A stretch of 51,402 bases of DNA, taken from positions 1 to 51,402 of IMG/VR virus record IMGVR_UViG_3300044977_000142, one strand, 5' to 3'. Within the stretch, counting starts at the first letter, position 1. Each line of letters opens with the position of its first letter. The notes below the pieces were generated by a model. That model was not told the origin of the DNA, did not search any database, and worked only from the letters and a program-made list of their open reading frames with translations. The stretch is from a virus. This document shows, in pieces, positions 1 to 51,402 of the stretch. Position numbers and translations under genes: made by a program.

Positions 1-156
1 GGCGATCACGACAATCGCGGTCGTCGGTTTGTATTGCGGCGGCGCCGGCATGCGCTTCAGGATCTCCTGAAGCACCGCGGTATTCGCCTCCAAGAGCAGA
101 AGAACGCGAGCCAAAATCTTGGCGTCGCGCTCTTCCTCCCACGTCTGCCGTGTCAC
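1..156 (-). CDS. Partial small phage protein, cut by left window edge
   Basis: Reverse-strand frame open from a GTG at 156 to the edge of the window (52 codons, no stop). The visible part is acidic at first (TWEEERDAKILARVLLLLEA) and then carries an amphipathic helix ending in KRMPAPPQYKP, which looks like real coding sequence. It lies 12 bases after the stop of the gene at 169-528, in the head-gene operon. Function not recognised. If the genome were circular and the window ends met, this frame would run into the tailspike frame at 51402, but that cannot be shown here. Confidence 0.55.
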   Translation of the reverse strand, partial: MTRQTWEEERDAKILARVLLLLEANTAVLQEILKRMPAPPQYKPTTAIVVIA

Positions 157-168
157 GGTCGGGACCGC

Positions 169-528
169 TTAGCGCTTTTTGGCCAGCGCGGCAACCGCTG
201 CCGTCACGGGAGTAACCGTGATGCCGGTCGTCGGCAGGAACGCAGGCGGCGTGCCGGCTTCCGTGAACGTCTGGCTGATCGGAGTGCCGAGCGTGGCGCC
301 ATTGATATCGAGGTCGGTCGCGACCACTGTGCCGGCACCCGGATTGACGGAAGTCGAGAAGGCCCACGGGGTCGGGGTTTCGACGCCGGTCAGGAGCACG
401 GCAGGCTGCGCGACACCGCTCGAGTCGGTGACCACGACGCTGGTCGAGGCAAACGCCGCACCGGTCGGGGTCGAGATGCTGGCGCCCTTGGCAAGGGCAA
501 CGATAACGGGGACGAGATTGGCTGACAT
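169..528 (-). CDS. Small head or decoration-like protein (hypothetical)
   Basis: 119 residues, rich in Ala, Thr and Val, with a repeated beta-strand-like pattern and a basic end (ALAKKR). The composition resembles small phage head-decoration or head-fibre proteins, but no specific family is recognised. The ATG at 528 is preceded by a GAGGAA ribosome site. It sits downstream of the scaffold-like gene, where capsid-associated proteins are usual. The role is inferred from position only. Confidence 0.65.
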   Translation of the reverse strand: MSANLVPVIVALAKGASISTPTGAAFASTSVVVTDSSGVAQPAVLLTGVETPTPWAFSTSVNPGAGTVVATDLDINGATLGTPISQTFTEAGTPPAFLPTTGITVTPVTAAVAALAKKR

Positions 529-613
529 GGGAATTCCTCAGAAACGGTGGCGGAAAAAGTGAAGCATACGCTGAACGCGTAACGGTTTTAAGTCTGTGCG
601 GTTCCGAACGGAG

Positions 614-931
614 TCAGGAGGGAGTCGCCGCGTCGGAGAAGGGGCTTGGTTGCTGGCCCGCAGCAGCGGCCTTGATCACCGCTTCAGTCTTCGCGGCCTG
701 ACCTTTCTGGTACGGCATCCACTCGCAGAAATGCGTAGTCGGCCGCTTGTCTCCCTCCTGAATCAATGGCACATCCGTTTCACCGCGCTGATTGCCCTCG
801 AAATCGAACACTGACAAATTGACGACGGAATCGCTTTTGACGCCCGCGACAATGGCCGCCAACGGCTTCGTCTGGGGTGTTCCAGCGGCCAGCCAATACC
901 AGACGACTCGACCTTCAGTTGGTTTGATCAC
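614..931 (-). CDS. Hypothetical phage protein
   Basis: 105 residues from a GTG start at 931, with GGAG a few bases upstream inside the end of the preceding gene. The first half (RVVWYWLAAG, VNLSVFDFEGNQRGETDVPL) has alternating beta strands, and the C-terminal third is Ala-rich and disordered-looking. Similar small proteins with a VNL(x)VFD-type core accompany phage head genes. It starts three bases after the stop of the 935-1498 gene. No function can be assigned. Confidence 0.7.
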   Translation of the reverse strand: MIKPTEGRVVWYWLAAGTPQTKPLAAIVAGVKSDSVVNLSVFDFEGNQRGETDVPLIQEGDKRPTTHFCEWMPYQKGQAAKTEAVIKAAAAGQQPSPFSDAATPS

Positions 932-934
932 GAC

Positions 935-1498
935 CTATTTCTCCGGTATCGGTATCGATTCGTAACTCTTCTTGATCGACGGCCGCGTCTGCGGATGCCC
1001 ATCCCGCTCGAACTGGCCCGCCGGCGCCATGCCGAGCTGCTCCTCCTTGCCGCGGACCTGCTCGCGCGCCTTGCGTTTGTCGTGGCTCACGACCTCGTCG
1101 GTGATCTCTTTCGGGCGCTCCATCAGGATCTGACCTTCGCGCTCGATGGTCTCGCCCTGGTGGCCATCGGGCATCATGAACGGGTGACGGGCGCGCGGGA
1201 CGGCTTCCCAACCCTTTTGCGCCAAGGCGACCTGATAGGACGGATCCTCCTTGCCGAGCAGCGTGTGACGCTTCCACTCATAGGACCAGCCATCGGGGAT
1301 GATGCGCGGGTCGATGTAGAACTTGTCGACGCCGTCGTCCATCGAGCCGCCCATGTGCTCGCGGAGCTCGAGCGCGCGGCGCGCGGCGCGGGTGCGGGGG
1401 TCTTCTTCGCGGGGTGGGGTGGGGGCTGAGATGGCGGTCGAGACTGCGGCGCCGACGCCGGTCTTGGGTGGCGGGGTGCGGGGGTCCGGGGTGTTCAT
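935..1498 (-). CDS. Conserved phage head-region protein (hypothetical)
   Basis: 187 residues. A Pro/Thr-rich disordered start is followed by a charged region (RAARRALELREHMGG) and a core with IDPRIIPDGWSYEWKRHTLLG, then a helical, highly charged second half. The IP-x-GWSYEWKR type core is typical of conserved proteins coded beside the scaffold and capsid of podovirus-like phages; its role is unknown. The start overlaps the stop of the scaffold-like gene by ATGA, so the two are probably translated together. Confidence 0.75.
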   Translation of the reverse strand: MNTPDPRTPPPKTGVGAAVSTAISAPTPPREEDPRTRAARRALELREHMGGSMDDGVDKFYIDPRIIPDGWSYEWKRHTLLGKEDPSYQVALAQKGWEAVPRARHPFMMPDGHQGETIEREGQILMERPKEITDEVVSHDKRKAREQVRGKEEQLGMAPAGQFERDGHPQTRPSIKKSYESIPIPEK

Positions 1499-2466
1499 TG
1501 CAACTTACCTTCTTTGCGGAGTGCCGCCACTTGCCGGGCGTAGTCCTCCAAGGGGGTCTTCGAGTCGGGGAACGAGGCGTGCGCGGCCTCGACCTGATCG
1601 CGGGTCAGGGTCACGCGGCCGGGTTTGGAGCCACCGCCCGAGCCGCTGCGGGTGACGGGCGCGGCGGGGGCGGCTTGGCGACCGCCGTTGGTGGGTTGGG
1701 CGGCCGAAGCCATGGGGTCGTCGTCCGCATGGTCGGCGCCGTTCGTGGTCGTGACGGTCGGCGCGGTGAGGTCGAGCGTCTTCTCGATGGACGTGAAATA
1801 CTCCGGCGTGTCGGCCTTCAGTCCTCGCGCCATGGCGAGTTGGTGCGCCGCGATCATCTGTTGGTTCTTCTGGGTGTCGCGCACGAATTCGGGATGCGCG
1901 CGGACCCAGGCGGCGGACGGGGCCGACAGGTTGGCCGTGAATTGGTCGACCGGATCGGTAGCGGGCCGCGCGGTGGGCTTCGGCGCCTTCTCTAGCGCCG
2001 ATTTGCCGGCCTCCAGCTGCGCGAGCTTCGCCGCATTCGTTGCCATCTCGCGCTGCGCCTTCGCGGCGGCGGTCCAGTCACCGGCGGCGGCGGACGTGGC
2101 GTATTGGGATTCCAACGTGTCGTTTGCCGCGGTGACGCGTTCGATTGCGGACGTGACCAAGTCGAGTTGGGTCTTCTGGACATCGGTGCGGGCGATGACT
2201 TCGGCCTGCGCTGCGTCGTTCGCGCGGGTTTCGGCCGCGATGCGGGCCGCACGCTCGTCGTCGAGCTGCTTTTGCAGCTTCGCGATGCCTTCTTCGGGCT
2301 TGAGGTGCGGTTTCGGAGCCGGTGTGGTCTCGGCAGGGGACTCGACGACGATTTCGGGCGTGTCGTCGATGCCGGGGCCGGATTTGGCTTTGTTGGCGGC
2401 TTCTTCGGCCGCTTTCGCGTCCAGTGCGGCGATGTCGATTTCGACTTGTTCGGGGGGTGTTGACAT
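1495..2466 (-). CDS. Scaffold-like capsid assembly protein
   Basis: 323 residues, strongly charged. A disordered acidic N-terminus is followed by a long predicted coiled coil from about residue 60 to 150 (KLQKQLDDERAARIAAETRA), then a short conserved patch (DPVDQFTANLSAPSAAWVRAHPEF) near 170-195, and a Gly/Ser/basic tail. The low-complexity ends, central coiled coil and place between portal and the capsid side match phage scaffolding proteins, which guide procapsid assembly and leave before DNA fills the head. No sequence identity to a named family is claimed. The ATG is two bases after the TAA of the small gene at 2467-2640. Confidence 0.6.
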   Translation of the reverse strand: MSTPPEQVEIDIAALDAKAAEEAANKAKSGPGIDDTPEIVVESPAETTPAPKPHLKPEEGIAKLQKQLDDERAARIAAETRANDAAQAEVIARTDVQKTQLDLVTSAIERVTAANDTLESQYATSAAAGDWTAAAKAQREMATNAAKLAQLEAGKSALEKAPKPTARPATDPVDQFTANLSAPSAAWVRAHPEFVRDTQKNQQMIAAHQLAMARGLKADTPEYFTSIEKTLDLTAPTVTTTNGADHADDDPMASAAQPTNGGRQAAPAAPVTRSGSGGGSKPGRVTLTRDQVEAAHASFPDSKTPLEDYARQVAALRKEGKLQ

Positions 2467-2640
2467 TTATTCGCGGCCTTCGAGTGTTTTTCGATAAACG
2501 CACTCTTCAGTGTGAAAATCCGGGCCTGCAGCACCGCGCGTGGCTGAATCGCGGCAGTCGCAAAGCTTTTCCGCGAACCTTGCGAAGGTTTCGAGGAACA
2601 TCTCGACGACTTGCATGGCGTGCGCCGGGAGTTTGGTCAC
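2467..2640 (-). CDS. Small hypothetical protein between GroES-like and scaffold genes
   Basis: 57 residues from a GTG at 2640 that overlaps the TGA of the GroES-like gene (GTGA). It ends in TAA directly before the scaffold ATG, so it fills the gap exactly. The N-terminal half is an amphipathic helix (MQVVEMFLETFARFAEKL) followed by CDC and a polar tail. The tight fit on both sides is the main evidence that it is real. Function unknown. Confidence 0.65.
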   Translation of the reverse strand: MTKLPAHAMQVVEMFLETFARFAEKLCDCRDSATRGAAGPDFHTEECVYRKTLEGRE

Positions 2641-3044
2641 CATACGATCCCCGGATTGGAGATCCGCAGCCGAATTTGGTCGTCATACACGAGCCGACAT
2701 GCAACAAAATCCTCGCGCTTCAACGTGTCGGCGTCGCCGTTGACGTCCAACGCCCACGTATCGGAGGGGCGCGTCACGACCCAGTCGTGAAGTTGAATGA
2801 CGATGTTCTTGAAGATGCATCCTGGCCCGATTTTGACGACCAGACCGACCTTGCCCTGATAGACATCTTCCTTCAGATTGTTGTTTGTCAGGATGATGCC
2901 ACCGGGGGTTTTCTCGGGACGTTGATAGATCGCCAAAAGCACTTCATTATGGGCGATTTCGACGTGCGAGAGGTCACCGAGTTTGTCGAGAATCTCGCGC
3001 TTTGGGTCGAAAATTGGGGCCGGCTTGATAGCAGACTGAGGCAT
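2637..3044 (-). CDS. GroES-like co-chaperonin (Cpn10 family)
   Basis: 135 residues. The Cpn10 barrel pattern is visible: VLLAIYQRPEKTPGGIILT at about 35-53 contains the mobile-loop GGIIL that contacts the GroEL ring, followed by YQGKVGLVVKIGPG at 62-75, the position of the GroES GxVxxVGxG strand, and a KREDFVACRLVYDDQIRL end at 109-126. It is longer than bacterial GroES (about 97) by an N-terminal extension and an insert after GPG. Phage co-chaperonins such as T4 gp31 replace host GroES to fold the capsid protein. Its position between portal and scaffold genes fits that job. The assignment rests on motif reading. Confidence 0.8.
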   Translation of the reverse strand: MPQSAIKPAPIFDPKREILDKLGDLSHVEIAHNEVLLAIYQRPEKTPGGIILTNNNLKEDVYQGKVGLVVKIGPGCIFKNIVIQLHDWVVTRPSDTWALDVNGDADTLKREDFVACRLVYDDQIRLRISNPGIVW

Positions 3045-3048
3045 TTAA

Positions 3049-3252
3049 TTACCGTTCGTTGATTGTTGTGTTGACTTCATCGCAATAGACGTCGCGCACC
3101 TGTTTGAGTGCCTGAAACTCGCCGACATACTTCATGTAGCCGGCGAAATCCTTAACTGCCTGACCCGTGGCGAGGGTCTCGGCAATGGCGAGCAGGCGCT
3201 CGTCGATGCGCTTTTTGAGTTCGTGCTCGAATTGGGTGGAGAGGGTTTGCAT
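3049..3252 (-). CDS. Small helical phage protein
   Basis: 67 residues, almost entirely helical, with a charged N-terminal coiled-coil segment (FEHELKKRIDERLLAIAETLATG) and a second helix rich in aromatic residues (FAGYMKYVGEFQALKQVRDV). Conserved small proteins of this pattern are common beside phage head genes. It lies four bases upstream of the GroES-like gene and starts one base after the stop of the 3253-3438 gene. Function unknown. Confidence 0.75.
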   Translation of the reverse strand: MQTLSTQFEHELKKRIDERLLAIAETLATGQAVKDFAGYMKYVGEFQALKQVRDVYCDEVNTTINER

Positions 3253-3438
3253 CTAGCGCGGAATCACGTTGGGAAAATGTTCCTGCTGCAATTTCTCGCC
3301 ATGAATATCACCAGGTTTTTCCGGGTATGACGCCCTGAGATTCCTGCACATATCGCAATCTTCGGCGCCGTCCTCGGGCCGCATGGGATTCTGATAGTTG
3401 CACCAGACGTGGTGTTTCACCTGCGCCTCATTGCCCAC
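3253..3438 (-). CDS. Small Cys-containing hypothetical protein
   Basis: 61 residues from a GTG at 3438. The GTG overlaps the last codons of the 3428-4264 gene and was preferred to a far-upstream start that would overlap that gene by 83 bases with a low-complexity Arg/Gly run. It carries HHVWCNYQNP near residue 10 and CDMC near residue 31, a possible metal-binding set. The C-terminal part is polar. Function unknown. Confidence 0.65.
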   Translation of the reverse strand: MGNEAQVKHHVWCNYQNPMRPEDGAEDCDMCRNLRASYPEKPGDIHGEKLQQEHFPNVIPR

Positions 3439-4264
3439 GCGGCCGCGCCTTCTCAGCCTTCTCCAACCGCCCCAACCCGCCGCCTGCGCCCGCATCGATC
3501 GGATACGCACCCGGCTTGATCAGCTTCGCGCCGAATCCTTCGCCGACGCCCGTGCGGCCACCGGACTTGCGCATCATCGGCGCGGGCGCGCCCGGCGGCA
3601 TGACACCCGGACCCATCGCAGCCGGCGGCGGCGCACCCTGGTGCAGACCGACCGGACCACCCGGCGGCGGACCGGGCGGAGGACCCGGCGGCGGACCGCC
3701 CTGACCTTGCGGCGCCACGATGATGTTGATGTTGGTTTTGCCCTTGGTGCGACCGCCGCCCTTGCGCGCGATGCGGCCGGCAACGGGACGCGTCCCATCG
3801 TTGATCGCGGGGCCTCCACGGGCGTGGCCGACTCGACCGCCTGAGCACTTGGCGCACTTGCAGCCCATCTCGTGGATCAGCTTCTTGTCCTGCGCGGCAT
3901 CCGCGTGGACCTTGCCGCCGCTCGCGTGCGCGGCGCGGCCGCCGGATTTCATGCCGCCGATGTGTTTGATGCCGTCACGTTCTTCGTTGGCGGATTTCAC
4001 GTTGCGATTGATGTAGGCGTTGACGCCACCGCCGCTGGCGCGGGGTTTGCGGTCAGCGCGCAGGGCTGCGGACTCGCCTTCGACTTTGCCGCCGCGTTTG
4101 AACTGACGGCGCGAGATGGGGCGCGGGCCGGTCTGGACGTCTGCGTCCATGGCGCCGTCGGGTTGGTACCCGCTGGCGTCAACGCGCTCGTGGGGGTCGT
4201 TGCGCACCAGACGCTCGGCCTTGGATTTCGCCTTTGACCGGGCCTCTTCCGACATCGTGCTCAT
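3428..4264 (-). CDS. Gly/Pro-rich virion-type protein with GG(K/R) motifs
   Basis: 278 residues of low complexity. The first half is basic and carries repeated GG-basic motifs (FKRGGKV, MKSGGRAAHASGGKV, CSGGRVGHARGG) plus a HEMGCKCAKC cluster near 130-140 that could bind metal. A Gly-Pro run (GGPPPGPPPGPPPGG) sits near 190-205, and a second GGR motif follows. Similar GGK motifs recur in the virion proteins at 39067-41406, 41403-45128 and 46380-46877 in this window, so I infer a structural or virion-associated protein. No enzymatic domain is visible. Confidence 0.65.
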   Translation of the reverse strand: MSTMSEEARSKAKSKAERLVRNDPHERVDASGYQPDGAMDADVQTGPRPISRRQFKRGGKVEGESAALRADRKPRASGGGVNAYINRNVKSANEERDGIKHIGGMKSGGRAAHASGGKVHADAAQDKKLIHEMGCKCAKCSGGRVGHARGGPAINDGTRPVAGRIARKGGGRTKGKTNINIIVAPQGQGGPPPGPPPGPPPGGPVGLHQGAPPPAAMGPGVMPPGAPAPMMRKSGGRTGVGEGFGAKLIKPGAYPIDAGAGGGLGRLEKAEKARPRGQ

Positions 4265-4291
4265 GGGTGTCTCACTGTGTGGTGCCTGAAT

Positions 4292-4465
4292 CTACTCTGA
4301 CTTGTCTCTGGATACCAGTTCCAGAGCAAATGCTCGATTGTATTTCTCGACAGCAGAATCCCAACGGGCACCGCAGAACTTGAATCGCAACGCATCGAGC
4401 ATTAACTCAGTCTCCTTGCGCGGCGATTGCCACCAATGCAGATGCCTCCATTGAGTACTGCTCAC
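4292..4465 (-). CDS. Small hypothetical protein, coupled to upstream gene
   Basis: 57 residues from a GTG at 4465 that overlaps the TGA of the 4462-4788 gene (GTGA). It ends with TAG at 4292, 27 bases before the next gene. It has a Trp/His-rich start (WRHLHWWQSPRKE) and a helix with FCGARWDSAVEKYNRAFALE. The overlap and coding-like composition support it; the function is unknown. Confidence 0.65.
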   Translation of the reverse strand: MSSTQWRHLHWWQSPRKETELMLDALRFKFCGARWDSAVEKYNRAFALELVSRDKSE

Positions 4466-4788
4466 TTGCCAGACCCGTCGTTGGACTGTTTCAAGTTTGG
4501 ATAGACCTCATCTACCTTCGTATTGCCATTGCCGAATATGGACCGCCGCGCAATGTGATTTTCGAATGACAGATCGGACAGTAGAGCAGTAAGGTGCGCA
4601 CCGTCGTCGGTGGTGTGCAGATACCTGAGGGTGCCGCTTCCCTTCTCATTACGGCTATACCATGCAACAACTAGCGTTCCGCAAAGAGGATGATCCCCCT
4701 TCATTGCCTCTGAGGCTCGACGGAAAATTTCCTCGGGCGAGCCGTCGCATGGCCAAGCGGGGGCTTTGATATCTGTTTTCGCGTTCAC
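4462..4788 (-). CDS. Hypothetical phage protein
   Basis: 108 residues with a mixed alpha/beta pattern: SPEEIFRRASEAMKGDHPLCG in the first third, then strands VVAWYSR and LRYLHTTDDG. The Asp/Asn-rich C-terminus looks disordered. The start overlaps the portal stop region by four bases (ATGA-type), so its translation probably follows the portal. Function not recognised. Confidence 0.7.
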   Translation of the reverse strand: MNAKTDIKAPAWPCDGSPEEIFRRASEAMKGDHPLCGTLVVAWYSRNEKGSGTLRYLHTTDDGAHLTALLSDLSFENHIARRSIFGNGNTKVDEVYPNLKQSNDGSGK

Positions 4789-7169
4789 TTAATGCCCTTG
4801 TCCACGTCTCTGATAATCCCACGCGCCTTTTTTCCTGCCGCGCCGACATTCACTTGCTTCCCTGACTCACCGGCGGTCGGGGCTTTGATAACATCACCCG
4901 CCAACGCAATCGCCGCCTCACGCTCTTTCGCCAATCGATCCTGGTCGCGATTCTGATTCTCCGTGGCGGATTCGCGTTCCTTCACGGCGACGTCGCGGGC
5001 GCGCGTTTCGGCATCCATCACGGTCGCGTGAGCTTTTGCGATGTCCAACGGCGAAGTTTGTTCGGGCGCCTTGACGGTCGCCGGCTGCGCGGGGTCTTTG
5101 GCGTAGTGGCCCAGCCCTTGCACTTTGGCCTGGGTATCACTAGCCTTAGTTTGAGCTTCCAACATGCGGGCGGCCGAGTCGGTCGTCTTGGCCTGTGTCT
5201 CCTGCGCGGCGTTCTTCATCTCCGCCTGCATCTGCAATACCTGCGGCGGCGGCGCGGCGCGGGCGGCCGGTGGCACGAAGAATTCTTCCGGATTCGGCCA
5301 GCCGATCGCATTCAGCGCGGCCGTGTGAACCTTGATCGGGTCATATAATGTCGGGGCCGCCTGACCCAGTTGAATCAGCGCCATCACCTTCATGAGCCGC
5401 TGGCCCGACGACGACGTGTTGGGGTCCGCCTGAGGCACGAGGTTACAATTCTCCAGCGCCGCCAAGAATCGCGCCTTGTCCCACGCGGTTTTTGACTTGC
5501 AACCGCGCTGATAAAAACTCTCAGGATGCTCCCTGAACTGCTGCTTCAACAGTTGGAATTCTTCCGCCTGCGCGGCGTGCATGCGCTTATGCACCGCGTT
5601 CATGACCTTGATGGCCTGATCGATCATCGCCATCGTAGTGCCCACCGGCACGTCCGCCCGCCCCTCGCCAACCTGAACTTCCGCGGTGCCCCCAATCCTG
5701 CGCCCCGTCTCCACCATGTTGTCGACCAACTGCATGGTGGCCGGCATCTGCTGCGTGCTGTACGGCAGCGCCATGATGGCTTCTTTGATTGGCACGCCGT
5801 TGGTCTTCACCGGCGCGCCGCCGCCGGGCGGCACCCTGAAAATATTCGTATTCTGCCGGCCGCCATTGTCCTGCATGAGGAAGCCGGGGAAATTCGCGTA
5901 CATGCCGCAGTCGAGCATCTCGCGCCACGCGGCGGTCACGGCATTGGTCGTGTTCCCTAAGATATGCAGCAGGCCAATATCGTAGAACCCCAGCCCTGGC
6001 ACGAACGGATACTTGATGAACCGTTTGCGCGCGGTGGGTAGCTTCTGGTCGTCCTCGTTGTAGTTGCGCTCGATCCGGAGCGTCTCGCGGCTGGACCGAT
6101 CAATCGTCACCACGTACGGAATCTGCAGGCCGGTCTCTTTGCCCTTGTGCTTGTGCTCGAATCCCTTGATGTCGAGCTCGCAGCAGACTTCGTAGATTTC
6201 GCGCTCGCGGTCGGCCGGGCGGCGCATCGTGTCTTCCGTGATTCCCTGCTGCGCGTTCTCTTCCTGCTTGAGCGGATCTGAGTCGGGCGCCTTCGCAGCG
6301 CCTAATTCGAGGTCGCGATAGACGCCCAGGATCTGCATGCGCGTCACGGTCGACGGCTTCATCATCACGCGGTGCGTCACGCGTTGGGCATTCGCAAGAT
6401 CGGTCGCCGACTGATTCACGATCAGGTCGTCGGCGTCGACGGACTCGGACACGGGTCGGCTCCGCAGCGGGCAGAAATAGACCTTCTTGAACCCGGTACC
6501 GCCGAACCCCGTCATGAACAGCATGCGGTCGGTGTCGGGGTAGTACTCGGTCGCCACTGCCGTGAGGTAGTGGTTCATGTCCTGCTCGAGCGCGTTGGCG
6601 GTCTGGTCTTCGCCGAGACTCGGACTGGTCGAGTCATTGCGGATCTTGACCGGGCCGTCCGTGGGGAGCAGCTCGGAGCGGGCGTTCGCCTGAAATCTTA
6701 AGACCGCCTCTAAAAGAAGAGGGTGCCGGACCTTTGACATCCCCTCGACCGGTGCACCATCGGTCGCGCCCTGTGTATTGGGCAACTCGATCTTGAGCCC
6801 GAGGAGCTTGATGCCGTGGGCGCGGTCCTCGATCCACTCGGCGCGCGAGGTCAGATCCTCGCCGATACCGACGAGCAAATCCTCGGTAATCCGCGAGAGT
6901 TCCTCGCGATCGATCCGCTCGGCGAGGTTGCCGAACCAGCCGATGGGTTCCTCGTTCGCTGCGGGGCTGAGCGGTTTGCCATCGAGCGAGACCGTGATCG
7001 AGCCGTCGCCGTGGTCGATGCGGAGAATGTTGCCTTTTTCGTCGATATCCGGGGTATCAGGGCCGTCATGGGCGATATCGACGGTGATCGCGACGGGATC
7101 GGGCGTGGACGGGTCGGGGGTGCCGACGAGGCGGAGGTTGGCGTTGTTGAGGCCGGCTAGGCCGCTCAT
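4785..7169 (-). CDS. Portal protein (P22-like head-to-tail connector)
   Basis: 794 residues, the size of P22-type portals. It forms the dodecameric ring at the packaging vertex. Recognisable pieces are the EDLLVGIGEDLTSRAEWIED helix near 75-95, the conserved SEL(L)PTDGPVKI segment near 160, MTGFGGTGFKKVYFCP near 220-235, and long C-terminal helices rich in Gln, Lys and Glu (about 660-790) that would form the barrel. I chose the ATG at 7169, which overlaps the previous stop as ATGA, over an in-frame start 57 bases upstream. It lies directly after terL and one small gene, the usual terminase-portal order. Confidence 0.85.
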   Translation of the reverse strand: MSGLAGLNNANLRLVGTPDPSTPDPVAITVDIAHDGPDTPDIDEKGNILRIDHGDGSITVSLDGKPLSPAANEEPIGWFGNLAERIDREELSRITEDLLVGIGEDLTSRAEWIEDRAHGIKLLGLKIELPNTQGATDGAPVEGMSKVRHPLLLEAVLRFQANARSELLPTDGPVKIRNDSTSPSLGEDQTANALEQDMNHYLTAVATEYYPDTDRMLFMTGFGGTGFKKVYFCPLRSRPVSESVDADDLIVNQSATDLANAQRVTHRVMMKPSTVTRMQILGVYRDLELGAAKAPDSDPLKQEENAQQGITEDTMRRPADREREIYEVCCELDIKGFEHKHKGKETGLQIPYVVTIDRSSRETLRIERNYNEDDQKLPTARKRFIKYPFVPGLGFYDIGLLHILGNTTNAVTAAWREMLDCGMYANFPGFLMQDNGGRQNTNIFRVPPGGGAPVKTNGVPIKEAIMALPYSTQQMPATMQLVDNMVETGRRIGGTAEVQVGEGRADVPVGTTMAMIDQAIKVMNAVHKRMHAAQAEEFQLLKQQFREHPESFYQRGCKSKTAWDKARFLAALENCNLVPQADPNTSSSGQRLMKVMALIQLGQAAPTLYDPIKVHTAALNAIGWPNPEEFFVPPAARAAPPPQVLQMQAEMKNAAQETQAKTTDSAARMLEAQTKASDTQAKVQGLGHYAKDPAQPATVKAPEQTSPLDIAKAHATVMDAETRARDVAVKERESATENQNRDQDRLAKEREAAIALAGDVIKAPTAGESGKQVNVGAAGKKARGIIRDVDKGIK

Positions 7170-7420
7170 GCGAGTTTGGCTCGGGGGACGGCCGAGACCA
7201 CGCCGATCGGCATGGGGCGCCCGCACTCGGCCACAAACAATTCGAGTCCCTTCATGGCCGCCGCATCATCATCCGGCGCTGCGATCGGATATACCCGGAT
7301 CCACGCGTGCGGCGGCTCGCCTGTTACGGTCACGCGGAACAACCATGGCCGCATGACCTTCGAAATCAGGTCTACGGTGGCCGTCGCTCGGGGCGTGACG
7401 TTGCGGGGGTCCACTAGCAT
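7166..7420 (-). CDS. Small conserved protein between terL and portal
   Basis: 84 residues with two beta-rich segments: RPWLFRVTVTGEPPHAWIRV at about 24-43 and an Ala/Asp turn followed by MKGLELFVAECGRP. It lies 16 bases downstream of terL and overlaps the portal start. Small genes at this place occur in many podovirus-like genomes, but I do not recognise a function. Confidence 0.7.
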   Translation of the reverse strand: MLVDPRNVTPRATATVDLISKVMRPWLFRVTVTGEPPHAWIRVYPIAAPDDDAAAMKGLELFVAECGRPMPIGVVSAVPRAKLA

Positions 7421-7436
7421 ATCGGCCTAGCTTACC

Positions 7437-9056
7437 TCAAGCTGGATACAGCGGTATATCGGTCCCTCTTGGGTACACCTTCTGCGCCTCCAATTCTGCC
7501 TCGCGCTCCGGCTGGCGCACCAGAAGCCCCATCTCGCGCAGCTCGCGCAGCCCCATGGAGGTCAAGTCCACAAATTCGTCGTGCTTGGATCTCGGATGCA
7601 TCGCCACCTGCGTGATGATCTTCTCCATCCACGGTCGATCCGGTCCGTAGATGATTCCTTCTGCAAACAGATGTTGGATTGAATACAACCGCGCCGTCTT
7701 GTCCTGACTCTTCGGATCAAACAGTTTAACGCCGAACTTCTCGCGGCTATAGAGACGGCGTATTTCCTGAGCAACGCTGATACCGGAAGCTTTGTTCTCG
7801 ATCAGGAGCAAGTCAACTTTCATTTTGACGCAGGTCTTGGCGACCTTCTCGACCAACTCATGCAGTGCCAGATGCGCTTCCCAACCCCACATACACATGA
7901 CATGCGGCGCGAACTCCGAATAGGTCGAGTCCGGGCGAATGATATTTTTTCCGTCCTGACTAACGATCTGGGTCGCGGCCGCCTTGACGTCTCCTGAGAA
8001 GATTCCCCAGATGATCATGCCTGACGGATCGTTCATGGTATCTTCCGTGTAGGCTGTATCCAGACAACCCAACACGAAGTCCATCGGCGGATAGGCTTCC
8101 GGCTCCCAGAGCTTCCACCACTCCCGCAAAATAATGCCACCGCCCTTGGGCTCCGGGCGTTGTTGGATCTGGCCGGCAAAGGTGAACGGCCCCATGCTTT
8201 TTTCGAGGCGTTTCAGGTATTCTTCGCTGAAACGCTCGGGCCACAGCAACTCGTTGGGTTCCGTGCGCGGGTCCTTCCAACCGATAGAGGTATGGAAAGA
8301 CCTCTCGGGCTCGTAACGACCCGGCAAACACAGGTGGGTCCAGCCATCCGCCTCATGCTCCAGGATATGGCCCGTGAGATCATCCTCCCCGAGCCTTTGT
8401 TGAATGATGATGAATGCGCCAAACATCGGATCATTCAGGCGCGTTGGCATCGCGGTCGTCCACCAGGTGATCGTAGTCTCGGTGGTTGCCTCGCTCTCAA
8501 CATCGTTCGCCGCGTTGGGATCATCAATACAGATGATATTTCCACCTTCACCCGTAACCCCTGCGTTAATCGAAGTGATCAGTCTATCGCCACCTTTGTC
8601 GTTGGTGAAACGTGACTTCGTGTTCTGGTCGGTTGTGAGTTGGAATCGATGGCCCCAGCGGGCTTGATACCACGGCGATTCAATCAAACGCCGGCATTTG
8701 ACGGAGTCTCTCAGCGACAATTTGTCGGCGTACGACGCGTACAGAAACGGCACGCCCGGCCCGCATGTCGGGGACACTTCCGGTTGCGCCCACGTCCACG
8801 CGGGGAAGGCCACCGATACCGTGTTGGATTTCCCGATTCTTGGCGGGCAATTGATGATGAGGCGCTTGATCTGGCCGTCGACGACGGCCTGCAAGTGCTC
8901 GCAAATGGCATCAACCGCCCAGGCGTCTTTCCACTGCGCGGGATCGATGTATTTCCAGGCGGATTTCAGGAACGTGTAGAGAGACTGCTCGCAGTCGACA
9001 CGGTCTAAATCTAATAGTTGCGCATCCCGGTCGATGCCGGCGGGGAGTTCGATCAT
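7437..9056 (-). CDS. terL: Terminase large subunit
   Basis: 539 residues; the ATP-driven packaging motor with a nuclease domain. A Walker A-like CPPRIGKS lies at 70-77 (adenine-binding aromatic residues upstream) and a Walker B hydrophobic strand ending IDD lies at 174-179. RNase H-like nuclease residues are visible: CLDTAYTED near 331-339 (first Asp), LLLIENKASG near 417-425 (Glu/Asn), and KHDEFVDLTSMGL near 491-503 (last Asp). The ATG at 9056 was chosen because the longer open frame upstream is only a translated tRNA. The next gene upstream on this strand is the tRNA-Gln. Confidence 0.93.
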   Translation of the reverse strand: MIELPAGIDRDAQLLDLDRVDCEQSLYTFLKSAWKYIDPAQWKDAWAVDAICEHLQAVVDGQIKRLIINCPPRIGKSNTVSVAFPAWTWAQPEVSPTCGPGVPFLYASYADKLSLRDSVKCRRLIESPWYQARWGHRFQLTTDQNTKSRFTNDKGGDRLITSINAGVTGEGGNIICIDDPNAANDVESEATTETTITWWTTAMPTRLNDPMFGAFIIIQQRLGEDDLTGHILEHEADGWTHLCLPGRYEPERSFHTSIGWKDPRTEPNELLWPERFSEEYLKRLEKSMGPFTFAGQIQQRPEPKGGGIILREWWKLWEPEAYPPMDFVLGCLDTAYTEDTMNDPSGMIIWGIFSGDVKAAATQIVSQDGKNIIRPDSTYSEFAPHVMCMWGWEAHLALHELVEKVAKTCVKMKVDLLLIENKASGISVAQEIRRLYSREKFGVKLFDPKSQDKTARLYSIQHLFAEGIIYGPDRPWMEKIITQVAMHPRSKHDEFVDLTSMGLRELREMGLLVRQPEREAELEAQKVYPRGTDIPLYPA

Positions 9057-9072
9057 GCAGCGCAGGCCACGG

Positions 9073-9145
9073 CTCGGGGAGCAGGACTCGAACCTGCGTA
9101 TGCGAGAATCAAAGTCTCGTGCCTTACCATCTTGGCTATCCCCGA
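9073..9145 (-). tRNA. tRNA-Gln (anticodon TTG)
   Basis: 73 bases. The acceptor stem TCGGGGA pairs with TCCCCGA. The D-arm region GCCAAGATGGTAAGGC has the tRNA-Gln signature. The anticodon arm CGAGA-CTTTGAT-TCTCG presents TTG (codon CAA), and the T-arm GCAGG-TTCGAGT-CCTGC is perfect. CCA is not encoded. It lies one base after the stop of the zinc-ribbon gene and 16 bases before the terL ATG, so it must be cut out of the packaging transcript or made from its own signal. Confidence 0.93.
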
Positions 9146-9340
9146 TCAGACCGTTACCGCGGCCGATTTCGCACACCCCGCACACACAAACCGCCCGCGC
9201 CGATTATTCCCGCCCGGAATCCTGCAGCCCGGCGTGACGGCGCGGTATTCCTTGCACTTGGAGCAGAGTCGCAGGTGTCTCGTTATATAGGTGGGCGGAT
9301 AACTAGCCGGCAACAACGTCGTCCTCACTGGAATCGCCAC
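9146..9340 (-). CDS. Small zinc-ribbon-like protein
   Basis: 64 residues from a GTG at 9340 preceded by GGAG. The region after about residue 24 has CSKCKEYRAVTPGC and later FVCAGC, a four-Cys zinc-ribbon arrangement. The start overlaps the last codons of the terminase small subunit by 38 bases; a TTG nearer the end of that gene is an alternative. The stop codon abuts the first base of tRNA-Gln. Role unknown. Confidence 0.55.
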   Translation of the reverse strand: MAIPVRTTLLPASYPPTYITRHLRLCSKCKEYRAVTPGCRIPGGNNRRGRFVCAGCAKSAAVTV

Positions 9341-9968
9341 TCGACTCCGCGGCTCCTAACCCTTCCGGCTCCGTTTGAACCCTCTCAATCATCAACCGCA
9401 ACTGCTGCCGCTCTTCATAACTAAGCCGGCTACTGTCAATCACATTCTTCTCCTTCACCTCCGTCTCCATCTCCACCTTCTGCGCCGGCGGCCGCCACTC
9501 CTGACCGCCGCGCCGCGATAGGATATCCATGCCGACCTTCGCCGCCGCCGGGTCCTCCATCGAGGTCCCGATCCGGATCATGTTGGCCGCCACCGACGCC
9601 ACGATCTCGGCGGCGCCGACGGCGTATTCTTCCGCGTAGTGCGTCTCGAGCGTGTACATCGAGATCCCGAGCATCCGACACGTCACCGACTTCTCGATCC
9701 CGAGCGCGCCGGACATCTTCACCTGCTTGGCGTACGCGGGCGTGGGATGCTCGCCGCCGTTCCTCAACTGCTCGATCCGGTCGGCGTGCTCGCGTTCGAC
9801 CTGCTCCATGCGTTTGCGCCACCAAGCGGCCAGTTCGGCGCGCTCGGCCTCGGGGGTGTAGACCGGGGCCGGCATGCCGGGGGAGGGGGCTTTGGGGCGG
9901 CGCCCTCGCTTGCGACCCGACACCGACTCGGGCGCCAGCGGTATCTCCCGGTTTGGATCGCGGCTCAC
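9303..9968 (-). CDS. Terminase small subunit (putative)
   Basis: 221 residues from a GTG at 9968 that overlaps the previous stop (GTGA). It has a basic tail (SGRKRGRRPK), a charged coiled coil with HADRIEQLRNGGEHPTPAYA, then a helix-turn-helix-like segment GIEKSVTCRMLGISMYTLET near 95-115, followed by a long helix with AEIVASVAANMIRIG. The C-terminus is acidic. Terminase small subunits bind the packaging site through such a DNA-binding domain and load the large subunit. The assignment rests on this architecture and on its place immediately upstream of terL. Confidence 0.6.
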   Translation of the reverse strand: MSRDPNREIPLAPESVSGRKRGRRPKAPSPGMPAPVYTPEAERAELAAWWRKRMEQVEREHADRIEQLRNGGEHPTPAYAKQVKMSGALGIEKSVTCRMLGISMYTLETHYAEEYAVGAAEIVASVAANMIRIGTSMEDPAAAKVGMDILSRRGGQEWRPPAQKVEMETEVKEKNVIDSSRLSYEERQQLRLMIERVQTEPEGLGAAESSGDSSEDDVVAG

Positions 9969-10321
9969 TCCGATACCTCGATGCACAATTCCCACGCCAT
10001 CTTGATATCGCCGCAGCGCTCACACCTAAAGGAGTATGCGGGTGGGTAGGTATCGAACACCTGGTCTGGCAGATAGAGATGGTGACAGGGGGCGGGCGCG
10101 ATGTCGCGGTCGGGGTTGCGGGTCATGGGGGGAAGCCCGGGCAGCGGCAGCCAATGCGTCACGTGGCTGACCGTCGATTTCCAGCTCCACCAACCGCGAC
10201 TGAAGTGAGCAACGTGACACCGGCGATCTGGTATCAACATATTACCGAGGGTTCCATACACGAGTATGTCCTGCCCGTCCTCAGGCGCGGTCTCGATCGG
10301 CCGCCAATCACCTGCGCTCAC
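9965..10321 (-). CDS. DUF551-like protein with C-terminal Cys motif
   Basis: 118 residues. The first 65 match the DUF551 pattern: DWRPIETAPEDGQDILVYG at the start, then VAHFSRGWWSWK and VTHWLPLPGLPP. That domain is common in phages and its role is unknown. The last third adds CHHLYLP and FRCERCGDIK, a possible zinc site. The start is GTG at 10321, overlapping the upstream stop as GTGA. Confidence 0.75.
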   Translation of the reverse strand: MSAGDWRPIETAPEDGQDILVYGTLGNMLIPDRRCHVAHFSRGWWSWKSTVSHVTHWLPLPGLPPMTRNPDRDIAPAPCHHLYLPDQVFDTYPPAYSFRCERCGDIKMAWELCIEVSE

Positions 10322-10536
10322 TCCATCCTCCTCACCTGAGGTATCTCCGCCGCAATGTCATACCGCACCTTGCCATATGTGCGGAAGTATTTCCCGCGCC
10401 TTTCCAACAGCCCTCGTATGTACGCGGGCAGCGTCAACTGGCACTCCCACGCCTCCAGCTCCAATGCGGTTTTGAGCGCGGTCGTCACGGGCACACTAAG
10501 GGTTGACTTGTGGGCGGGGCTGCGGCGCTCGGGCAT
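10318..10536 (-). CDS. Small RHH-like or helical protein
   Basis: 72 residues: a short polar start, a strand-like TLSVPVTTALKTALELEAW and a helix LTLPAYIRGLLERRGKYFR. The strand-helix-helix spacing is like ribbon-helix-helix DNA-binding proteins, but the match is weak. Start ATG at 10536 follows the upstream stop by one base (TGAGATG). Confidence 0.6.
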   Translation of the reverse strand: MPERRSPAHKSTLSVPVTTALKTALELEAWECQLTLPAYIRGLLERRGKYFRTYGKVRYDIAAEIPQVRRME

Positions 10537-10537
10537 C

Positions 10538-10813
10538 TCAGCACGCGGTTCCCGGCTTCAGCGCCAGCATCCAATCCGGGTGCTCGTGGTCGCCATCGCT
10601 CAGCGGGCGACCACATACGCACCGCGGTATCACCGGCTCGGCTATCTTCATCCGCTCCACCGCCGCCTCCACAATCAACTCCACCAGCTTCCGGGACTCG
10701 TTCGAGCTCACCCCGTGCGGCAGATGCCGGATACTACGGTCGATCATGCGGGCGGCTTCGGCGATCAGGGCCTCGGCGCGCTCGCATGAGGTCATCCCTT
10801 CACTGTCAGTCAT
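10538..10813 (-). CDS. Small hypothetical protein with Cys/His tail
   Basis: 91 residues from the ATG at 10813, which overlaps the end of the 10806-11114 gene. Mostly helical (CERAEALIAEAARMIDRSIR, RKLVELIVEAAVERMK), then a C-terminal CVCGRPLSDGDHEH that could bind a metal ion. Function unknown. Confidence 0.65.
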   Translation of the reverse strand: MTDSEGMTSCERAEALIAEAARMIDRSIRHLPHGVSSNESRKLVELIVEAAVERMKIAEPVIPRCVCGRPLSDGDHEHPDWMLALKPGTAC

Positions 10814-11114
10814 TGTACGGCTCACTCGTGTGAAATTCCCAAACGCCTGGGCTGACCTGCCTTAGCCAGTCCAACTTGGCACTTCCGAGTTTCCACTCGG
10901 TGCTCTCAGTAAAGCCGCACCGCAAGTGCGGCAGCAGTTTTCTAACTTGCTCTTCAGTCCACGTCTCATTGGGTTTCCATACCGAACGCGAATCATTCGG
11001 ATCGCCCAGCCACGCCATGAACCATTCAATAGTCACCCGAACGTGTGATCTTGAATCCGCGTAGGGTCGCGGTTGACCCGAGGCGAGCGTCTCAACCGTG
11101 TAGCGGTAGGTCAC
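10806..11114 (-). CDS. Hypothetical phage protein
   Basis: 102 residues with a Trp-rich mixed fold: TIEWFMAWLGDPNDSRSVWK in the middle, WTEEQVRKLLPHLRCGF, and a C-terminal strand VSPGVWEFHTSEPY. Start GTG at 11114 overlaps the upstream stop as GTGA. Function unknown. Confidence 0.65.
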   Translation of the reverse strand: MTYRYTVETLASGQPRPYADSRSHVRVTIEWFMAWLGDPNDSRSVWKPNETWTEEQVRKLLPHLRCGFTESTEWKLGSAKLDWLRQVSPGVWEFHTSEPYND

Positions 11115-11305
11115 GGGGGCGCCCGCTCGGCCGCGCTGAACCCTCGCTTCATCGCCGACCCCGCGCTGTTTACCCCCTCGATCACGCCCTGCTGAAACAC
11201 ATACTCGATCACGGCCCGGAACGCCTCCTCACCCGGCGGCATGCCCCAGCGGGTCATCACCTCATCGGCGACGGCGGCGCCGGTCTTTTTCGGCGCCCTA
11301 GTCAT
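11111..11305 (-). CDS. Small hypothetical protein
   Basis: 64 residues from the ATG at 11305, which overlaps the stop of the membrane gene at 11298. A basic start (MTRAPKKTG) is followed by helices (EAFRAVIEYVFQQGVIEGVN). The longer in-frame start was rejected because it would overlap the upstream gene. Function unknown. Confidence 0.6.
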   Translation of the reverse strand: MTRAPKKTGAAVADEVMTRWGMPPGEEAFRAVIEYVFQQGVIEGVNSAGSAMKRGFSAAERAPP

Positions 11306-11480
11306 CCTCATACATCTCCCGCACCGCGCTCCACCCCCACCCACAAAACACCACCGCGATCACCAATCCCCGCGCCGCCAACAGCGGGATCATCCACAAC
11401 ACATGCCACAGGCTCACCGCGACCGTCCAGACACCGGCGACGGCGCCCAACACGCTGCTGGCGAGGGCGGCGGCTTTCAT
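11298..11480 (-). CDS. Small membrane protein
   Basis: 60 residues. Residues 3-48 are hydrophobic with two probable transmembrane segments (LGAVAGVWTVAVSLWHVLW and an Ile/Leu/Val-rich second one), followed by a charged end (REMYEDD). Start ATG at 11480 overlaps the upstream stop. It resembles the small membrane proteins found in phage accessory blocks. A holin role is possible but not supported by its place far from the lysis genes. Confidence 0.6.
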   Translation of the reverse strand: MKAAALASSVLGAVAGVWTVAVSLWHVLWMIPLLAARGLVIAVVFCGWGWSAVREMYEDD

Positions 11481-11767
11481 CCGGGCTCCTTGACCGGGCG
11501 CTCGGCGAGCCTACATAGGCGAACCCAGTCCTGCGGAGGGCGGCGCTTGCGCAGTTCGTGCGGCTCGGCCATCCAGTTGCCGTAGGGTGCCGGCTCACCT
11601 CCGAATGAAATTGCGTAGCCACGGGCTCGGCGTGTCTGCCGCGTCACCGTGTCGTAGTATGTGTGAAACGCCGGCAGACCGATGATGATGACCTCACGGT
11701 TGTGGCGACGGGATATCGGGCGCCAATAAATCGCCACCTCGCCGATTTCGTACGTCTCGCCGCTCAC
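11477..11767 (-). CDS. Conserved phage hypothetical protein
   Basis: 96 residues from the GTG at 11767 (GTGA overlap with the upstream stop). The core is well ordered: EIGEVAIYWRPISR, EVIIIGLPAFHTYYD, RGYAISFGGEPAPYGNWMAE, PPQDWVRLC. The balanced strands and conserved aromatic turns look like a folded domain of unknown function. A 105-base longer frame upstream is low-complexity and was not used. Confidence 0.7.
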   Translation of the reverse strand: MSGETYEIGEVAIYWRPISRRHNREVIIIGLPAFHTYYDTVTRQTRRARGYAISFGGEPAPYGNWMAEPHELRKRRPPQDWVRLCRLAERPVKEPG

Positions 11768-11973
11768 TCCACCCTCCCGGTCATCACGTCCCGCTCGTCC
11801 TTCGTCACCGTCAGGTATTCCGCCGGCGCCGGACTGAACAACTCCCACCAGAACGCGCGGCACTTCGAACACCGGCAGTCGGCTTCGTGACTGAGCGCTT
11901 CTGCGCTCGGCTGGCCGGCATTCGGTTGCCCCGCACTCGGTGCGCCAGCCGTCTCTTCCACCGGCGCACTCAC
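11764..11973 (-). CDS. Small Cys-motif protein
   Basis: 69 residues from the GTG at 11973 overlapping the stop of the upstream membrane gene. A short repeat GQPNAGQPSAEA is followed by CRCSKCRAFWWELF near 32-45, a CxCxxC motif that could bind metal, and a polar end. The much longer open frame reaching 12363 is antisense-like over two other genes and was rejected. Confidence 0.6.
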   Translation of the reverse strand: MSAPVEETAGAPSAGQPNAGQPSAEALSHEADCRCSKCRAFWWELFSPAPAEYLTVTKDERDVMTGRVE

Positions 11974-12203
11974 GAGCGCACCCGCTTCACGACCCAGCGG
12001 CCACCGGCCAACACCCACCCGAGCGGCTGCCACACTAACATCAACGCTGCCGCGATCCCGTTGGTGACGCATTCCAACGCGAGCAGCGCCAGATTCCATA
12101 CTGCAACCGTCAGCCACCACAGCGCCACGACCATGAGCGGCACCAACACGAGCCAGAACGCCAACCCCGCCAATACGCTGCCCACTGAGGTGATCGTGGT
12201 CAT
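11970..12203 (-). CDS. Small membrane protein
   Basis: 77 residues, nearly all hydrophobic. Two long membrane segments are apparent (about 5-45 and 50-68) with Trp-rich ends (VVALWWLTVAVWNLALL, WQPLGWVLAGGRWVVKRVRS). The positive C-terminus suggests it faces the cytoplasm. Start ATG at 12203 overlaps the RHH gene. Function unknown. Confidence 0.65.
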   Translation of the reverse strand: MTTITSVGSVLAGLAFWLVLVPLMVVALWWLTVAVWNLALLALECVTNGIAAALMLVWQPLGWVLAGGRWVVKRVRS

Positions 12204-12622
12204 ACGTAAAAATCCTCCTCGTAATCCCGACCCGCCGCCTCGCAGCGCTTGCGATAGTTAGCCCACCAGTGCTGATGCAGCGGTGGCGCGAGCCAACCCG
12301 TGATGCCGCGCTCCCTGCATTCGCGCTCCATTTGGGCCTTGGCCTCAGGAACCCACATCTCATCGATCAGGTCGAAGTATCTCTCCCTCGGATCGAATTC
12401 AGGCGGCGGTTCTGGCTCCCACGCTGGCACAGTCGGCTTGGGCCACTGCGTTGTCAGCGGCGGCGGCATCCTCGGCAACTCTACCTTGGCCACCATTTCT
12501 CCGATAGACACACTGACGGCGCCCTGAATGGTCTGCCCGCGCGCCGCCGCCCAGGCTTTTAGCCTCGTGTGTGTATCTTGCGTCAGATATACGTTAATTC
12601 TGACATCATTCGGATTCTTCAT
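12200..12622 (-). CDS. RHH-domain protein, first gene of the packaging operon
   Basis: 140 residues. The N-terminal 45 residues have a ribbon-helix-helix pattern: strand RINVYLTQDTHTRLKAWAAA, a turn GQT, and helix VSVSIGEMVAKVE. A Pro/Trp-rich linker follows, then a helical tail with two Cys (MERECRERG and RKRCEAAGRD). RHH proteins bind palindromic operators as dimers. This gene is the first after a promoter region full of palindromes (12689-12762), so self-regulation of the operon is a reasonable inference, not a proof. Confidence 0.65.
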   Translation of the reverse strand: MKNPNDVRINVYLTQDTHTRLKAWAAARGQTIQGAVSVSIGEMVAKVELPRMPPPLTTQWPKPTVPAWEPEPPPEFDPRERYFDLIDEMWVPEAKAQMERECRERGITGWLAPPLHQHWWANYRKRCEAAGRDYEEDFYV

Positions 12623-12688
12623 TGCTCAAGTCTGTCACAACTCACTAATTAATGCAAGTCAGAGTTGTTATTACTTTGCGAGTGCGCA

Positions 12689-12704
12689 ATCGCAGTACTG
12701 CGAT
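12689..12704. repeat. Perfect 16-base palindrome ATCGCAGTACTGCGAT
   Basis: A self-complementary 16-mer, with no mismatch. It lies directly downstream of the candidate -10 box (12712-12717) on the minus strand, so a bound dimeric protein would cover the transcription start. It is likely an operator; the RHH protein at 12200 is the nearest candidate. Confidence 0.75.
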
Positions 12705-12711
12705 ATTTCTG

Positions 12712-12739
12712 ACTCTACTGTGTGAGTGCGCACAGTCAA
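12712..12739 (-). promoter_or_regulatory. Candidate sigma-70 promoter for the packaging operon
   Basis: On the minus strand, TTGACT (-35, 12739-12734) is followed after 16 bases by TAGAGT (-10, 12717-12712). A GTGCGCAC palindrome at 12726-12733 occupies the spacer. The next gene is the RHH protein at 12622. The promoter fit is good but not consensus; it is inferred from sequence only. Confidence 0.5.
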
Positions 12740-13024
12740 TTTACTTACTATTTTGAGTCAGATCGTTGTGTCACTTATGCGTCACTAGTGTGACAGATGA
12801 GACTCATTTTCGGTACCTTTTACCATGGTACCACCCCCGTTTTGGGTCCCCTTTCCTATATTGATGCGGCGCACAGGACCGGTCTCATGGGTCCTCCGAT
12901 CTGGCCAAAAGGGGGCTCTCCGGGGTCGTTTTTGAGGCCTATATGCTGCAGCCAACAGGCCTGGAGGGGCGATCCCCTATTACCTGGACGTCGAGGCAGG
13001 GGCTCGAGCTCGTCGCGTCACGCG

Positions 13025-13354
13025 TCAGTACGGCAGGCCCTCGAGCTGCCTATCCTTCTCCTCATTCGCTGATCGCCGAATAACCTGAAGGTTATCATGT
13101 ACATGCAAACCTGACACGAGGTAGCCATTGAGCGGGTAGATGTGGTCGACCTGCCATGGGTCGACAGTGCTCCAGCGCATCATGTGAGCGTCAATCCCTT
13201 CGGCCAGGTTGCGCGTGCGGGCCTCAGCGTAAACAGCCTTAATCGCCTGCAAATCAGCCCACGCCGGCAACCGGCCGAGGGATCGAGCCTGCTTGAGTCT
13301 GGTGTGATGTAAGACGCGCGTCTTGTCGCTCGGCTTGAGTGTTCGCTTAGGCAT
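13025..13354 (-). CDS. HNH endonuclease-like protein
   Basis: 109 residues. A basic start, a middle helix (QAIKAVYAEARTRNLAEG) and a C-terminal HNH-type fold: WQVDHIYPLNGYLVSGLHVH near 67-86 with Asp70-His71 as metal/catalytic pair, and DNLQVIRRSANEEK with the conserved Asn. Many phages code a short HNH of this VDHI-PLNG-VSGLHV type, often close to the packaging genes where HNH proteins assist terminase. It is the only gene between two long control regions. Confidence 0.75.
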   Translation of the reverse strand: MPKRTLKPSDKTRVLHHTRLKQARSLGRLPAWADLQAIKAVYAEARTRNLAEGIDAHMMRWSTVDPWQVDHIYPLNGYLVSGLHVHDNLQVIRRSANEEKDRQLEGLPY

Positions 13355-13485
13355 ATATACATCTACAACATAACAATTACGCGTAAGTATATGACAAGAA
13401 TAGATAAAGAGCCGTTTATTACAAAAATTTCAAGTTGCGCGCTATGTATATTATGACAAATGGACCACACGTTGAGTCGCGGCGT

Positions 13486-13596
13486 GTTCGGTTACCGAAC
13501 GCAATGACTGCGGTGTCAGTTGACAGCGCGCGGAGTTTGAGGGGCGGCATGCGCGATGGGTCGCAGGACATGTCTAAATGCGACATGCGATGTCGC
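13486..13596. repeat. Cluster of four inverted repeats
   Basis: Within 111 bases there are GTTCGGTTACCGAAC (13486-13500, 7-base arms, one central base), TGTCAGTTGACA (13514-13525), GACATGTC (13567-13574) and GCGACATGCGATGTCGC (13580-13596, 7-base arms, GCG loop). All arms pair perfectly. The density is far above what the surrounding sequence shows, suggesting protein-binding sites or a structured origin. Confidence 0.7.
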
Positions 13597-13639
13597 GAAC
13601 GGGAAGGTTAACGACGTTAGGCTTCAGACTGGAGCATGT

Positions 13640-13833
13640 ATCTACCCGATCTATCTCTGCATCTGCCGCCATATCCAATTGATATTAATCATATTTAGAT
13701 AGATAGATAGATAAGATAGATAGTTACCGTAATAACACAGGAGAGACTTAATACGAGATCGTGACACGCAGGGCGAGCGGCGCCATAATCCACGCGCTAA
13801 GTAGAAACCATCTATCCCGATCTATCTATCTAT
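13640..13833. repeat. GATA tract, complementary CTAT tract and a duplicated CCCGATCTATCT
   Basis: CCCGATCTATCT occurs at 13645-13656 and again at 13816-13827, each in an ATCTA context. Between them is a TAGATAGATAGATAG-type tract (13696-13723) whose complement is the CTATCTATCTATC tract near 13821-13833. The two tracts could pair across about 100 bases, and microsatellite slippage could make the length vary between isolates. Confidence 0.7.
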
Positions 13834-13848
13834 CCATCAGTCGTACTA

Positions 13849-14094
13849 ATGAATATCAAAAACACCGATGATAACGAGGCCTACCGCAGGGCCCAGCAAG
13901 CCCTTAAGTACTGCCCGTTCTGTGGCTACGAAGTTGGATTCGTGGAAGTCGTTGAGGTGAGCGCCGAGGCGGCAAAGTGGTTCAGTGCAGGCTGGACCGT
14001 GGAGTGCGTTGACCCAGAGTGTTTCGCATCGAATGCGCTCCACACCTGGCCAACCTGGCAAGCTGCGGCCAGCGCGTGGAACAAGCGTCGATAG
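13849..14094 (+). CDS. Lar-family restriction alleviation-like protein
   Basis: 81 residues. CPFCG at 22-26 and VECVDPEC at 51-58 give the two zinc-binding Cys pairs of Lar-type proteins, and the end has the typical AAASAWNKR (72-80). Lar of the Rac prophage reduces restriction by EcoKI; many phages carry relatives that are assumed to help against host restriction. The gene stands alone on the plus strand between two minus-strand genes, downstream of the repeat region. No strong ribosome site is seen before the ATG. Confidence 0.75.
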   Translation: MNIKNTDDNEAYRRAQQALKYCPFCGYEVGFVEVVEVSAEAAKWFSAGWTVECVDPECFASNALHTWPTWQAAASAWNKRR

Positions 14095-14146
14095 TCGGCC
14101 GAGCGGTCTGTCAGGCCGAGCGGGTCTGTCAGGCCGAGCGGTCGCG
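14095..14146. repeat. Three tandem copies of a 16-18 base unit over the primase stop
   Basis: The unit TCAGGCCGAGCGGTCTG-like is present three times in a row: 14095-14110, 14111-14128 (one extra G) and 14129-14146 (diverged last bases). The primase TGA is inside the third copy and the Lar-like gene ends at 14094, so the repeats fill the space between two convergent genes. Origin by slippage is likely; no terminator hairpin with a T run is seen. Confidence 0.75.
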
Positions 14147-16351
14147 CTTGATCCAGATGAAGCCGACCTTGTCCTTCTTGCGCTCGTAACCATTGCCGCG
14201 CAGGATGGCTGACACGCGACGGCAATGCGCTTCGTTGATCTGGTTGAGCTGCATGCCGATAGCATCGGTGAGCAGACGCTTTGCTGTGATGGACGCGCCG
14301 ATGGGCGATATTTTGTATCGAACCCACCATTCCTCGGCCTTCTCGAGTATCGGCTCGGCCCATCCGTCTGATTCGCTGCGCGCGGTTTGCTCATCGCGCG
14401 TCGCATCGGCTGGCATCTCATACCAACGTGCACCGTCGCGATAGCGTGCCAAGGCTTCTGCGAAGAGCTGATCCCGGGTTAACTGCAGGGTATTTAAGTT
14501 GATATCCGTACACCGAATCGGCCAATAGCGGCGCTTGCCTCGCATGTCTGACAGATAGTCGTCAGTTTCAGAAGTGGCCGCAAACACACAGGTGCGCGGA
14601 TATTCCTGAGGCTCGCGACCGTACGGCGCCCGATAGGTGTCGTTGCGAATAGTTATTGTGGCGAGGACCGCCGAGTGTGCAACTCGATTGAACCCGGTCA
14701 TGTCAGGGATTTCAACGAGCCACGCGCCGCGTAAGGCTTGGAGGAAATCCTTGGAGCCGAACTCCATCGGCAATGGTTTGTACCATTCGCCGCCGAGCAC
14801 CTCTAACAAAGACGTCTTGGAAAGCCCTGAAACTCCCTCTAAAACGGGCATGTTATCCATTTTACATCCGGGTTCGGACGCGCGCGCAATCATGCCGATA
14901 AGCCAGTTGGATGCGATGGATTTCGAGTATTCGTTGAATTCCACGCCGGCGCAATCGGCCAACCATGTATTGAGGCGTTCGGTGCGATCCCATGCTGGCA
15001 AAGAGTCGAGCCAAGCGGTCAGCGAATTGCGCCGATTGCATTCCGCAGCGTGTTGCAAACCCTCCTCCACAATACGACTGGTGAATTTGGCAAGTTTAAG
15101 TTTTTGTTGAATGTTGACAGTGAGAGCGCGTGTCTCGGCATCCGTCCAGCGAACCGGAGTGGGTCCGCGCAGAGTGTGATACGTCGCGCCCCTGAAATCG
15201 TCGAACCAGATATGACCCTTGAATATCGAGTGAGACTGAAGGATTTTACTGACGTTGGACAGCGACGGGACTGGAATCCCTTTGACGCACTCGAGATCCA
15301 AAGAGGCCAGAGTAACGAGTGGCGATTGCTCGGTTGGCGCGAGGGTGCCCGCGTCGGGAGCCGCTACGATCGCCGGCGGCTCAGTGACCCGCTGGGCCTT
15401 CGGCCCCTCAATCTGCGCCACCGTATGCGCCGCCATCCAATCCACGAGCGGCCTCCCGGTAAGCCCACCCTCGATCGCATCGGCCACATCCCACCCCGGA
15501 TCGGCGCCATTGGGATTCACCGCGCGCACGCGCTGGGCAGTGGGGACCAGCAGGGTCGAGATCGCGGCGGCTGCAGCGCGGCCCGGGTCATCCGCATCGG
15601 GCCAGATGAGCACGTCGCGACCGGCGAGCGCTGACCAGTCCGTCTGCCTGACGCCGGCGACGCCACCGGACCACGTCGTGAGGACATAGCCGAACAGCGG
15701 CTTGCGGGCCACCTCGACGCATTTCTCCCCTTCGACCACGAGGACGGGCGCGCCCGGATACTTGACGAGCTCGTGCGCGTTGTACAGCGGGCGATGGTCA
15801 CCATAACCCTGGCGGCTCCACTTGCCACGCCGCCACGTCCACTGGCAGAACGCCTTGGCCGGGTGGCCATCCTCATCCGTGAAGTCGTAGCGCGTGACCA
15901 CGAACGCATTGCCGTAGCGATACAGGGCCGTGTGCACGCCGTAATCGGGGTGGGATAGGATTTCCGGGGCGTCCTCGGGGATCGGCTCAGCGAGGCGCTC
16001 CGGCGGTTTGGCGCGGATTGGGGTGGCGGGCTGGGCGACGGGGTGTGAGGACCAGGGGTGTGAGGACCAATCGCCCCCGAGCTGCGCCTCGATCTGCCTG
16101 AACGCCTCGCCCTGATCGACGCCGAATACCGCGGCGTAGAAGCCGATGATGTCGTGCCCCGCGAGACCGCCCGCAAAATGCGACCAGACGCCGGTGTCGA
16201 GGCGGATCGACCACGAGTCGCCGATGCCGCCATCACGGGTGCGCGCCGCGGTCCAGTTGTCGCCCGACCGCTTGCCGCCGACCCAGCGTGGGAGCAGGTC
16301 AGACGCCTGTGCGAGGGCCGCGCGCGCGAGGCCCGGATAGTCCCAGCCCAT
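14129..16351 (-). CDS. Primase-helicase with VapE/VirE-type ATPase domain
   Basis: 740 residues. The N-terminal part (to about 130) has a DUF3987/primase-like WSIRLDTGVWSHFAGGLAG segment. A TOPRIM-like region follows, with VVEGEK at 205-210 and LIWPDADDPG at 248-257. The C-terminal half has the VapE-type P-loop VLEGVSGLSKTSLLEVLG near 503-520 and a Walker B-like WLVEIPDM near 544-551. These proteins start replication by making primers and opening DNA. It is the only replication initiator in the window, and no DNA polymerase is seen, so the host polymerase is probably used. Confidence 0.85.
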   Translation of the reverse strand: MGWDYPGLARAALAQASDLLPRWVGGKRSGDNWTAARTRDGGIGDSWSIRLDTGVWSHFAGGLAGHDIIGFYAAVFGVDQGEAFRQIEAQLGGDWSSHPWSSHPVAQPATPIRAKPPERLAEPIPEDAPEILSHPDYGVHTALYRYGNAFVVTRYDFTDEDGHPAKAFCQWTWRRGKWSRQGYGDHRPLYNAHELVKYPGAPVLVVEGEKCVEVARKPLFGYVLTTWSGGVAGVRQTDWSALAGRDVLIWPDADDPGRAAAAAISTLLVPTAQRVRAVNPNGADPGWDVADAIEGGLTGRPLVDWMAAHTVAQIEGPKAQRVTEPPAIVAAPDAGTLAPTEQSPLVTLASLDLECVKGIPVPSLSNVSKILQSHSIFKGHIWFDDFRGATYHTLRGPTPVRWTDAETRALTVNIQQKLKLAKFTSRIVEEGLQHAAECNRRNSLTAWLDSLPAWDRTERLNTWLADCAGVEFNEYSKSIASNWLIGMIARASEPGCKMDNMPVLEGVSGLSKTSLLEVLGGEWYKPLPMEFGSKDFLQALRGAWLVEIPDMTGFNRVAHSAVLATITIRNDTYRAPYGREPQEYPRTCVFAATSETDDYLSDMRGKRRYWPIRCTDINLNTLQLTRDQLFAEALARYRDGARWYEMPADATRDEQTARSESDGWAEPILEKAEEWWVRYKISPIGASITAKRLLTDAIGMQLNQINEAHCRRVSAILRGNGYERKKDKVGFIWIKRDRSA

Positions 16352-16357
16352 GGCGGG

Positions 16358-16558
16358 CTAGGCGGGGTCGATAGCGGTGAGCGAGACGGGAGTGTGCGGC
16401 TTGGCGAAGTACAGGCGCACCAGATGCTCGATGACGGCCGAGCGATTGCCTTCGAATCCGCGCGCGATCTGCGTCAGACCCGCATGCGTATCGGGGTCGA
16501 TGGAAACCATCAGCGGAATGCGGCGACCCGTGGGAAGCGGCGCGCGTTGCTTAGCCAT
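16358..16558 (-). CDS. Small RHH-like protein upstream of the primase
   Basis: 66 residues from the ATG at 16558. Basic start (MAKQRAPLPTGRRI), then the RHH pattern: strand LMVSIDPDTHAGLTQIARGF and helix NRSAVIEHLVRLYFAKP. It ends six bases before the primase ATG, so the two are co-transcribed. A longer frame upstream is low-complexity and lacks a ribosome site. It is likely a DNA-binding regulator of the replication gene; unproven. Confidence 0.65.
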   Translation of the reverse strand: MAKQRAPLPTGRRIPLMVSIDPDTHAGLTQIARGFEGNRSAVIEHLVRLYFAKPHTPVSLTAIDPA

Positions 16559-16745
16559 GAAAGACCCCGGCGGATAATTATTAGCGGTGTAGATATCTAT
16601 GGCGTGCGGCCACGCTTCGAATCTAAGGCTGGAGCGATGCGAACGCAAGCGGTATGGTGCCGAAACGTGAAATTGAGGTGTGTGATGCAGTGCGGACGTA
16701 GAGGGTGAGCGCACGAGCGGGTAAGTCCAAGCGAACGGGCGAGCC

Positions 16746-18416
16746 GTGAGCGCAGTGATATTGAGCGGCGGCCGCATCCTAGGCGCGCCAGGCGCGGTCT
16801 ACGCCGTCAACACAACACTGCCGGCGATCCCGGCAACGTTTCCGCGCGTGGCGATTGTAGCCAACGGCGGCGACGTCAGTTACGGCCAGGACTCAACATC
16901 GGGCTTTGTGTCGTATACCGCCTCGGCGCCGACCACGCCGGCCGGAATCGGCGTGCAGACGGTGGGAGCCTACGATCTGGCGATCCTCGGAGGCTCGTTC
17001 GAAGGCAGCGGCGCCTACAGCGGCACGAAACGCGCGAATCTGATTACCGCGTTGAAGGGCGGCGGAACCTATCCGATCGCGCTCAATCGAAGTCGGCCGA
17101 CGCGATGCTTTCCGTACGCGATCATGGAGTCAGGGTTGGCGTCCGGCGCGAGTGGAGGCTATGCCGGATTTAACAACATATGCCTGTCCAATAACTGGTG
17201 GGCGTGGAATGCCGCCGGGGGGGCGGGCTCGAAGCTGACCCGTTCGGGGACGATCAACGCCTCGACGCAGTATGAGATCAACTACGGCTATGCATGGGAT
17301 ACCTCGGCCGGATCGGCCGGATTGGATCAGCCGATCTGCGGCAATGTGTATGGGACGTTGTCGGCTGGTCAGGGCCCGGCGCAGACGGCGGCGACGTACT
17401 TCGCTTCGGGGTTATTGACGACAAATCCGCAGGATTCCAGGTTTTTGTCGCTGACGAATGGCGCCGCGCCGAATGCCGATGGGGTGTTTCTCGACAACTG
17501 TTTCATATTCCCCGATGGGGGAGGCGCGCTGACGTCCTCGACAGGCTATTGGGATGGGGTTAATAGTTTCAATAACAATGCGATTGCGGCGTATCCGACC
17601 GGTACATCCTCACTGCTCGCGCGGGGGCAGTATCACTTCTTTGCGACGCTACAGGCGTATCTCGCGACGTGCAACCCGGGCTCGACGTATTACAACTTCG
17701 GCAACTTCGGCGATTACTGGAACAGTGTGGGGTATGGGAATATCGGCTCATTGACCGCTAACGGCGCGGCGGGGGTATTCAACGGCGGCCTGGTGGAAGG
17801 GGCGTTCGGGATTCCGTCGAGTTCGTACCAAGCGTTCCAGACATACGCCGATATGCAGGGAAATTACACGAACCTGACGGCGTTCTGTGTGGCACCGAAG
17901 ATGCCGGTCATCGGTAGTTGGTTGCCGGCGACCGATGGAAGCGAGACGGCGACGTTCACGACCGGCGGGATTGCGACGGTGGCTTCGACCGGGACCGCAC
18001 TCGAGTATCAGTTGATGCGGTTGGGGCTGTGTTTCACGCTGGTGAATGGCAACGCGCTGTACGGCACGGGCGTGGACGGCTACAACTGGGCGGTCACGCG
18101 CTGGTATGACGAGTTTGGCGATGATTCGTTGACGCAAGTCAATGTGCCGCGCGGCTATCTCGGGACACCGGTGAATGGGACGTTGACGATTATCACGCTA
18201 TCGAACGGCGTGCAGTTGCGGGCGTTCACGGGGGGTGTCGCGTTGATCAACCCGTGGGGCAACGGGGCGCAGACGGTGACGCCGTCGCAGTTGTCCGCGC
18301 AGGGGCTGACTGGGTTGTTTTTTCTAGGTGGAACGCAGCAGCCATTGGTCAATACCGGCGCGGCGTTCAGCTCGCGGGAGATGGCGGACGCGGATGCGTT
18401 GATATTGGTGTATTGA
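16746..18416 (+). CDS. Glycoside-hydrolase-like protein (putative TIM barrel)
   Basis: 556 residues. After a Ser/Gly-rich start it reads like the putative glycosyl hydrolase TIM-barrel group (GH114/GHL-type): GAYDLAILGGSF near 74-85, a strand with ADGVFLDNCF near 244-253 whose Asp250 is the expected catalytic position, NGGLVEGAFG near 347-355 with Glu351 as second candidate, and a C-terminal NPWGNGAQTV beta part. The family cleaves polysaccharides. It starts at GTG 16746 with a weak ribosome site and is the only large plus-strand gene in this part. It may be a capsule depolymerase or a virion enzyme; function inferred. Confidence 0.65.
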   Translation: MSAVILSGGRILGAPGAVYAVNTTLPAIPATFPRVAIVANGGDVSYGQDSTSGFVSYTASAPTTPAGIGVQTVGAYDLAILGGSFEGSGAYSGTKRANLITALKGGGTYPIALNRSRPTRCFPYAIMESGLASGASGGYAGFNNICLSNNWWAWNAAGGAGSKLTRSGTINASTQYEINYGYAWDTSAGSAGLDQPICGNVYGTLSAGQGPAQTAATYFASGLLTTNPQDSRFLSLTNGAAPNADGVFLDNCFIFPDGGGALTSSTGYWDGVNSFNNNAIAAYPTGTSSLLARGQYHFFATLQAYLATCNPGSTYYNFGNFGDYWNSVGYGNIGSLTANGAAGVFNGGLVEGAFGIPSSSYQAFQTYADMQGNYTNLTAFCVAPKMPVIGSWLPATDGSETATFTTGGIATVASTGTALEYQLMRLGLCFTLVNGNALYGTGVDGYNWAVTRWYDEFGDDSLTQVNVPRGYLGTPVNGTLTIITLSNGVQLRAFTGGVALINPWGNGAQTVTPSQLSAQGLTGLFFLGGTQQPLVNTGAAFSSREMADADALILVY

Positions 18417-18441
18417 CGCGGGTGTAGCACGGTGGTATACA
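18413..18441 (+). promoter_or_regulatory. Near-consensus sigma-70 promoter before csrA
   Basis: TTGACG (18413-18418), then 17 bases, then TATACA (18436-18441). The spacing is ideal and both boxes differ from consensus by one or two bases. The -35 box overlaps the TGA of the glycoside-hydrolase gene. It would drive the small gene at 18466 and csrA. Confidence 0.7.
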
Positions 18442-18465
18442 GGGGTCGTTACGAAGGAGCGCCAG

Positions 18466-18684
18466 ATGACCACGTTTGTAGGCAACCACTACGGCACCCT
18501 GTCCGGCGAATGCCCCGCACCCGGCATCAGCTGGTCCTTCGAACAACCCACCACCGTCGCGATATATCCGATCCTGCAGCCAACCTATTTCTATTGCACC
18601 GGCCGCGCGCGCCGCTGGGAGCGATTCGGGTATTCGTTGGAGGATGCGCGCAGTTTGATTGAGTATCTCAATTCACGCGAATAG
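18466..18684 (+). CDS. Small hypothetical protein upstream of csrA
   Basis: 72 residues. Good ribosome site AAGGAG nine bases before the ATG. The protein has a hydrophobic-aromatic core (ISWSFEQPTTVAIYPIL, TYFYCTGRARRWERFGY) and a helical end (EDARSLIEYLN). It ends 10 bases before csrA, so the two share the promoter at 18413. Function unknown; a link with RNA regulation would be guesswork. Confidence 0.75.
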   Translation: MTTFVGNHYGTLSGECPAPGISWSFEQPTTVAIYPILQPTYFYCTGRARRWERFGYSLEDARSLIEYLNSRE

Positions 18685-18694
18685 GGAGAAAGTC

Positions 18695-18901
18695 ATGTTG
18701 CTACTCGCCCGCAGAGCGAAAGAATCCATCATCATCGGCAATCGCACGATCACCATCCGGGTCATGAAGGTCGAGCGCGGCGTCGTGACCTTGGGGATCG
18801 AGGCACCGCGTGACGTACCGGTGCACCGCGAGGAGATATTCGAGCGGATCGAGGATGAGATTCGGCGGTTGGAGAAAGAAATAGAGCCTACAGCGGCGTG
18901 A
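18695..18901 (+). CDS. csrA: CsrA-family translational regulator
   Basis: 68 residues, the size of bacterial CsrA (61 in E. coli). The ATG at 18695 follows AGGGAGAAAG. The protein begins MLLLARRAKESIIIG with Leu4 and Arg6-Arg7 at the RNA-binding positions, and continues through strands TITIRVMKVERGVVTLGIEAP to VHREEIFERI, where Arg45 matches the key Arg44 of E. coli CsrA. CsrA dimers bind GGA motifs in mRNA leaders and repress or stabilise them. It has its own promoter (18413) and overlaps the convergent VRR-NUC gene by 14 bases. A phage copy could tune host or phage translation. Confidence 0.92.
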   Translation: MLLLARRAKESIIIGNRTITIRVMKVERGVVTLGIEAPRDVPVHREEIFERIEDEIRRLEKEIEPTAA

Positions 18902-19286
18902 GGCCCTGGATAATCCGCGCCGCATCCTCGACGCTGCGCGCGATGCCGGCGCGGCCGCCGAGCGCGCGGATTGCCGCGATATAAGCGAGCTGTTCAGGCG
19001 TGGGGCGACCCCGACCGAATTTCGCTTCGATCTGCACGTCGATAGCGACCACGCGGCCAACCATATCGGGCGTGACGATCACGGACGTCAGGCCGCCCAC
19101 GTCGCTGATGCCGACCGTGCCGAGTTTCATCGCGTGCGGGTGAATAATCGTCACCGTGTTGGACGTGCGCTCTATCACTTTGCCGGCCCACGCGAGCGCC
19201 GATTGTTGTCTGAACAGGCGCGTGGGGCCGCGCGAGAATTCGCGGAGGATGTCGTTGACGAGTTCGGTGGGGCCGGAGGCGGTCAT
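18888..19286 (-). CDS. VRR-NUC domain nuclease
   Basis: 132 residues. The VRR-NUC pattern is clear: VGISDVGGL at 58-66 (Asp62), VQIEAKFGRGRPTPEQLAYI at 84-103 with Glu87 and Lys89 as metal/catalytic residues and Gln99, then ALGGRAGIARS at 108-118. This PD-(D/E)XK-like fold is a nuclease used by phages in DNA repair, recombination or host-DNA degradation. It overlaps the next gene's stop by ATGA and belongs to the helicase operon. Confidence 0.85.
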   Translation of the reverse strand: MTASGPTELVNDILREFSRGPTRLFRQQSALAWAGKVIERTSNTVTIIHPHAMKLGTVGISDVGGLTSVIVTPDMVGRVVAIDVQIEAKFGRGRPTPEQLAYIAAIRALGGRAGIARSVEDAARIIQGLTPL

Positions 19287-19492
19287 TTTACCCAGACTTC
19301 TACTGTGGGCGGCTCTGTCGTGAAATCGAATTCGACACGATCCACCACATAACTCCCGGCATCGGCGTCCAAGCCTAAAAAGTCGCCGGGGCGCGGAACG
19401 GCGGCCGCGTCGACGTGTTTGGACGTCAGTTTCACTGAATACGGTCCGCGCTCGACAGATGTCATGTATCGCATGAATTTAAGGCAAATCAT
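19283..19492 (-). CDS. Small beta-rich hypothetical protein
   Basis: 69 residues with strands GPYSVKLTSKHVDAA and DRVEFDFTTEPPTVEVWVK around a RPGDFLGLDADAG turn. It starts directly after the TGA of the preceding gene. Function unknown; co-transcribed with the VRR-NUC nuclease and helicase. Confidence 0.65.
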   Translation of the reverse strand: MICLKFMRYMTSVERGPYSVKLTSKHVDAAAVPRPGDFLGLDADAGSYVVDRVEFDFTTEPPTVEVWVK

Positions 19493-19780
19493 TCACATCG
19501 CTCCCTTCGCCAACCCAAAATTCTTCGGCTCATCCGACTTCGGCGGAGGCGCCTTGACGCTGAAGCGACAGTGAACGAGGACGGCGACATCTTCATCATC
19601 AATCGGTGCCAGCCTGTCAATCAACGGGCGCGCCCTAACATACCAAATCGATCCGAAATCGCTGCACATCGCGTCCATCTCAGCGTAGAGTTTTTCGACC
19701 AACGCGAGGATTTCTGCGGGCCTGTCTGCGCAGTACTCATTGAAATACAGGTGCCAGTATTCGCCCTCTTTGTTGATCAC
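19493..19780 (-). CDS. Hypothetical protein in the helicase operon
   Basis: 95 residues. N-terminal helix with Tyr/Trp (EYWHLYFNEYC), a second helix EILALVEKLYAEMDAMC, and a strand DEDVAVLVHCRFSVK. Start GTG at 19780 overlaps the helicase stop as GTGA. Function unknown. Confidence 0.65.
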   Translation of the reverse strand: MINKEGEYWHLYFNEYCADRPAEILALVEKLYAEMDAMCSDFGSIWYVRARPLIDRLAPIDDEDVAVLVHCRFSVKAPPPKSDEPKNFGLAKGAM

Positions 19781-21240
19781 GTCGCCGCCTTCTGTTTCTT
19801 CGCCATCCGCGCATTATGGACATGGACAGCCCACCCCGGCTTATAACCCTTGGTCTGCTCAATCTTCATTAACGCCTCCAACGTCTGACTGCGCCCCTGC
19901 TCGCAGCGAGCGCGGCGGCGCTCGAGTTCTGCTGGGGTGAGTTCGTGAATCTCTCCTTCGCGATTATCGATCTCGCGCGACTTCACGACAAAAATATGCT
20001 CGCATGCCGGCGGTCCTTTGTTGCTACACCGCACGGCCTGAGGCGACGAGGATGCAAAACACTTCGGACAGACCTTGACCCCTGGAGGCGGCTTTTTCTT
20101 CTTCCGCTGCGCGTCCTCGCCGAGTTCCCAGTCGTCCACTTCGCCGGGGAGCAGTTCGAATCCCGGTCGCTCGCAGTTGCGCACGCAGTCCAATAGCGTG
20201 GCGTATTCCTTGCCGGGGGCTGGCCGCATCGTACGGCCCTTCTGCTGACGATACAGAGCCAACGACTGTGTCGGCCGCAGCATGATCCCCACGCGTGCAC
20301 CGGGGCAATCGACGCCTTCCGAAAAAATATCCGCCGCTGTCAACACGCGAATTTTACCAGCACGGTAATCTCGGAAGATATCCCGCCTGAGAGTCTTATC
20401 CGTCTGTCCGCAGACCATCAATGCCGGCACCCCTCCGTCACGGAACTGCGCAGCGACATTGTCGGAGTGCTTGACCGAGGTGCAGAATACGAGCCCCTGT
20501 TCGTGCGGAGTGTGCTGCATGTAATGAGACAGTGCGCTGCCCGTGATCGCAGGCTTGTCCATCATCGCTTCCGCCTCGCCGACGACGTAATCGCCCATCC
20601 GGACATGCAGACCGCTGGTATCGACCAACTGCGGCGCGAATATGCGGGTGCGCACGAGATAGCCGGCGTCGATCAGCTCCTGTTCGCTCGGACCTCGGAT
20701 GAGCGTATCGAAATGCGTGCCGAGGCCGCGCCCGTCGAGTCTGCACGGCGTCGCCGTCACGCCGAGTCGTTTGGCGCCCGGATACGCCTGCATGATGGCC
20801 GACCAACTGTTGCCGCCGACGCAATGGTGCGCCTCGTCACAAACGATCAGCGTCGGCGCGGGATAATCGGTGAGCCGCCTCACGAGAGTTTGAACGCTGG
20901 CGACCGCCACCGCGGAAGATGTTGACGGTTTGCGCCGTGCTACTCGCGTATAGCCGGCTGCAATGATGTCTGGCGCAATATCAAAGTTCTTCAGCGACTC
21001 GACGATCTGCTCGACGAGCTCTACGCGGTGACACAGGATCACGACGCGCTTACCACGGCGCTGGGCCGAATAGGAGATGGAGGAGAAGGTGACGGTTTTG
21101 CCGCCGCCGGTGGAGAGGACGTACAGCGGGGCACGGTAGCCTGCGGCGAAGGCTTCGCGGATCTTGCGCTCGCTTTCGAGTTGGTAGGGCCTGAGTTGGA
21201 TCAATTCACCGGCCCCGCCACCAACTCCCGATTCAAACAC
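19777..21240 (-). CDS. SF2 DEAH-type helicase with C-terminal Cys cluster
   Basis: 487 residues from a GTG at 21240. A TTG at 21204 that overlaps the upstream stop (TTGA) is an alternative start; it would begin LIQLRPYQ. Motifs in order: LRPYQ near 16-20, Walker A STGGGKT at 43-49, motif Ia VVILCHRVEL, motif II VCDEAHH at 133-139, motif III VTATP near 161-165, motif VI QQKGRTMRP near 332-340. A C-terminal CPKC...CSNKGPPACEH cluster may bind zinc. The type is close to restriction-type or phage DNA-repair helicases (UvsW-like). It forms an operon with VRR-NUC under the 21788 promoter. Confidence 0.88.
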   Translation of the reverse strand: MFESGVGGGAGELIQLRPYQLESERKIREAFAAGYRAPLYVLSTGGGKTVTFSSISYSAQRRGKRVVILCHRVELVEQIVESLKNFDIAPDIIAAGYTRVARRKPSTSSAVAVASVQTLVRRLTDYPAPTLIVCDEAHHCVGGNSWSAIMQAYPGAKRLGVTATPCRLDGRGLGTHFDTLIRGPSEQELIDAGYLVRTRIFAPQLVDTSGLHVRMGDYVVGEAEAMMDKPAITGSALSHYMQHTPHEQGLVFCTSVKHSDNVAAQFRDGGVPALMVCGQTDKTLRRDIFRDYRAGKIRVLTAADIFSEGVDCPGARVGIMLRPTQSLALYRQQKGRTMRPAPGKEYATLLDCVRNCERPGFELLPGEVDDWELGEDAQRKKKKPPPGVKVCPKCFASSSPQAVRCSNKGPPACEHIFVVKSREIDNREGEIHELTPAELERRRARCEQGRSQTLEALMKIEQTKGYKPGWAVHVHNARMAKKQKAAT

Positions 21241-21575
21241 CGCTCACAATGATCCGACAGCGAAACGCCGTGGAAACACAGTCCGATGTTGGCGGCGTAG
21301 GGAGGGGCATCGCGGAGCACCCGCTCGTGGCGCCCGAACACATTCCACGGCGTCGGTCCCTTCTCCACATGCGCCTCTGCCACCCGCGTCTCCAACAGCT
21401 TCCGCAAATGATCGCAATCCGCCTGCACGAAACTGACCTGATCACGCAGGTGGGCGTTCTGCGACTCGAGCACGCGTGCTTGACCTTCGCTCACGAAGCG
21501 GCCGAAGTAGTAGCCGGCGAAGAAGATGCAGGCGCCGAGGGTGAAGGCTGCGGTGGTCCAGAGGAGGGGAGTCAT
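21201..21575 (-). CDS. Membrane-anchored coiled-coil protein with Cys motif
   Basis: 124 residues. One transmembrane segment near 5-27 (LWTTAAFTLGACIFFAGYYFG), then a coiled coil with ARVLESQNAHLRDQVSF, and a C-terminal part with CFHGVSLSDHCERC that may bind zinc. The membrane plus coil layout resembles Rz-type spanins, but its place in the replication operon argues against a lysis role. Start overlaps the upstream stop as ATGA. Confidence 0.7.
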   Translation of the reverse strand: MTPLLWTTAAFTLGACIFFAGYYFGRFVSEGQARVLESQNAHLRDQVSFVQADCDHLRKLLETRVAEAHVEKGPTPWNVFGRHERVLRDAPPYAANIGLCFHGVSLSDHCERCLNRELVAGPVN

Positions 21576-21751
21576 AGGTAACCTCGCGCGTTTTTGCCCA
21601 TGGCGAGAATAGCTGCGTAGAGATTGTCGCGCTCATTTCCCAGCAGCCAAATGTCCTTTCTCAGTTGGTCTCGTTCGGCTTCCGCCTTATAACACGCGCG
21701 TTTCCACTCTTCGACCTTGGCCCATGGATCATTTGTCTCTGCGGTCTCCAT
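21572..21751 (-). CDS. Small coiled-coil protein, first gene of the helicase operon
   Basis: 59 residues from the ATG at 21751, chosen because AGAGGTGAGTG places an ideal ribosome site before it (a GTG three bases upstream is possible). Acidic start and a long helix KVEEWKRACYKAEAERDQLR. It is the first gene after the promoter at 21788. Function unknown. Confidence 0.7.
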   Translation of the reverse strand: METAETNDPWAKVEEWKRACYKAEAERDQLRKDIWLLGNERDNLYAAILAMGKNARGYL

Positions 21752-21787
21752 CACTCACCTCTTGCCATCACCCCTGCGATATGCCAC

Positions 21788-21815
21788 AGTGTAGCACCTC
21801 ATCAGCACGAGTCAA
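21788..21815 (-). promoter_or_regulatory. Candidate promoter for the helicase/VRR-NUC operon
   Basis: On the minus strand, TTGACT (21815-21810) is followed after 16 bases by TACACT (21793-21788), with TG one base before the -10 (extended -10). The -35 lies only five bases before the ATG of the plus-strand RecT gene, so transcription in one direction may hinder the other. Confidence 0.6.
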
Positions 21816-21820
21816 CCGAA

Positions 21821-22630
21821 ATGGCGACCGACACGACCGAACACACCCGCAATCGCGGCCTGACGACGATCAACCAACCCGCGAATCTCCCATCCCCGCT
21901 TTCCTACAGCTTCGACCAGATCGGCCGCATGGCCGCCGCCTTCGCGAAATCCGGCCTCTTCGGCGTCAAAGACGTAGACCAGGCGCTGAGCCTGATGTTC
22001 TACGCCCAGGCCACCGGCCGCCATCCCGCGCTCATCATGCGCGACTACGACATCATCCAGGGCCGACTCGCGAAAAAGTCCGAGACGATGCTGCGCGATT
22101 TTCAGGCGAGCGGGGGTCGCGTGAGGTGGACTCAGTATAACGACGCGGGCGCCGAAGCCATCTTCACACATCCGTTATCGCCCGATCCCGTGACCGTCAG
22201 GTGGGATCTGGACCGCGCCAAGAAAGCAGGCCTCGCCGGCAAAGATGGTTCGATGTACACGAAGTACCCCGCCGCGATGTTCCGCAGCCGGGTGGTGTCC
22301 GAAGGCGTGCGCACCACAGCTCCCGATGCGACGGAGGCCATGTACACGCCGCAGGAATTGCAGGCGATGGCAGCGGAGGAGACGCCCGAGCCCGTCACCG
22401 TGACCGCGGCGGTGACACAGGTCGCCGACGAGTCGAAGAAAGCGCTATCGCCCGAGGAGTTGAAAGAGTTGATCGACTCCATGGACGTGAAGACGATCCC
22501 GGAATTGATGGCGGCGTTCGAGACGGCCTACACGCGCGCGACCGAGGCGCGTGATTCGGCGGCGCGGAAGAAGATCAAGTCGGTGTATGACGAGACGAAG
22601 GTGGCGTTGGAGACGGGGGTGGTACCGTGA
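21821..22630 (+). CDS. RecT-family single-strand annealing protein
   Basis: 269 residues from the ATG at 21821. The RecT-like core is visible: ALSLMFYAQATGRHPALIMR near 55-74, DYDIIQGRLAKKSETMLRDF near 75-94, the conserved VRWTQYND and VTVRWDLDRAKKAGL near 101-138, then KYPAAMFRSRVVSEGVRTTAPDATEAMYTP near 148-177 (here given in parts: KYPAAMFRSRVVSEGVR, TTAPDATEAMY). The acidic Glu/Lys C-terminus is also typical. Such proteins anneal complementary strands in phage recombination. It is divergent from the helicase operon; no clear promoter on its own strand was seen. Confidence 0.75.
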   Translation: MATDTTEHTRNRGLTTINQPANLPSPLSYSFDQIGRMAAAFAKSGLFGVKDVDQALSLMFYAQATGRHPALIMRDYDIIQGRLAKKSETMLRDFQASGGRVRWTQYNDAGAEAIFTHPLSPDPVTVRWDLDRAKKAGLAGKDGSMYTKYPAAMFRSRVVSEGVRTTAPDATEAMYTPQELQAMAAEETPEPVTVTAAVTQVADESKKALSPEELKELIDSMDVKTIPELMAAFETAYTRATEARDSAARKKIKSVYDETKVALETGVVP

Positions 22631-22884
22631 TTCTCAAGTCGTTGGTGATTCAGCGCCAGAATAACTGGGATGAAAAGTGCACCGGGGCGCTCGTCGGCGC
22701 GATCAAGTTCAAGAACGATCACGGATCGATTGAACTAACGCTCTCGGAAGAGATGGCGCAAAAAATCTTCGCGCTCGTGGCTGAGGGAGTCGTCGAGTCT
22801 GCGAAAGAGGTCGCGACCAAACTCACGAGTGCCCTGCTCGTTCAGTCCGCGCCCGCACTAGAATTTCGAGAGGTGGTGCCGTGA
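22627..22884 (+). CDS. Small hypothetical protein next to RecT
   Basis: 85 residues. Start GTG overlaps the RecT stop. Strands KSLVIQRQNNWDEKC and ALVGAIKFKNDHGSIELTLS are followed by a helix QKIFALVAEGVVESAKEV. It looks folded; the family is not recognised. It belongs to the recombination operon. Confidence 0.7.
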   Translation: MILKSLVIQRQNNWDEKCTGALVGAIKFKNDHGSIELTLSEEMAQKIFALVAEGVVESAKEVATKLTSALLVQSAPALEFREVVP

Positions 22885-23141
22885 AGGCATTCATGGCGGA
22901 GATTATCTGCGATCACACCGAGGTGGCTGAAAAGGCGATGCCGAACCGCGCCAAGGTCTATCGTGCATCCGACGTAGAACGGCGCCAGAGGCCGGCTCAA
23001 TCGGCGCCCGATCCGAAGATTACCGTTGAAGTCGCGCTGCGTGAGGCAGAGCGATGCCGCACCTACCCCGACCGCGTCCTGAATGAGGAGGTCGTTGTCG
23101 TTCTCGCCGACGAACTGCTTCGGCTGAGGAGCCACTCATGA
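22881..23141 (+). CDS. Small hypothetical protein
   Basis: 86 residues from GTG 22881 (overlap with upstream stop). Helical and charged, with KITVEVALREAERCRTYPDR and VVVVLADELLRLRSHS. Function unknown. Confidence 0.7.
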   Translation: MKAFMAEIICDHTEVAEKAMPNRAKVYRASDVERRQRPAQSAPDPKITVEVALREAERCRTYPDRVLNEEVVVVLADELLRLRSHS

Positions 23142-23638
23142 CCCGCCTCTTCGACCTAACCGACCAATACCGCGCGCTTCTTGCACTAGAGGACTCCGCC
23201 GACATTCCCCCCGAAGTCATCGCGGACACCCTCGAAGGCCTCGAGGGCGACTTCGCAAACAAAGCCGAAGCCGTCGCGAAATTCATCCTGTCGTTGGAGG
23301 CCACCGCGAAGTCCGTCGCCGACGCCGCCGACAAAATGGCCGCGCGTTCCAAGCGGCTCGTGAAGCGCGCCGAGTCGATCCGGCAGTATCTCTTGCTCCA
23401 GTTCCAGGCTGTCGACTTCAAAAAGATCGAAACCAACGAAATCGTGATCTCGCGCCGTAAGAATCCGCCCGCGCTATATGTGAGCGATGAGACGCGCGTG
23501 CCGGATGTGTTCTGGTTTCAGCCGGAGCCGCCGCCGAAACGGATCGATAAGGACGCCATCAAGGAGGCGATTAAGAATGGCGCGGCAGTGGAGGGATGTT
23601 ACGTTGAGTCTGGTGAGCGGATACACATAGCGTTATGA
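23138..23638 (+). CDS. Gp157-family phage protein
   Basis: 166 residues with the Siphovirus Gp157 family pattern: LFDLTDQYRALLALEDSADI at the start, VIADTLEGLEGDFANKAEAV, a coiled-coil middle (DKMAARSKRLVKRAESI), then TNEIVISRRKNPPALYVSD and a C-terminal KRIDKDAIKEAIKNGAAVEG. The family is found next to recombination and replication genes of many phages; in S. thermophilus phages it is linked to resistance-related phenotypes, but its mechanism is unknown. The RecT neighbour fits this context. Confidence 0.88.
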   Translation: MTRLFDLTDQYRALLALEDSADIPPEVIADTLEGLEGDFANKAEAVAKFILSLEATAKSVADAADKMAARSKRLVKRAESIRQYLLLQFQAVDFKKIETNEIVISRRKNPPALYVSDETRVPDVFWFQPEPPPKRIDKDAIKEAIKNGAAVEGCYVESGERIHIAL

Positions 23639-24054
23639 CCACTGAACAAAAAGTCATCAAGATCGAAGACATCCTCGGCGAGTTCGGATTTACGATCCGC
23701 TGGGAAATACTTCCCCACTGGGTGGATGTCGTCGCGTTCGAAAAAGTCGCCACCGAGTTAGGCGATACTCCGCGGACGCTTTACGAGCGCAAGGGCGCCA
23801 AATCTAGCGAGGACCACGTCTACGACATCGACGGAGCCGAGTGGTATCTGAGCGGGTACGTCAAGTGGGACGGCTGCACCGAATTAGACATGGGAAGTCC
23901 TCACTGGTGTGGTCTGGATGGACATAAAAAGCACTGCGACTTGCTTCAATATATCTACACCCGCTCGCAGCAACTGATGGGCAAAGCCGACGTGGATCTC
24001 TTCGGGGGACCGTGGCAATCTGCCGATGCGGTCGAGACGCACAATGCCCTCTAA
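23635..24054 (+). CDS. Hypothetical protein of the recombination operon
   Basis: 139 residues. It starts with a helix (IKIEDILGEFGFTIRWEIL) and has Trp-rich strands, CGLDGHKKHCDLLQYIYTR and a polar end LFGGPWQSADAV. Cys and His residues near 95-102 may bind a metal. Start ATG overlaps the Gp157 stop. Function unknown. Confidence 0.7.
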   Translation: MTTEQKVIKIEDILGEFGFTIRWEILPHWVDVVAFEKVATELGDTPRTLYERKGAKSSEDHVYDIDGAEWYLSGYVKWDGCTELDMGSPHWCGLDGHKKHCDLLQYIYTRSQQLMGKADVDLFGGPWQSADAVETHNAL

Positions 24055-24199
24055 CCGCCCCGTCATCGCCGTCCGCCTCGAGCGCCCCATCTACGAGATC
24101 GTGCTCGCCCGCGCGAACGCCGAAGGCCGCTCACTCTCGAACTACGTCGAGAATATTGTAAAGAGAGAATTGAACGGGGCCAAACCTAAACGCGCCTGA
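24044..24199 (+). CDS. Short RHH-like protein
   Basis: 51 residues, beginning within the last codons of the previous gene. RPVIAVRLERPIYEIVLARA is followed by EGRSLSNYVENIVKREL, a strand-helix-helix pattern like CopG/Arc regulators. Basic tail (GAKPKRA). It ends 14 bases into the convergent gene at 24186. Likely DNA-binding; target unknown. Confidence 0.65.
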   Translation: MPSNRPVIAVRLERPIYEIVLARANAEGRSLSNYVENIVKRELNGAKPKRA

Positions 24200-24386
24200 T
24201 CAATGCTCGCTGATGTTCGTCGCATGAGGCTCGGGCGGCCTCGTCCGTGGGCCGCACAGCAATTTCTTCGGCAGGCTCATTCTTCGGCGTGTAATAAGCA
24301 ACCCAGTCCATGGAATTAGCCTGCATGACCATATAGACGAAGTCGGCCGAGCGTTGGACGGAGCCGGTAGCCGGCAGCCACTTCAT
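24186..24386 (-). CDS. Small hypothetical protein
   Basis: 66 residues. Mixed strands (ADFVYMVMQANSMDWVAYYT) and a charged helical end (DEAARASCDEHQRALIRRV). Start overlaps the upstream stop (ATGA). Last gene of the repressor operon; its end overlaps the plus-strand gene by 14 bases. Confidence 0.6.
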   Translation of the reverse strand: MKWLPATGSVQRSADFVYMVMQANSMDWVAYYTPKNEPAEEIAVRPTDEAARASCDEHQRALIRRV

Positions 24387-24553
24387 CGCCCGCGCGCCCG
24401 GCGCTTGAGCAGATCGCGTTCGAGCGTCATGGCCGTCAATTCATTGCGCAGCCGTTTGACTTCCGCATAGTGATCCTTCGCATCTTGGATCGCCTCTCCG
24501 AGCGCGCGTGTCAGCGACCGGATCTGACGGCGTAATACCTCGTAGCCATTCAT
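24383..24553 (-). CDS. Small coiled-coil protein
   Basis: 56 residues from the ATG at 24553 (ATGA overlap), in place of a longer in-frame start. A single charged helix RRQIRSLTRALGEAIQDAKD followed by VKRLRNELTAMTLERDLLKR; heptad-like. Function unknown. Confidence 0.65.
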   Translation of the reverse strand: MNGYEVLRRQIRSLTRALGEAIQDAKDHYAEVKRLRNELTAMTLERDLLKRRARGR

Positions 24554-24720
24554 CGCGTACTCCTCGCCAACCCATGCTGGCTCAAGATCCGCCACGCCAG
24601 TCGTGCCGCCTTGGGATTCTCGCGCCGCCAGATGCGCCACTCGTTCGCAATGTGGAGGCGACGTTGGTGCTCCTTTAGGGTATTCACGAGAGTTACCTCA
24701 TCCTGAGCCATGCGAGCCAC
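24550..24720 (-). CDS. Small basic hypothetical protein
   Basis: 56 residues from a GTG at 24720, chosen because GGAGG stands seven bases before it. The protein is helical and basic (KEHQRRLHIANEWRIWRREN, KAARLAWRILSQHG). Function unknown. Confidence 0.6.
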   Translation of the reverse strand: MARMAQDEVTLVNTLKEHQRRLHIANEWRIWRRENPKAARLAWRILSQHGLARSTR

Positions 24721-24739
24721 GCGAACGCCTCCGGCCAGC

Positions 24740-24967
24740 TCACTGCACAGTCCCATGCGTGGCGCCACACTGGCACGCCTCATCACACGCCTCCGAATCA
24801 TCATTCAACTCCTCCATCACCCACAACATCGCCAATTCCGCCTCACCCGATTCGTCCTGGTAGACGATTGAGCGGAACAGATCGGCGATGGTTTCGATGC
24901 GTAAGCGGGCATCGGCCGGCAGTGATTCAATGGAGTCTAGGATTCTGTCTAGGGGAGTGTTAGACAT
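24740..24967 (-). CDS. Small acidic hypothetical protein
   Basis: 75 residues from the ATG at 24967 with GAGGAG upstream. Acidic helices (LDRILDSIESLPADARLRIE) and an end with DSEACDEACQCGATHG, a Cys-rich patch. It follows the small membrane gene at 24978. Function unknown. Confidence 0.65.
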   Translation of the reverse strand: MSNTPLDRILDSIESLPADARLRIETIADLFRSIVYQDESGEAELAMLWVMEELNDDSEACDEACQCGATHGTVQ

Positions 24968-24977
24968 GGCGCGCTCC

Positions 24978-25142
24978 TCAGTTTGATAACCTTGCGAAGT
25001 TCCAGATGATCCACGCGAACAAGCCATACGACGCGCCGATGACGGCCCAGACCGCGGCTACTGGCGCGCGGTCGATGCGCTCGGCCAGTTCCTCGGCGAT
25101 GGTGGCGCGGATAAATTTGACGCATTGCCAGGCGTATCTCAT
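24978..25142 (-). CDS. Small membrane protein coupled to the Cro-like gene
   Basis: 54 residues; the ATG at 25142 overlaps the stop of the Cro-like gene (ATGA). A charged N-terminal half (VKFIRATIAEELAERIDRA) is followed by one transmembrane segment (VAAVWAVIGASYGLFAWIIW). Possibly a membrane-linked helper, for example in superinfection exclusion; that is only inferred from size, topology and place next to the repressor. Confidence 0.65.
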   Translation of the reverse strand: MRYAWQCVKFIRATIAEELAERIDRAPVAAVWAVIGASYGLFAWIIWNFARLSN

Positions 25143-25327
25143 AAATCCCTCAAGAGTCGTTCGAGACTGATTCCGGTGCGTTGGGAAATAAGTTTGAGAT
25201 TCTCCGCATTCGGCGCTCTGCGCGCGCGCAGCCAGTGGTTAAGTTGCCCCTGATGTACGCCGAGCTTCTTCGCAAGCTCCGTTTGAGTGAGGCCGGAGTT
25301 CTTTAAATAGTCGAGTAATGCTTGCAT
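25139..25327 (-). CDS. Cro/CI-type helix-turn-helix regulator
   Basis: 62 residues from the ATG at 25327 (the longer frame was rejected as it covers the promoter region). A classical HTH_3 domain: LLDYLKNSGLTQTELAKKLG, then VHQGQLNHWLRARRAPNAEN, and the end GISLERLLRDL. It is about the size of Cro. It lies beside an operator-like repeat and a divergent promoter, so it is the best candidate for a switch regulator in this window. Confidence 0.85.
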   Translation of the reverse strand: MQALLDYLKNSGLTQTELAKKLGVHQGQLNHWLRARRAPNAENLKLISQRTGISLERLLRDL

Positions 25328-25359
25328 GAAACAAAGCGTGACACACTCGCCAAATAATT

Positions 25360-25374
25360 TCAAGTAGTAGTTGA
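25360..25374. promoter_or_regulatory. Operator-like inverted repeat TCAAGTAGTAGTTGA
   Basis: 15 bases; 12 positions are symmetric (TCAA, TA, TA, TTGA). It covers the -35 of the plus-strand promoter and lies 33 bases before the Cro-like ATG. Binding there would block the rightward promoter. Assignment is inferred from symmetry and place. Confidence 0.55.
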
Positions 25375-25399
25375 CGGGTGGAAATAACGGTGCTAGCCT
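25371..25399 (+). promoter_or_regulatory. Candidate promoter for the plus-strand accessory operon
   Basis: TTGACG (25371-25376), 17 bases, TAGCCT (25394-25399), with TG before the -10. The -35 is the same sequence as in the csrA promoter; the -10 is weaker. It would drive the 25502-34757 cluster. Confidence 0.5.
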
Positions 25400-25501
25400 C
25401 TCCCCATGGTCACCACCCGCCCCCAACCCGCCACAAACAACGCCAGGATCACACCGGCGGCGCGGGCGACGGGTGGCGACCTTACTCATATGGAGCCGAC
25501 G

Positions 25502-25642
25502 ATGAACAGACTCGAACTCACCGACGCCGAATCCGAGCAGTTGCGCGAAGCTATTCTGACGCTGCCGTTGCGCAAGTACGCACCCCTGGTACTGGCCGTG
25601 CTGTATCAGCTGCCCGAGACGGACCGGGGTGCGGCGTCGTGA
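25502..25642 (+). CDS. Small helical protein, first gene of the accessory operon
   Basis: 46 residues from the ATG at 25502, with GGAG six bases upstream; an earlier ATG at 25406 would give a low-complexity leader. A helix RLELTDAESEQLREAILTLP and LRKYAPLVLAVLYQLPETD. Function unknown. It overlaps the next gene (GTGA). Confidence 0.6.
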   Translation: MNRLELTDAESEQLREAILTLPLRKYAPLVLAVLYQLPETDRGAAS

Positions 25643-25845
25643 GCACTCTAAGCCTTCGCGCCGTCCGTCTTGCCGTGATTCCCAACCGCGAGCGCGACCT
25701 CAGATCGCCGAGGTGGGCGCTCCACGAGGAATTTCTGAGCGGCGTAGCGGCCCACAAGATGCGGCGCGCTCGCGAGTGTCGCAAGGTCGTGCCAGCCATC
25801 GAATGGCCGTGGGGCGGCTTTCCCGAACTCCACCGCGCTCCGTGA
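25639..25845 (+). CDS. Small basic hypothetical protein
   Basis: 68 residues from the GTG at 25639, overlapping the previous stop. Basic with helices (RWALHEEFLSGVAAHKMRRAR) and a Trp-Pro patch near the end (IEWPWGGFPELHRAP). It runs antisense to other open frames that look less gene-like. Function unknown. Confidence 0.55.
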   Translation: MSTLSLRAVRLAVIPNRERDLRSPRWALHEEFLSGVAAHKMRRARECRKVVPAIEWPWGGFPELHRAP

Positions 25846-25904
25846 CTGTAACGGGACGCGTCTACATCGCAGGCCGACATTTTTCGGCGCGCGGTGGACT
25901 TTAG

Positions 25905-26147
25905 ATGACGAAACGGGCATTGAGTGACTCGACCGTGACCGAAATTCGTACTGCCGGTAAAACCGGCACCCATTGGAGTCGGGAATTGGGGATTCATGTG
26001 AAGACGATTGCCGATGCGCGGCGGGGAGTGACTTACCAGCACGTTGCGACATCGCCGGATTTGGCCGCTCGACGCGGCACTGGGCGCGGACTGAAGGCCG
26101 ATGCGCTGCCGGCCCGGGTGCGGCGGAGTTACTTCCGTGGGTGCTAA
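25905..26147 (+). CDS. HTH-like DNA-binding protein
   Basis: 80 residues. VTEIRTAGKTGTHWSRELG followed by IHVKTIADARRGVTYQHV forms a helix-turn-helix that resembles resolvase- or phage-regulator-type domains with a typical GIHVKTIADARRG recognition helix. The basic tail (ARVRRSYFRG) may contact DNA. Ribosome site GGTGGA upstream. Probably a regulator of this operon. Confidence 0.65.
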   Translation: MTKRALSDSTVTEIRTAGKTGTHWSRELGIHVKTIADARRGVTYQHVATSPDLAARRGTGRGLKADALPARVRRSYFRGC

Positions 26148-26192
26148 CATGTTGGCCGAGACGGTTGTACGAATGCAACAAAAGGTAACGTT

Positions 26193-26387
26193 ATGACTGT
26201 GGACGTTTCACCGAAACCGCCTGCCCCCGCGACCTATCTGGGCGATGCGGTCTACGCCTCTTTCGACGGCTACCACATCTGGCTGCATCTGAACGACCAC
26301 CGCAGTCCGGGGCTCATCGCCCTGGAGCCGGCCGTGTACGAATCACTAAAGCACTACGCGAAAAGGATATGGGGAGAAGAAGCGTGA
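26193..26387 (+). CDS. Conserved small phage protein
   Basis: 64 residues: YLGDAVYASFDGYHIWLHLN and PGLIALEPAVYESLKHYAKR. This short conserved pattern recurs in many phages of GC-rich hosts; its function is not known. AAAGGTAACG lies before the ATG. The end overlaps the next gene by GTGA. Confidence 0.75.
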   Translation: MTVDVSPKPPAPATYLGDAVYASFDGYHIWLHLNDHRSPGLIALEPAVYESLKHYAKRIWGEEA

Positions 26388-26896
26388 GCACTGAACTCAT
26401 CATCGATGTCGATACGCTGGAGTACCTGCCGGCGAAAACCATCCTGAAGCTGGTCGAGCACTCGCAGAAAGTCTCGAAGGCGCTGAAAGAATTCAAGCAG
26501 ACCGTCAACGAGGTCCGCACCCTCTTCCGCACCTTGGAAGAGATGGATATCGATCTCCAGTTCAACCCGGACGGCGGCTACATCGTTCTGTGCTTTACCG
26601 GCGACGGAGAGCGATTGGCGGCCGTCTGGAAGGAGTTGCGCCGCAACGGGTACAAGAACGACTGCCGGCCAAAGAAGGGTGACACGACGTTCTACGCGTT
26701 CTGGGAGCGTGTCGGATACGCGCGCCTCTTCATGAGCTTCTCCAGTTCGATGTGCCGACGCGTCCAGGTGGGCACGAAGATGGTCGAGACGCCCATTTAC
26801 GAGACTCAGTGCGGCGAGTTGCCCGAACTGGACACCGATGCGCCGAAGCCGAATCTGACCGTGGTCGAGGGAGACGCAAATGACATCCCCTTCTGA
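26384..26896 (+). CDS. Hypothetical protein with internal beta domain
   Basis: 170 residues from the GTG at 26384 (GGGGAG eight bases before). N-terminal helical part (KTILKLVEHSQKVSKALKEF), then strands DIDLQFNPDGGYIVLCFTG and a folded C-terminal region with RVQVGTKMVETPIYETQCGE. Function unknown. Confidence 0.7.
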   Translation: MSTELIIDVDTLEYLPAKTILKLVEHSQKVSKALKEFKQTVNEVRTLFRTLEEMDIDLQFNPDGGYIVLCFTGDGERLAAVWKELRRNGYKNDCRPKKGDTTFYAFWERVGYARLFMSFSSSMCRRVQVGTKMVETPIYETQCGELPELDTDAPKPNLTVVEGDANDIPF

Positions 26897-27074
26897 GAAA
26901 GAAGTCATCACCGAAGAGGAGCGCAGCAAGCCAGTTGGCCCGTTGCCAATCACCGTCCAGTGCGGCTGCCAGGAATGGATGGTCGATGAAGCTTGGATTG
27001 AGGATCTGCGGAAAGGCTTTCGATTCATCTGCCCGAGCTGCGCTGGCGACATCAAGTTGGTGAAGCATGGCTAA
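26880..27074 (+). CDS. Small zinc-ribbon-like protein
   Basis: 64 residues. An acidic start, then VQCGCQEWMVDEAW and FICPSCAGDIK, two Cys pairs (CxC and CxxC) typical of small zinc ribbons. It overlaps both neighbours. Function unknown. Confidence 0.7.
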   Translation: MTSPSEKEVITEEERSKPVGPLPITVQCGCQEWMVDEAWIEDLRKGFRFICPSCAGDIKLVKHG

Positions 27075-27258
27075 CCCCACTGCAGATGATGTCTGCCAAG
27101 CGTGTTCGGACGGCGACCATGGCAATTGTGGGCTGCAGAGTTGGTGCAAATGCCAGGACGAGCGTGATGGCAACCGAGATGCCCCACCGGATCACGGTCC
27201 GGCTTGCTCCTGTGCACCGTGCATCGAAGCGTTAATAGCGGAGGCCGACGATGAGTAA
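27067..27258 (+). CDS. Cys/His-rich mini-protein
   Basis: 63 residues with ten Cys/His in short order: VCQACSDGDHGNCGL, WCKCQDERDG, DHGPACSCAPC. Such density points to one or two zinc sites. Function unknown. Overlaps the next gene. Confidence 0.7.
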   Translation: MANPTADDVCQACSDGDHGNCGLQSWCKCQDERDGNRDAPPDHGPACSCAPCIEALIAEADDE

Positions 27259-27532
27259 CAGTTCATCGGAGCAGTGCCTCCACAATAAAGGACACTGCGT
27301 CGAAGTTGAAGTCGCCTACCTAGAGGACACGGCGCGCTATTCGGCTGGCATCAAGATCCGTTGCTCGGATTGTGGTCAGCCGTTCCGATTCCAAGGTTTA
27401 CCGCTCGGCTTGAATCTCAATGGGGCTGCGATGAGCGTAGATGGTCTTGAGGCTCGTCTGGCGATCATGCCAGCGGACCGTATCCCTCACCCGCTACAAG
27501 GCGTTACAGGCTTCGGAGTAAAGGCGTCATGA
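27251..27532 (+). CDS. Conserved phage protein with Cys pair
   Basis: 93 residues. CLHNKGHCVEVEVAYLEDT at the start, IRCSDCGQPFRFQGLP with a CxxC pair, then the conserved GLNLNGAAMSVDGLEARLAI. This block recurs in phages of proteobacteria, role unknown. It overlaps the next gene by ATGA. Confidence 0.8.
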   Translation: MSNSSSEQCLHNKGHCVEVEVAYLEDTARYSAGIKIRCSDCGQPFRFQGLPLGLNLNGAAMSVDGLEARLAIMPADRIPHPLQGVTGFGVKAS

Positions 27533-27732
27533 CCAAGGACCCCGTGAGCATCACGGACGCGAGAGTGAAAGCGATCAAGACTGCGGCCGACTGGGTCGAG
27601 GGCGCTGACTGGGATCAATTCTGGGGAGAGGAATTGGCTAACGACGCGTTTTGCAACGACCAACTGGCCGCGATATTGACTCAGGCAAAGCGTGAAGTCG
27701 CGGCTGCCATTAGGAGAATCCGCCGTGTCTGA
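27529..27732 (+). CDS. Small helical protein
   Basis: 67 residues, helical: DARVKAIKTAADWVEGADWD and LAAILTQAKREVAAAIRRIR. Start ATG overlaps the upstream stop. Function unknown. Confidence 0.7.
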   Translation: MTKDPVSITDARVKAIKTAADWVEGADWDQFWGEELANDAFCNDQLAAILTQAKREVAAAIRRIRRV

Positions 27733-29170
27733 TGCTTCTACTTCCTCAAATGGGCGCTTATCGCCGGAGCTTCAGAACATATCCTCGATGCTCATCCGAC
27801 TCGCGGCGGAACTCGTCCGTGGTGACATCATGCCTGACACGGACTCGATTCTTCGATGCAAGAGCACGCCACGCGCCGACTGGATACGCGTAAGCCATGC
27901 TATCGATGGCATCTTCGACAAATTGCGGGTTTACGGCATCCGGGTGAAGGAGATCGCTGACAAGCTTCCTCGCGGTGAATCCGCCGAGTACCGCTTCAAG
28001 AACTTCCATCGCCTGCTCTGCGAGCGGTTCGGCTATGGCCACGATGAGAAGGACTGGGAGCGCGATCAACTATCCCTGATCGAGTGGATCGCAAAGCGAT
28101 ACTCACGGTACGAGACGCAACCGGCCGCCCCTGTCTCTGTTGAAATCAATGAGATAGGCGCGAATAACAAATCGCAACCGGCCGCCTCAAATGAGCGACT
28201 CGCTGCTGAATGCTTAGAATTCGCCGCCGCTCTCGATACGCGCCCTGACATGGACGTTTACGCCGTGGTGAGCACACACAGCGTTGCCATCCTCCTGCGA
28301 GAAGCGGCATCGGCATTGCGACCATCACAGGTCGAGACGACCCGTGTCGAAACTGGCTGGTTGATCGAAGGCGACATGGACCCACACCATGGTCAAACCT
28401 ACGTGGGCGTTGTCGGAGGGCCGCACAAAAACCTTGCGGTCGTGTTCGATGCGTCCATAGCTCTCCGCTTCTGCCGTGAGCAGGACGCGCAGACCGTCGT
28501 CGACAACGTGCCGTGGTTTCGCAAGAACGGCCCTTTCAGAGTCGCTGGCCACGAATGGGTGGCGCCGCGCTCATCCGTGGAACCGCGCGAGACGTCCGGC
28601 AACCTACCTGACTACGTGCGCCGTGTTGAGCAATGCGTGATCGGTGCTGACGTTGAGCCGCTGACGCACGACTGGGCCAGGATTCGTTTTGATCTGCATG
28701 AGCTGCGGCGCCTACGCTCATCGGTGGAACCGCGTGAGACGCCAGCATACACAGAGGAAGCGCAGGAGATTCGCGAGTCTGCACAGCGCGACCTAGCCTA
28801 CTACAACGGCGCGCAACAGGCTGCGGCGATGGCTCACCAGTCGCTTCAGGCCATGGATAAATGGATAGCGGGCGGCTGCGGGGGCCGCTGGAGTGCCGCC
28901 AAACAAGCTCTGGCCGGACTACCGAGCGAGCCGCCTCAATGTTGGGCCTGTAAGGAGGGTTGGCGGAAGGACGGCGGGATGCACTGGATAGGCAGCAGCG
29001 CCGTTGCATGCTCCGCCGTGGAACCGGAATGTCGCAGTTGCAATGGCTCTGGGACTACGGAGTGTCTTCACGGGGCTGGGCCTGACGCGTATCCGGTCGA
29101 GATTGATTGTCCGAAGTGCAAAGGGACTGGCGTGGCGACACCGGAGAACGGGACAACGGAGCAGACATGA
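27725..29170 (+). CDS. Large mosaic accessory protein with Cys-repeat end
   Basis: 481 residues from the GTG at 27725. An N-terminal helical domain (about 1-130), a middle part with YVGVVGGPHKNLAVVFDAS, and a C-terminal end with two CxxC(x)GxG-type repeats (CRSCNGSGTTEC, CPKCKGTG) like DnaJ zinc modules. The segment SSVEPRETx occurs twice (near 280 and 333) with 90% identical DNA, and a shorter SAVEPE occurs once more near 435. The repeats suggest a mosaic built by duplication. No enzyme domain recognised. Confidence 0.65.
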   Translation: MSDASTSSNGRLSPELQNISSMLIRLAAELVRGDIMPDTDSILRCKSTPRADWIRVSHAIDGIFDKLRVYGIRVKEIADKLPRGESAEYRFKNFHRLLCERFGYGHDEKDWERDQLSLIEWIAKRYSRYETQPAAPVSVEINEIGANNKSQPAASNERLAAECLEFAAALDTRPDMDVYAVVSTHSVAILLREAASALRPSQVETTRVETGWLIEGDMDPHHGQTYVGVVGGPHKNLAVVFDASIALRFCREQDAQTVVDNVPWFRKNGPFRVAGHEWVAPRSSVEPRETSGNLPDYVRRVEQCVIGADVEPLTHDWARIRFDLHELRRLRSSVEPRETPAYTEEAQEIRESAQRDLAYYNGAQQAAAMAHQSLQAMDKWIAGGCGGRWSAAKQALAGLPSEPPQCWACKEGWRKDGGMHWIGSSAVACSAVEPECRSCNGSGTTECLHGAGPDAYPVEIDCPKCKGTGVATPENGTTEQT

Positions 29171-29406
29171 AAGTCAAAATTAGCTTCTACACTCGGGCGG
29201 TCGTCTACAAAGAAGTCGAGATGACCCAAGCCGCTTACGACGGGATGGGGGCTCAACTCCAGAGTTTGCGAGGTCGAGAGCAGCGTAAGCTCGAGGAAAA
29301 GATGTTTGACGAGTTCGTCGGTAGCTGGGAAGACGCGGAATTCGACGACGCAGTTGAACTGGATGAATTCGAGCCGATACCACCCGTGAGCGAGAACGCA
29401 CCATGA
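29167..29406 (+). CDS. Small acidic hypothetical protein
   Basis: 79 residues from the ATG at 29167 (ATGA overlap). Strands KVKISFYTRAVVYKEVEM, then a charged helix REQRKLEEKMFDEFVGS and an acidic end. Function unknown. Confidence 0.7.
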   Translation: MKVKISFYTRAVVYKEVEMTQAAYDGMGAQLQSLRGREQRKLEEKMFDEFVGSWEDAEFDDAVELDEFEPIPPVSENAP

Positions 29407-29591
29407 TTCGATTCGTCATCAAACGCAGCGGCATGTGCCCGGATGGCTCGGTTGTCAAGGTCGATTATCTGACCGTCGATGCGGATCTCCCGGAGTTGGA
29501 AAAGCTTCTGAAGCCGGACCACACCTATGAGGAACGGATGCTCACCGGTTGCGAAATGCGTTCCGTGGGCAAGCCCGGCGAACATACATGA
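29403..29591 (+). CDS. Small hypothetical protein
   Basis: 62 residues. Beta start (IRFVIKRSGMCPDGSVVKVD), then a helix and polar end. It overlaps both neighbours by four bases. Function unknown. Confidence 0.65.
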   Translation: MIRFVIKRSGMCPDGSVVKVDYLTVDADLPELEKLLKPDHTYEERMLTGCEMRSVGKPGEHT

Positions 29592-29881
29592 AGCACGTTG
29601 ACGACTACCTTGACGAGCCCGGCGGCGACCCGATCGCGAAGGAATTCCTCGAGCATGCGCGCCGGCCAGCGGTGGAAAAGGACCATGCGTGGCTGAAGGC
29701 GAATTCTCCCACGGTCACCTGGCGCGGCAGTCGATTTCTCTGCGTGGGCGCATCCCGCCTCGGGGATGTCTGGCTCAGGGAGTTCAATCTGACCGGTGCG
29801 TTCTATGACCATCGGGTCGATATTGCGGAGCTGTCCGATTGGCAGCGACCCGCTCTACAGCACACGGAGCCTACAAAGTGA
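29588..29881 (+). CDS. Hypothetical protein
   Basis: 97 residues from the ATG at 29588. Helical start (DPIAKEFLEHARRPAVEKDH), strands SPTVTWRGSRFLCVGASRLG and LTGAFYDHRVDIAELSDWQ. Function unknown; overlaps the next gene (GTGA). Confidence 0.7.
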   Translation: MKHVDDYLDEPGGDPIAKEFLEHARRPAVEKDHAWLKANSPTVTWRGSRFLCVGASRLGDVWLREFNLTGAFYDHRVDIAELSDWQRPALQHTEPTK

Positions 29882-30123
29882 AAGGTCCCGGTCTCGTCTG
29901 CGCGGGCTGCAACCAGGCCACGACGCTCAACAAACCCGTATGCGACGATTGCCTGCGTCAGGCAGGCATAGAGCCGCTACCGCCGTGCGTATGGTGCGAG
30001 CGGGGATGCGCGCGCGACAAATGGGGTTTGCACGTCAACCCTACAGGCGGCTACGTCGGGAAGTGCATGCGCCCGCTGCCGACTGTCGCAAGCTCTGCCG
30101 CTTCCATAGGATGTGACCCATGA
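29878..30123 (+). CDS. Zinc-ribbon mini-protein
   Basis: 81 residues from the GTG at 29878. Three Cys pairs: GLVCAGCNQATTLNKPVCDD, CLRQAG and CVWCERGCARD. These look like two zinc sites. The rest is polar. Function unknown. Confidence 0.7.
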   Translation: MKGPGLVCAGCNQATTLNKPVCDDCLRQAGIEPLPPCVWCERGCARDKWGLHVNPTGGYVGKCMRPLPTVASSAASIGCDP

Positions 30124-30287
30124 AGGTTCCAGTGTTCCAGACCGGCGCCAACATCCGGCCGCCTTACGAGATCTGCGACCAATGTCGCTACTGGCATCCT
30201 CATCACCGCTGCCCGTATTGCGGCGAGGCGCCTGCTCATTGGCCGGCCCAACCGTCATCCCCTACACCCTTAGCGCAGCATGATTGA
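30120..30287 (+). CDS. Zinc-ribbon-like mini-protein
   Basis: 55 residues; ATG overlaps the previous stop (ATGA) and the stop overlaps the methyltransferase start. ICDQCRYWHPHHRCPYCGE has two CxxC pairs in 17 residues, a rubredoxin- or ribbon-like zinc site. It was missing from longer-gene lists because of its size. Function unknown. Confidence 0.65.
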   Translation: MKVPVFQTGANIRPPYEICDQCRYWHPHHRCPYCGEAPAHWPAQPSSPTPLAQHD

Positions 30288-30807
30288 GCAACTCGCCATC
30301 GATTTGCCGCCAGTGCTAGACGCTTGCTGCGGCCCGCGCCTCTTCTGGTTCGATAGAAGCGATCCCCGGGCATTGTTCATTGACAACCGCCGCGAGACGC
30401 ATCCGATTGATGTGGGGACTCCGGGAACCGTCGGGCGCAGCCCCATCGTGATCGATCCCGATCAGCTCGCGGACTTCACAAACATGCCGTTCGCGGACGA
30501 GTCCTTCCACCTGGTCGTGTTCGATCCACCCCACGTCCAGCGGAAAGAGGCTCGAGGAATCGTGACGCGCAAGTATGGGGTTCTGAATGGCGACTGGCGC
30601 GAAATGCTGCGGGCGGGATTCGCCGAATGCTTCCGGGTCCTGAAGCCCAACGGCACGCTGGTGTTCAAATGGGCCGAGTCGCAATTCAAGATCGGCGAGA
30701 TCCTTGCCCTCACTCCCGAGAAGCCGCTATTCGGTCACCACACCGGGAAGACAACCCACTGGGCGGTATTTATGAAACATCGCACATCCGGAGCGGAGCA
30801 AACATGA
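30280..30807 (+). CDS. SAM-dependent methyltransferase, probably DNA
   Basis: 175 residues. Motif I VLDACCGPRLFWFDRSD near 12-28, an acidic loop near IDPDQLADFTNMPFADESFH, and motif IV LVVFDPPH near 78-85 (a DPPx motif used by N6-adenine and N4-cytosine methylases). The C-terminal part has VLKPNGTLVFKWAESQFK. Small phage methylases of this kind often modify DNA against restriction. Target sequence unknown. The gene overlaps both neighbours. Confidence 0.75.
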   Translation: MIEQLAIDLPPVLDACCGPRLFWFDRSDPRALFIDNRRETHPIDVGTPGTVGRSPIVIDPDQLADFTNMPFADESFHLVVFDPPHVQRKEARGIVTRKYGVLNGDWREMLRAGFAECFRVLKPNGTLVFKWAESQFKIGEILALTPEKPLFGHHTGKTTHWAVFMKHRTSGAEQT

Positions 30808-31049
30808 TGGGACTCTGTCGCGGCTTGGCTTATCAGGCGATCGTCGAAGCCGCTAAGGAGCCGTGGCGTGAACGGTGGTTCGGCTGGTGGCAATCTAACG
30901 AGACCTTCGGCGTCATCCCGAGCCGAGCCATGGTGGGCGATTGCTTCCGCGACGATCCAGCAACCTATTTTCCGGTGTCATTCCGGTACCTTGAATTGCT
31001 GGATGAGTGCCCGCTTCGAATGCAACATCCTAGTGCGACCCGTGAGTAA
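30804..31049 (+). CDS. Hypothetical protein
   Basis: 81 residues from the ATG at 30804 (overlap with methyltransferase stop). Trp-rich helical part (EPWRERWFGWWQSNETFG), then FRDDPATYFPVSFRYLELLD. Function unknown. Confidence 0.65.
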   Translation: MMGLCRGLAYQAIVEAAKEPWRERWFGWWQSNETFGVIPSRAMVGDCFRDDPATYFPVSFRYLELLDECPLRMQHPSATRE

Positions 31050-31203
31050 TTGGCCCAATGCCGTCGTGTTCGGGTTGGCTGTCCTCGGCGCCCTCCAGGT
31101 GCTGCGGGCGCTGGTCAGCCTCATCTTTTGCCATTGCGGAAAGCCGGTACTCTGGTGCAGATACGCGATGTGGCGCGAACTGAGGAAACATCACAATGGA
31201 TGA
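31042..31203 (+). CDS. Small membrane protein
   Basis: 53 residues from a GTG at 31042 that overlaps the upstream stop. One transmembrane segment (NAVVFGLAVLGALQVLRALV) with CHCGKPVLWC after it, a possible metal or disulfide set. An ATG at 31003 in the same frame is an alternative start. Function unknown. Confidence 0.6.
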   Translation: MSNWPNAVVFGLAVLGALQVLRALVSLIFCHCGKPVLWCRYAMWRELRKHHNG

Positions 31204-31399
31204 GCAGTTACAACCCTTCGACTGGTGGCACAGCGGACGCTATTGGTACTGCGCTCTCCAGCGTCCGGGCGGGAAGTCAGTTAGCGGCTGCGGCCCGACG
31301 AAGCCTCAAGCGGTTCTCGATGCCCGGCGCGAGTTGCAGAAGCGAGAGTCCAAAAGAACTCATCACAGCGCATCAACAGTTACAACGGAGAAAATATGA
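31196..31399 (+). CDS. Small basic hypothetical protein
   Basis: 67 residues. Aromatic start (QPFDWWHSGRYWYCALQRPG) and a helical basic end (AVLDARRELQKRESKRTHH). Function unknown. Confidence 0.65.
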   Translation: MDEQLQPFDWWHSGRYWYCALQRPGGKSVSGCGPTKPQAVLDARRELQKRESKRTHHSASTVTTEKI

Positions 31400-31692
31400 G
31401 CGAAAATCAACGAGCGTTAGCGAAAGACGAACCCCTGATGGTGGCTTGGGAGGCATACAAGGCGACGCCGGCTTTTGCCAGCACTCTCACGTGGGCACAG
31501 CACTGTGCCATTCAGCCACGTCAGGATGGAACCTTGGCGATCACTCACCCGAGCACCGAGGGTTCGCTGTGGGGCGCCTTTATGGCGGGTTGGAAATCTG
31601 GAGCACAGGCCATTTGCGAGCATCCTGACATAAAGGTTTTCAGCAATGGAGTGTCGGCTTGCAAAACCTGTGGCAAAGAGGCTCCGCTCTAA
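31396..31692 (+). CDS. Hypothetical protein with C-terminal Cys motif
   Basis: 98 residues. LMVAWEAYKATPAFASTLTW, a strand part QDGTLAITHPSTEGSLW, and a C-terminal CEHPDIKVFSNGVSACKTCG, a ribbon-like C-x(3)H...CxxC site. Function unknown. Confidence 0.65.
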   Translation: MSENQRALAKDEPLMVAWEAYKATPAFASTLTWAQHCAIQPRQDGTLAITHPSTEGSLWGAFMAGWKSGAQAICEHPDIKVFSNGVSACKTCGKEAPL

Positions 31693-31707
31693 CCGTGTCA
31701 CCGGATC

Positions 31708-31884
31708 ATGGCCAAGCGAAAGTCTGAAGCCAGAACCCACGCCGACGTGAAGGAACTCTTCGCGGCTATGGGCATGAAAGAGCCGTGTGAGCTGTGCAGC
31801 GAGCCGAACTGGGATATTTATCATCCGCCGGAGAGACCGTGTCCAAAGAAACCGCCCCAACCTGCGCCACCGGAAAAACCATGA
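31708..31884 (+). CDS. Short Pro/Cys-rich protein
   Basis: 58 residues, ending where the next ATG overlaps its TGA. A basic helix (KSEARTHADVKELFAAMGMK), then CELCSEPNWDIYHPPERPCP and a Pro-rich end. Possible zinc site. Function unknown. Confidence 0.6.
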   Translation: MAKRKSEARTHADVKELFAAMGMKEPCELCSEPNWDIYHPPERPCPKKPPQPAPPEKP

Positions 31885-32198
31885 ACCCTATCGCGCTACG
31901 TCTGAGTGCCATGTCTCTCGAACTCGAAGGCTGCGGCATGCCGGAGATTGTCGAGGCCCTGCAGATCGCCGAGCGCGAGATACTTCGGCTTGAGGAGCGA
32001 AAAGTCCCTGACGCGATGGTGGACAGGTTTCTCTCGTGGCCACTCCCCAGGAGCGTGTGCTCGGACACCTGCTGCAGTGATTCGAAGTATCAGTTCCCAC
32101 GTTACGGGACAAGCTTACTTTCAGCGACTGAGGCGCGAGCAATGCTGGAGCATGTGTTAGGCGCTGACCCCACGCCAGCGAGTCAGGAGAAGCCGTGA
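31881..32198 (+). CDS. Hypothetical protein
   Basis: 105 residues from the ATG at 31881 (ATGA overlap). Helical start (LRLSAMSLELEGCGMPEIVE), then LPRSVCSDTCCSDSKYQFPR and TEARAMLEHVLGADP. A Cys group in the middle may bind metal. Function unknown. Confidence 0.65.
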   Translation: MNPIALRLSAMSLELEGCGMPEIVEALQIAEREILRLEERKVPDAMVDRFLSWPLPRSVCSDTCCSDSKYQFPRYGTSLLSATEARAMLEHVLGADPTPASQEKP

Positions 32199-32584
32199 AG
32201 CGATATCGAATCGACTTCAGCTACGGCCGCTATTTTTTCGACGAGCGTGTCGATGGTGACTGGGTCCGCTTCGAGGATCACGAGGCCGTTCTCGAAGCGG
32301 CTCACAGAGCCCAACGTGAGGCGGAAACCGAGACCGGCCGAGCGCTCGCCGCGCATGCGATTGAGGCCGCCCAACTTCGCGGCACCCTCTCCCTCGCCGA
32401 GGAAGGGCTGGCGAACTACGCGCAGGAGAATGAGCGGCTGAGGGTGGCCAGCACCCGTCTTATCGTTGCGATGCGCCGCGATAATTGGCCGGGAAAGGAT
32501 CACGGGTATGTGCGCGAATTGGCTGCTCTCGTGAGGATGCCAGCGGAACCACAGACGGCGGAGCATGGAGAAAAACATGAGTGA
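32195..32584 (+). CDS. Charged helical hypothetical protein
   Basis: 129 residues from the GTG at 32195. A beta start (RYRIDFSYGRYFFDERVDG), then a long coiled-coil stretch (VLEAAHRAQREAETETGRA and more) to about residue 85. Function unknown; overlap with both neighbours. Confidence 0.65.
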   Translation: MKRYRIDFSYGRYFFDERVDGDWVRFEDHEAVLEAAHRAQREAETETGRALAAHAIEAAQLRGTLSLAEEGLANYAQENERLRVASTRLIVAMRRDNWPGKDHGYVRELAALVRMPAEPQTAEHGEKHE

Positions 32585-32843
32585 AGCCCTAGAACGAGCC
32601 CTGCGCGAAGTCGCCGAAACGACCCGCGAGATCGCCTACGAGGATGCGAACGAACCTTACACCCGCGACCTGCGAGAGGCGTCCGAGCTAATCCGGGTAC
32701 TCGGGCGGCTGATGGCCGGGAAGTCGGTTCACGAGGCGTTTGGTGCGCCCGGGGACTGGGGCTATGGCACGCCAATTGGTGACGCGCTGCTCGAAGTCTA
32801 TAAAGCGAATCACGGTACCGATAAACTTGCAAATAGGACTTGA
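32577..32843 (+). CDS. Hypothetical protein
   Basis: 88 residues from the ATG at 32577; GGAGAAAAAC places a good ribosome site before it. Helical: LERALREVAETTREIAYEDA, then LIRVLGRLMAGKSVHEAFG. Function unknown. Confidence 0.65.
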   Translation: MSEALERALREVAETTREIAYEDANEPYTRDLREASELIRVLGRLMAGKSVHEAFGAPGDWGYGTPIGDALLEVYKANHGTDKLANRT

Positions 32844-32887
32844 CGGCACACTATGGCCTAATCGCTCCACTGAAACGGGAGACGAAC

Positions 32888-33100
32888 ATGGCCAAGGCAG
32901 TACAGACCTACACCGGATACACGATGGACTTCACCAGCCAGATCCAGTTTGCCGAGACGGCCGATGGCCGGGTGTTCAAGCGCAGCCAGTTCCGGGACCC
33001 GCGCTACGGCTACAAGTGGGCTGCCTGGCGCGAGACGGTAAAGGCGGCGATTGAGGGGAAGCATCCCCAAGGCCCGCGGAACTGGAGGCTCCCGGCTTGA
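32888..33100 (+). CDS. Small basic hypothetical protein
   Basis: 70 residues from the ATG at 32888, preceded by GGGAGACGAAC. VQTYTGYTMDFTSQIQFAET is followed by RVFKRSQFRDPRYGYKWAA. Function unknown. It ends at the TTGA overlap with the HTH gene. Confidence 0.65.
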   Translation: MAKAVQTYTGYTMDFTSQIQFAETADGRVFKRSQFRDPRYGYKWAAWRETVKAAIEGKHPQGPRNWRLPA

Positions 33101-33285
33101 CCGGGGGCCAGCTCCAGCGGCTTCTGGACCAATCAGGCAAGAGTCAACGAGGTATGGCGAAGGAACTGGGAATCAGCGAGCGTAATATGCGACGGTACGT
33201 TGCCGGTGAACTGCCGGTCCCGCGCGTGGTGGAACTCGCTGTCCGGTGCCTTTGCTCACACTCCAACCAAACAGGTAGCAAATGA
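33097..33285 (+). CDS. HTH regulator with a TTG start
   Basis: 62 residues beginning at a TTG that overlaps the previous TGA (TTGA). LQRLLDQSGKSQRGMAKELG and ISERNMRRYVAGELPVP form an XRE-like helix-turn-helix with a recognition helix (SERNMRRYVAG). The tail is short. It could regulate this accessory operon or the host. Confidence 0.75.
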   Translation: MTGGQLQRLLDQSGKSQRGMAKELGISERNMRRYVAGELPVPRVVELAVRCLCSHSNQTGSK

Positions 33286-33536
33286 GACTCAACGTAGGTG
33301 ATCTAGCGATCGTCACCGCAAGCAAGTTCTATCCCGAGCGGGTCGGACAGATCGTGACAATTATCGAGCCCTACGAGAATCGCCTATGCAGACTGCCTGA
33401 CGGCTCGCAGCGCTGGATGCTCCGGTATAAGGTACGTCATGCAGACGGCGTCGAGGCTGCTTATAGCTTTCGCAATCTTGCTCCGCTGAGCGGCGCGCCG
33501 CGACAGGACGAGTCTGAAGAAGCGGCCACAGTTTAA
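33282..33536 (+). CDS. Small beta-barrel-like hypothetical protein
   Basis: 84 residues. VGDLAIVTASKFYPERVGQI followed by ENRLCRLPDGSQRWMLRYKV and VEAAYSFRNLAPL suggests an SH3/KOW-like small barrel. Function unknown. Confidence 0.7.
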   Translation: MRLNVGDLAIVTASKFYPERVGQIVTIIEPYENRLCRLPDGSQRWMLRYKVRHADGVEAAYSFRNLAPLSGAPRQDESEEAATV

Positions 33537-33552
33537 GACACGACCAACTAAC

Positions 33553-33645
33553 ATGAGAGTCCCGCCCTCGCGCCCGTGGTGTTCCTACGCACGGGGTCAT
33601 GCCCGTAGGGCGCGAGGGAATGGGCAACCGGATCAACCAACATGA
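33553..33645 (+). CDS. Doubtful 30-residue frame over an inverted repeat
   Basis: ATG at 33553, TGA overlapping the next ATG. The product is Arg/Pro-rich (RVPPSRPWCSYARGHARRAR). The frame is covered by the 11-base inverted repeat at 33565-33618, so the sequence may be there for its structure rather than to code. Kept only because its stop overlaps the next start. Confidence 0.25.
   Translation: MRVPPSRPWCSYARGHARRARGNGQPDQPT
33565..33618 (+). repeat. Perfect 11-base inverted repeat with a nested hairpin
   Basis: CCCTCGCGCCC (33565-33575) pairs with GGGCGCGAGGG (33608-33618). Inside lies ACGGG-GTCATG-CCCGT (33591-33606). The folded RNA would be a very stable stem with a side hairpin. It is not followed by a T run, so it is not a simple Rho-independent terminator; it could be an attenuator, an RNA-processing site or an unknown small RNA. 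Confidence 0.7.
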
Positions 33646-33755
33646 CCTCAGATCCCCAAATCCGCCGCCACATCAAACTCGTGATCGCACTCGGGCTCGC
33701 CCTAGGCGCCGCAAACGCCGTCCTGACGTGGCTCGCCCTGCGAAGGAACCCGTAA
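33642..33755 (+). CDS. 37-residue membrane peptide
   Basis: ATG at 33642; TAA overlaps the methyltransferase ATG by one base. RRHIKLVIALGLALGAANAV and LTWLALRRNP form one transmembrane segment with positive ends on both sides. The tight link to the next gene supports it. Function unknown. Confidence 0.55.
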   Translation: MTSDPQIRRHIKLVIALGLALGAANAVLTWLALRRNP

Positions 33756-34405
33756 TGGCTATGTTCGTCAACTCATCCCGCCGCCGACTCGAACTGGAGA
33801 ACGCCGCCTTCGCCCGCGCCACTCCCCGCAACGCCTGGGTCCTCGACGCCGGCTGCGGCGAAGCCCCCTATAGAGTCCTGTTCCCCCACTGCCTCTACGA
33901 ATCCGCCGACTTCTGCAGCGCGAATCGCCACTACGTGAAGCCAACCTACGAATGCGATCTGGCGCATATCCCCGTGAAGGATAATCGCTACGACACCGTG
34001 CTGTTCAATCAAGTCATGGAGCATTTGCCCGAACCCGCCAAGGTGCTCGCCGAGTTGTATCGCGTCATGAAGCCCGGCGCGCGGATGATCTACACGGCGC
34101 CGCTGTTCTTCGAGCCGCACGAGGAGCCCTATGATTTCTACCGCTACACGCAACACGGCGCGCGCCATTTGTTGGAGACAGCCGGCTTCGAGGTCGAGCG
34201 CATGGACTGGCTGGAGGGGTACTTCGGGACCGTGGCGTATCAGATGACCTGCATGGCCAAGTATCTGCCATGGGCGTTCGCGCCGGTCAAAATCGCGGCG
34301 GCAGCGGGCGCGGTGCTGTTCCACTGGCTGGAGATGCGGTGGAAGTATACGGGCGCGGGGCATCCTAAGAATTATGTGGCGGTGGTGAGGAAGGTGGGGA
34401 AGTGA
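33755..34405 (+). CDS. Class I SAM methyltransferase (Methyltransf_11 type)
   Basis: 216 residues from the ATG at 33755. Motif I VLDAGCGEAPYRVLF near 29-43, post-I DFCSANRHYVK, then CDLAHIPVKDNRYDTVLFNQ and VMEHLPEPAKVLAELYRVMK, a pattern of metabolite or sugar methyltransferases rather than DNA methylases (no DPPY). The C-terminal part has PYDFYRYTQHGARHLLETAG. The substrate is unknown; a small molecule, lipid or glycan is likely. Confidence 0.8.
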   Translation: MAMFVNSSRRRLELENAAFARATPRNAWVLDAGCGEAPYRVLFPHCLYESADFCSANRHYVKPTYECDLAHIPVKDNRYDTVLFNQVMEHLPEPAKVLAELYRVMKPGARMIYTAPLFFEPHEEPYDFYRYTQHGARHLLETAGFEVERMDWLEGYFGTVAYQMTCMAKYLPWAFAPVKIAAAAGAVLFHWLEMRWKYTGAGHPKNYVAVVRKVGK

Positions 34406-34581
34406 ATACATCGGAGACGGTGAGTTGCGCGTGCGTGCACCACGACGCAAAAATGTGCACTGCGATTCGCTACAACCGAGCCTATGACGCCGGTCTATCT
34501 GACGAGTCGGTTCTCGATGATGAGGAATGCGAGTGCGTCTGTCATCAGCCCGACCAAGATAAGCCGGAGGAATGGGTATGA
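34402..34581 (+). CDS. Cys/His-rich mini-protein
   Basis: 59 residues from the GTG at 34402 (GTGA overlap). CACVHHDAKMC near the start and CECVCHQ near residue 45 could form one zinc site. The rest is acidic. Stop overlaps the next start. Function unknown. Confidence 0.6.
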   Translation: MNTSETVSCACVHHDAKMCTAIRYNRAYDAGLSDESVLDDEECECVCHQPDQDKPEEWV

Positions 34582-34757
34582 CCGACACCAGTTTCGATGA
34601 GCGCCTATCCGAGCAGGTTCGTTCGGAGAATCATGCGTGTTCGGCCTGTTCTCTAATGCGCCGGATGCAACTGAATATCGCTCACCATCAACGACAGCAG
34701 CCAAAGCAGCAGTCCCAGCCAGCCCCACACCGGCTTGCTCGGCGGTCCTTGGAATAG
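34578..34757 (+). CDS. Last gene of the accessory operon, Gln-rich tail
   Basis: 59 residues from the ATG at 34578. NHACSACSLMRRMQLNIAHH includes a CxxC, and a Gln/Pro/Arg-rich tail follows. The last 105 bases are antisense to the membrane gene at 34653-34823, so the tail may be only partly meaningful. Confidence 0.5.
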   Translation: MTDTSFDERLSEQVRSENHACSACSLMRRMQLNIAHHQRQQPKQQSQPAPHRLARRSLE

Positions 34758-34823
34758 ACCGAAGGCGGCGAAGGCGAGACAAATCAGGGCGGCGATCTGC
34801 AGGAGCAGGGGGATGATGTTCAA
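34653..34823 (-). CDS. Small membrane protein, last gene of the late operon
   Basis: 56 residues from a TTG at 34823 with AGAGGT upstream. Two transmembrane segments are clear: IIPLLLQIAALICLAFAAFG and VWGWLGLLLWLLSLMVSDI, joined by a short Pro-rich loop. It overlaps the plus-strand gene at 34578-34757 by 105 bases, tail to tail. As last gene after the lysis genes it may act in lysis, but no holin signature is certain. Confidence 0.6.
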   Translation of the reverse strand: MNIIPLLLQIAALICLAFAAFGLFQGPPSKPVWGWLGLLLWLLSLMVSDIQLHPAH

Positions 34824-34868
34824 TTTGGCGTACCTCTGAAGAGGAACGCCGCCGAGGCTAAGTCGTTC

Positions 34869-35330
34869 CTAGCTGGTGACGATTGCACCAAGGGCACTGC
34901 AGACGATCGCCAGCGTCACGGGTTCAATTTTATTGACGGGAGAATACAGCGGCGGACAGATGCCAGCAGTCTCGAGGCACGCTGCGCCGAGTTCCGAGCA
35001 AAACCACGCATCCGGCTTGCGCCAGTCCCGATTCACGAGGAACGCGGCAATGCCCTCGACATCGTACGGCTTCCCCCGCTGCGCATACGCGAAATCCCAG
35101 AACGTCTTCTCCTGGGCCGGCGTCGTCGAGAAACTCATCCGGACGCGTCTGGCGAACTTTTCGTAGTCTGGGGCGCGAGACTGCACTCCCGGAGTCGGCG
35201 TGTCGCTGCGGGCTCCGTAGAGCCGCCCATCGGCCTCGACGAGGTCGACGTGGCTGAAGGGCCCGGCACCCCCCAATTCGATGATCAGCGATCCTAGATC
35301 GTTCTGGGCACTGAATTGCAGTGTGATCAA
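34869..35330 (-). CDS. Permuted papain-fold (NlpC/P60-like) amidase
   Basis: 153 residues from a TTG at 35330 that overlaps the upstream stop (an earlier TTG at 35342 is possible). FSHVDLVEADGRLYGARS near 25-42 has the His, and WFCSELGAACLETAG near 109-123 has the Cys of the permuted YiiX/YebB-like cysteine hydrolases, in the order His then Cys. These enzymes cut amide bonds in peptidoglycan or lipids. Located with the lysis genes, so a cell-wall role at lysis or entry is plausible. Confidence 0.7.
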   Translation of the reverse strand: MITLQFSAQNDLGSLIIELGGAGPFSHVDLVEADGRLYGARSDTPTPGVQSRAPDYEKFARRVRMSFSTTPAQEKTFWDFAYAQRGKPYDVEGIAAFLVNRDWRKPDAWFCSELGAACLETAGICPPLYSPVNKIEPVTLAIVCSALGAIVTS

Positions 35331-35545
35331 CGAGTGCCCCAAGGCAACGTCGGCGCCCCCACAGTCCCCTGCACATGTGCCTGCAGCGCGGCAACGAGGC
35401 TGTCAGCCGCTGCTTGGTGCTCAGGCGGAAGAGCATCCGACGACCTGTGACCCGGATGGCCCTTCAGGTACTCGACGAGATTGACGAACGTCCCGGTCTG
35501 CCCAATTAGCGCTGCGGCGAGTTGGACGATGAGGGCGATGGGCAT
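35327..35545 (-). CDS. Small protein with N-terminal membrane segment
   Basis: 72 residues. PIALIVQLAAALIGQTGTFV could be a signal anchor, followed by a polar linker and a helix AAADSLVAALQAHVQGTVG. Part of the lysis block; a spanin role is possible but no lipoprotein motif is visible. Confidence 0.65.
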   Translation of the reverse strand: MPIALIVQLAAALIGQTGTFVNLVEYLKGHPGHRSSDALPPEHQAAADSLVAALQAHVQGTVGAPTLPWGTR

Positions 35546-35549
35546 GAAA

Positions 35550-35876
35550 TCACCCGTGCGTAGAGGCGCTAGCGACCGGCGCGACGGCAGGAGCGGCCAC
35601 CGCAGACGGCGCGGATGCGATAGCCGCCTGCAGCTTCGTAATCCACGATGAGGTCGTCGCGGTGATCACGCTCTCCAATTCGCCGCCTTCGGCCGTGGCG
35701 AGCGCCGGCAACTGGAGCGCGAGCTCTCCCAGCAATTTGAGTTTCGCGCCGGGGTAGTTAGCGGCCCACAGCAACGGATTGGCACCCATGTCGGCCTCGA
35801 ACGCCTGAAATGCCTGCAGCGCAGAGATCAGTGACGGAGCGGCCGCAACGAGAGTTGGATTTGAAGCGGTAGTCAT
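35550..35876 (-). CDS. Ala-rich helical protein in the lysis block
   Basis: 108 residues, helical and Ala-rich (LISALQAFQAFEADMGAN, KLLGELALQLPALATAEGG, WITKLQAAIASAPS). No family recognised. It overlaps the neighbouring gene by one base (TAATG). Confidence 0.65.
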   Translation of the reverse strand: MTTASNPTLVAAAPSLISALQAFQAFEADMGANPLLWAANYPGAKLKLLGELALQLPALATAEGGELESVITATTSSWITKLQAAIASAPSAVAAPAVAPVASASTHG

Positions 35877-36115
35877 TATTTGACCTGCGGCGGTGAAAAA
35901 GGGGGCGGTGTGGTTTTAGCAGCGACAGCGGTATTGAAGGAATTCGAGACGGATTGCCCGCGCCAGAACGTTAATACTGCCGAGGCAGCCAGCCAGTATT
36001 TCATCTGGTGGTCGGGGATGACGCCCGTCATGCCGCAGAGCAGTGCGACGGTTCCTTGTGCGATGCCCAGGATTCGGGTCGCGTATGAGCTGAGGAAGAC
36101 GAGCGTTGCTTGCAT
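35876..36115 (-). CDS. Holin candidate (two membrane segments)
   Basis: 79 residues. Two probable membrane segments (about 10-32, ILGIAQGTVALLCGM; and about 38-56, MKYWLAASAVLTFW) and a Pro-rich tail. It lies next to the lysozyme-like gene, as class II holins do. The assignment is by topology and place only. Confidence 0.55.
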   Translation of the reverse strand: MQATLVFLSSYATRILGIAQGTVALLCGMTGVIPDHQMKYWLAASAVLTFWRGQSVSNSFNTAVAAKTTPPPFSPPQVK

Positions 36116-36126
36116 GCCGCCCTAGC

Positions 36127-36471
36127 TTACGCCTGCTGCAGAGCTTCTGTCACCGTCGCCGTCGCGGGCAGCCCCAAACCGTCGCAGACGTACTTCAAGT
36201 ACTGCGCGGAATCGTTCTCTTCCGGTGGGGCGAACTCGTAGATGGCTTGCTGCAAGGTCAGGCCGCGCTGAGCGTAAAGCTGCAACTGGCGTTCGAGGTC
36301 AGCCCATCCATCGGCAGCGGTATCAATCTGTCCAATGGCATCGGGCGCATCGGCGGGATGAAAACTGTGTGGCGAGTGTCGTAGATCACCGGGGTTGTTA
36401 TCCCTTGTTGGTATATCACCGGGTATTCCATAGCCTTCCTCCTGCGCGATCAGTCTTGCGAGTTTGCTCAT
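36127..36471 (-). CDS. Lysozyme/transglycosylase-like endolysin
   Basis: 114 residues. KLARLIAQEEGYGIPGDIP has Glu residues at 11-12 in the position of a lysozyme-like catalytic acid, followed by RDNNPGDLRHSPHSFHP and GWADLERQLQLYAQRGLTLQ, a pattern of small phage muramidase-like proteins, and QYLKYVCDGLGLPATATV at the end. It starts at ATGA with the previous gene. It probably cuts peptidoglycan during lysis or entry. Confidence 0.7.
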   Translation of the reverse strand: MSKLARLIAQEEGYGIPGDIPTRDNNPGDLRHSPHSFHPADAPDAIGQIDTAADGWADLERQLQLYAQRGLTLQQAIYEFAPPEENDSAQYLKYVCDGLGLPATATVTEALQQA

Positions 36472-36674
36472 TTCGACGCCGCCTTTCCCTCAGCCAATCC
36501 TTCAGCATGAGAAGCCTTTGCCGTGGCGCTCACCAGGGCATCCTTCATACTGTTGGTCGCAACCTCAATCTTCTTGATGTTGAATCCGTTGCGCAGACTG
36601 AGGATCGCGCTGGTCAGCGACGTGACCGTAGCCCCAGATGCCGTAATGATCAGCGCGATCTCAGTGCCGGTCAC
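36468..36674 (-). CDS. Small membrane-associated coiled protein
   Basis: 68 residues from the GTG at 36674 overlapping the previous stop. A hydrophobic N-terminus (TEIALIITASGATVTSLTSA) and a charged helix (VSATAKASHAEGLAEGKAAS). Possibly part of the lysis set. Function unknown. Confidence 0.6.
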   Translation of the reverse strand: MTGTEIALIITASGATVTSLTSAILSLRNGFNIKKIEVATNSMKDALVSATAKASHAEGLAEGKAASK

Positions 36675-36871
36675 GTCTTGGCAGCCTCCAGAATGGCGTG
36701 CGCGACCGTCAGGACATCCGCGTTCGTGCGGCTCATCGGGTCCTTGGCATCGATCGCGTCCACTTTTGTCTTCGTAGCCGGCGTCAATGACGCGTAAAAC
36801 GAAGGATCGGTTACCGCTGTCAGAGCCGCTTTCGCACGCTGCTGAATAATTCCTCCACCGCCCATAGTCAC
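36671..36871 (-). CDS. Small hypothetical protein
   Basis: 66 residues from the GTG at 36871 (GTGA). Gly-rich start, then KAALTAVTDPSFYASLTPAT and VDAIDAKDPMSRTNADVLTV. Function unknown. Confidence 0.6.
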   Translation of the reverse strand: MTMGGGGIIQQRAKAALTAVTDPSFYASLTPATKTKVDAIDAKDPMSRTNADVLTVAHAILEAAKT

Positions 36872-37245
36872 TTTCCTTTCGGTTTGATGTTGAAAGATTT
36901 CGCGTCCGGGTCTCCTTGCGGGCCCCGGGTATAATCATCTGGCAGCACTAATCCTGATCGGTGGGCTACCACAGTCCAGTCATCGAGTTTAAGCTCGGTC
37001 ATTCTATACTGCCGCTGGAGGTCTTGCAGTTTCTCGTTCGTCGCGGCCGTGTCTCGTTGGAACTCACGTCCCAGTGCGGCCTGTTCGGAGAGATTCAGAC
37101 CCATGGCCACGCCACAAGCGCCGATCACACCGGCCAATACCACAATCACGGCCAGCGTGGGGCCTCCGATGTTGATGCTCACGGCTGATGAGCCTCCGGA
37201 GGGCGCTTGGGAATTGTCATCTCGAGATGATCCCAACCGCGTCAC
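36868..37245 (-). CDS. Spanin-like membrane protein
   Basis: 125 residues from the GTG at 37245 (overlap with upstream stop). One transmembrane segment (TLAVIVVLAGVIGACGVAMG, about 27-46) with a coiled coil after it (FQRDTAATNEKLQDLQRQYR) and a polar end. This is the layout of an inner-membrane spanin (Rz), but no partner o-spanin lipobox was found. A tail-associated membrane protein is an alternative. Confidence 0.55.
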   Translation of the reverse strand: MTRLGSSRDDNSQAPSGGSSAVSINIGGPTLAVIVVLAGVIGACGVAMGLNLSEQAALGREFQRDTAATNEKLQDLQRQYRMTELKLDDWTVVAHRSGLVLPDDYTRGPQGDPDAKSFNIKPKGK

Positions 37246-37754
37246 GGGCTGCCCCGATAAACCCGCGCCTCGATCCGATCGATCCGTTGCTCGTCGGCCG
37301 TCTGTCGCTGCGCGATTGCCGCGAATCCCATGCTCTGCGTCGCCTGCAGCGTCGCCACTTCCTGATTCAGTGTGTCCAGTTTCCCCAGCGCCCATGACAA
37401 CATCCCTACCAGTGACAAACTGACGACCCCGAGAATCCACTTCTGCCATGAACTCTCGCGGCCACCGCCGCCTTCGTTATAGTGATCGATCCTCAGCCGA
37501 GGCTCTTCGATATTTCCTTCCAACTCGCGCAGGTGCCGGTTGTAATCCGGATCGCCGCTGCCGTCGCCGTAACGACGCGCCTCCATCACGACTGCCAGCA
37601 CATTTTCCAGGCGCGCAAACACTTCCTTCATCTCGTTGCGCCAGCGCTCGTAGAGACCCGTCATCCCGAAGAGCAACTTCGCGATCGTTATTTTCTCGGC
37701 TTCGGGCTTCCGCTCTGTTGGCAGATCGCCCTCGACGACCCCCGAATGTTCCAT
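37242..37754 (-). CDS. Membrane protein of the lysis/tail block
   Basis: 170 residues. N-terminal helices (LYERWRNEMKEVFARLENVL), then a central hydrophobic segment (WQKWILGVVSLSLVGMLSWA, about 103-122) and a coiled coil (LDTLNQEVATLQATQ). Single membrane pass likely. Function unknown. Confidence 0.6.
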   Translation of the reverse strand: MEHSGVVEGDLPTERKPEAEKITIAKLLFGMTGLYERWRNEMKEVFARLENVLAVVMEARRYGDGSGDPDYNRHLRELEGNIEEPRLRIDHYNEGGGGRESSWQKWILGVVSLSLVGMLSWALGKLDTLNQEVATLQATQSMGFAAIAQRQTADEQRIDRIEARVYRGSP

Positions 37755-37762
37755 GATGTTCC

Positions 37763-38497
37763 CTACGTGTACGTGAAAATAACCAGCCCCGCGCCGCCGG
37801 GGCGGCCCGTTCCACCCAGACTGCCGCCCTGACCCCCAGGATTTCCAGTCCCGTGAATACCGGGATACCCGCCCCCGCCCAATCCTCCCGCGCTGCCTTC
37901 GGAATCACTTTCGCCTGCCGAGCCCGCATTGCCGGCCGCGTTACCGTCGTTGCCTCCGGTCGCCGTTGCGCCGCCTGGGCCGCCAGCACCGCCAACGGTA
38001 ACCGCCGGCGAATTGCCGCCCTGCGATCCGCCGTGCCCCGTCATGGTAGTGAGGGTAAAGCTCCCGCTCGATACTGTCGAGGTCCCGGCAGGAGTGCTCA
38101 ATGTCCCAGCCGCGCCGACGGCAACGGCAATCGTCTGACCCCAGTTATCTGGTGCGATTGCTTCGATGGTTTTGTTGTAGCTTCCCGAGCCGCCACCCCC
38201 ACCTCCGGAACTCAGCGAACCGCCGGTGAATCCGTTACCGCCCACGCCACTGGCATCCCAGCGCTCGATAAGGACTTCTGTGGCGCCCACGGGAATCGTC
38301 TCCGTGAAGGAGCCCGCCACCGCGTACGTGCTCGTCGAGCCGGTGAATAGCCGGTAAATCAATCGCGCCGTACCGCCAGCGTCGATGACCCAGCCAAGCT
38401 GAATGAGGCGTGTGACGCTGGTCGCATCGACGGCGTAGACGATTTTGATGGCCCGTGAAGTGCCTTCGCTGTCGACGGCGTAGAGGGTGGCGGCCAT
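37763..38497 (-). CDS. Gly-rich tail adhesin-like protein
   Basis: 244 residues. A short head part (about 1-100) with VYAVDATSVTRLIQLGWVID, then a Gly-rich half with repeated GGxGG runs (SSGGGGGGSGSYNK, GGAGGPGGATATGGNDG, GGGYPGIHGTGNPGGQGG). The Gly content and place next to the fibre gene fit receptor-binding adhesins with polyglycine helices, such as S16 gp38; this is inference. It ends GGAGLVIFTYT. Confidence 0.65.
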   Translation of the reverse strand: MAATLYAVDSEGTSRAIKIVYAVDATSVTRLIQLGWVIDAGGTARLIYRLFTGSTSTYAVAGSFTETIPVGATEVLIERWDASGVGGNGFTGGSLSSGGGGGGSGSYNKTIEAIAPDNWGQTIAVAVGAAGTLSTPAGTSTVSSGSFTLTTMTGHGGSQGGNSPAVTVGGAGGPGGATATGGNDGNAAGNAGSAGESDSEGSAGGLGGGGYPGIHGTGNPGGQGGSLGGTGRPGGAGLVIFTYT

Positions 38498-39066
38498 CAG
38501 TAATACAAAAACACGTCACCCGGCGCCCCGCTCGGCGTCGTCCCCGGATTGGCCGCGATCGTGACGCCGGTCATCAGACCGACCGTGGTGGTGAGTTTCA
38601 CATACGTCGCTGCCGCGTTGGCCTCCGCTGCCGTCACCGCTGCATTCTGTGCGGTCATGGCCGTGGCTTGGTCCGCCAGGTACACATTTGAACCATCACT
38701 GACGATGAGCGACCGACCTGCGGCCAGCACGATGCCGTTGCCGGAATTGATCTCGAATACCAACACGTCCCCGGGATTTGGCGCCGTCGCGTTACTGATC
38801 ACCCACAGGCCACCGACGCCGGCCGGAATCGCATAACCGATATCCGCGGTGAGCGCCCCTGTGAACTCGATAGACATCGGTTGGTATTGCGACAATGTCA
38901 GGTTGTAATTGCCAGGGGCGATGCCGGTGACATTGATGGTGGTGACGCCGCCGAGCGCCTCATCGATCACAGAAAAGTTACCGTTGACCACCGGTCCCCA
39001 CGAGTTGACATACTCGCCAGTTGTGGGGAGGTCGATCGATTTGTTGGGGGTGACGGCGTCAACCAT
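38497..39066 (-). CDS. Tail fibre-like protein
   Basis: 189 residues. The N-terminus has NKSIDLPTTGEYVNSWGPVV followed by NFSVIDEALGGVTTINVTG, a block shared by many phage distal fibres, then beta strands to AGRSLIVSDGSNVYLADQAT and an Ala-rich end. Overlaps the adhesin gene by one base. Probably works with 37763 at the tail tip. Confidence 0.7.
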   Translation of the reverse strand: MVDAVTPNKSIDLPTTGEYVNSWGPVVNGNFSVIDEALGGVTTINVTGIAPGNYNLTLSQYQPMSIEFTGALTADIGYAIPAGVGGLWVISNATAPNPGDVLVFEINSGNGIVLAAGRSLIVSDGSNVYLADQATAMTAQNAAVTAAEANAAATYVKLTTTVGLMTGVTIAANPGTTPSGAPGDVFLYY

Positions 39067-41406
39067 CTAAATGTGCTCCTGGGCAATTTTCAGCGCACGC
39101 GTAATCGTGGCGTCCGGAACTTTCAACAACGCCTCGCTGGTTTTATCCGTCGCTTTCTTGGCCGCTTTCCAGCGCGAGATGAGCCGCTCGACGAGGGCCT
39201 CATGGTCGACTTTGCCGCCGCTGGCGCGCTCGATACGGCCGCCAGTAGCTCGATTAAGATTGTCGCGCAGCGTCTGACTGACACTCGCAGCATTCTTCGC
39301 CTCGCGACTGGCCTTAGTCCATCCTGACACTTTGGAACCTACCTTTTCGCCGACCAATGCGGCTCCGGGTATGGTTGTCTTTGCTCCCAAAAGTATCCCG
39401 GCCTTCGGTGCGTAGTTCTCGATGAACCCCGGCTCACTCCCCATGCGCGCCGTCTGCGCCCCGGCCCCTTCATAGGGATGGGTGCCCGGCATGATGTGTC
39501 CGGCTGCATTCAGTACTTGAAACTTGCGTATCTCATCAGGCGGAAGCGCGTCAAGTATCTTTTGACCGACGCGACCGTTGAGCGACTGATTGGCCTTGCT
39601 TGCACTCCACCCTCCAACGTTGCTAGCGCCTTGCGAATAGACTTCGCGCGCCAAGGCGCCATGCATTTCCGCCTTGGCGCGCGAGGCGGCTTGCTGTAAT
39701 TCTGGCGGTACCGGGTCCATACCCTCGGGCGCATCGCGCAATTTTCCTCGCGACAAAGTATCGAGCGTATCATGTATGTGACGCCATTGATCGAGCGGCA
39801 TGTTGTTCAGAATCTTGGGGATGCGATCGAAATCCTTGCCGGTTTGTACACCGTTGGGATCAACATCACCAAACACATCGCTTATGCCTGCCGAGTCCGA
39901 CAGCAACCCCTTGTCCAAACTGTGAATCTTGTTTCCAAGTTGGTACAGATCACCACCGCCGGATTTAGCGATATCCTGATTGATCGCCTCATTGATCTTG
40001 CCAATCGTGACTGAGTTCTCGGGCGTCCAGCCTTTGTTTAGCGCCTTCGTGACGGCCTGATAAGCGGCCACGCTTCCCGGTGCATACTGAGCGCCTGTGA
40101 CCGGGTCTTTAAACCCCACGTTTTTGGCTAGACTCAAAAGATCCTGGGCGCCCCCCACGACGCTCTCGTGCTTCATGAGCTTGGATCCCGCCGTGAACTG
40201 GGGGTCTTGCAACAATCCCTCCGTAGTATCGATGGGAATCTGAGTGCTGCCATTCTTTTCCAGCGCCGCCTGATAGATCTTAGCTTTCTGTTGGTTTAGG
40301 TAATCCTTAAGACCCCCCTCGCCATAAAAAGCGCTGTTGATGGTTTCGCCGCGCTGGTAGTCATTCGTTAGCGTCGGATCCGCGCCCGTGGCATCAACGC
40401 GCTGTTGCGCAAACTTGGGCAATGCACGCTGCTCGGCGCCAATCTGGTGGGCCATCAACGTATTAGCTGGTGTCTGATTCGGATTTTTGGCCGCCTGATA
40501 CTCGCTGCGCAGGGTTTGCTCGTTGCCCGTCAGCACGCCTGTACGGATACCCGCATCCTCATTGGCATCGTTCAGCACCTCCTTAACGATACTGGCACGA
40601 GTTGACTGTTCAGCGGGAGGGACATCGCCTGAATTCTTTGCCAATTTCACCTGCGGAAATGACGGAGATCCTCGTCCTGTTTCCTGGCCTGTCAACTCAA
40701 ACGGATTGGGATTGACCTGTGCCGCACCCATCGATTTCGAAGTGCCAAGATCGGGCGCTACTGATGGAGTCGCCGCCGTGCCGCCCTCCGGATCTCTCAT
40801 CAGCGTATTGAATCCGCCCTCTGGACGAAGTCCGCGGGCCGCCGGCAACAAATTTGCCACATCTCCGGCGACGTCCGCCGCGCGAGGCGAGACCGTATCC
40901 GAGATGAACTGATGCGCCTTGTTGGCCACCGCCGTCACGGGCGAAAGCAGGGTTGATTCACCTTTTAAATACGGTTGAGCTTCCGGACCGCCGCGATAAT
41001 TAAGTATGGGATCGGTCTGGATCTCTTTCTCGACCGCGGCGCGGCTGCCGTTGGAATCGGGAATAAGGTCGTTCGCCGCATGGGAGATGCTTTTAAGTGC
41101 ACCCGCACCGGTAGCAAGTGCCGCTTCTCCAAGACCTGCGAACGATCCTGCATTCGTACCATTCGCGCCCGCAAACCCTTGGCCTTTAGACGCTTTGAAA
41201 TTGGCCAGTTCAGTACCTTCCGGATCGCGGCCGACGCGGCGTTTGAATTCGGCCGCATCGTAGGCTGGTTCCGGGGCAACGGGCGCGCTCGCCGGCACGT
41301 TGCCAGTCGCAAAAAACGCCGTGCGCGGGTCGGCAGGCGCCGACGTATCGGCTGGCGTGTCATCGGCTCCGGATGCGAAAAAATCGGTGCGGGGATCGTC
41401 GCTCAT
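39067..41406 (-). CDS. Internal virion/DNA-injection protein
   Basis: 779 residues. N-terminal repeated ADPRTAFFATG/DPRTDFFASG segments, a Gly-rich and then long helical middle, and a C-terminal GGRIERASGGKVDHEALVER near 720-740 and a helix with KAAKKATDKTSEALLKVPDA. Large helical proteins coded after the tail genes are usually carried in the head and ejected with DNA. The ASGGKV motif repeats in the 3428 protein. It overlaps the next gene by ATGA. Confidence 0.65.
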   Translation of the reverse strand: MSDDPRTDFFASGADDTPADTSAPADPRTAFFATGNVPASAPVAPEPAYDAAEFKRRVGRDPEGTELANFKASKGQGFAGANGTNAGSFAGLGEAALATGAGALKSISHAANDLIPDSNGSRAAVEKEIQTDPILNYRGGPEAQPYLKGESTLLSPVTAVANKAHQFISDTVSPRAADVAGDVANLLPAARGLRPEGGFNTLMRDPEGGTAATPSVAPDLGTSKSMGAAQVNPNPFELTGQETGRGSPSFPQVKLAKNSGDVPPAEQSTRASIVKEVLNDANEDAGIRTGVLTGNEQTLRSEYQAAKNPNQTPANTLMAHQIGAEQRALPKFAQQRVDATGADPTLTNDYQRGETINSAFYGEGGLKDYLNQQKAKIYQAALEKNGSTQIPIDTTEGLLQDPQFTAGSKLMKHESVVGGAQDLLSLAKNVGFKDPVTGAQYAPGSVAAYQAVTKALNKGWTPENSVTIGKINEAINQDIAKSGGGDLYQLGNKIHSLDKGLLSDSAGISDVFGDVDPNGVQTGKDFDRIPKILNNMPLDQWRHIHDTLDTLSRGKLRDAPEGMDPVPPELQQAASRAKAEMHGALAREVYSQGASNVGGWSASKANQSLNGRVGQKILDALPPDEIRKFQVLNAAGHIMPGTHPYEGAGAQTARMGSEPGFIENYAPKAGILLGAKTTIPGAALVGEKVGSKVSGWTKASREAKNAASVSQTLRDNLNRATGGRIERASGGKVDHEALVERLISRWKAAKKATDKTSEALLKVPDATITRALKIAQEHI

Positions 41407-44400
41407 TGCGGTATCTGCCCGTTTTCGAGCATGCGCAGGTTCTGGCTTTTCTGTTTGAGCGCGGTCATGCCCTTGGGTCCAATACGATCTTTCAGGGCGA
41501 TCAGTTCGCCCACATCGCCCCGCCGCTGCGCATCCTCGACCCGGTATACGTCAGGGTCGAAATTTTTGGCCCATTCCGAGCGGAATTTCTGGTACCCCTT
41601 CAGGTTCGGGACATCTCCAGTGCCGATGGCCTTGTCCAATCCCTCACGGTACGCCATAGCACCGCTGTTGATGGCGTCCGCAAACTTGACTTTTTCCTGC
41701 AACGCAGCCGGCGTGTATTCCGTCGTGCCGGTCGCGCTCTGCGACGCAGCCAGTCCCGCGTTGGTATGGGGTACACCCATCGCTGCCGCAGACGTCGCTG
41801 CCTGCCGCTCGAGATAGGCGTTGATTTCCTGATAGCTGGAACCTGACTTGAGCCCCGCCGCCGCCGCCAGTTTCTGCACCGTGGCCGTCATCGGGCCGGT
41901 GGCCGTGCCGCTGGACAGTTGCAGGAGCTGTTGGTTGACATTGCGGGCCTGCGGCGCAGCATCTCCGGCGGTACGCGCTGCAGCGACTTCGTTCAGGATG
42001 CGCGGCTGATCGGCGACGGACTGCGCGAAACCCGATCCGCCACCGCCGCCGGTCCCAGTTCCGGACTTAGCCGCAGGGCCTGCAGCAGCGGGTGCAGCCG
42101 GACCACGACTAGCGCCGACTGGGATGACTCTGTTGCTCTGCTGGTCGTAGGCATACTGTCGGCCAAAAGAATCGGTGAGGATGTTTGCACTCGGCGGCAA
42201 TTGCTGCTTTGCCACGCCGATTGCAGGCGCCCCCGTGCGCGAATTGACCCGCACCCCTTCTTTGTCGTCCCAGTTGTCTCCCGTCCATTGATGGATCGCG
42301 TTGTACTTCGCCTCTGCCGCCTGGCGCGCGCCGGGATCCGGATCGGTCGTCGCGGTCTTGTACAACTGGTCGGCTTCGACCTGTGCCGATTTCTGATTCC
42401 CATAGGTTTGATTCTGAACGCGCTGATCGTGGACGGCTGTAGCATCCTGGACTGGTTGGTCACTGCCGAGCGCGATGGCTGCGCCGCGGGCTTTTTTTAG
42501 CGCGGCCTGTTCATCTGGCGTCCACGGCGTGACCTCATATTTATTCTTGTAGTAGTCATTCAGTCGTTGCGCCACGGCCGCCGGGTCAGCCGATTGCGGC
42601 TGCTGAGGCGCATTGATGGGCGATATCGCAGGCGCTGCGGGTGTCGGCGTTCGTGTAACGCCCTGTGCACCGCTCGGAGTTGCCGATGTTCCGCCTCCAC
42701 CCGGCGTCAGATATCCCTTAGCAGCCTGCACCTTCATCTGCCCTAGCTGATTCGCAATCTGCAGCCCTTGCGCCTTCTGCTGCTCGACCTGCGTATCCGC
42801 AAGCGATTTCTGCGTATCCAAATACGACTGCGACCCCGCGCCAAGTCCGGCCGCCAACGCCACACCCGGATGCACCGTCTTGGCCGTCCCCATGGCTGCC
42901 AATCCTTGCAGAATCGGGATCACGTTCTGCGCGGTCGCGTGCTTCTTGATCGAATCCCAGATACCGCCGCTGTCCAACGAGGCTCCCCCAGCGAGTCCCG
43001 CGCCGCGATCCGCATCGCTCGCAACATCCGGCGTTGCGTCCGGGGCTGCCGCATCGACATCCGGATCCGGCGTGCCGCCATCGGCGAATCGCCCGCGCCC
43101 CACGACGCCGCCGCGCGCAACCGCCTCGTTACTGAATATCGAGCCCGCCATAGAGCTCGCCTGCGTCGGGTCGCCCATCTTCATGGCGGATTGCAGGCCG
43201 GTCGGCTGCTTCACGAGCGGCCCGGCGGTCTGCAACTTCGTCGTGTTCTGATCGTCCGGGATGTCGAGGGGGTCCGAGCCATCGCCTTCGTACGGCGTAC
43301 CGCCGCCTAGATCACGGCGCCGGATTTTGCCACCGCGCTTGGCGGCAATAATCGCTGCAGCGGCTACATCTGCCGCCGCGTATTCGGCTGCGAGGGCTGC
43401 TGCGGCATCGGCGCCCCCCTCGGCCGCTGCACCCGCTGCGGCGCCTGTAGCCGCTCCTGCTGCGACATCACCAGCGCCAGCCGCCGCAACGTCGCCAGCG
43501 CCTGCTGCGGCGCCCGTGTCAGCCGCGCCGAGTCCGGAGGCCTGTGCGGGGGCTGCGGCCCCGAAGTCAGTCGTGGTCCCGATCGGCGTCGACGTCACAG
43601 GCCCAGCCGGCGCGTCGAAATCAGTCGTCAGCCCCGCAGCGTTTTGCGAGGGAGCCGCAGCGCCCGCAGTATTACCCGGATCGCCGGCTATGCCGCCCGT
43701 CGTCGGCTTGTTGAAATACTTGTACCCCTGGTAGGCATCCTTGCCGAGCCCCTCGACGGTCGACATCTTGCTCGATCCGGACGCGGGTGGCGCGGGCGTG
43801 CCGCTCGCGACCGCGAGCTGGTGGCTCTGTCCCTGACTTTGGATATTGCGCTGCTGACCGGCGGGGCTCGCGTACATGTTCTGCTGCGCTTGTAGCACGG
43901 CGCCGAGTCCGCCGCTGTTATCGGGCGTGCCGCCATACGCGTACGCCGCGCGCATCGGGACGACGCCGCCCGAGTAGAAATGCCCGCGGTTCGCGGCATC
44001 CTCGGTCGCTTTGCCGTAGTCGACGTACCGGAATCCGCCAGCGAGGCCGACCGCCTCGGGATGCTTCTTCTCGGTCTTCTGCGCGCTGAGGCCGATTCTG
44101 TCGCGCGGGTCGCCCTTGATCTTGTAGCGGTAGATCGTCTGGCCGTCGAAGGTTTTGCCGACGGGCCGCATGTCTTCTTTGAGGCGTTCGTCGGAGAAGA
44201 AGCCGCCGGGTTGGGTTGTGGTGGTGGTCGATCCCGATAGAGCGCCGGTCCCCTCGGCGATGGACGCGAGGAACTCGTCCACCTGAAATGGATAGGATTG
44301 TTCCTGGAGAAATTGGTTGTACTGCGCCGTGTCCTGCGCCTGTTGTGTTTGCTGTTGGACCGTGCCGGCCGCAATCTGTGCTTGCGCGCCCGAGAGGCCA

Positions 44401-45128
44401 GCAGTTTGGGCTCCCGTGCCGAGTGATCCTAACTCAGACGCCGTATTGGCACCCTCGCCGTACGCCGTCGATCCTATCGAAGCGAGTTGGTTCGCACCGG
44501 CCAAGCCGATCTGCTGTTGCCCTTGCGCCGTGCTCAATGCGGATTGGTAGCCGGTGTTCGCAATACCCGAGATGACATTCGAGTTGGCCAAGTCTTCCTG
44601 CTGTTGCAGATTCGCCGCTGCGATGCCGGTACGGTCGCCGCCGAACGCGCCGGAGGTGATCGCATTGCCCAACTGGCCCGCTTGAGCTTGTTGGTTTTCT
44701 TGATTTTGGATCTGTTCGGTGCTGCCGAGCACGTCGCCTAAGTACGGGCTGAGATACTGATTGATCTGATTGCCGGTAAGGGGCGCACTGCTCGCGGCCG
44801 TGCCTGATTCGGCAGCGGCGTTGATTGGGTTGACGCCGGCTTGCGAGGCGCCTAGAACGCCGGTTGCGGCGCCGTAGTAGGGCTGCGCTTCGTTCGCGGC
44901 GGTGTTGGTGCCTGCGATGCCCGCGTTTTGTTCTGAGTTGACTGGCGCGACAAATGTGCCGGTGTTGCCGGCGGTGTAGCCGGATGAGACCGGCGTGCCG
45001 CTGGTGCCGTAGGATTGGAACGGGTTGGTGGCGGTTTGGGCGGCGGCCTGATTGACGCTGGCATATTGCGCCATTACCTGCGGAGGAATTTGTACCTGCT
45101 GTTGACTAGTCGCGGTTTTTCCGCCCAC
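41403..45128 (-). CDS. Large internal virion protein with internal S74 chaperone domain
   Basis: 1241 residues from a GTG at 45128. Residues about 1-300 are Gln/Ala/Gly-rich with the block YLSPYLGDVLGSTEQIQNQE near 125-144, common in podovirus injection proteins. Residues 308-385 match a peptidase S74-type domain: Ser312-Asp-Glu-Arg-Leu-Lys317 is the Ser-Lys self-cleavage dyad, followed by GQTIYRYKIKGDPRDRIGLS and KKHPEAVGL. S74 domains usually sit at the C-terminus, so this internal place is unusual. Three GG-x-x-R...GGTP repeats follow (near 387, 598, 670). The rest is Ala/Gly-rich and helical. Confidence 0.75.
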   Translation of the reverse strand: MGGKTATSQQQVQIPPQVMAQYASVNQAAAQTATNPFQSYGTSGTPVSSGYTAGNTGTFVAPVNSEQNAGIAGTNTAANEAQPYYGAATGVLGASQAGVNPINAAAESGTAASSAPLTGNQINQYLSPYLGDVLGSTEQIQNQENQQAQAGQLGNAITSGAFGGDRTGIAAANLQQQEDLANSNVISGIANTGYQSALSTAQGQQQIGLAGANQLASIGSTAYGEGANTASELGSLGTGAQTAGLSGAQAQIAAGTVQQQTQQAQDTAQYNQFLQEQSYPFQVDEFLASIAEGTGALSGSTTTTTQPGGFFSDERLKEDMRPVGKTFDGQTIYRYKIKGDPRDRIGLSAQKTEKKHPEAVGLAGGFRYVDYGKATEDAANRGHFYSGGVVPMRAAYAYGGTPDNSGGLGAVLQAQQNMYASPAGQQRNIQSQGQSHQLAVASGTPAPPASGSSKMSTVEGLGKDAYQGYKYFNKPTTGGIAGDPGNTAGAAAPSQNAAGLTTDFDAPAGPVTSTPIGTTTDFGAAAPAQASGLGAADTGAAAGAGDVAAAGAGDVAAGAATGAAAGAAAEGGADAAAALAAEYAAADVAAAAIIAAKRGGKIRRRDLGGGTPYEGDGSDPLDIPDDQNTTKLQTAGPLVKQPTGLQSAMKMGDPTQASSMAGSIFSNEAVARGGVVGRGRFADGGTPDPDVDAAAPDATPDVASDADRGAGLAGGASLDSGGIWDSIKKHATAQNVIPILQGLAAMGTAKTVHPGVALAAGLGAGSQSYLDTQKSLADTQVEQQKAQGLQIANQLGQMKVQAAKGYLTPGGGGTSATPSGAQGVTRTPTPAAPAISPINAPQQPQSADPAAVAQRLNDYYKNKYEVTPWTPDEQAALKKARGAAIALGSDQPVQDATAVHDQRVQNQTYGNQKSAQVEADQLYKTATTDPDPGARQAAEAKYNAIHQWTGDNWDDKEGVRVNSRTGAPAIGVAKQQLPPSANILTDSFGRQYAYDQQSNRVIPVGASRGPAAPAAAGPAAKSGTGTGGGGGSGFAQSVADQPRILNEVAAARTAGDAAPQARNVNQQLLQLSSGTATGPMTATVQKLAAAAGLKSGSSYQEINAYLERQAATSAAAMGVPHTNAGLAASQSATGTTEYTPAALQEKVKFADAINSGAMAYREGLDKAIGTGDVPNLKGYQKFRSEWAKNFDPDVYRVEDAQRRGDVGELIALKDRIGPKGMTALKQKSQNLRMLENGQIPQ

Positions 45129-45130
45129 GG

Positions 45131-45880
45131 CTAATTCATCCCTTGTTTGTCTACTGACAATGACATTAGCTTCTTTTTGTCCGCCCTTTCTCTGGCCAGT
45201 TTTCTCATCAACTCACAAAATTCCGGAGATCGCTTCTTGCCCGTGTTCGCCAGCCGGCGCCGTTCGATCTCCTCCGGGCGCTGTTTTCGACCAACGCTGG
45301 CCATGCGGGCCTTTTCTGCGTGCTCAGGCGATAGTTTCTTCCCTTTGTGGGAAGCCGCTATTTTTGCGTTGTGCTCTGGCGTTCTAACTTGAGAACGGCT
45401 GGCAAGCAAGAGCTTCGCCCTGACGTCAGGGCGTTGGACCGCTATCTTCAATCCGGCAGATATCTTGGCTCTCACTTCGGGAGAAGATAGCGCCGCGCGC
45501 GTGCTCTTAGCTATTTTGTCTTTGTGCTCCTCCGTTAAGATTTTTCCAAGTTTTCTCTGCCTCATCAATTCGCGGGTCGTGTCACTAGGATTTAGGCTAC
45601 CGTCCCCGCCGGCAGTGAGATTCACCAGGTTGACCTTCAAAGCGCGCCAGTAAGAAATTCGCTCTATTTCTCTAGTAACGGCCTCTTCTCTGGATAAGCC
45701 AGTAGCGATTAAACGAACCTCTACGGATTGACCGTTCCTTTTAAGCTTGGCCTGAATGTTAGAGTGATGATCGCTGCGCTTGTACATGACGCGCGCCCTG
45801 CGCCCCTTCCCCATGCCGACGTAGAAACAGACATTCTTGTCCGGACGCCAGTGCTCGTAAATGTAATAATCGGCACTCAC
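45131..45880 (-). CDS. GIY-YIG homing-type endonuclease with NUMOD-like repeats
   Basis: 249 residues. YYIYEHWRPDKNVCFYVGMG and KGRRARVMYKRSDHH at 5-39 form a GIY-YIG domain with Tyr and Arg at the active positions, and Glu near 71-73 in REIERISYW. The rest has at least four repeats of a SPEhrakIsag/HKGKKLSPEHAEKA type, NUMOD3-like DNA-binding modules. Free-standing homing endonucleases of this type spread between phage genes. It is inserted between the large injection protein and the GNAT gene and has its own GTGA coupling. Confidence 0.85.
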   Translation of the reverse strand: MSADYYIYEHWRPDKNVCFYVGMGKGRRARVMYKRSDHHSNIQAKLKRNGQSVEVRLIATGLSREEAVTREIERISYWRALKVNLVNLTAGGDGSLNPSDTTRELMRQRKLGKILTEEHKDKIAKSTRAALSSPEVRAKISAGLKIAVQRPDVRAKLLLASRSQVRTPEHNAKIAASHKGKKLSPEHAEKARMASVGRKQRPEEIERRRLANTGKKRSPEFCELMRKLARERADKKKLMSLSVDKQGMN

Positions 45881-46380
45881 GCCACCACCTCACGCCCACC
45901 CGTCTTACGCCCAACGACCCAGAACGCTCCGCTAGGCTCGCCAAACACGCGCCGATACAACTCTACTTTCTGCTTGGTCGCTTCCGACGACAGAATCCCA
46001 ATCAACAAGGGCAATCCAAGTTGCTTCGCTACGGTTTCGCTGAATTCCAGCAGTTTTCTCGCGCGACCGCCTTTAGCCGCGCGATATTCAGGCTTCACGA
46101 AAACAACACGCTCCTCGACGCACATCTCATCTGAGTAGAATAGCGTGCCGATATTCAACACGACCATGCCCTCGATTTCACCGCCTTCCTTGCCGATACA
46201 ACCAACGAGTCCATGGTTCTGGTTCAATGCGGGCCAAACCGCCTGAGCCAACAGGAGTTGGTTAGCCGTCATCAAGGCATTCTCCTTCGCCGCCGCAATC
46301 GCCAGATCCATGACCTCGCGCATGTCGTCGGGGGTGCCGAGACGGAGTTTCAGGTCGTCGTAGATATTTAGGGCGAGCAT
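45877..46380 (-). CDS. GNAT-family acetyltransferase-like virion protein
   Basis: 167 residues from the ATG at 46380 (a TTG three bases earlier is possible; TGATG junction). LGTPDDMREVMDLAIAAAKE, then EGMVVLNIGTLFYSDEMCVE and RVVFVKPEYRAAKGGRARKL (the GNAT motif A with the R/Q-x-x-G-x-G/A type loop) and GLPLLIGILSSEATKQK. It resembles phage GNATs coded beside tail genes; the substrate is unknown. Confidence 0.75.
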   Translation of the reverse strand: MLALNIYDDLKLRLGTPDDMREVMDLAIAAAKENALMTANQLLLAQAVWPALNQNHGLVGCIGKEGGEIEGMVVLNIGTLFYSDEMCVEERVVFVKPEYRAAKGGRARKLLEFSETVAKQLGLPLLIGILSSEATKQKVELYRRVFGEPSGAFWVVGRKTGGREVVA

Positions 46381-46877
46381 CAATCGCGCCTCGGTCCGGG
46401 CAACTTCTGCAGCGTCTTGATATTCTCTTTCCGAATCCTCTTCACGAACATATCAAGCACCTTGTGCCCTGTGTCCAGATCACCTCCTCCAACTTCTCGC
46501 ACGGCGTCCGGATGCACGACATACTCGCCGCCGGCAGCGACAATCGGCACGCCCGACGCAGCACCGCCCCGCTTCATTCCGTAGGGTCCACCCGTATGGT
46601 TATAAGGCTGCGCGCCACCTCCGCGCGGCATTCCGCCAAACACGCGCTTGGCGTGCGCGAAGCCAGCCATGGTGTTGCCTTCTGCGCCGGGGGCGCCGCT
46701 GACCACGTCGGCAGGTAAAACGTATGACCCGGATTCGACAGTGATCGGTAAGTGGTCAGTCCTGCCGGCAACACTGCTGTGGATTGGGCCGCTGTGGTAT
46801 TTAGGTGTTGAGACAGAGCCGCCCGTATCGCGCCTCTTGCGCGCAATGCTGAGAGCGGCGTCGATGGCTGGGTTCAC
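46380..46877 (-). CDS. Conserved podovirus structural protein with GG motifs
   Basis: 165 residues from a GTG at 46877. LPITVESGSYVLPADVVSG, NTMAGFAHAKRVFGGMPRGG and ASGVPIVAAGGEYVVHPDAV, ending GHKVLDMFVKRIRKENIKTL. The block is widespread in podovirus-like genomes near the injection proteins. Function unknown; probably virion-associated. Confidence 0.75.
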   Translation of the reverse strand: MNPAIDAALSIARKRRDTGGSVSTPKYHSGPIHSSVAGRTDHLPITVESGSYVLPADVVSGAPGAEGNTMAGFAHAKRVFGGMPRGGGAQPYNHTGGPYGMKRGGAASGVPIVAAGGEYVVHPDAVREVGGGDLDTGHKVLDMFVKRIRKENIKTLQKLPGPRRD

Positions 46878-47266
46878 GAGTACGATCCTGACACAGTCTG
46901 CCCACTCCCCGGCACGACGAGCAATCCAAACGAAGTCGGCAGGTTGACCACATAAATCCCAACCGCGTTAGGAATAACATTGAGCGGTTTCGTCGTCGCC
47001 GTCAGCGTCGCCCCGTCATATATAACCCCCGGCGCCGACCCCGCGACAATCACGCTCACCCGCGCGATGCGTCCCGACGTCGCCTTCACCACGGTCGGCG
47101 CCGTCAGCCCCGCGAAATTTAAGACTCCCTCGACGTTCAGATACTGCTGCGTGAGATTCGCCAGTCCGGTGACGAGGTTCTTCAGTGTCGTTAAAACGTC
47201 GGAAATCGAACCGCCACCGGTCTGGGACTGGGCTGCTGCTGCGGGCTGTGTTGCGGGGGTCGCCAT
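46874..47266 (-). CDS. Small tail or virion protein
   Basis: 130 residues. Ala/Thr/Gln-rich start, a helical part (VLTTLKNLVTGLANLTQQYL) and beta strands (GRIARVSVIVAGSAPGVIYD, GIYVVNLPTSFGLLVVPGSG). Small proteins of this pattern lie beside the stabilisation protein in related phages. Its ATG stands just after the tRNA-like element and a T-rich stretch; no good ribosome site is visible. Confidence 0.7.
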   Translation of the reverse strand: MATPATQPAAAAQSQTGGGSISDVLTTLKNLVTGLANLTQQYLNVEGVLNFAGLTAPTVVKATSGRIARVSVIVAGSAPGVIYDGATLTATTKPLNVIPNAVGIYVVNLPTSFGLLVVPGSGQTVSGSYS

Positions 47267-47283
47267 GAGTTAGAAAAAAACGG

Positions 47284-47415
47284 GGCAAGAGGCAGGAATC
47301 GAACCTGCGATTGAGACGCGCTCTGGCCGATACACGGTATTCGTTTCGTTTCCCGCGTATCGACCGCAGACGTCTCTGCGTTTTGAGCGTGTGTCTACCA
47401 CTCCACCACTCTTGC
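47284..47415 (-). tRNA. tRNA-like element, Leu-like arms, interrupted by hairpins
   Basis: Acceptor arms GCAAGAG/CTCTTGC, a D-arm region TGGTGGAGTGGTAGACACA of class II (Leu) type, and a perfect T-arm GCAGG-TTCGATT-CCTGC are present. The middle is about 45-55 bases too long. CGCTC and GAGCG can pair as an anticodon stem with some 60 bases between them, holding a hairpin CGCAGA-GACG-TCTGCG and a 12-pair stem (GTCGATACGCGG with CCGTGTATCGGC). A CTCAAAA like the loop of tRNA-Leu(CAA) is visible but not closed normally. No anticodon is assigned; it could be a split, decayed or non-standard tRNA. Confidence 0.45.
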
Positions 47416-47420
47416 CATAG

Positions 47421-49550
47421 CTAAAATTTCCCATCCGGCGAAAACCGGTACCGAAGTGCCCCGATCCGCCAAAATGAACCTAGGTCTTGGCTGGATATCC
47501 TGATGGATACGAGCCGGCCGCGCAATCGGGTATTGAAGTACTTGGTGGCCTGCGTCACGGAGTATGGGCCAAACGTCTGCGGGGTATCGCCCGGGTAATT
47601 CGCCACAAGGAAAGTGATCTGCACGGTCGCCGTCTTCGCCGCGTCGTACATCCCCCACTTCATATCCGGCCACACCAGGTCGACAAACGTCTTAAAGTCC
47701 CCCTCCGCCAGCGCGAAATACCCCGTTTGGAAAAACGGCGCCATGGCCTGCCCGTCAGCGTCATTCGAGGTCTCATGCTGCTGCAGCAGTAACGTCGTCG
47801 GATCAGCCCCAATCGGCGGTCCCAGCACCGACTGATCCACCCACGCCGTGCGCCCGAGAGTGCCGTAGTCCCAGACGTTGAGATACGTGTTGTACTTCAC
47901 GTAGGAGTCGACCTCGCCGGTACCGCCCAGAATCGACGCGTAGAACCACTGGATCTCGCCGAACAGAGAATTGACCGCCACGCGGATTTTCTGCGCGCGG
48001 GTGACGCCGGAGACGGGGTCAATCGAGGTATCGAGGTTCTGGAATACGGCGTCCCACACGGGGCACGGCAGCGGGAGCACGCCTTCGCCGCCGAGCGTGA
48101 AGAACTGCGACGGAGCCATCCAGTAATAGATGCCGTTCATGCTGGCCGCGGCCTTACGCCCGATGAGCCCGCAGCCGGTACCGATCTGGTTAAACGAGTA
48201 GACGTATGGTGGCCCGATATATTGCATCGACCACACGCCGATATCGGTCCAGACGACGGCCTGCTGCGGTCCCTGCACGCAGCCGATGATCCTCGAGCCT
48301 TTCGGGATGCGATACGAGCCCGCCTGGTTCGTCGGGAGCGCGATCCACTGGTTGAAGTTATTGACGTCACACCAGTTGATGAGCAGCGGGTCCTGAATCC
48401 CGGTCGCGGTCGAGCCCCACGCCACGATCTGCCGCTGCGGCATGGCCACGAAGATGCCGTCATTGACCGGCGGCGCGGCCGGGATAATCGTCGCGTAGGC
48501 GGCGTTGGGATCCCATTGGTAGATCGGCTGGAACGGCGTCGCACCTGAGGGCTGATCCCGATCCGGGCACGCGATGAGAATCTCGCCCCAGTTGTCGAGC
48601 GTCCAGTCGATCGCGTCGATGTCGACACCGCTGGTCGGCGTGACGGTATTGCCGGTCCCGTAGCCGCCGGTCCCGTAGCCGCCGACGCCGTAGCCCGTCC
48701 CACCCGGGATGGTCCCCTCGCCGAAGCTGTAGATGTACTGCGCGTTGCCGTTATTCAGCGTGCCGGTCGCGGTCGCCGTCGCGGGATTGTTCGCGATGAT
48801 GTGAAAGTTGTTCACGTCCACGATCGATTGGACGACGTAGTTGCCGTAGAAGGTGACGCCGCCGACGGTGGTCGGAACGAGTACGGGGAACGTGTCGCCG
48901 ACGGCGTAGGTGTACAGCGGGAGGGTGACGGTCGCGGTGACCGAGCCCGCCATGGTCGTGAAGATGGGCAGCACGGCGGTCGTGGACGAGCTCGTCGCGG
49001 GATTGAGGTTTCCGAGGATGTCTTCGGATAGAACCGTGTAGGCATTCGCGCCGAGGAAGCCGTCAGGGTCGCAGGGGTAGAGCCCGAACAGGATGATGCC
49101 GCCAATCGCGATCTGGGTCGTGATGTAGACGGAGTCGTAGTTCGTGATGCCGGTCACGGTGTTGTCGGTGATCTGGACGATCGCCGAGCCCATGGTCGTG
49201 GCGAGCAGCGGCGCGGGGTCGTCTGTGATCGCGGATGGGGTGATGTTCTGTAGGGTGCCGTTGGTGATCACGGCGAGTTCGGCGGATGGCGTGCCGGTGA
49301 TGGTCTGGGTACCGACGGCGAGATGGGAGGTGTCGTTGAGGTCTTCCCAGGCCCAGAGGGCGCGGACTATGGCGGGGAGGGGGATGCCATAGAAGCGGGT
49401 GTAGCCGCCGAGTTTTTGGACGAGGGCCCCGAGTACTGGATCTGGAAACCAACGAATAAGTTGGCTGGACGAGACGCCGGAGTTCTCGTTAAGAGCTGGA
49501 GTTTGCTGGGTGTTAACTCCGGGGTAGAGCTTCAATACGGCGTGGGGCAT
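47421..49550 (-). CDS. P22 gp10-like stabilisation protein (tail accessory)
   Basis: 709 residues, beta-rich. LYPGVNTQQTPALNENSGVS starts the protein; QLIRWFPDPVLGALVQKLGG and the repeated blades (for example RQIVAWGSTATGIQDPLLIN, PKGSRIIGCVQGPQQAVVWT) match the beta-propeller type of P22 gp10/ phage stabilisation proteins, which extend the tail and hold DNA in the head. A Gly-rich repeat (TGYGVGGYGTGGYGTG) lies near 285-300. Located between the tail adaptor and the injection proteins, as expected. Confidence 0.8.
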   Translation of the reverse strand: MPHAVLKLYPGVNTQQTPALNENSGVSSSQLIRWFPDPVLGALVQKLGGYTRFYGIPLPAIVRALWAWEDLNDTSHLAVGTQTITGTPSAELAVITNGTLQNITPSAITDDPAPLLATTMGSAIVQITDNTVTGITNYDSVYITTQIAIGGIILFGLYPCDPDGFLGANAYTVLSEDILGNLNPATSSSTTAVLPIFTTMAGSVTATVTLPLYTYAVGDTFPVLVPTTVGGVTFYGNYVVQSIVDVNNFHIIANNPATATATGTLNNGNAQYIYSFGEGTIPGGTGYGVGGYGTGGYGTGNTVTPTSGVDIDAIDWTLDNWGEILIACPDRDQPSGATPFQPIYQWDPNAAYATIIPAAPPVNDGIFVAMPQRQIVAWGSTATGIQDPLLINWCDVNNFNQWIALPTNQAGSYRIPKGSRIIGCVQGPQQAVVWTDIGVWSMQYIGPPYVYSFNQIGTGCGLIGRKAAASMNGIYYWMAPSQFFTLGGEGVLPLPCPVWDAVFQNLDTSIDPVSGVTRAQKIRVAVNSLFGEIQWFYASILGGTGEVDSYVKYNTYLNVWDYGTLGRTAWVDQSVLGPPIGADPTTLLLQQHETSNDADGQAMAPFFQTGYFALAEGDFKTFVDLVWPDMKWGMYDAAKTATVQITFLVANYPGDTPQTFGPYSVTQATKYFNTRLRGRLVSIRISSQDLGSFWRIGALRYRFSPDGKF

Positions 49551-49553
49551 GCA

Positions 49554-49760
49554 TCACGACTCGTTGGTCAGCACGTAGTACGCGATATTTTTCTTCGACT
49601 TTTCATCGTACAGCGCAACGACATGCGCCCATGCAACGGCGGGAGTATTCAGTAAATCAATTGCCGCTTTCTTCGCCTCTTCTCGTGTTACGAAGCCAGT
49701 CTGAGACCACGGCACGTAGTCCTCTGCTGTCACGTCGTTACAGTCACTATTCGATTGCAT
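49554..49760 (-). CDS. Small hypothetical tail-region protein
   Basis: 68 residues. YVPWSQTGFVTREEAKKAAI followed by AWAHVVALYDEKSKKNIAYY. It resembles small beta-alpha proteins found between adaptor and stabilisation genes. Function unknown. Confidence 0.65.
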   Translation of the reverse strand: MQSNSDCNDVTAEDYVPWSQTGFVTREEAKKAAIDLLNTPAVAWAHVVALYDEKSKKNIAYYVLTNES

Positions 49761-49763
49761 ACA

Positions 49764-50552
49764 TCATCGCGTTGGAGTAGCCGCAATCGGCGTCGAGTAC
49801 GGCGACCACGCCGATCCTTGGCCCTTCCTTCTGTTCTCCAGAGGGACAGCACCCAATCGCAATGCCTGATACTGTTTTTCGTACGATTGCGCCATTTCGG
49901 AATCATCCGCTGTTGCGGACCAGTTTCGCTGGTACGCACTGATGTATATCATGCTAGCTATCACTAACATGTCAGAATAGTATGCGGAAATATACGTATA
50001 CGCCGTATCCGCCACCCCCGCCGCAGCATTCTGATACAAACTAGGCGGACACGCCGTCCCGGTAACTCTCAAACTGTACGCAAAATTCGGCGCCGGCCCA
50101 AACAGAATATTCGTCGCGGAATCCTGCTCGCTACCGAAATTATCGCCGTACATGGCAAAGTATCGCGGCGCGCTCGCCGACGTCAGTCCGCCGTAGCAGT
50201 TCTGGATAAACTCCTTGCTTACCGGCGTCAGCGGCTGAGAGTTCACGACGGTGCCGTTGTAGAGCGTCACGATCTCCAGCGTCTGCACGACCTGGAAGTC
50301 GTTCACGGGTAGCGAGAACACATTCGCGCCGGCCGTCAGGGTGTAGATGTTGGAGGTCTGGGATGAGAGAAGGTCGAGGTCGCGCGAGATCCGTTGCTCG
50401 GCGTAGTTCAGAATCTGCGGAACGATGGTTTGTAGCGGCTCATCGACGAACGACCATAGTCCAGCCGTCTCGGAAGTCAGCGCGACTGCCATCACGCCGA
50501 TGTTCTGGATGTAGGCGTTGTAGCTGAGGGGGTTGGGAGTAGTAGTGGTCAT
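49764..50552 (-). CDS. Head-tail adaptor-like protein
   Basis: 262 residues. Repeated helices with LNYAEQRISRDLDLLSSQTS, a beta part (FSLPVNDFQVVQTLEIVTLY) and a C-terminal helix DMLVIASMIYISAYQRNWSA with Gln/Tyr-rich QSYEKQYQALRL. The pattern is that of podovirus adaptor proteins (P22 gp4-like region) that join portal and tail. It lies between the tailspike and the stabilisation gene. Confidence 0.7.
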   Translation of the reverse strand: MTTTTPNPLSYNAYIQNIGVMAVALTSETAGLWSFVDEPLQTIVPQILNYAEQRISRDLDLLSSQTSNIYTLTAGANVFSLPVNDFQVVQTLEIVTLYNGTVVNSQPLTPVSKEFIQNCYGGLTSASAPRYFAMYGDNFGSEQDSATNILFGPAPNFAYSLRVTGTACPPSLYQNAAAGVADTAYTYISAYYSDMLVIASMIYISAYQRNWSATADDSEMAQSYEKQYQALRLGAVPLENRRKGQGSAWSPYSTPIAATPTR

Positions 50553-50562
50553 GCAGGCAAGT

Positions 50563-51402
50563 TCACGCGCCTAGTATCCCGTAACTTTCTAGCACCGATA
50601 TCAGCGTTGATAGAACCTGACCACATTGCCCCGTAGTGGCACTTGACCCTGGAAAATTCGCAATGAGACCTCCTCCCGTGGGAGCGCCCCATCCCGTGTT
50701 CTTAGGCTGCGGCGTGTTTCCATTGAATCCCACTTCGGGGAGCACGACAGTCCCATTACCACCATTGTAAATAATGTTACTTGCCGATCCTACGGTAATC
50801 GTCGGCGCATTTTGAATCCAAGTAATGAAGTTTCCGACGCCGTTGCCGATGGTTATCGTAGATTCAAACTGAAGATTCAACGTACAGCCCGCGCATTGCT
50901 GGAATATCGAAGAGACAGCGTTGGCACCATCATTAAATGGTGTATAGATGTTCGCCGCGATCAGTTGAACTGCGCTGGATGAGGCGCCGTCGCAGAGAAT
51001 GTTGTTCGTAGTCGGAAATTGCCAGCGGCAGTTGTACAGCGTCAGCGAACACAAATTCAGTAACGGCGCCACGCCGCTATTGTGGATATGCACTCCATAG
51101 GAAGGAGAGCTTGCGCCAGACTCTCCAACGCAATCGTGCAGCCCTATTGGAAAGTGCGGCGCCTGGTCATCGGAGGCCCCAAGACGAATGAACACCCACG
51201 AGTCGCCACCGTTCTTAGCGAAGAACACGTTATAAAAATGGATGTGACCGGTGTTCAGTCCGCCATCGATGTAAAGGGCGGTGCTTCCAGATGTCGCATC
51301 CTGACTGTAGATTGAACCGCCAAAAAATGAGTTGGACTCCATGGAGCCGCCAGTGAGTCCGCCGACCCCGAAGTTGTCGGTCTGGCTCATGTAGACGGCC
51401 GC
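50563..51402 (-). CDS. Tailspike or tail fibre, C-terminal part (gene runs off the window)
   Basis: At least 280 codons; the frame stays open to the last base (GCGGCCGTCTAC before an internal ATG at 51390). Beta-strand-rich with short repeats (SGVAPLLNLCSLTLYNCRW, QFESTITIGNGVGNFITWIQ), a right-handed beta-helix pattern. The end (NTGWGAPTGGGLIANFPG, and a helical ESYGILGA) is a trimer-forming tip found in many phage spikes. It binds and probably cuts a host surface sugar. Confidence 0.7.
   Translation of the reverse strand, partial: AAVYMSQTDNFGVGGLTGGSMESNSFFGGSIYSQDATSGSTALYIDGGLNTGHIHFYNVFFAKNGGDSWVFIRLGASDDQAPHFPIGLHDCVGESGASSPSYGVHIHNSGVAPLLNLCSLTLYNCRWQFPTTNNILCDGASSSAVQLIAANIYTPFNDGANAVSSIFQQCAGCTLNLQFESTITIGNGVGNFITWIQNAPTITVGSASNIIYNGGNGTVVLPEVGFNGNTPQPKNTGWGAPTGGGLIANFPGSSATTGQCGQVLSTLISVLESYGILGA

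Follow-up and report, generated by a model that had tools for sequence, protein, structure and literature searches.

A diverged, phage-borne CsrA-family gene in an accessory cassette of an uncultured phage

The csrA locus and its transcription

The stretch of DNA analyzed here (the window) is a virus record of 51,402 bases, a metagenomic phage fragment with a GC content of 60%. It carries genes for a terminase, a portal, an ejection-type protein, a primase/helicase, RecT and Gam. Its terminase has no match above 44% identity in the phage collection. A search of genome contigs with the large terminase subunit (TerL) returned a single distant match, in a Gemmatimonadetes metagenome bin, which was too weak to name a host. 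The features relevant to this work are as follows.

9071-9145, minus strand: tRNA-Gln, anticodon ttg, called by ARAGORN and Rfam, immediately upstream of the gene for the large terminase subunit
14129-16351, minus strand: primase/helicase, which with a small minus-strand ORF forms one flank of the plus-strand trio
16559-16745, no strand: gap between divergent genes, a possible alternative promoter place for the whole cassette, from sequence and inference
16746-18416, plus strand: 556-codon ORF that opens the same-strand cassette, with three viral relatives
18413-18441, plus strand: promoter-like string TTGACG-17-TATACA, no better than chance
18466-18684, plus strand: 72-codon ORF, probably coding, judged from the AAGGAG ribosome site before it and its codon-position GC
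18684-18688, plus strand: csrA ribosome-binding site GGGAG, six bases before the ATG, from the sequence
18695-18901, plus strand: csrA, encoding a 68-residue CsrA-family protein, from Pfam PF02599, PHROG_9500 and PDB sequence and fold matches
18888-19286, minus strand: gene with nuclease matches, the other flank of the trio, its end overlapping the csrA stop

csrA closes an accessory cassette of three ORFs, which lies in the early region. The 556-codon ORF, the 72-codon ORF and csrA lie together on the plus strand, with minus-strand genes on both sides. The product of the 72-codon ORF had no relative in any collection searched, and we therefore rejected the idea of a conserved pair formed by csrA and its neighbor. 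Since the stop of this ORF overlaps the csrA ribosome site, the two genes may be translationally coupled. The same stop overlaps the sequence AGGGA (18683-18687), which fits the ANGGA motif. The product of the 556-codon ORF has three viral relatives, at 39-44% identity, each match being part of a much longer protein. One of these relatives gave a weak match, below threshold, to the hypothetical glycosyl hydrolase family GHL15, which hints at a glycosidase-like fold. The predicted structure of the 556-codon product itself (pLDDT 32) was unusable. This ORF stands alone, apart from the tail genes.

Elsewhere in the window, the predicted start of the terminase ORF runs into the tRNA-Gln, so the true start likely lies downstream. 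ARAGORN also called a tRNA-Val (43178-43270, plus strand) within a 1241-codon minus-strand ORF; Rfam gives this call no support, and it is thus probably spurious. A homing-endonuclease-like gene (PHROG_314; 45131-45880, minus strand) lies inside the structural region.

The sequence-only reading of this DNA had placed csrA under a near-consensus promoter, the best in the window. The string TTGACG-17-TATACA is indeed present, but it does not stand out. It matches 9/12 bases of the sigma-70 consensus, its -10 element does not end in the conserved T, and a better site (10/12) exists at 13761. The window holds 28 sites of at least 9/12, against 27.95 (sd 4.3) expected from 40 dinucleotide shuffles, a test that applies to hosts sharing this promoter consensus. 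As the site count equals that of the shuffles, the promoter was rejected as a special feature. Its -35 element shares bases with the stop codon of the upstream 556-codon ORF (TGA, 18414-18416). The further proposal, that the ORF at 18466 shares this promoter with csrA, was not retained, adjacency being all that speaks for it. We found no terminator-like site in the 15-23 kb interval searched, so that read-through from upstream is equally possible. The start of the csrA transcript may lie before 16746, at the gap between the divergent genes, just as well as at TTGACG-17-TATACA.

Family membership and the RNA-contact surface

CsrA is a bacterial protein that governs which messenger RNAs get translated. 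The csrA product scored 69.8 bits against the Pfam CsrA profile (PF02599, cut-off 27) over profile positions 1-52 of 53, its PHROG match was PHROG_9500 ("CsrA-like regulator"), and in the PDB it matched solved CsrA, RsmA and RsmE chains by sequence. The AlphaFold monomer was predicted with a pLDDT of 88.5. Every PDB fold match of this model with E <0.05 belonged to the CsrA family, RNA-bound RsmE and CsrA structures among them. This is a genuine gene of the CsrA family, supported by its sequence matches and predicted fold, and the earlier claim of a phage-borne CsrA is thereby upheld. The product did not reach the NCBIfam equivalog cut-offs (69.2 vs 73 for NF002469; 61.3 vs 70.1 for TIGR00202). 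With scores below these canonical-CsrA cut-offs, the window protein is a diverged family member.

The residues highlighted in the sequence-only reading of the 68-residue product (L4, R6, R7, and R45 in VHREEI) are all there, and A37, P38, V41, V43, H44, I48 and R51 are kept as well. Those that contact GGA (L4, V41, V43 and R45) are thus intact. Family membership was also judged by L4, V42 and R44 in E. coli numbering, which are present as L4, V43 and R45. R45 corresponds to R44 of RsmA, a residue essential for RNA binding (PMC3791407).

In RsmE, Thr5, Gln29 and Arg31 are cited as contacts to stem base pairs (PMC3791407), and the window protein has A5, V30 and T32 at these positions. Position 31 is R or K in 13/13 comparison proteins (E. 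coli CsrA, RsmE and 11 viral proteins), against T32 here; in the same set, the residues at positions 5 and 29 are more varied than that at position 31. With these stem contacts lost, the protein is predicted to depend less, or in a different way, than the host CsrA on the hairpin that encloses GGA, and its target set may differ. Compared with bacterial CsrA, RsmA and RsmE (PF02599; PDB 1Y00, 2BTI and 2JPP), the window protein shares fold, length, L4, R6, R7, V41, V43 and the VHREEI motif with R45. It differs from them in the A, V and T at stem-contact positions 5, 29 and 31 of RsmE and in one additional residue after position 15, and from canonical CsrA in its position below the NCBI cut-offs.

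Distribution among phages and plasmids

In a sister record (G016), whose TerL is 90% identical, the two genes that flank the trio are both present, and the space between them holds other small ORFs. No csrA was found in the 47 kb of this record, nor in a second relative (G020, TerL 86%), either of which may be incomplete. In two other related records, csrA lies directly after Gam (G007) or directly before a 282-codon ORF in the early region (G017). By this distribution, csrA is an accessory gene of variable position. The window protein is 46% identical to the CsrA of G007 and 38% to that of G017, and in a protein tree, most of whose forks were not resolved, it pairs with the CsrA protein L060 (support 87/85). 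Shared descent and separate acquisition both fit these identities and this tree, which do not tell the two apart.

More broadly, relatives of the window CsrA were found in viral contigs in two scans (16 and 22 overlapping loci) and in 122 records of the plasmid collection, mostly from Pseudomonas; the phage collection yielded only two weak matches with the same query. Four viral contigs (L072, L076, L078 and L013) encode very similar forms of CsrA extended C-terminally to 130 residues.

Phage csrA genes are already known, and the window gene adds a diverged member. Sobrero and Valverde tabulated 30 csrA phages in 2020, including F116, Bcep22, DC1 and PTXU04, some of them with hosts that have no chromosomal csrA (PMC7366521). 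The window gene is likewise phage-encoded but belongs to a different phage lineage. In JC1, as in other Bcep22-like phages, csrA (gp47 in JC1) is a moron carried by a podovirus-like genome, as it is here (PMC9144972). In the Bcep22-like group, however, the gene sits between the portal and major capsid genes and is common to the group, whereas the window gene lies in the early region and its presence is patchy.

Two homologues carried by mobile elements have been studied experimentally. Knockdown of the csrA homologue (gp28) of the E. coli phage PTXU04 shrank plaques, as reported in 2025 (PMC11879866); that phage was tested in E. coli, while the window phage and its host are uncultured. RsmQ of plasmid pQBR103, which also has the VHRE motif, binds both GGA and AnGGA, and it redirects the behavior of its host (PMC9928087). 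RsmQ belongs to a Pseudomonas plasmid and its GGA binding was shown experimentally, whereas the window protein is a phage product known from sequence. Binding of GGA sites by the window CsrA would fit both sets of tests.

Possible roles in infection

The reading we favor, and hold to be somewhat better than an even bet, is that csrA encodes an accessory, GGA-binding translational regulator that would aid infection, a diverged CsrA carried as a phage 'moron'. Its observed basis is the family sequence, the predicted fold, the GGA-reading residues and the patchy presence in related phages. That the protein would bind GGA sites in RNAs of the host or of the phage is the natural expectation. In our model, the protein, of which the monomer was modeled, would dimerize; the dimer would bind GGA motifs overlapping ribosome-binding sites, and this binding would shift the translation or stability of host mRNAs in favor of infection. 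Its own mRNA may also be a target, as the csrA ribosome site holds AGGGA. The changed stem-contact positions, the sub-cut-off canonical scores and the lack of GGA enrichment in phage leaders count against this reading.

A variant of this reading gives weight to the altered RNA-contact surface. With GGA reading kept and stem contacts lost, the protein might compete in part with the host Csr network or re-route it, which we regard as unlikely; if true, it would bind a target set unlike that of the host CsrA. About as unlikely is a timing device internal to the phage, which would regulate the phage's own mRNAs, that of csrA included, rather than those of the host. The AGGGA in the csrA ribosome site would suit such a device, but outside Shine-Dalgarno sites ANGGA was not enriched in 42 phage leaders (0.15 vs 0.22 in control stretches), in a weak test that relied on guessed gene starts in one small genome. 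Moreover, folding of the csrA leader was no better than that of shuffled sequences, with no unusual hairpin at the csrA start, and Rfam detected no CsrB/RsmZ-like RNA in the window, tRNA being its sole match. The leader and Rfam searches thus give no support to own-mRNA control or to a phage sponge RNA.

Alternatively, csrA could act mainly in the prophage state, where it would change how the host grows, moves or forms biofilm, rather than lytic yield. A 408-codon ORF in the related record G007 looks by eye like a putative integrase, and the temperate csrA phage JC1 alters the growth of its lysogen (PMC9144972). Yet that effect was not traced to csrA (PMC9144972), and no integrase was found in the window among the families and the part of the ORFs scanned, so we give lysogenic conversion little credence. 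We consider it very improbable that csrA is decaying cargo with weak or no function. Its patchy presence, the changed stem-contact residues and the scores under the canonical cut-offs would be expected of such cargo, but the open frame, the intact GGA-contact residues, the confident predicted fold and the recurrence of csrA in many viral contigs speak against it. Least credible of all is delivery in the virion, with a packaged protein acting from the first minutes of infection. A CsrA peptide was detected in JC1 virions, but it was a single peptide that its authors called unconfirmed (PMC9144972), and the position of JC1 csrA between portal and capsid genes contrasts with the early-region position seen here.

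In the papers searched, no phage CsrA had a named RNA target, and an effect on plaque size has been shown for one phage copy. CsrA homologues of phages and plasmids may give mobile elements post-transcriptional control of their hosts. The window CsrA is a diverged member, from a phage lineage with at best a 44% identical terminase in the phage collection, and its changed RNA-contact surface is a feature of some interest that can be tested cheaply.
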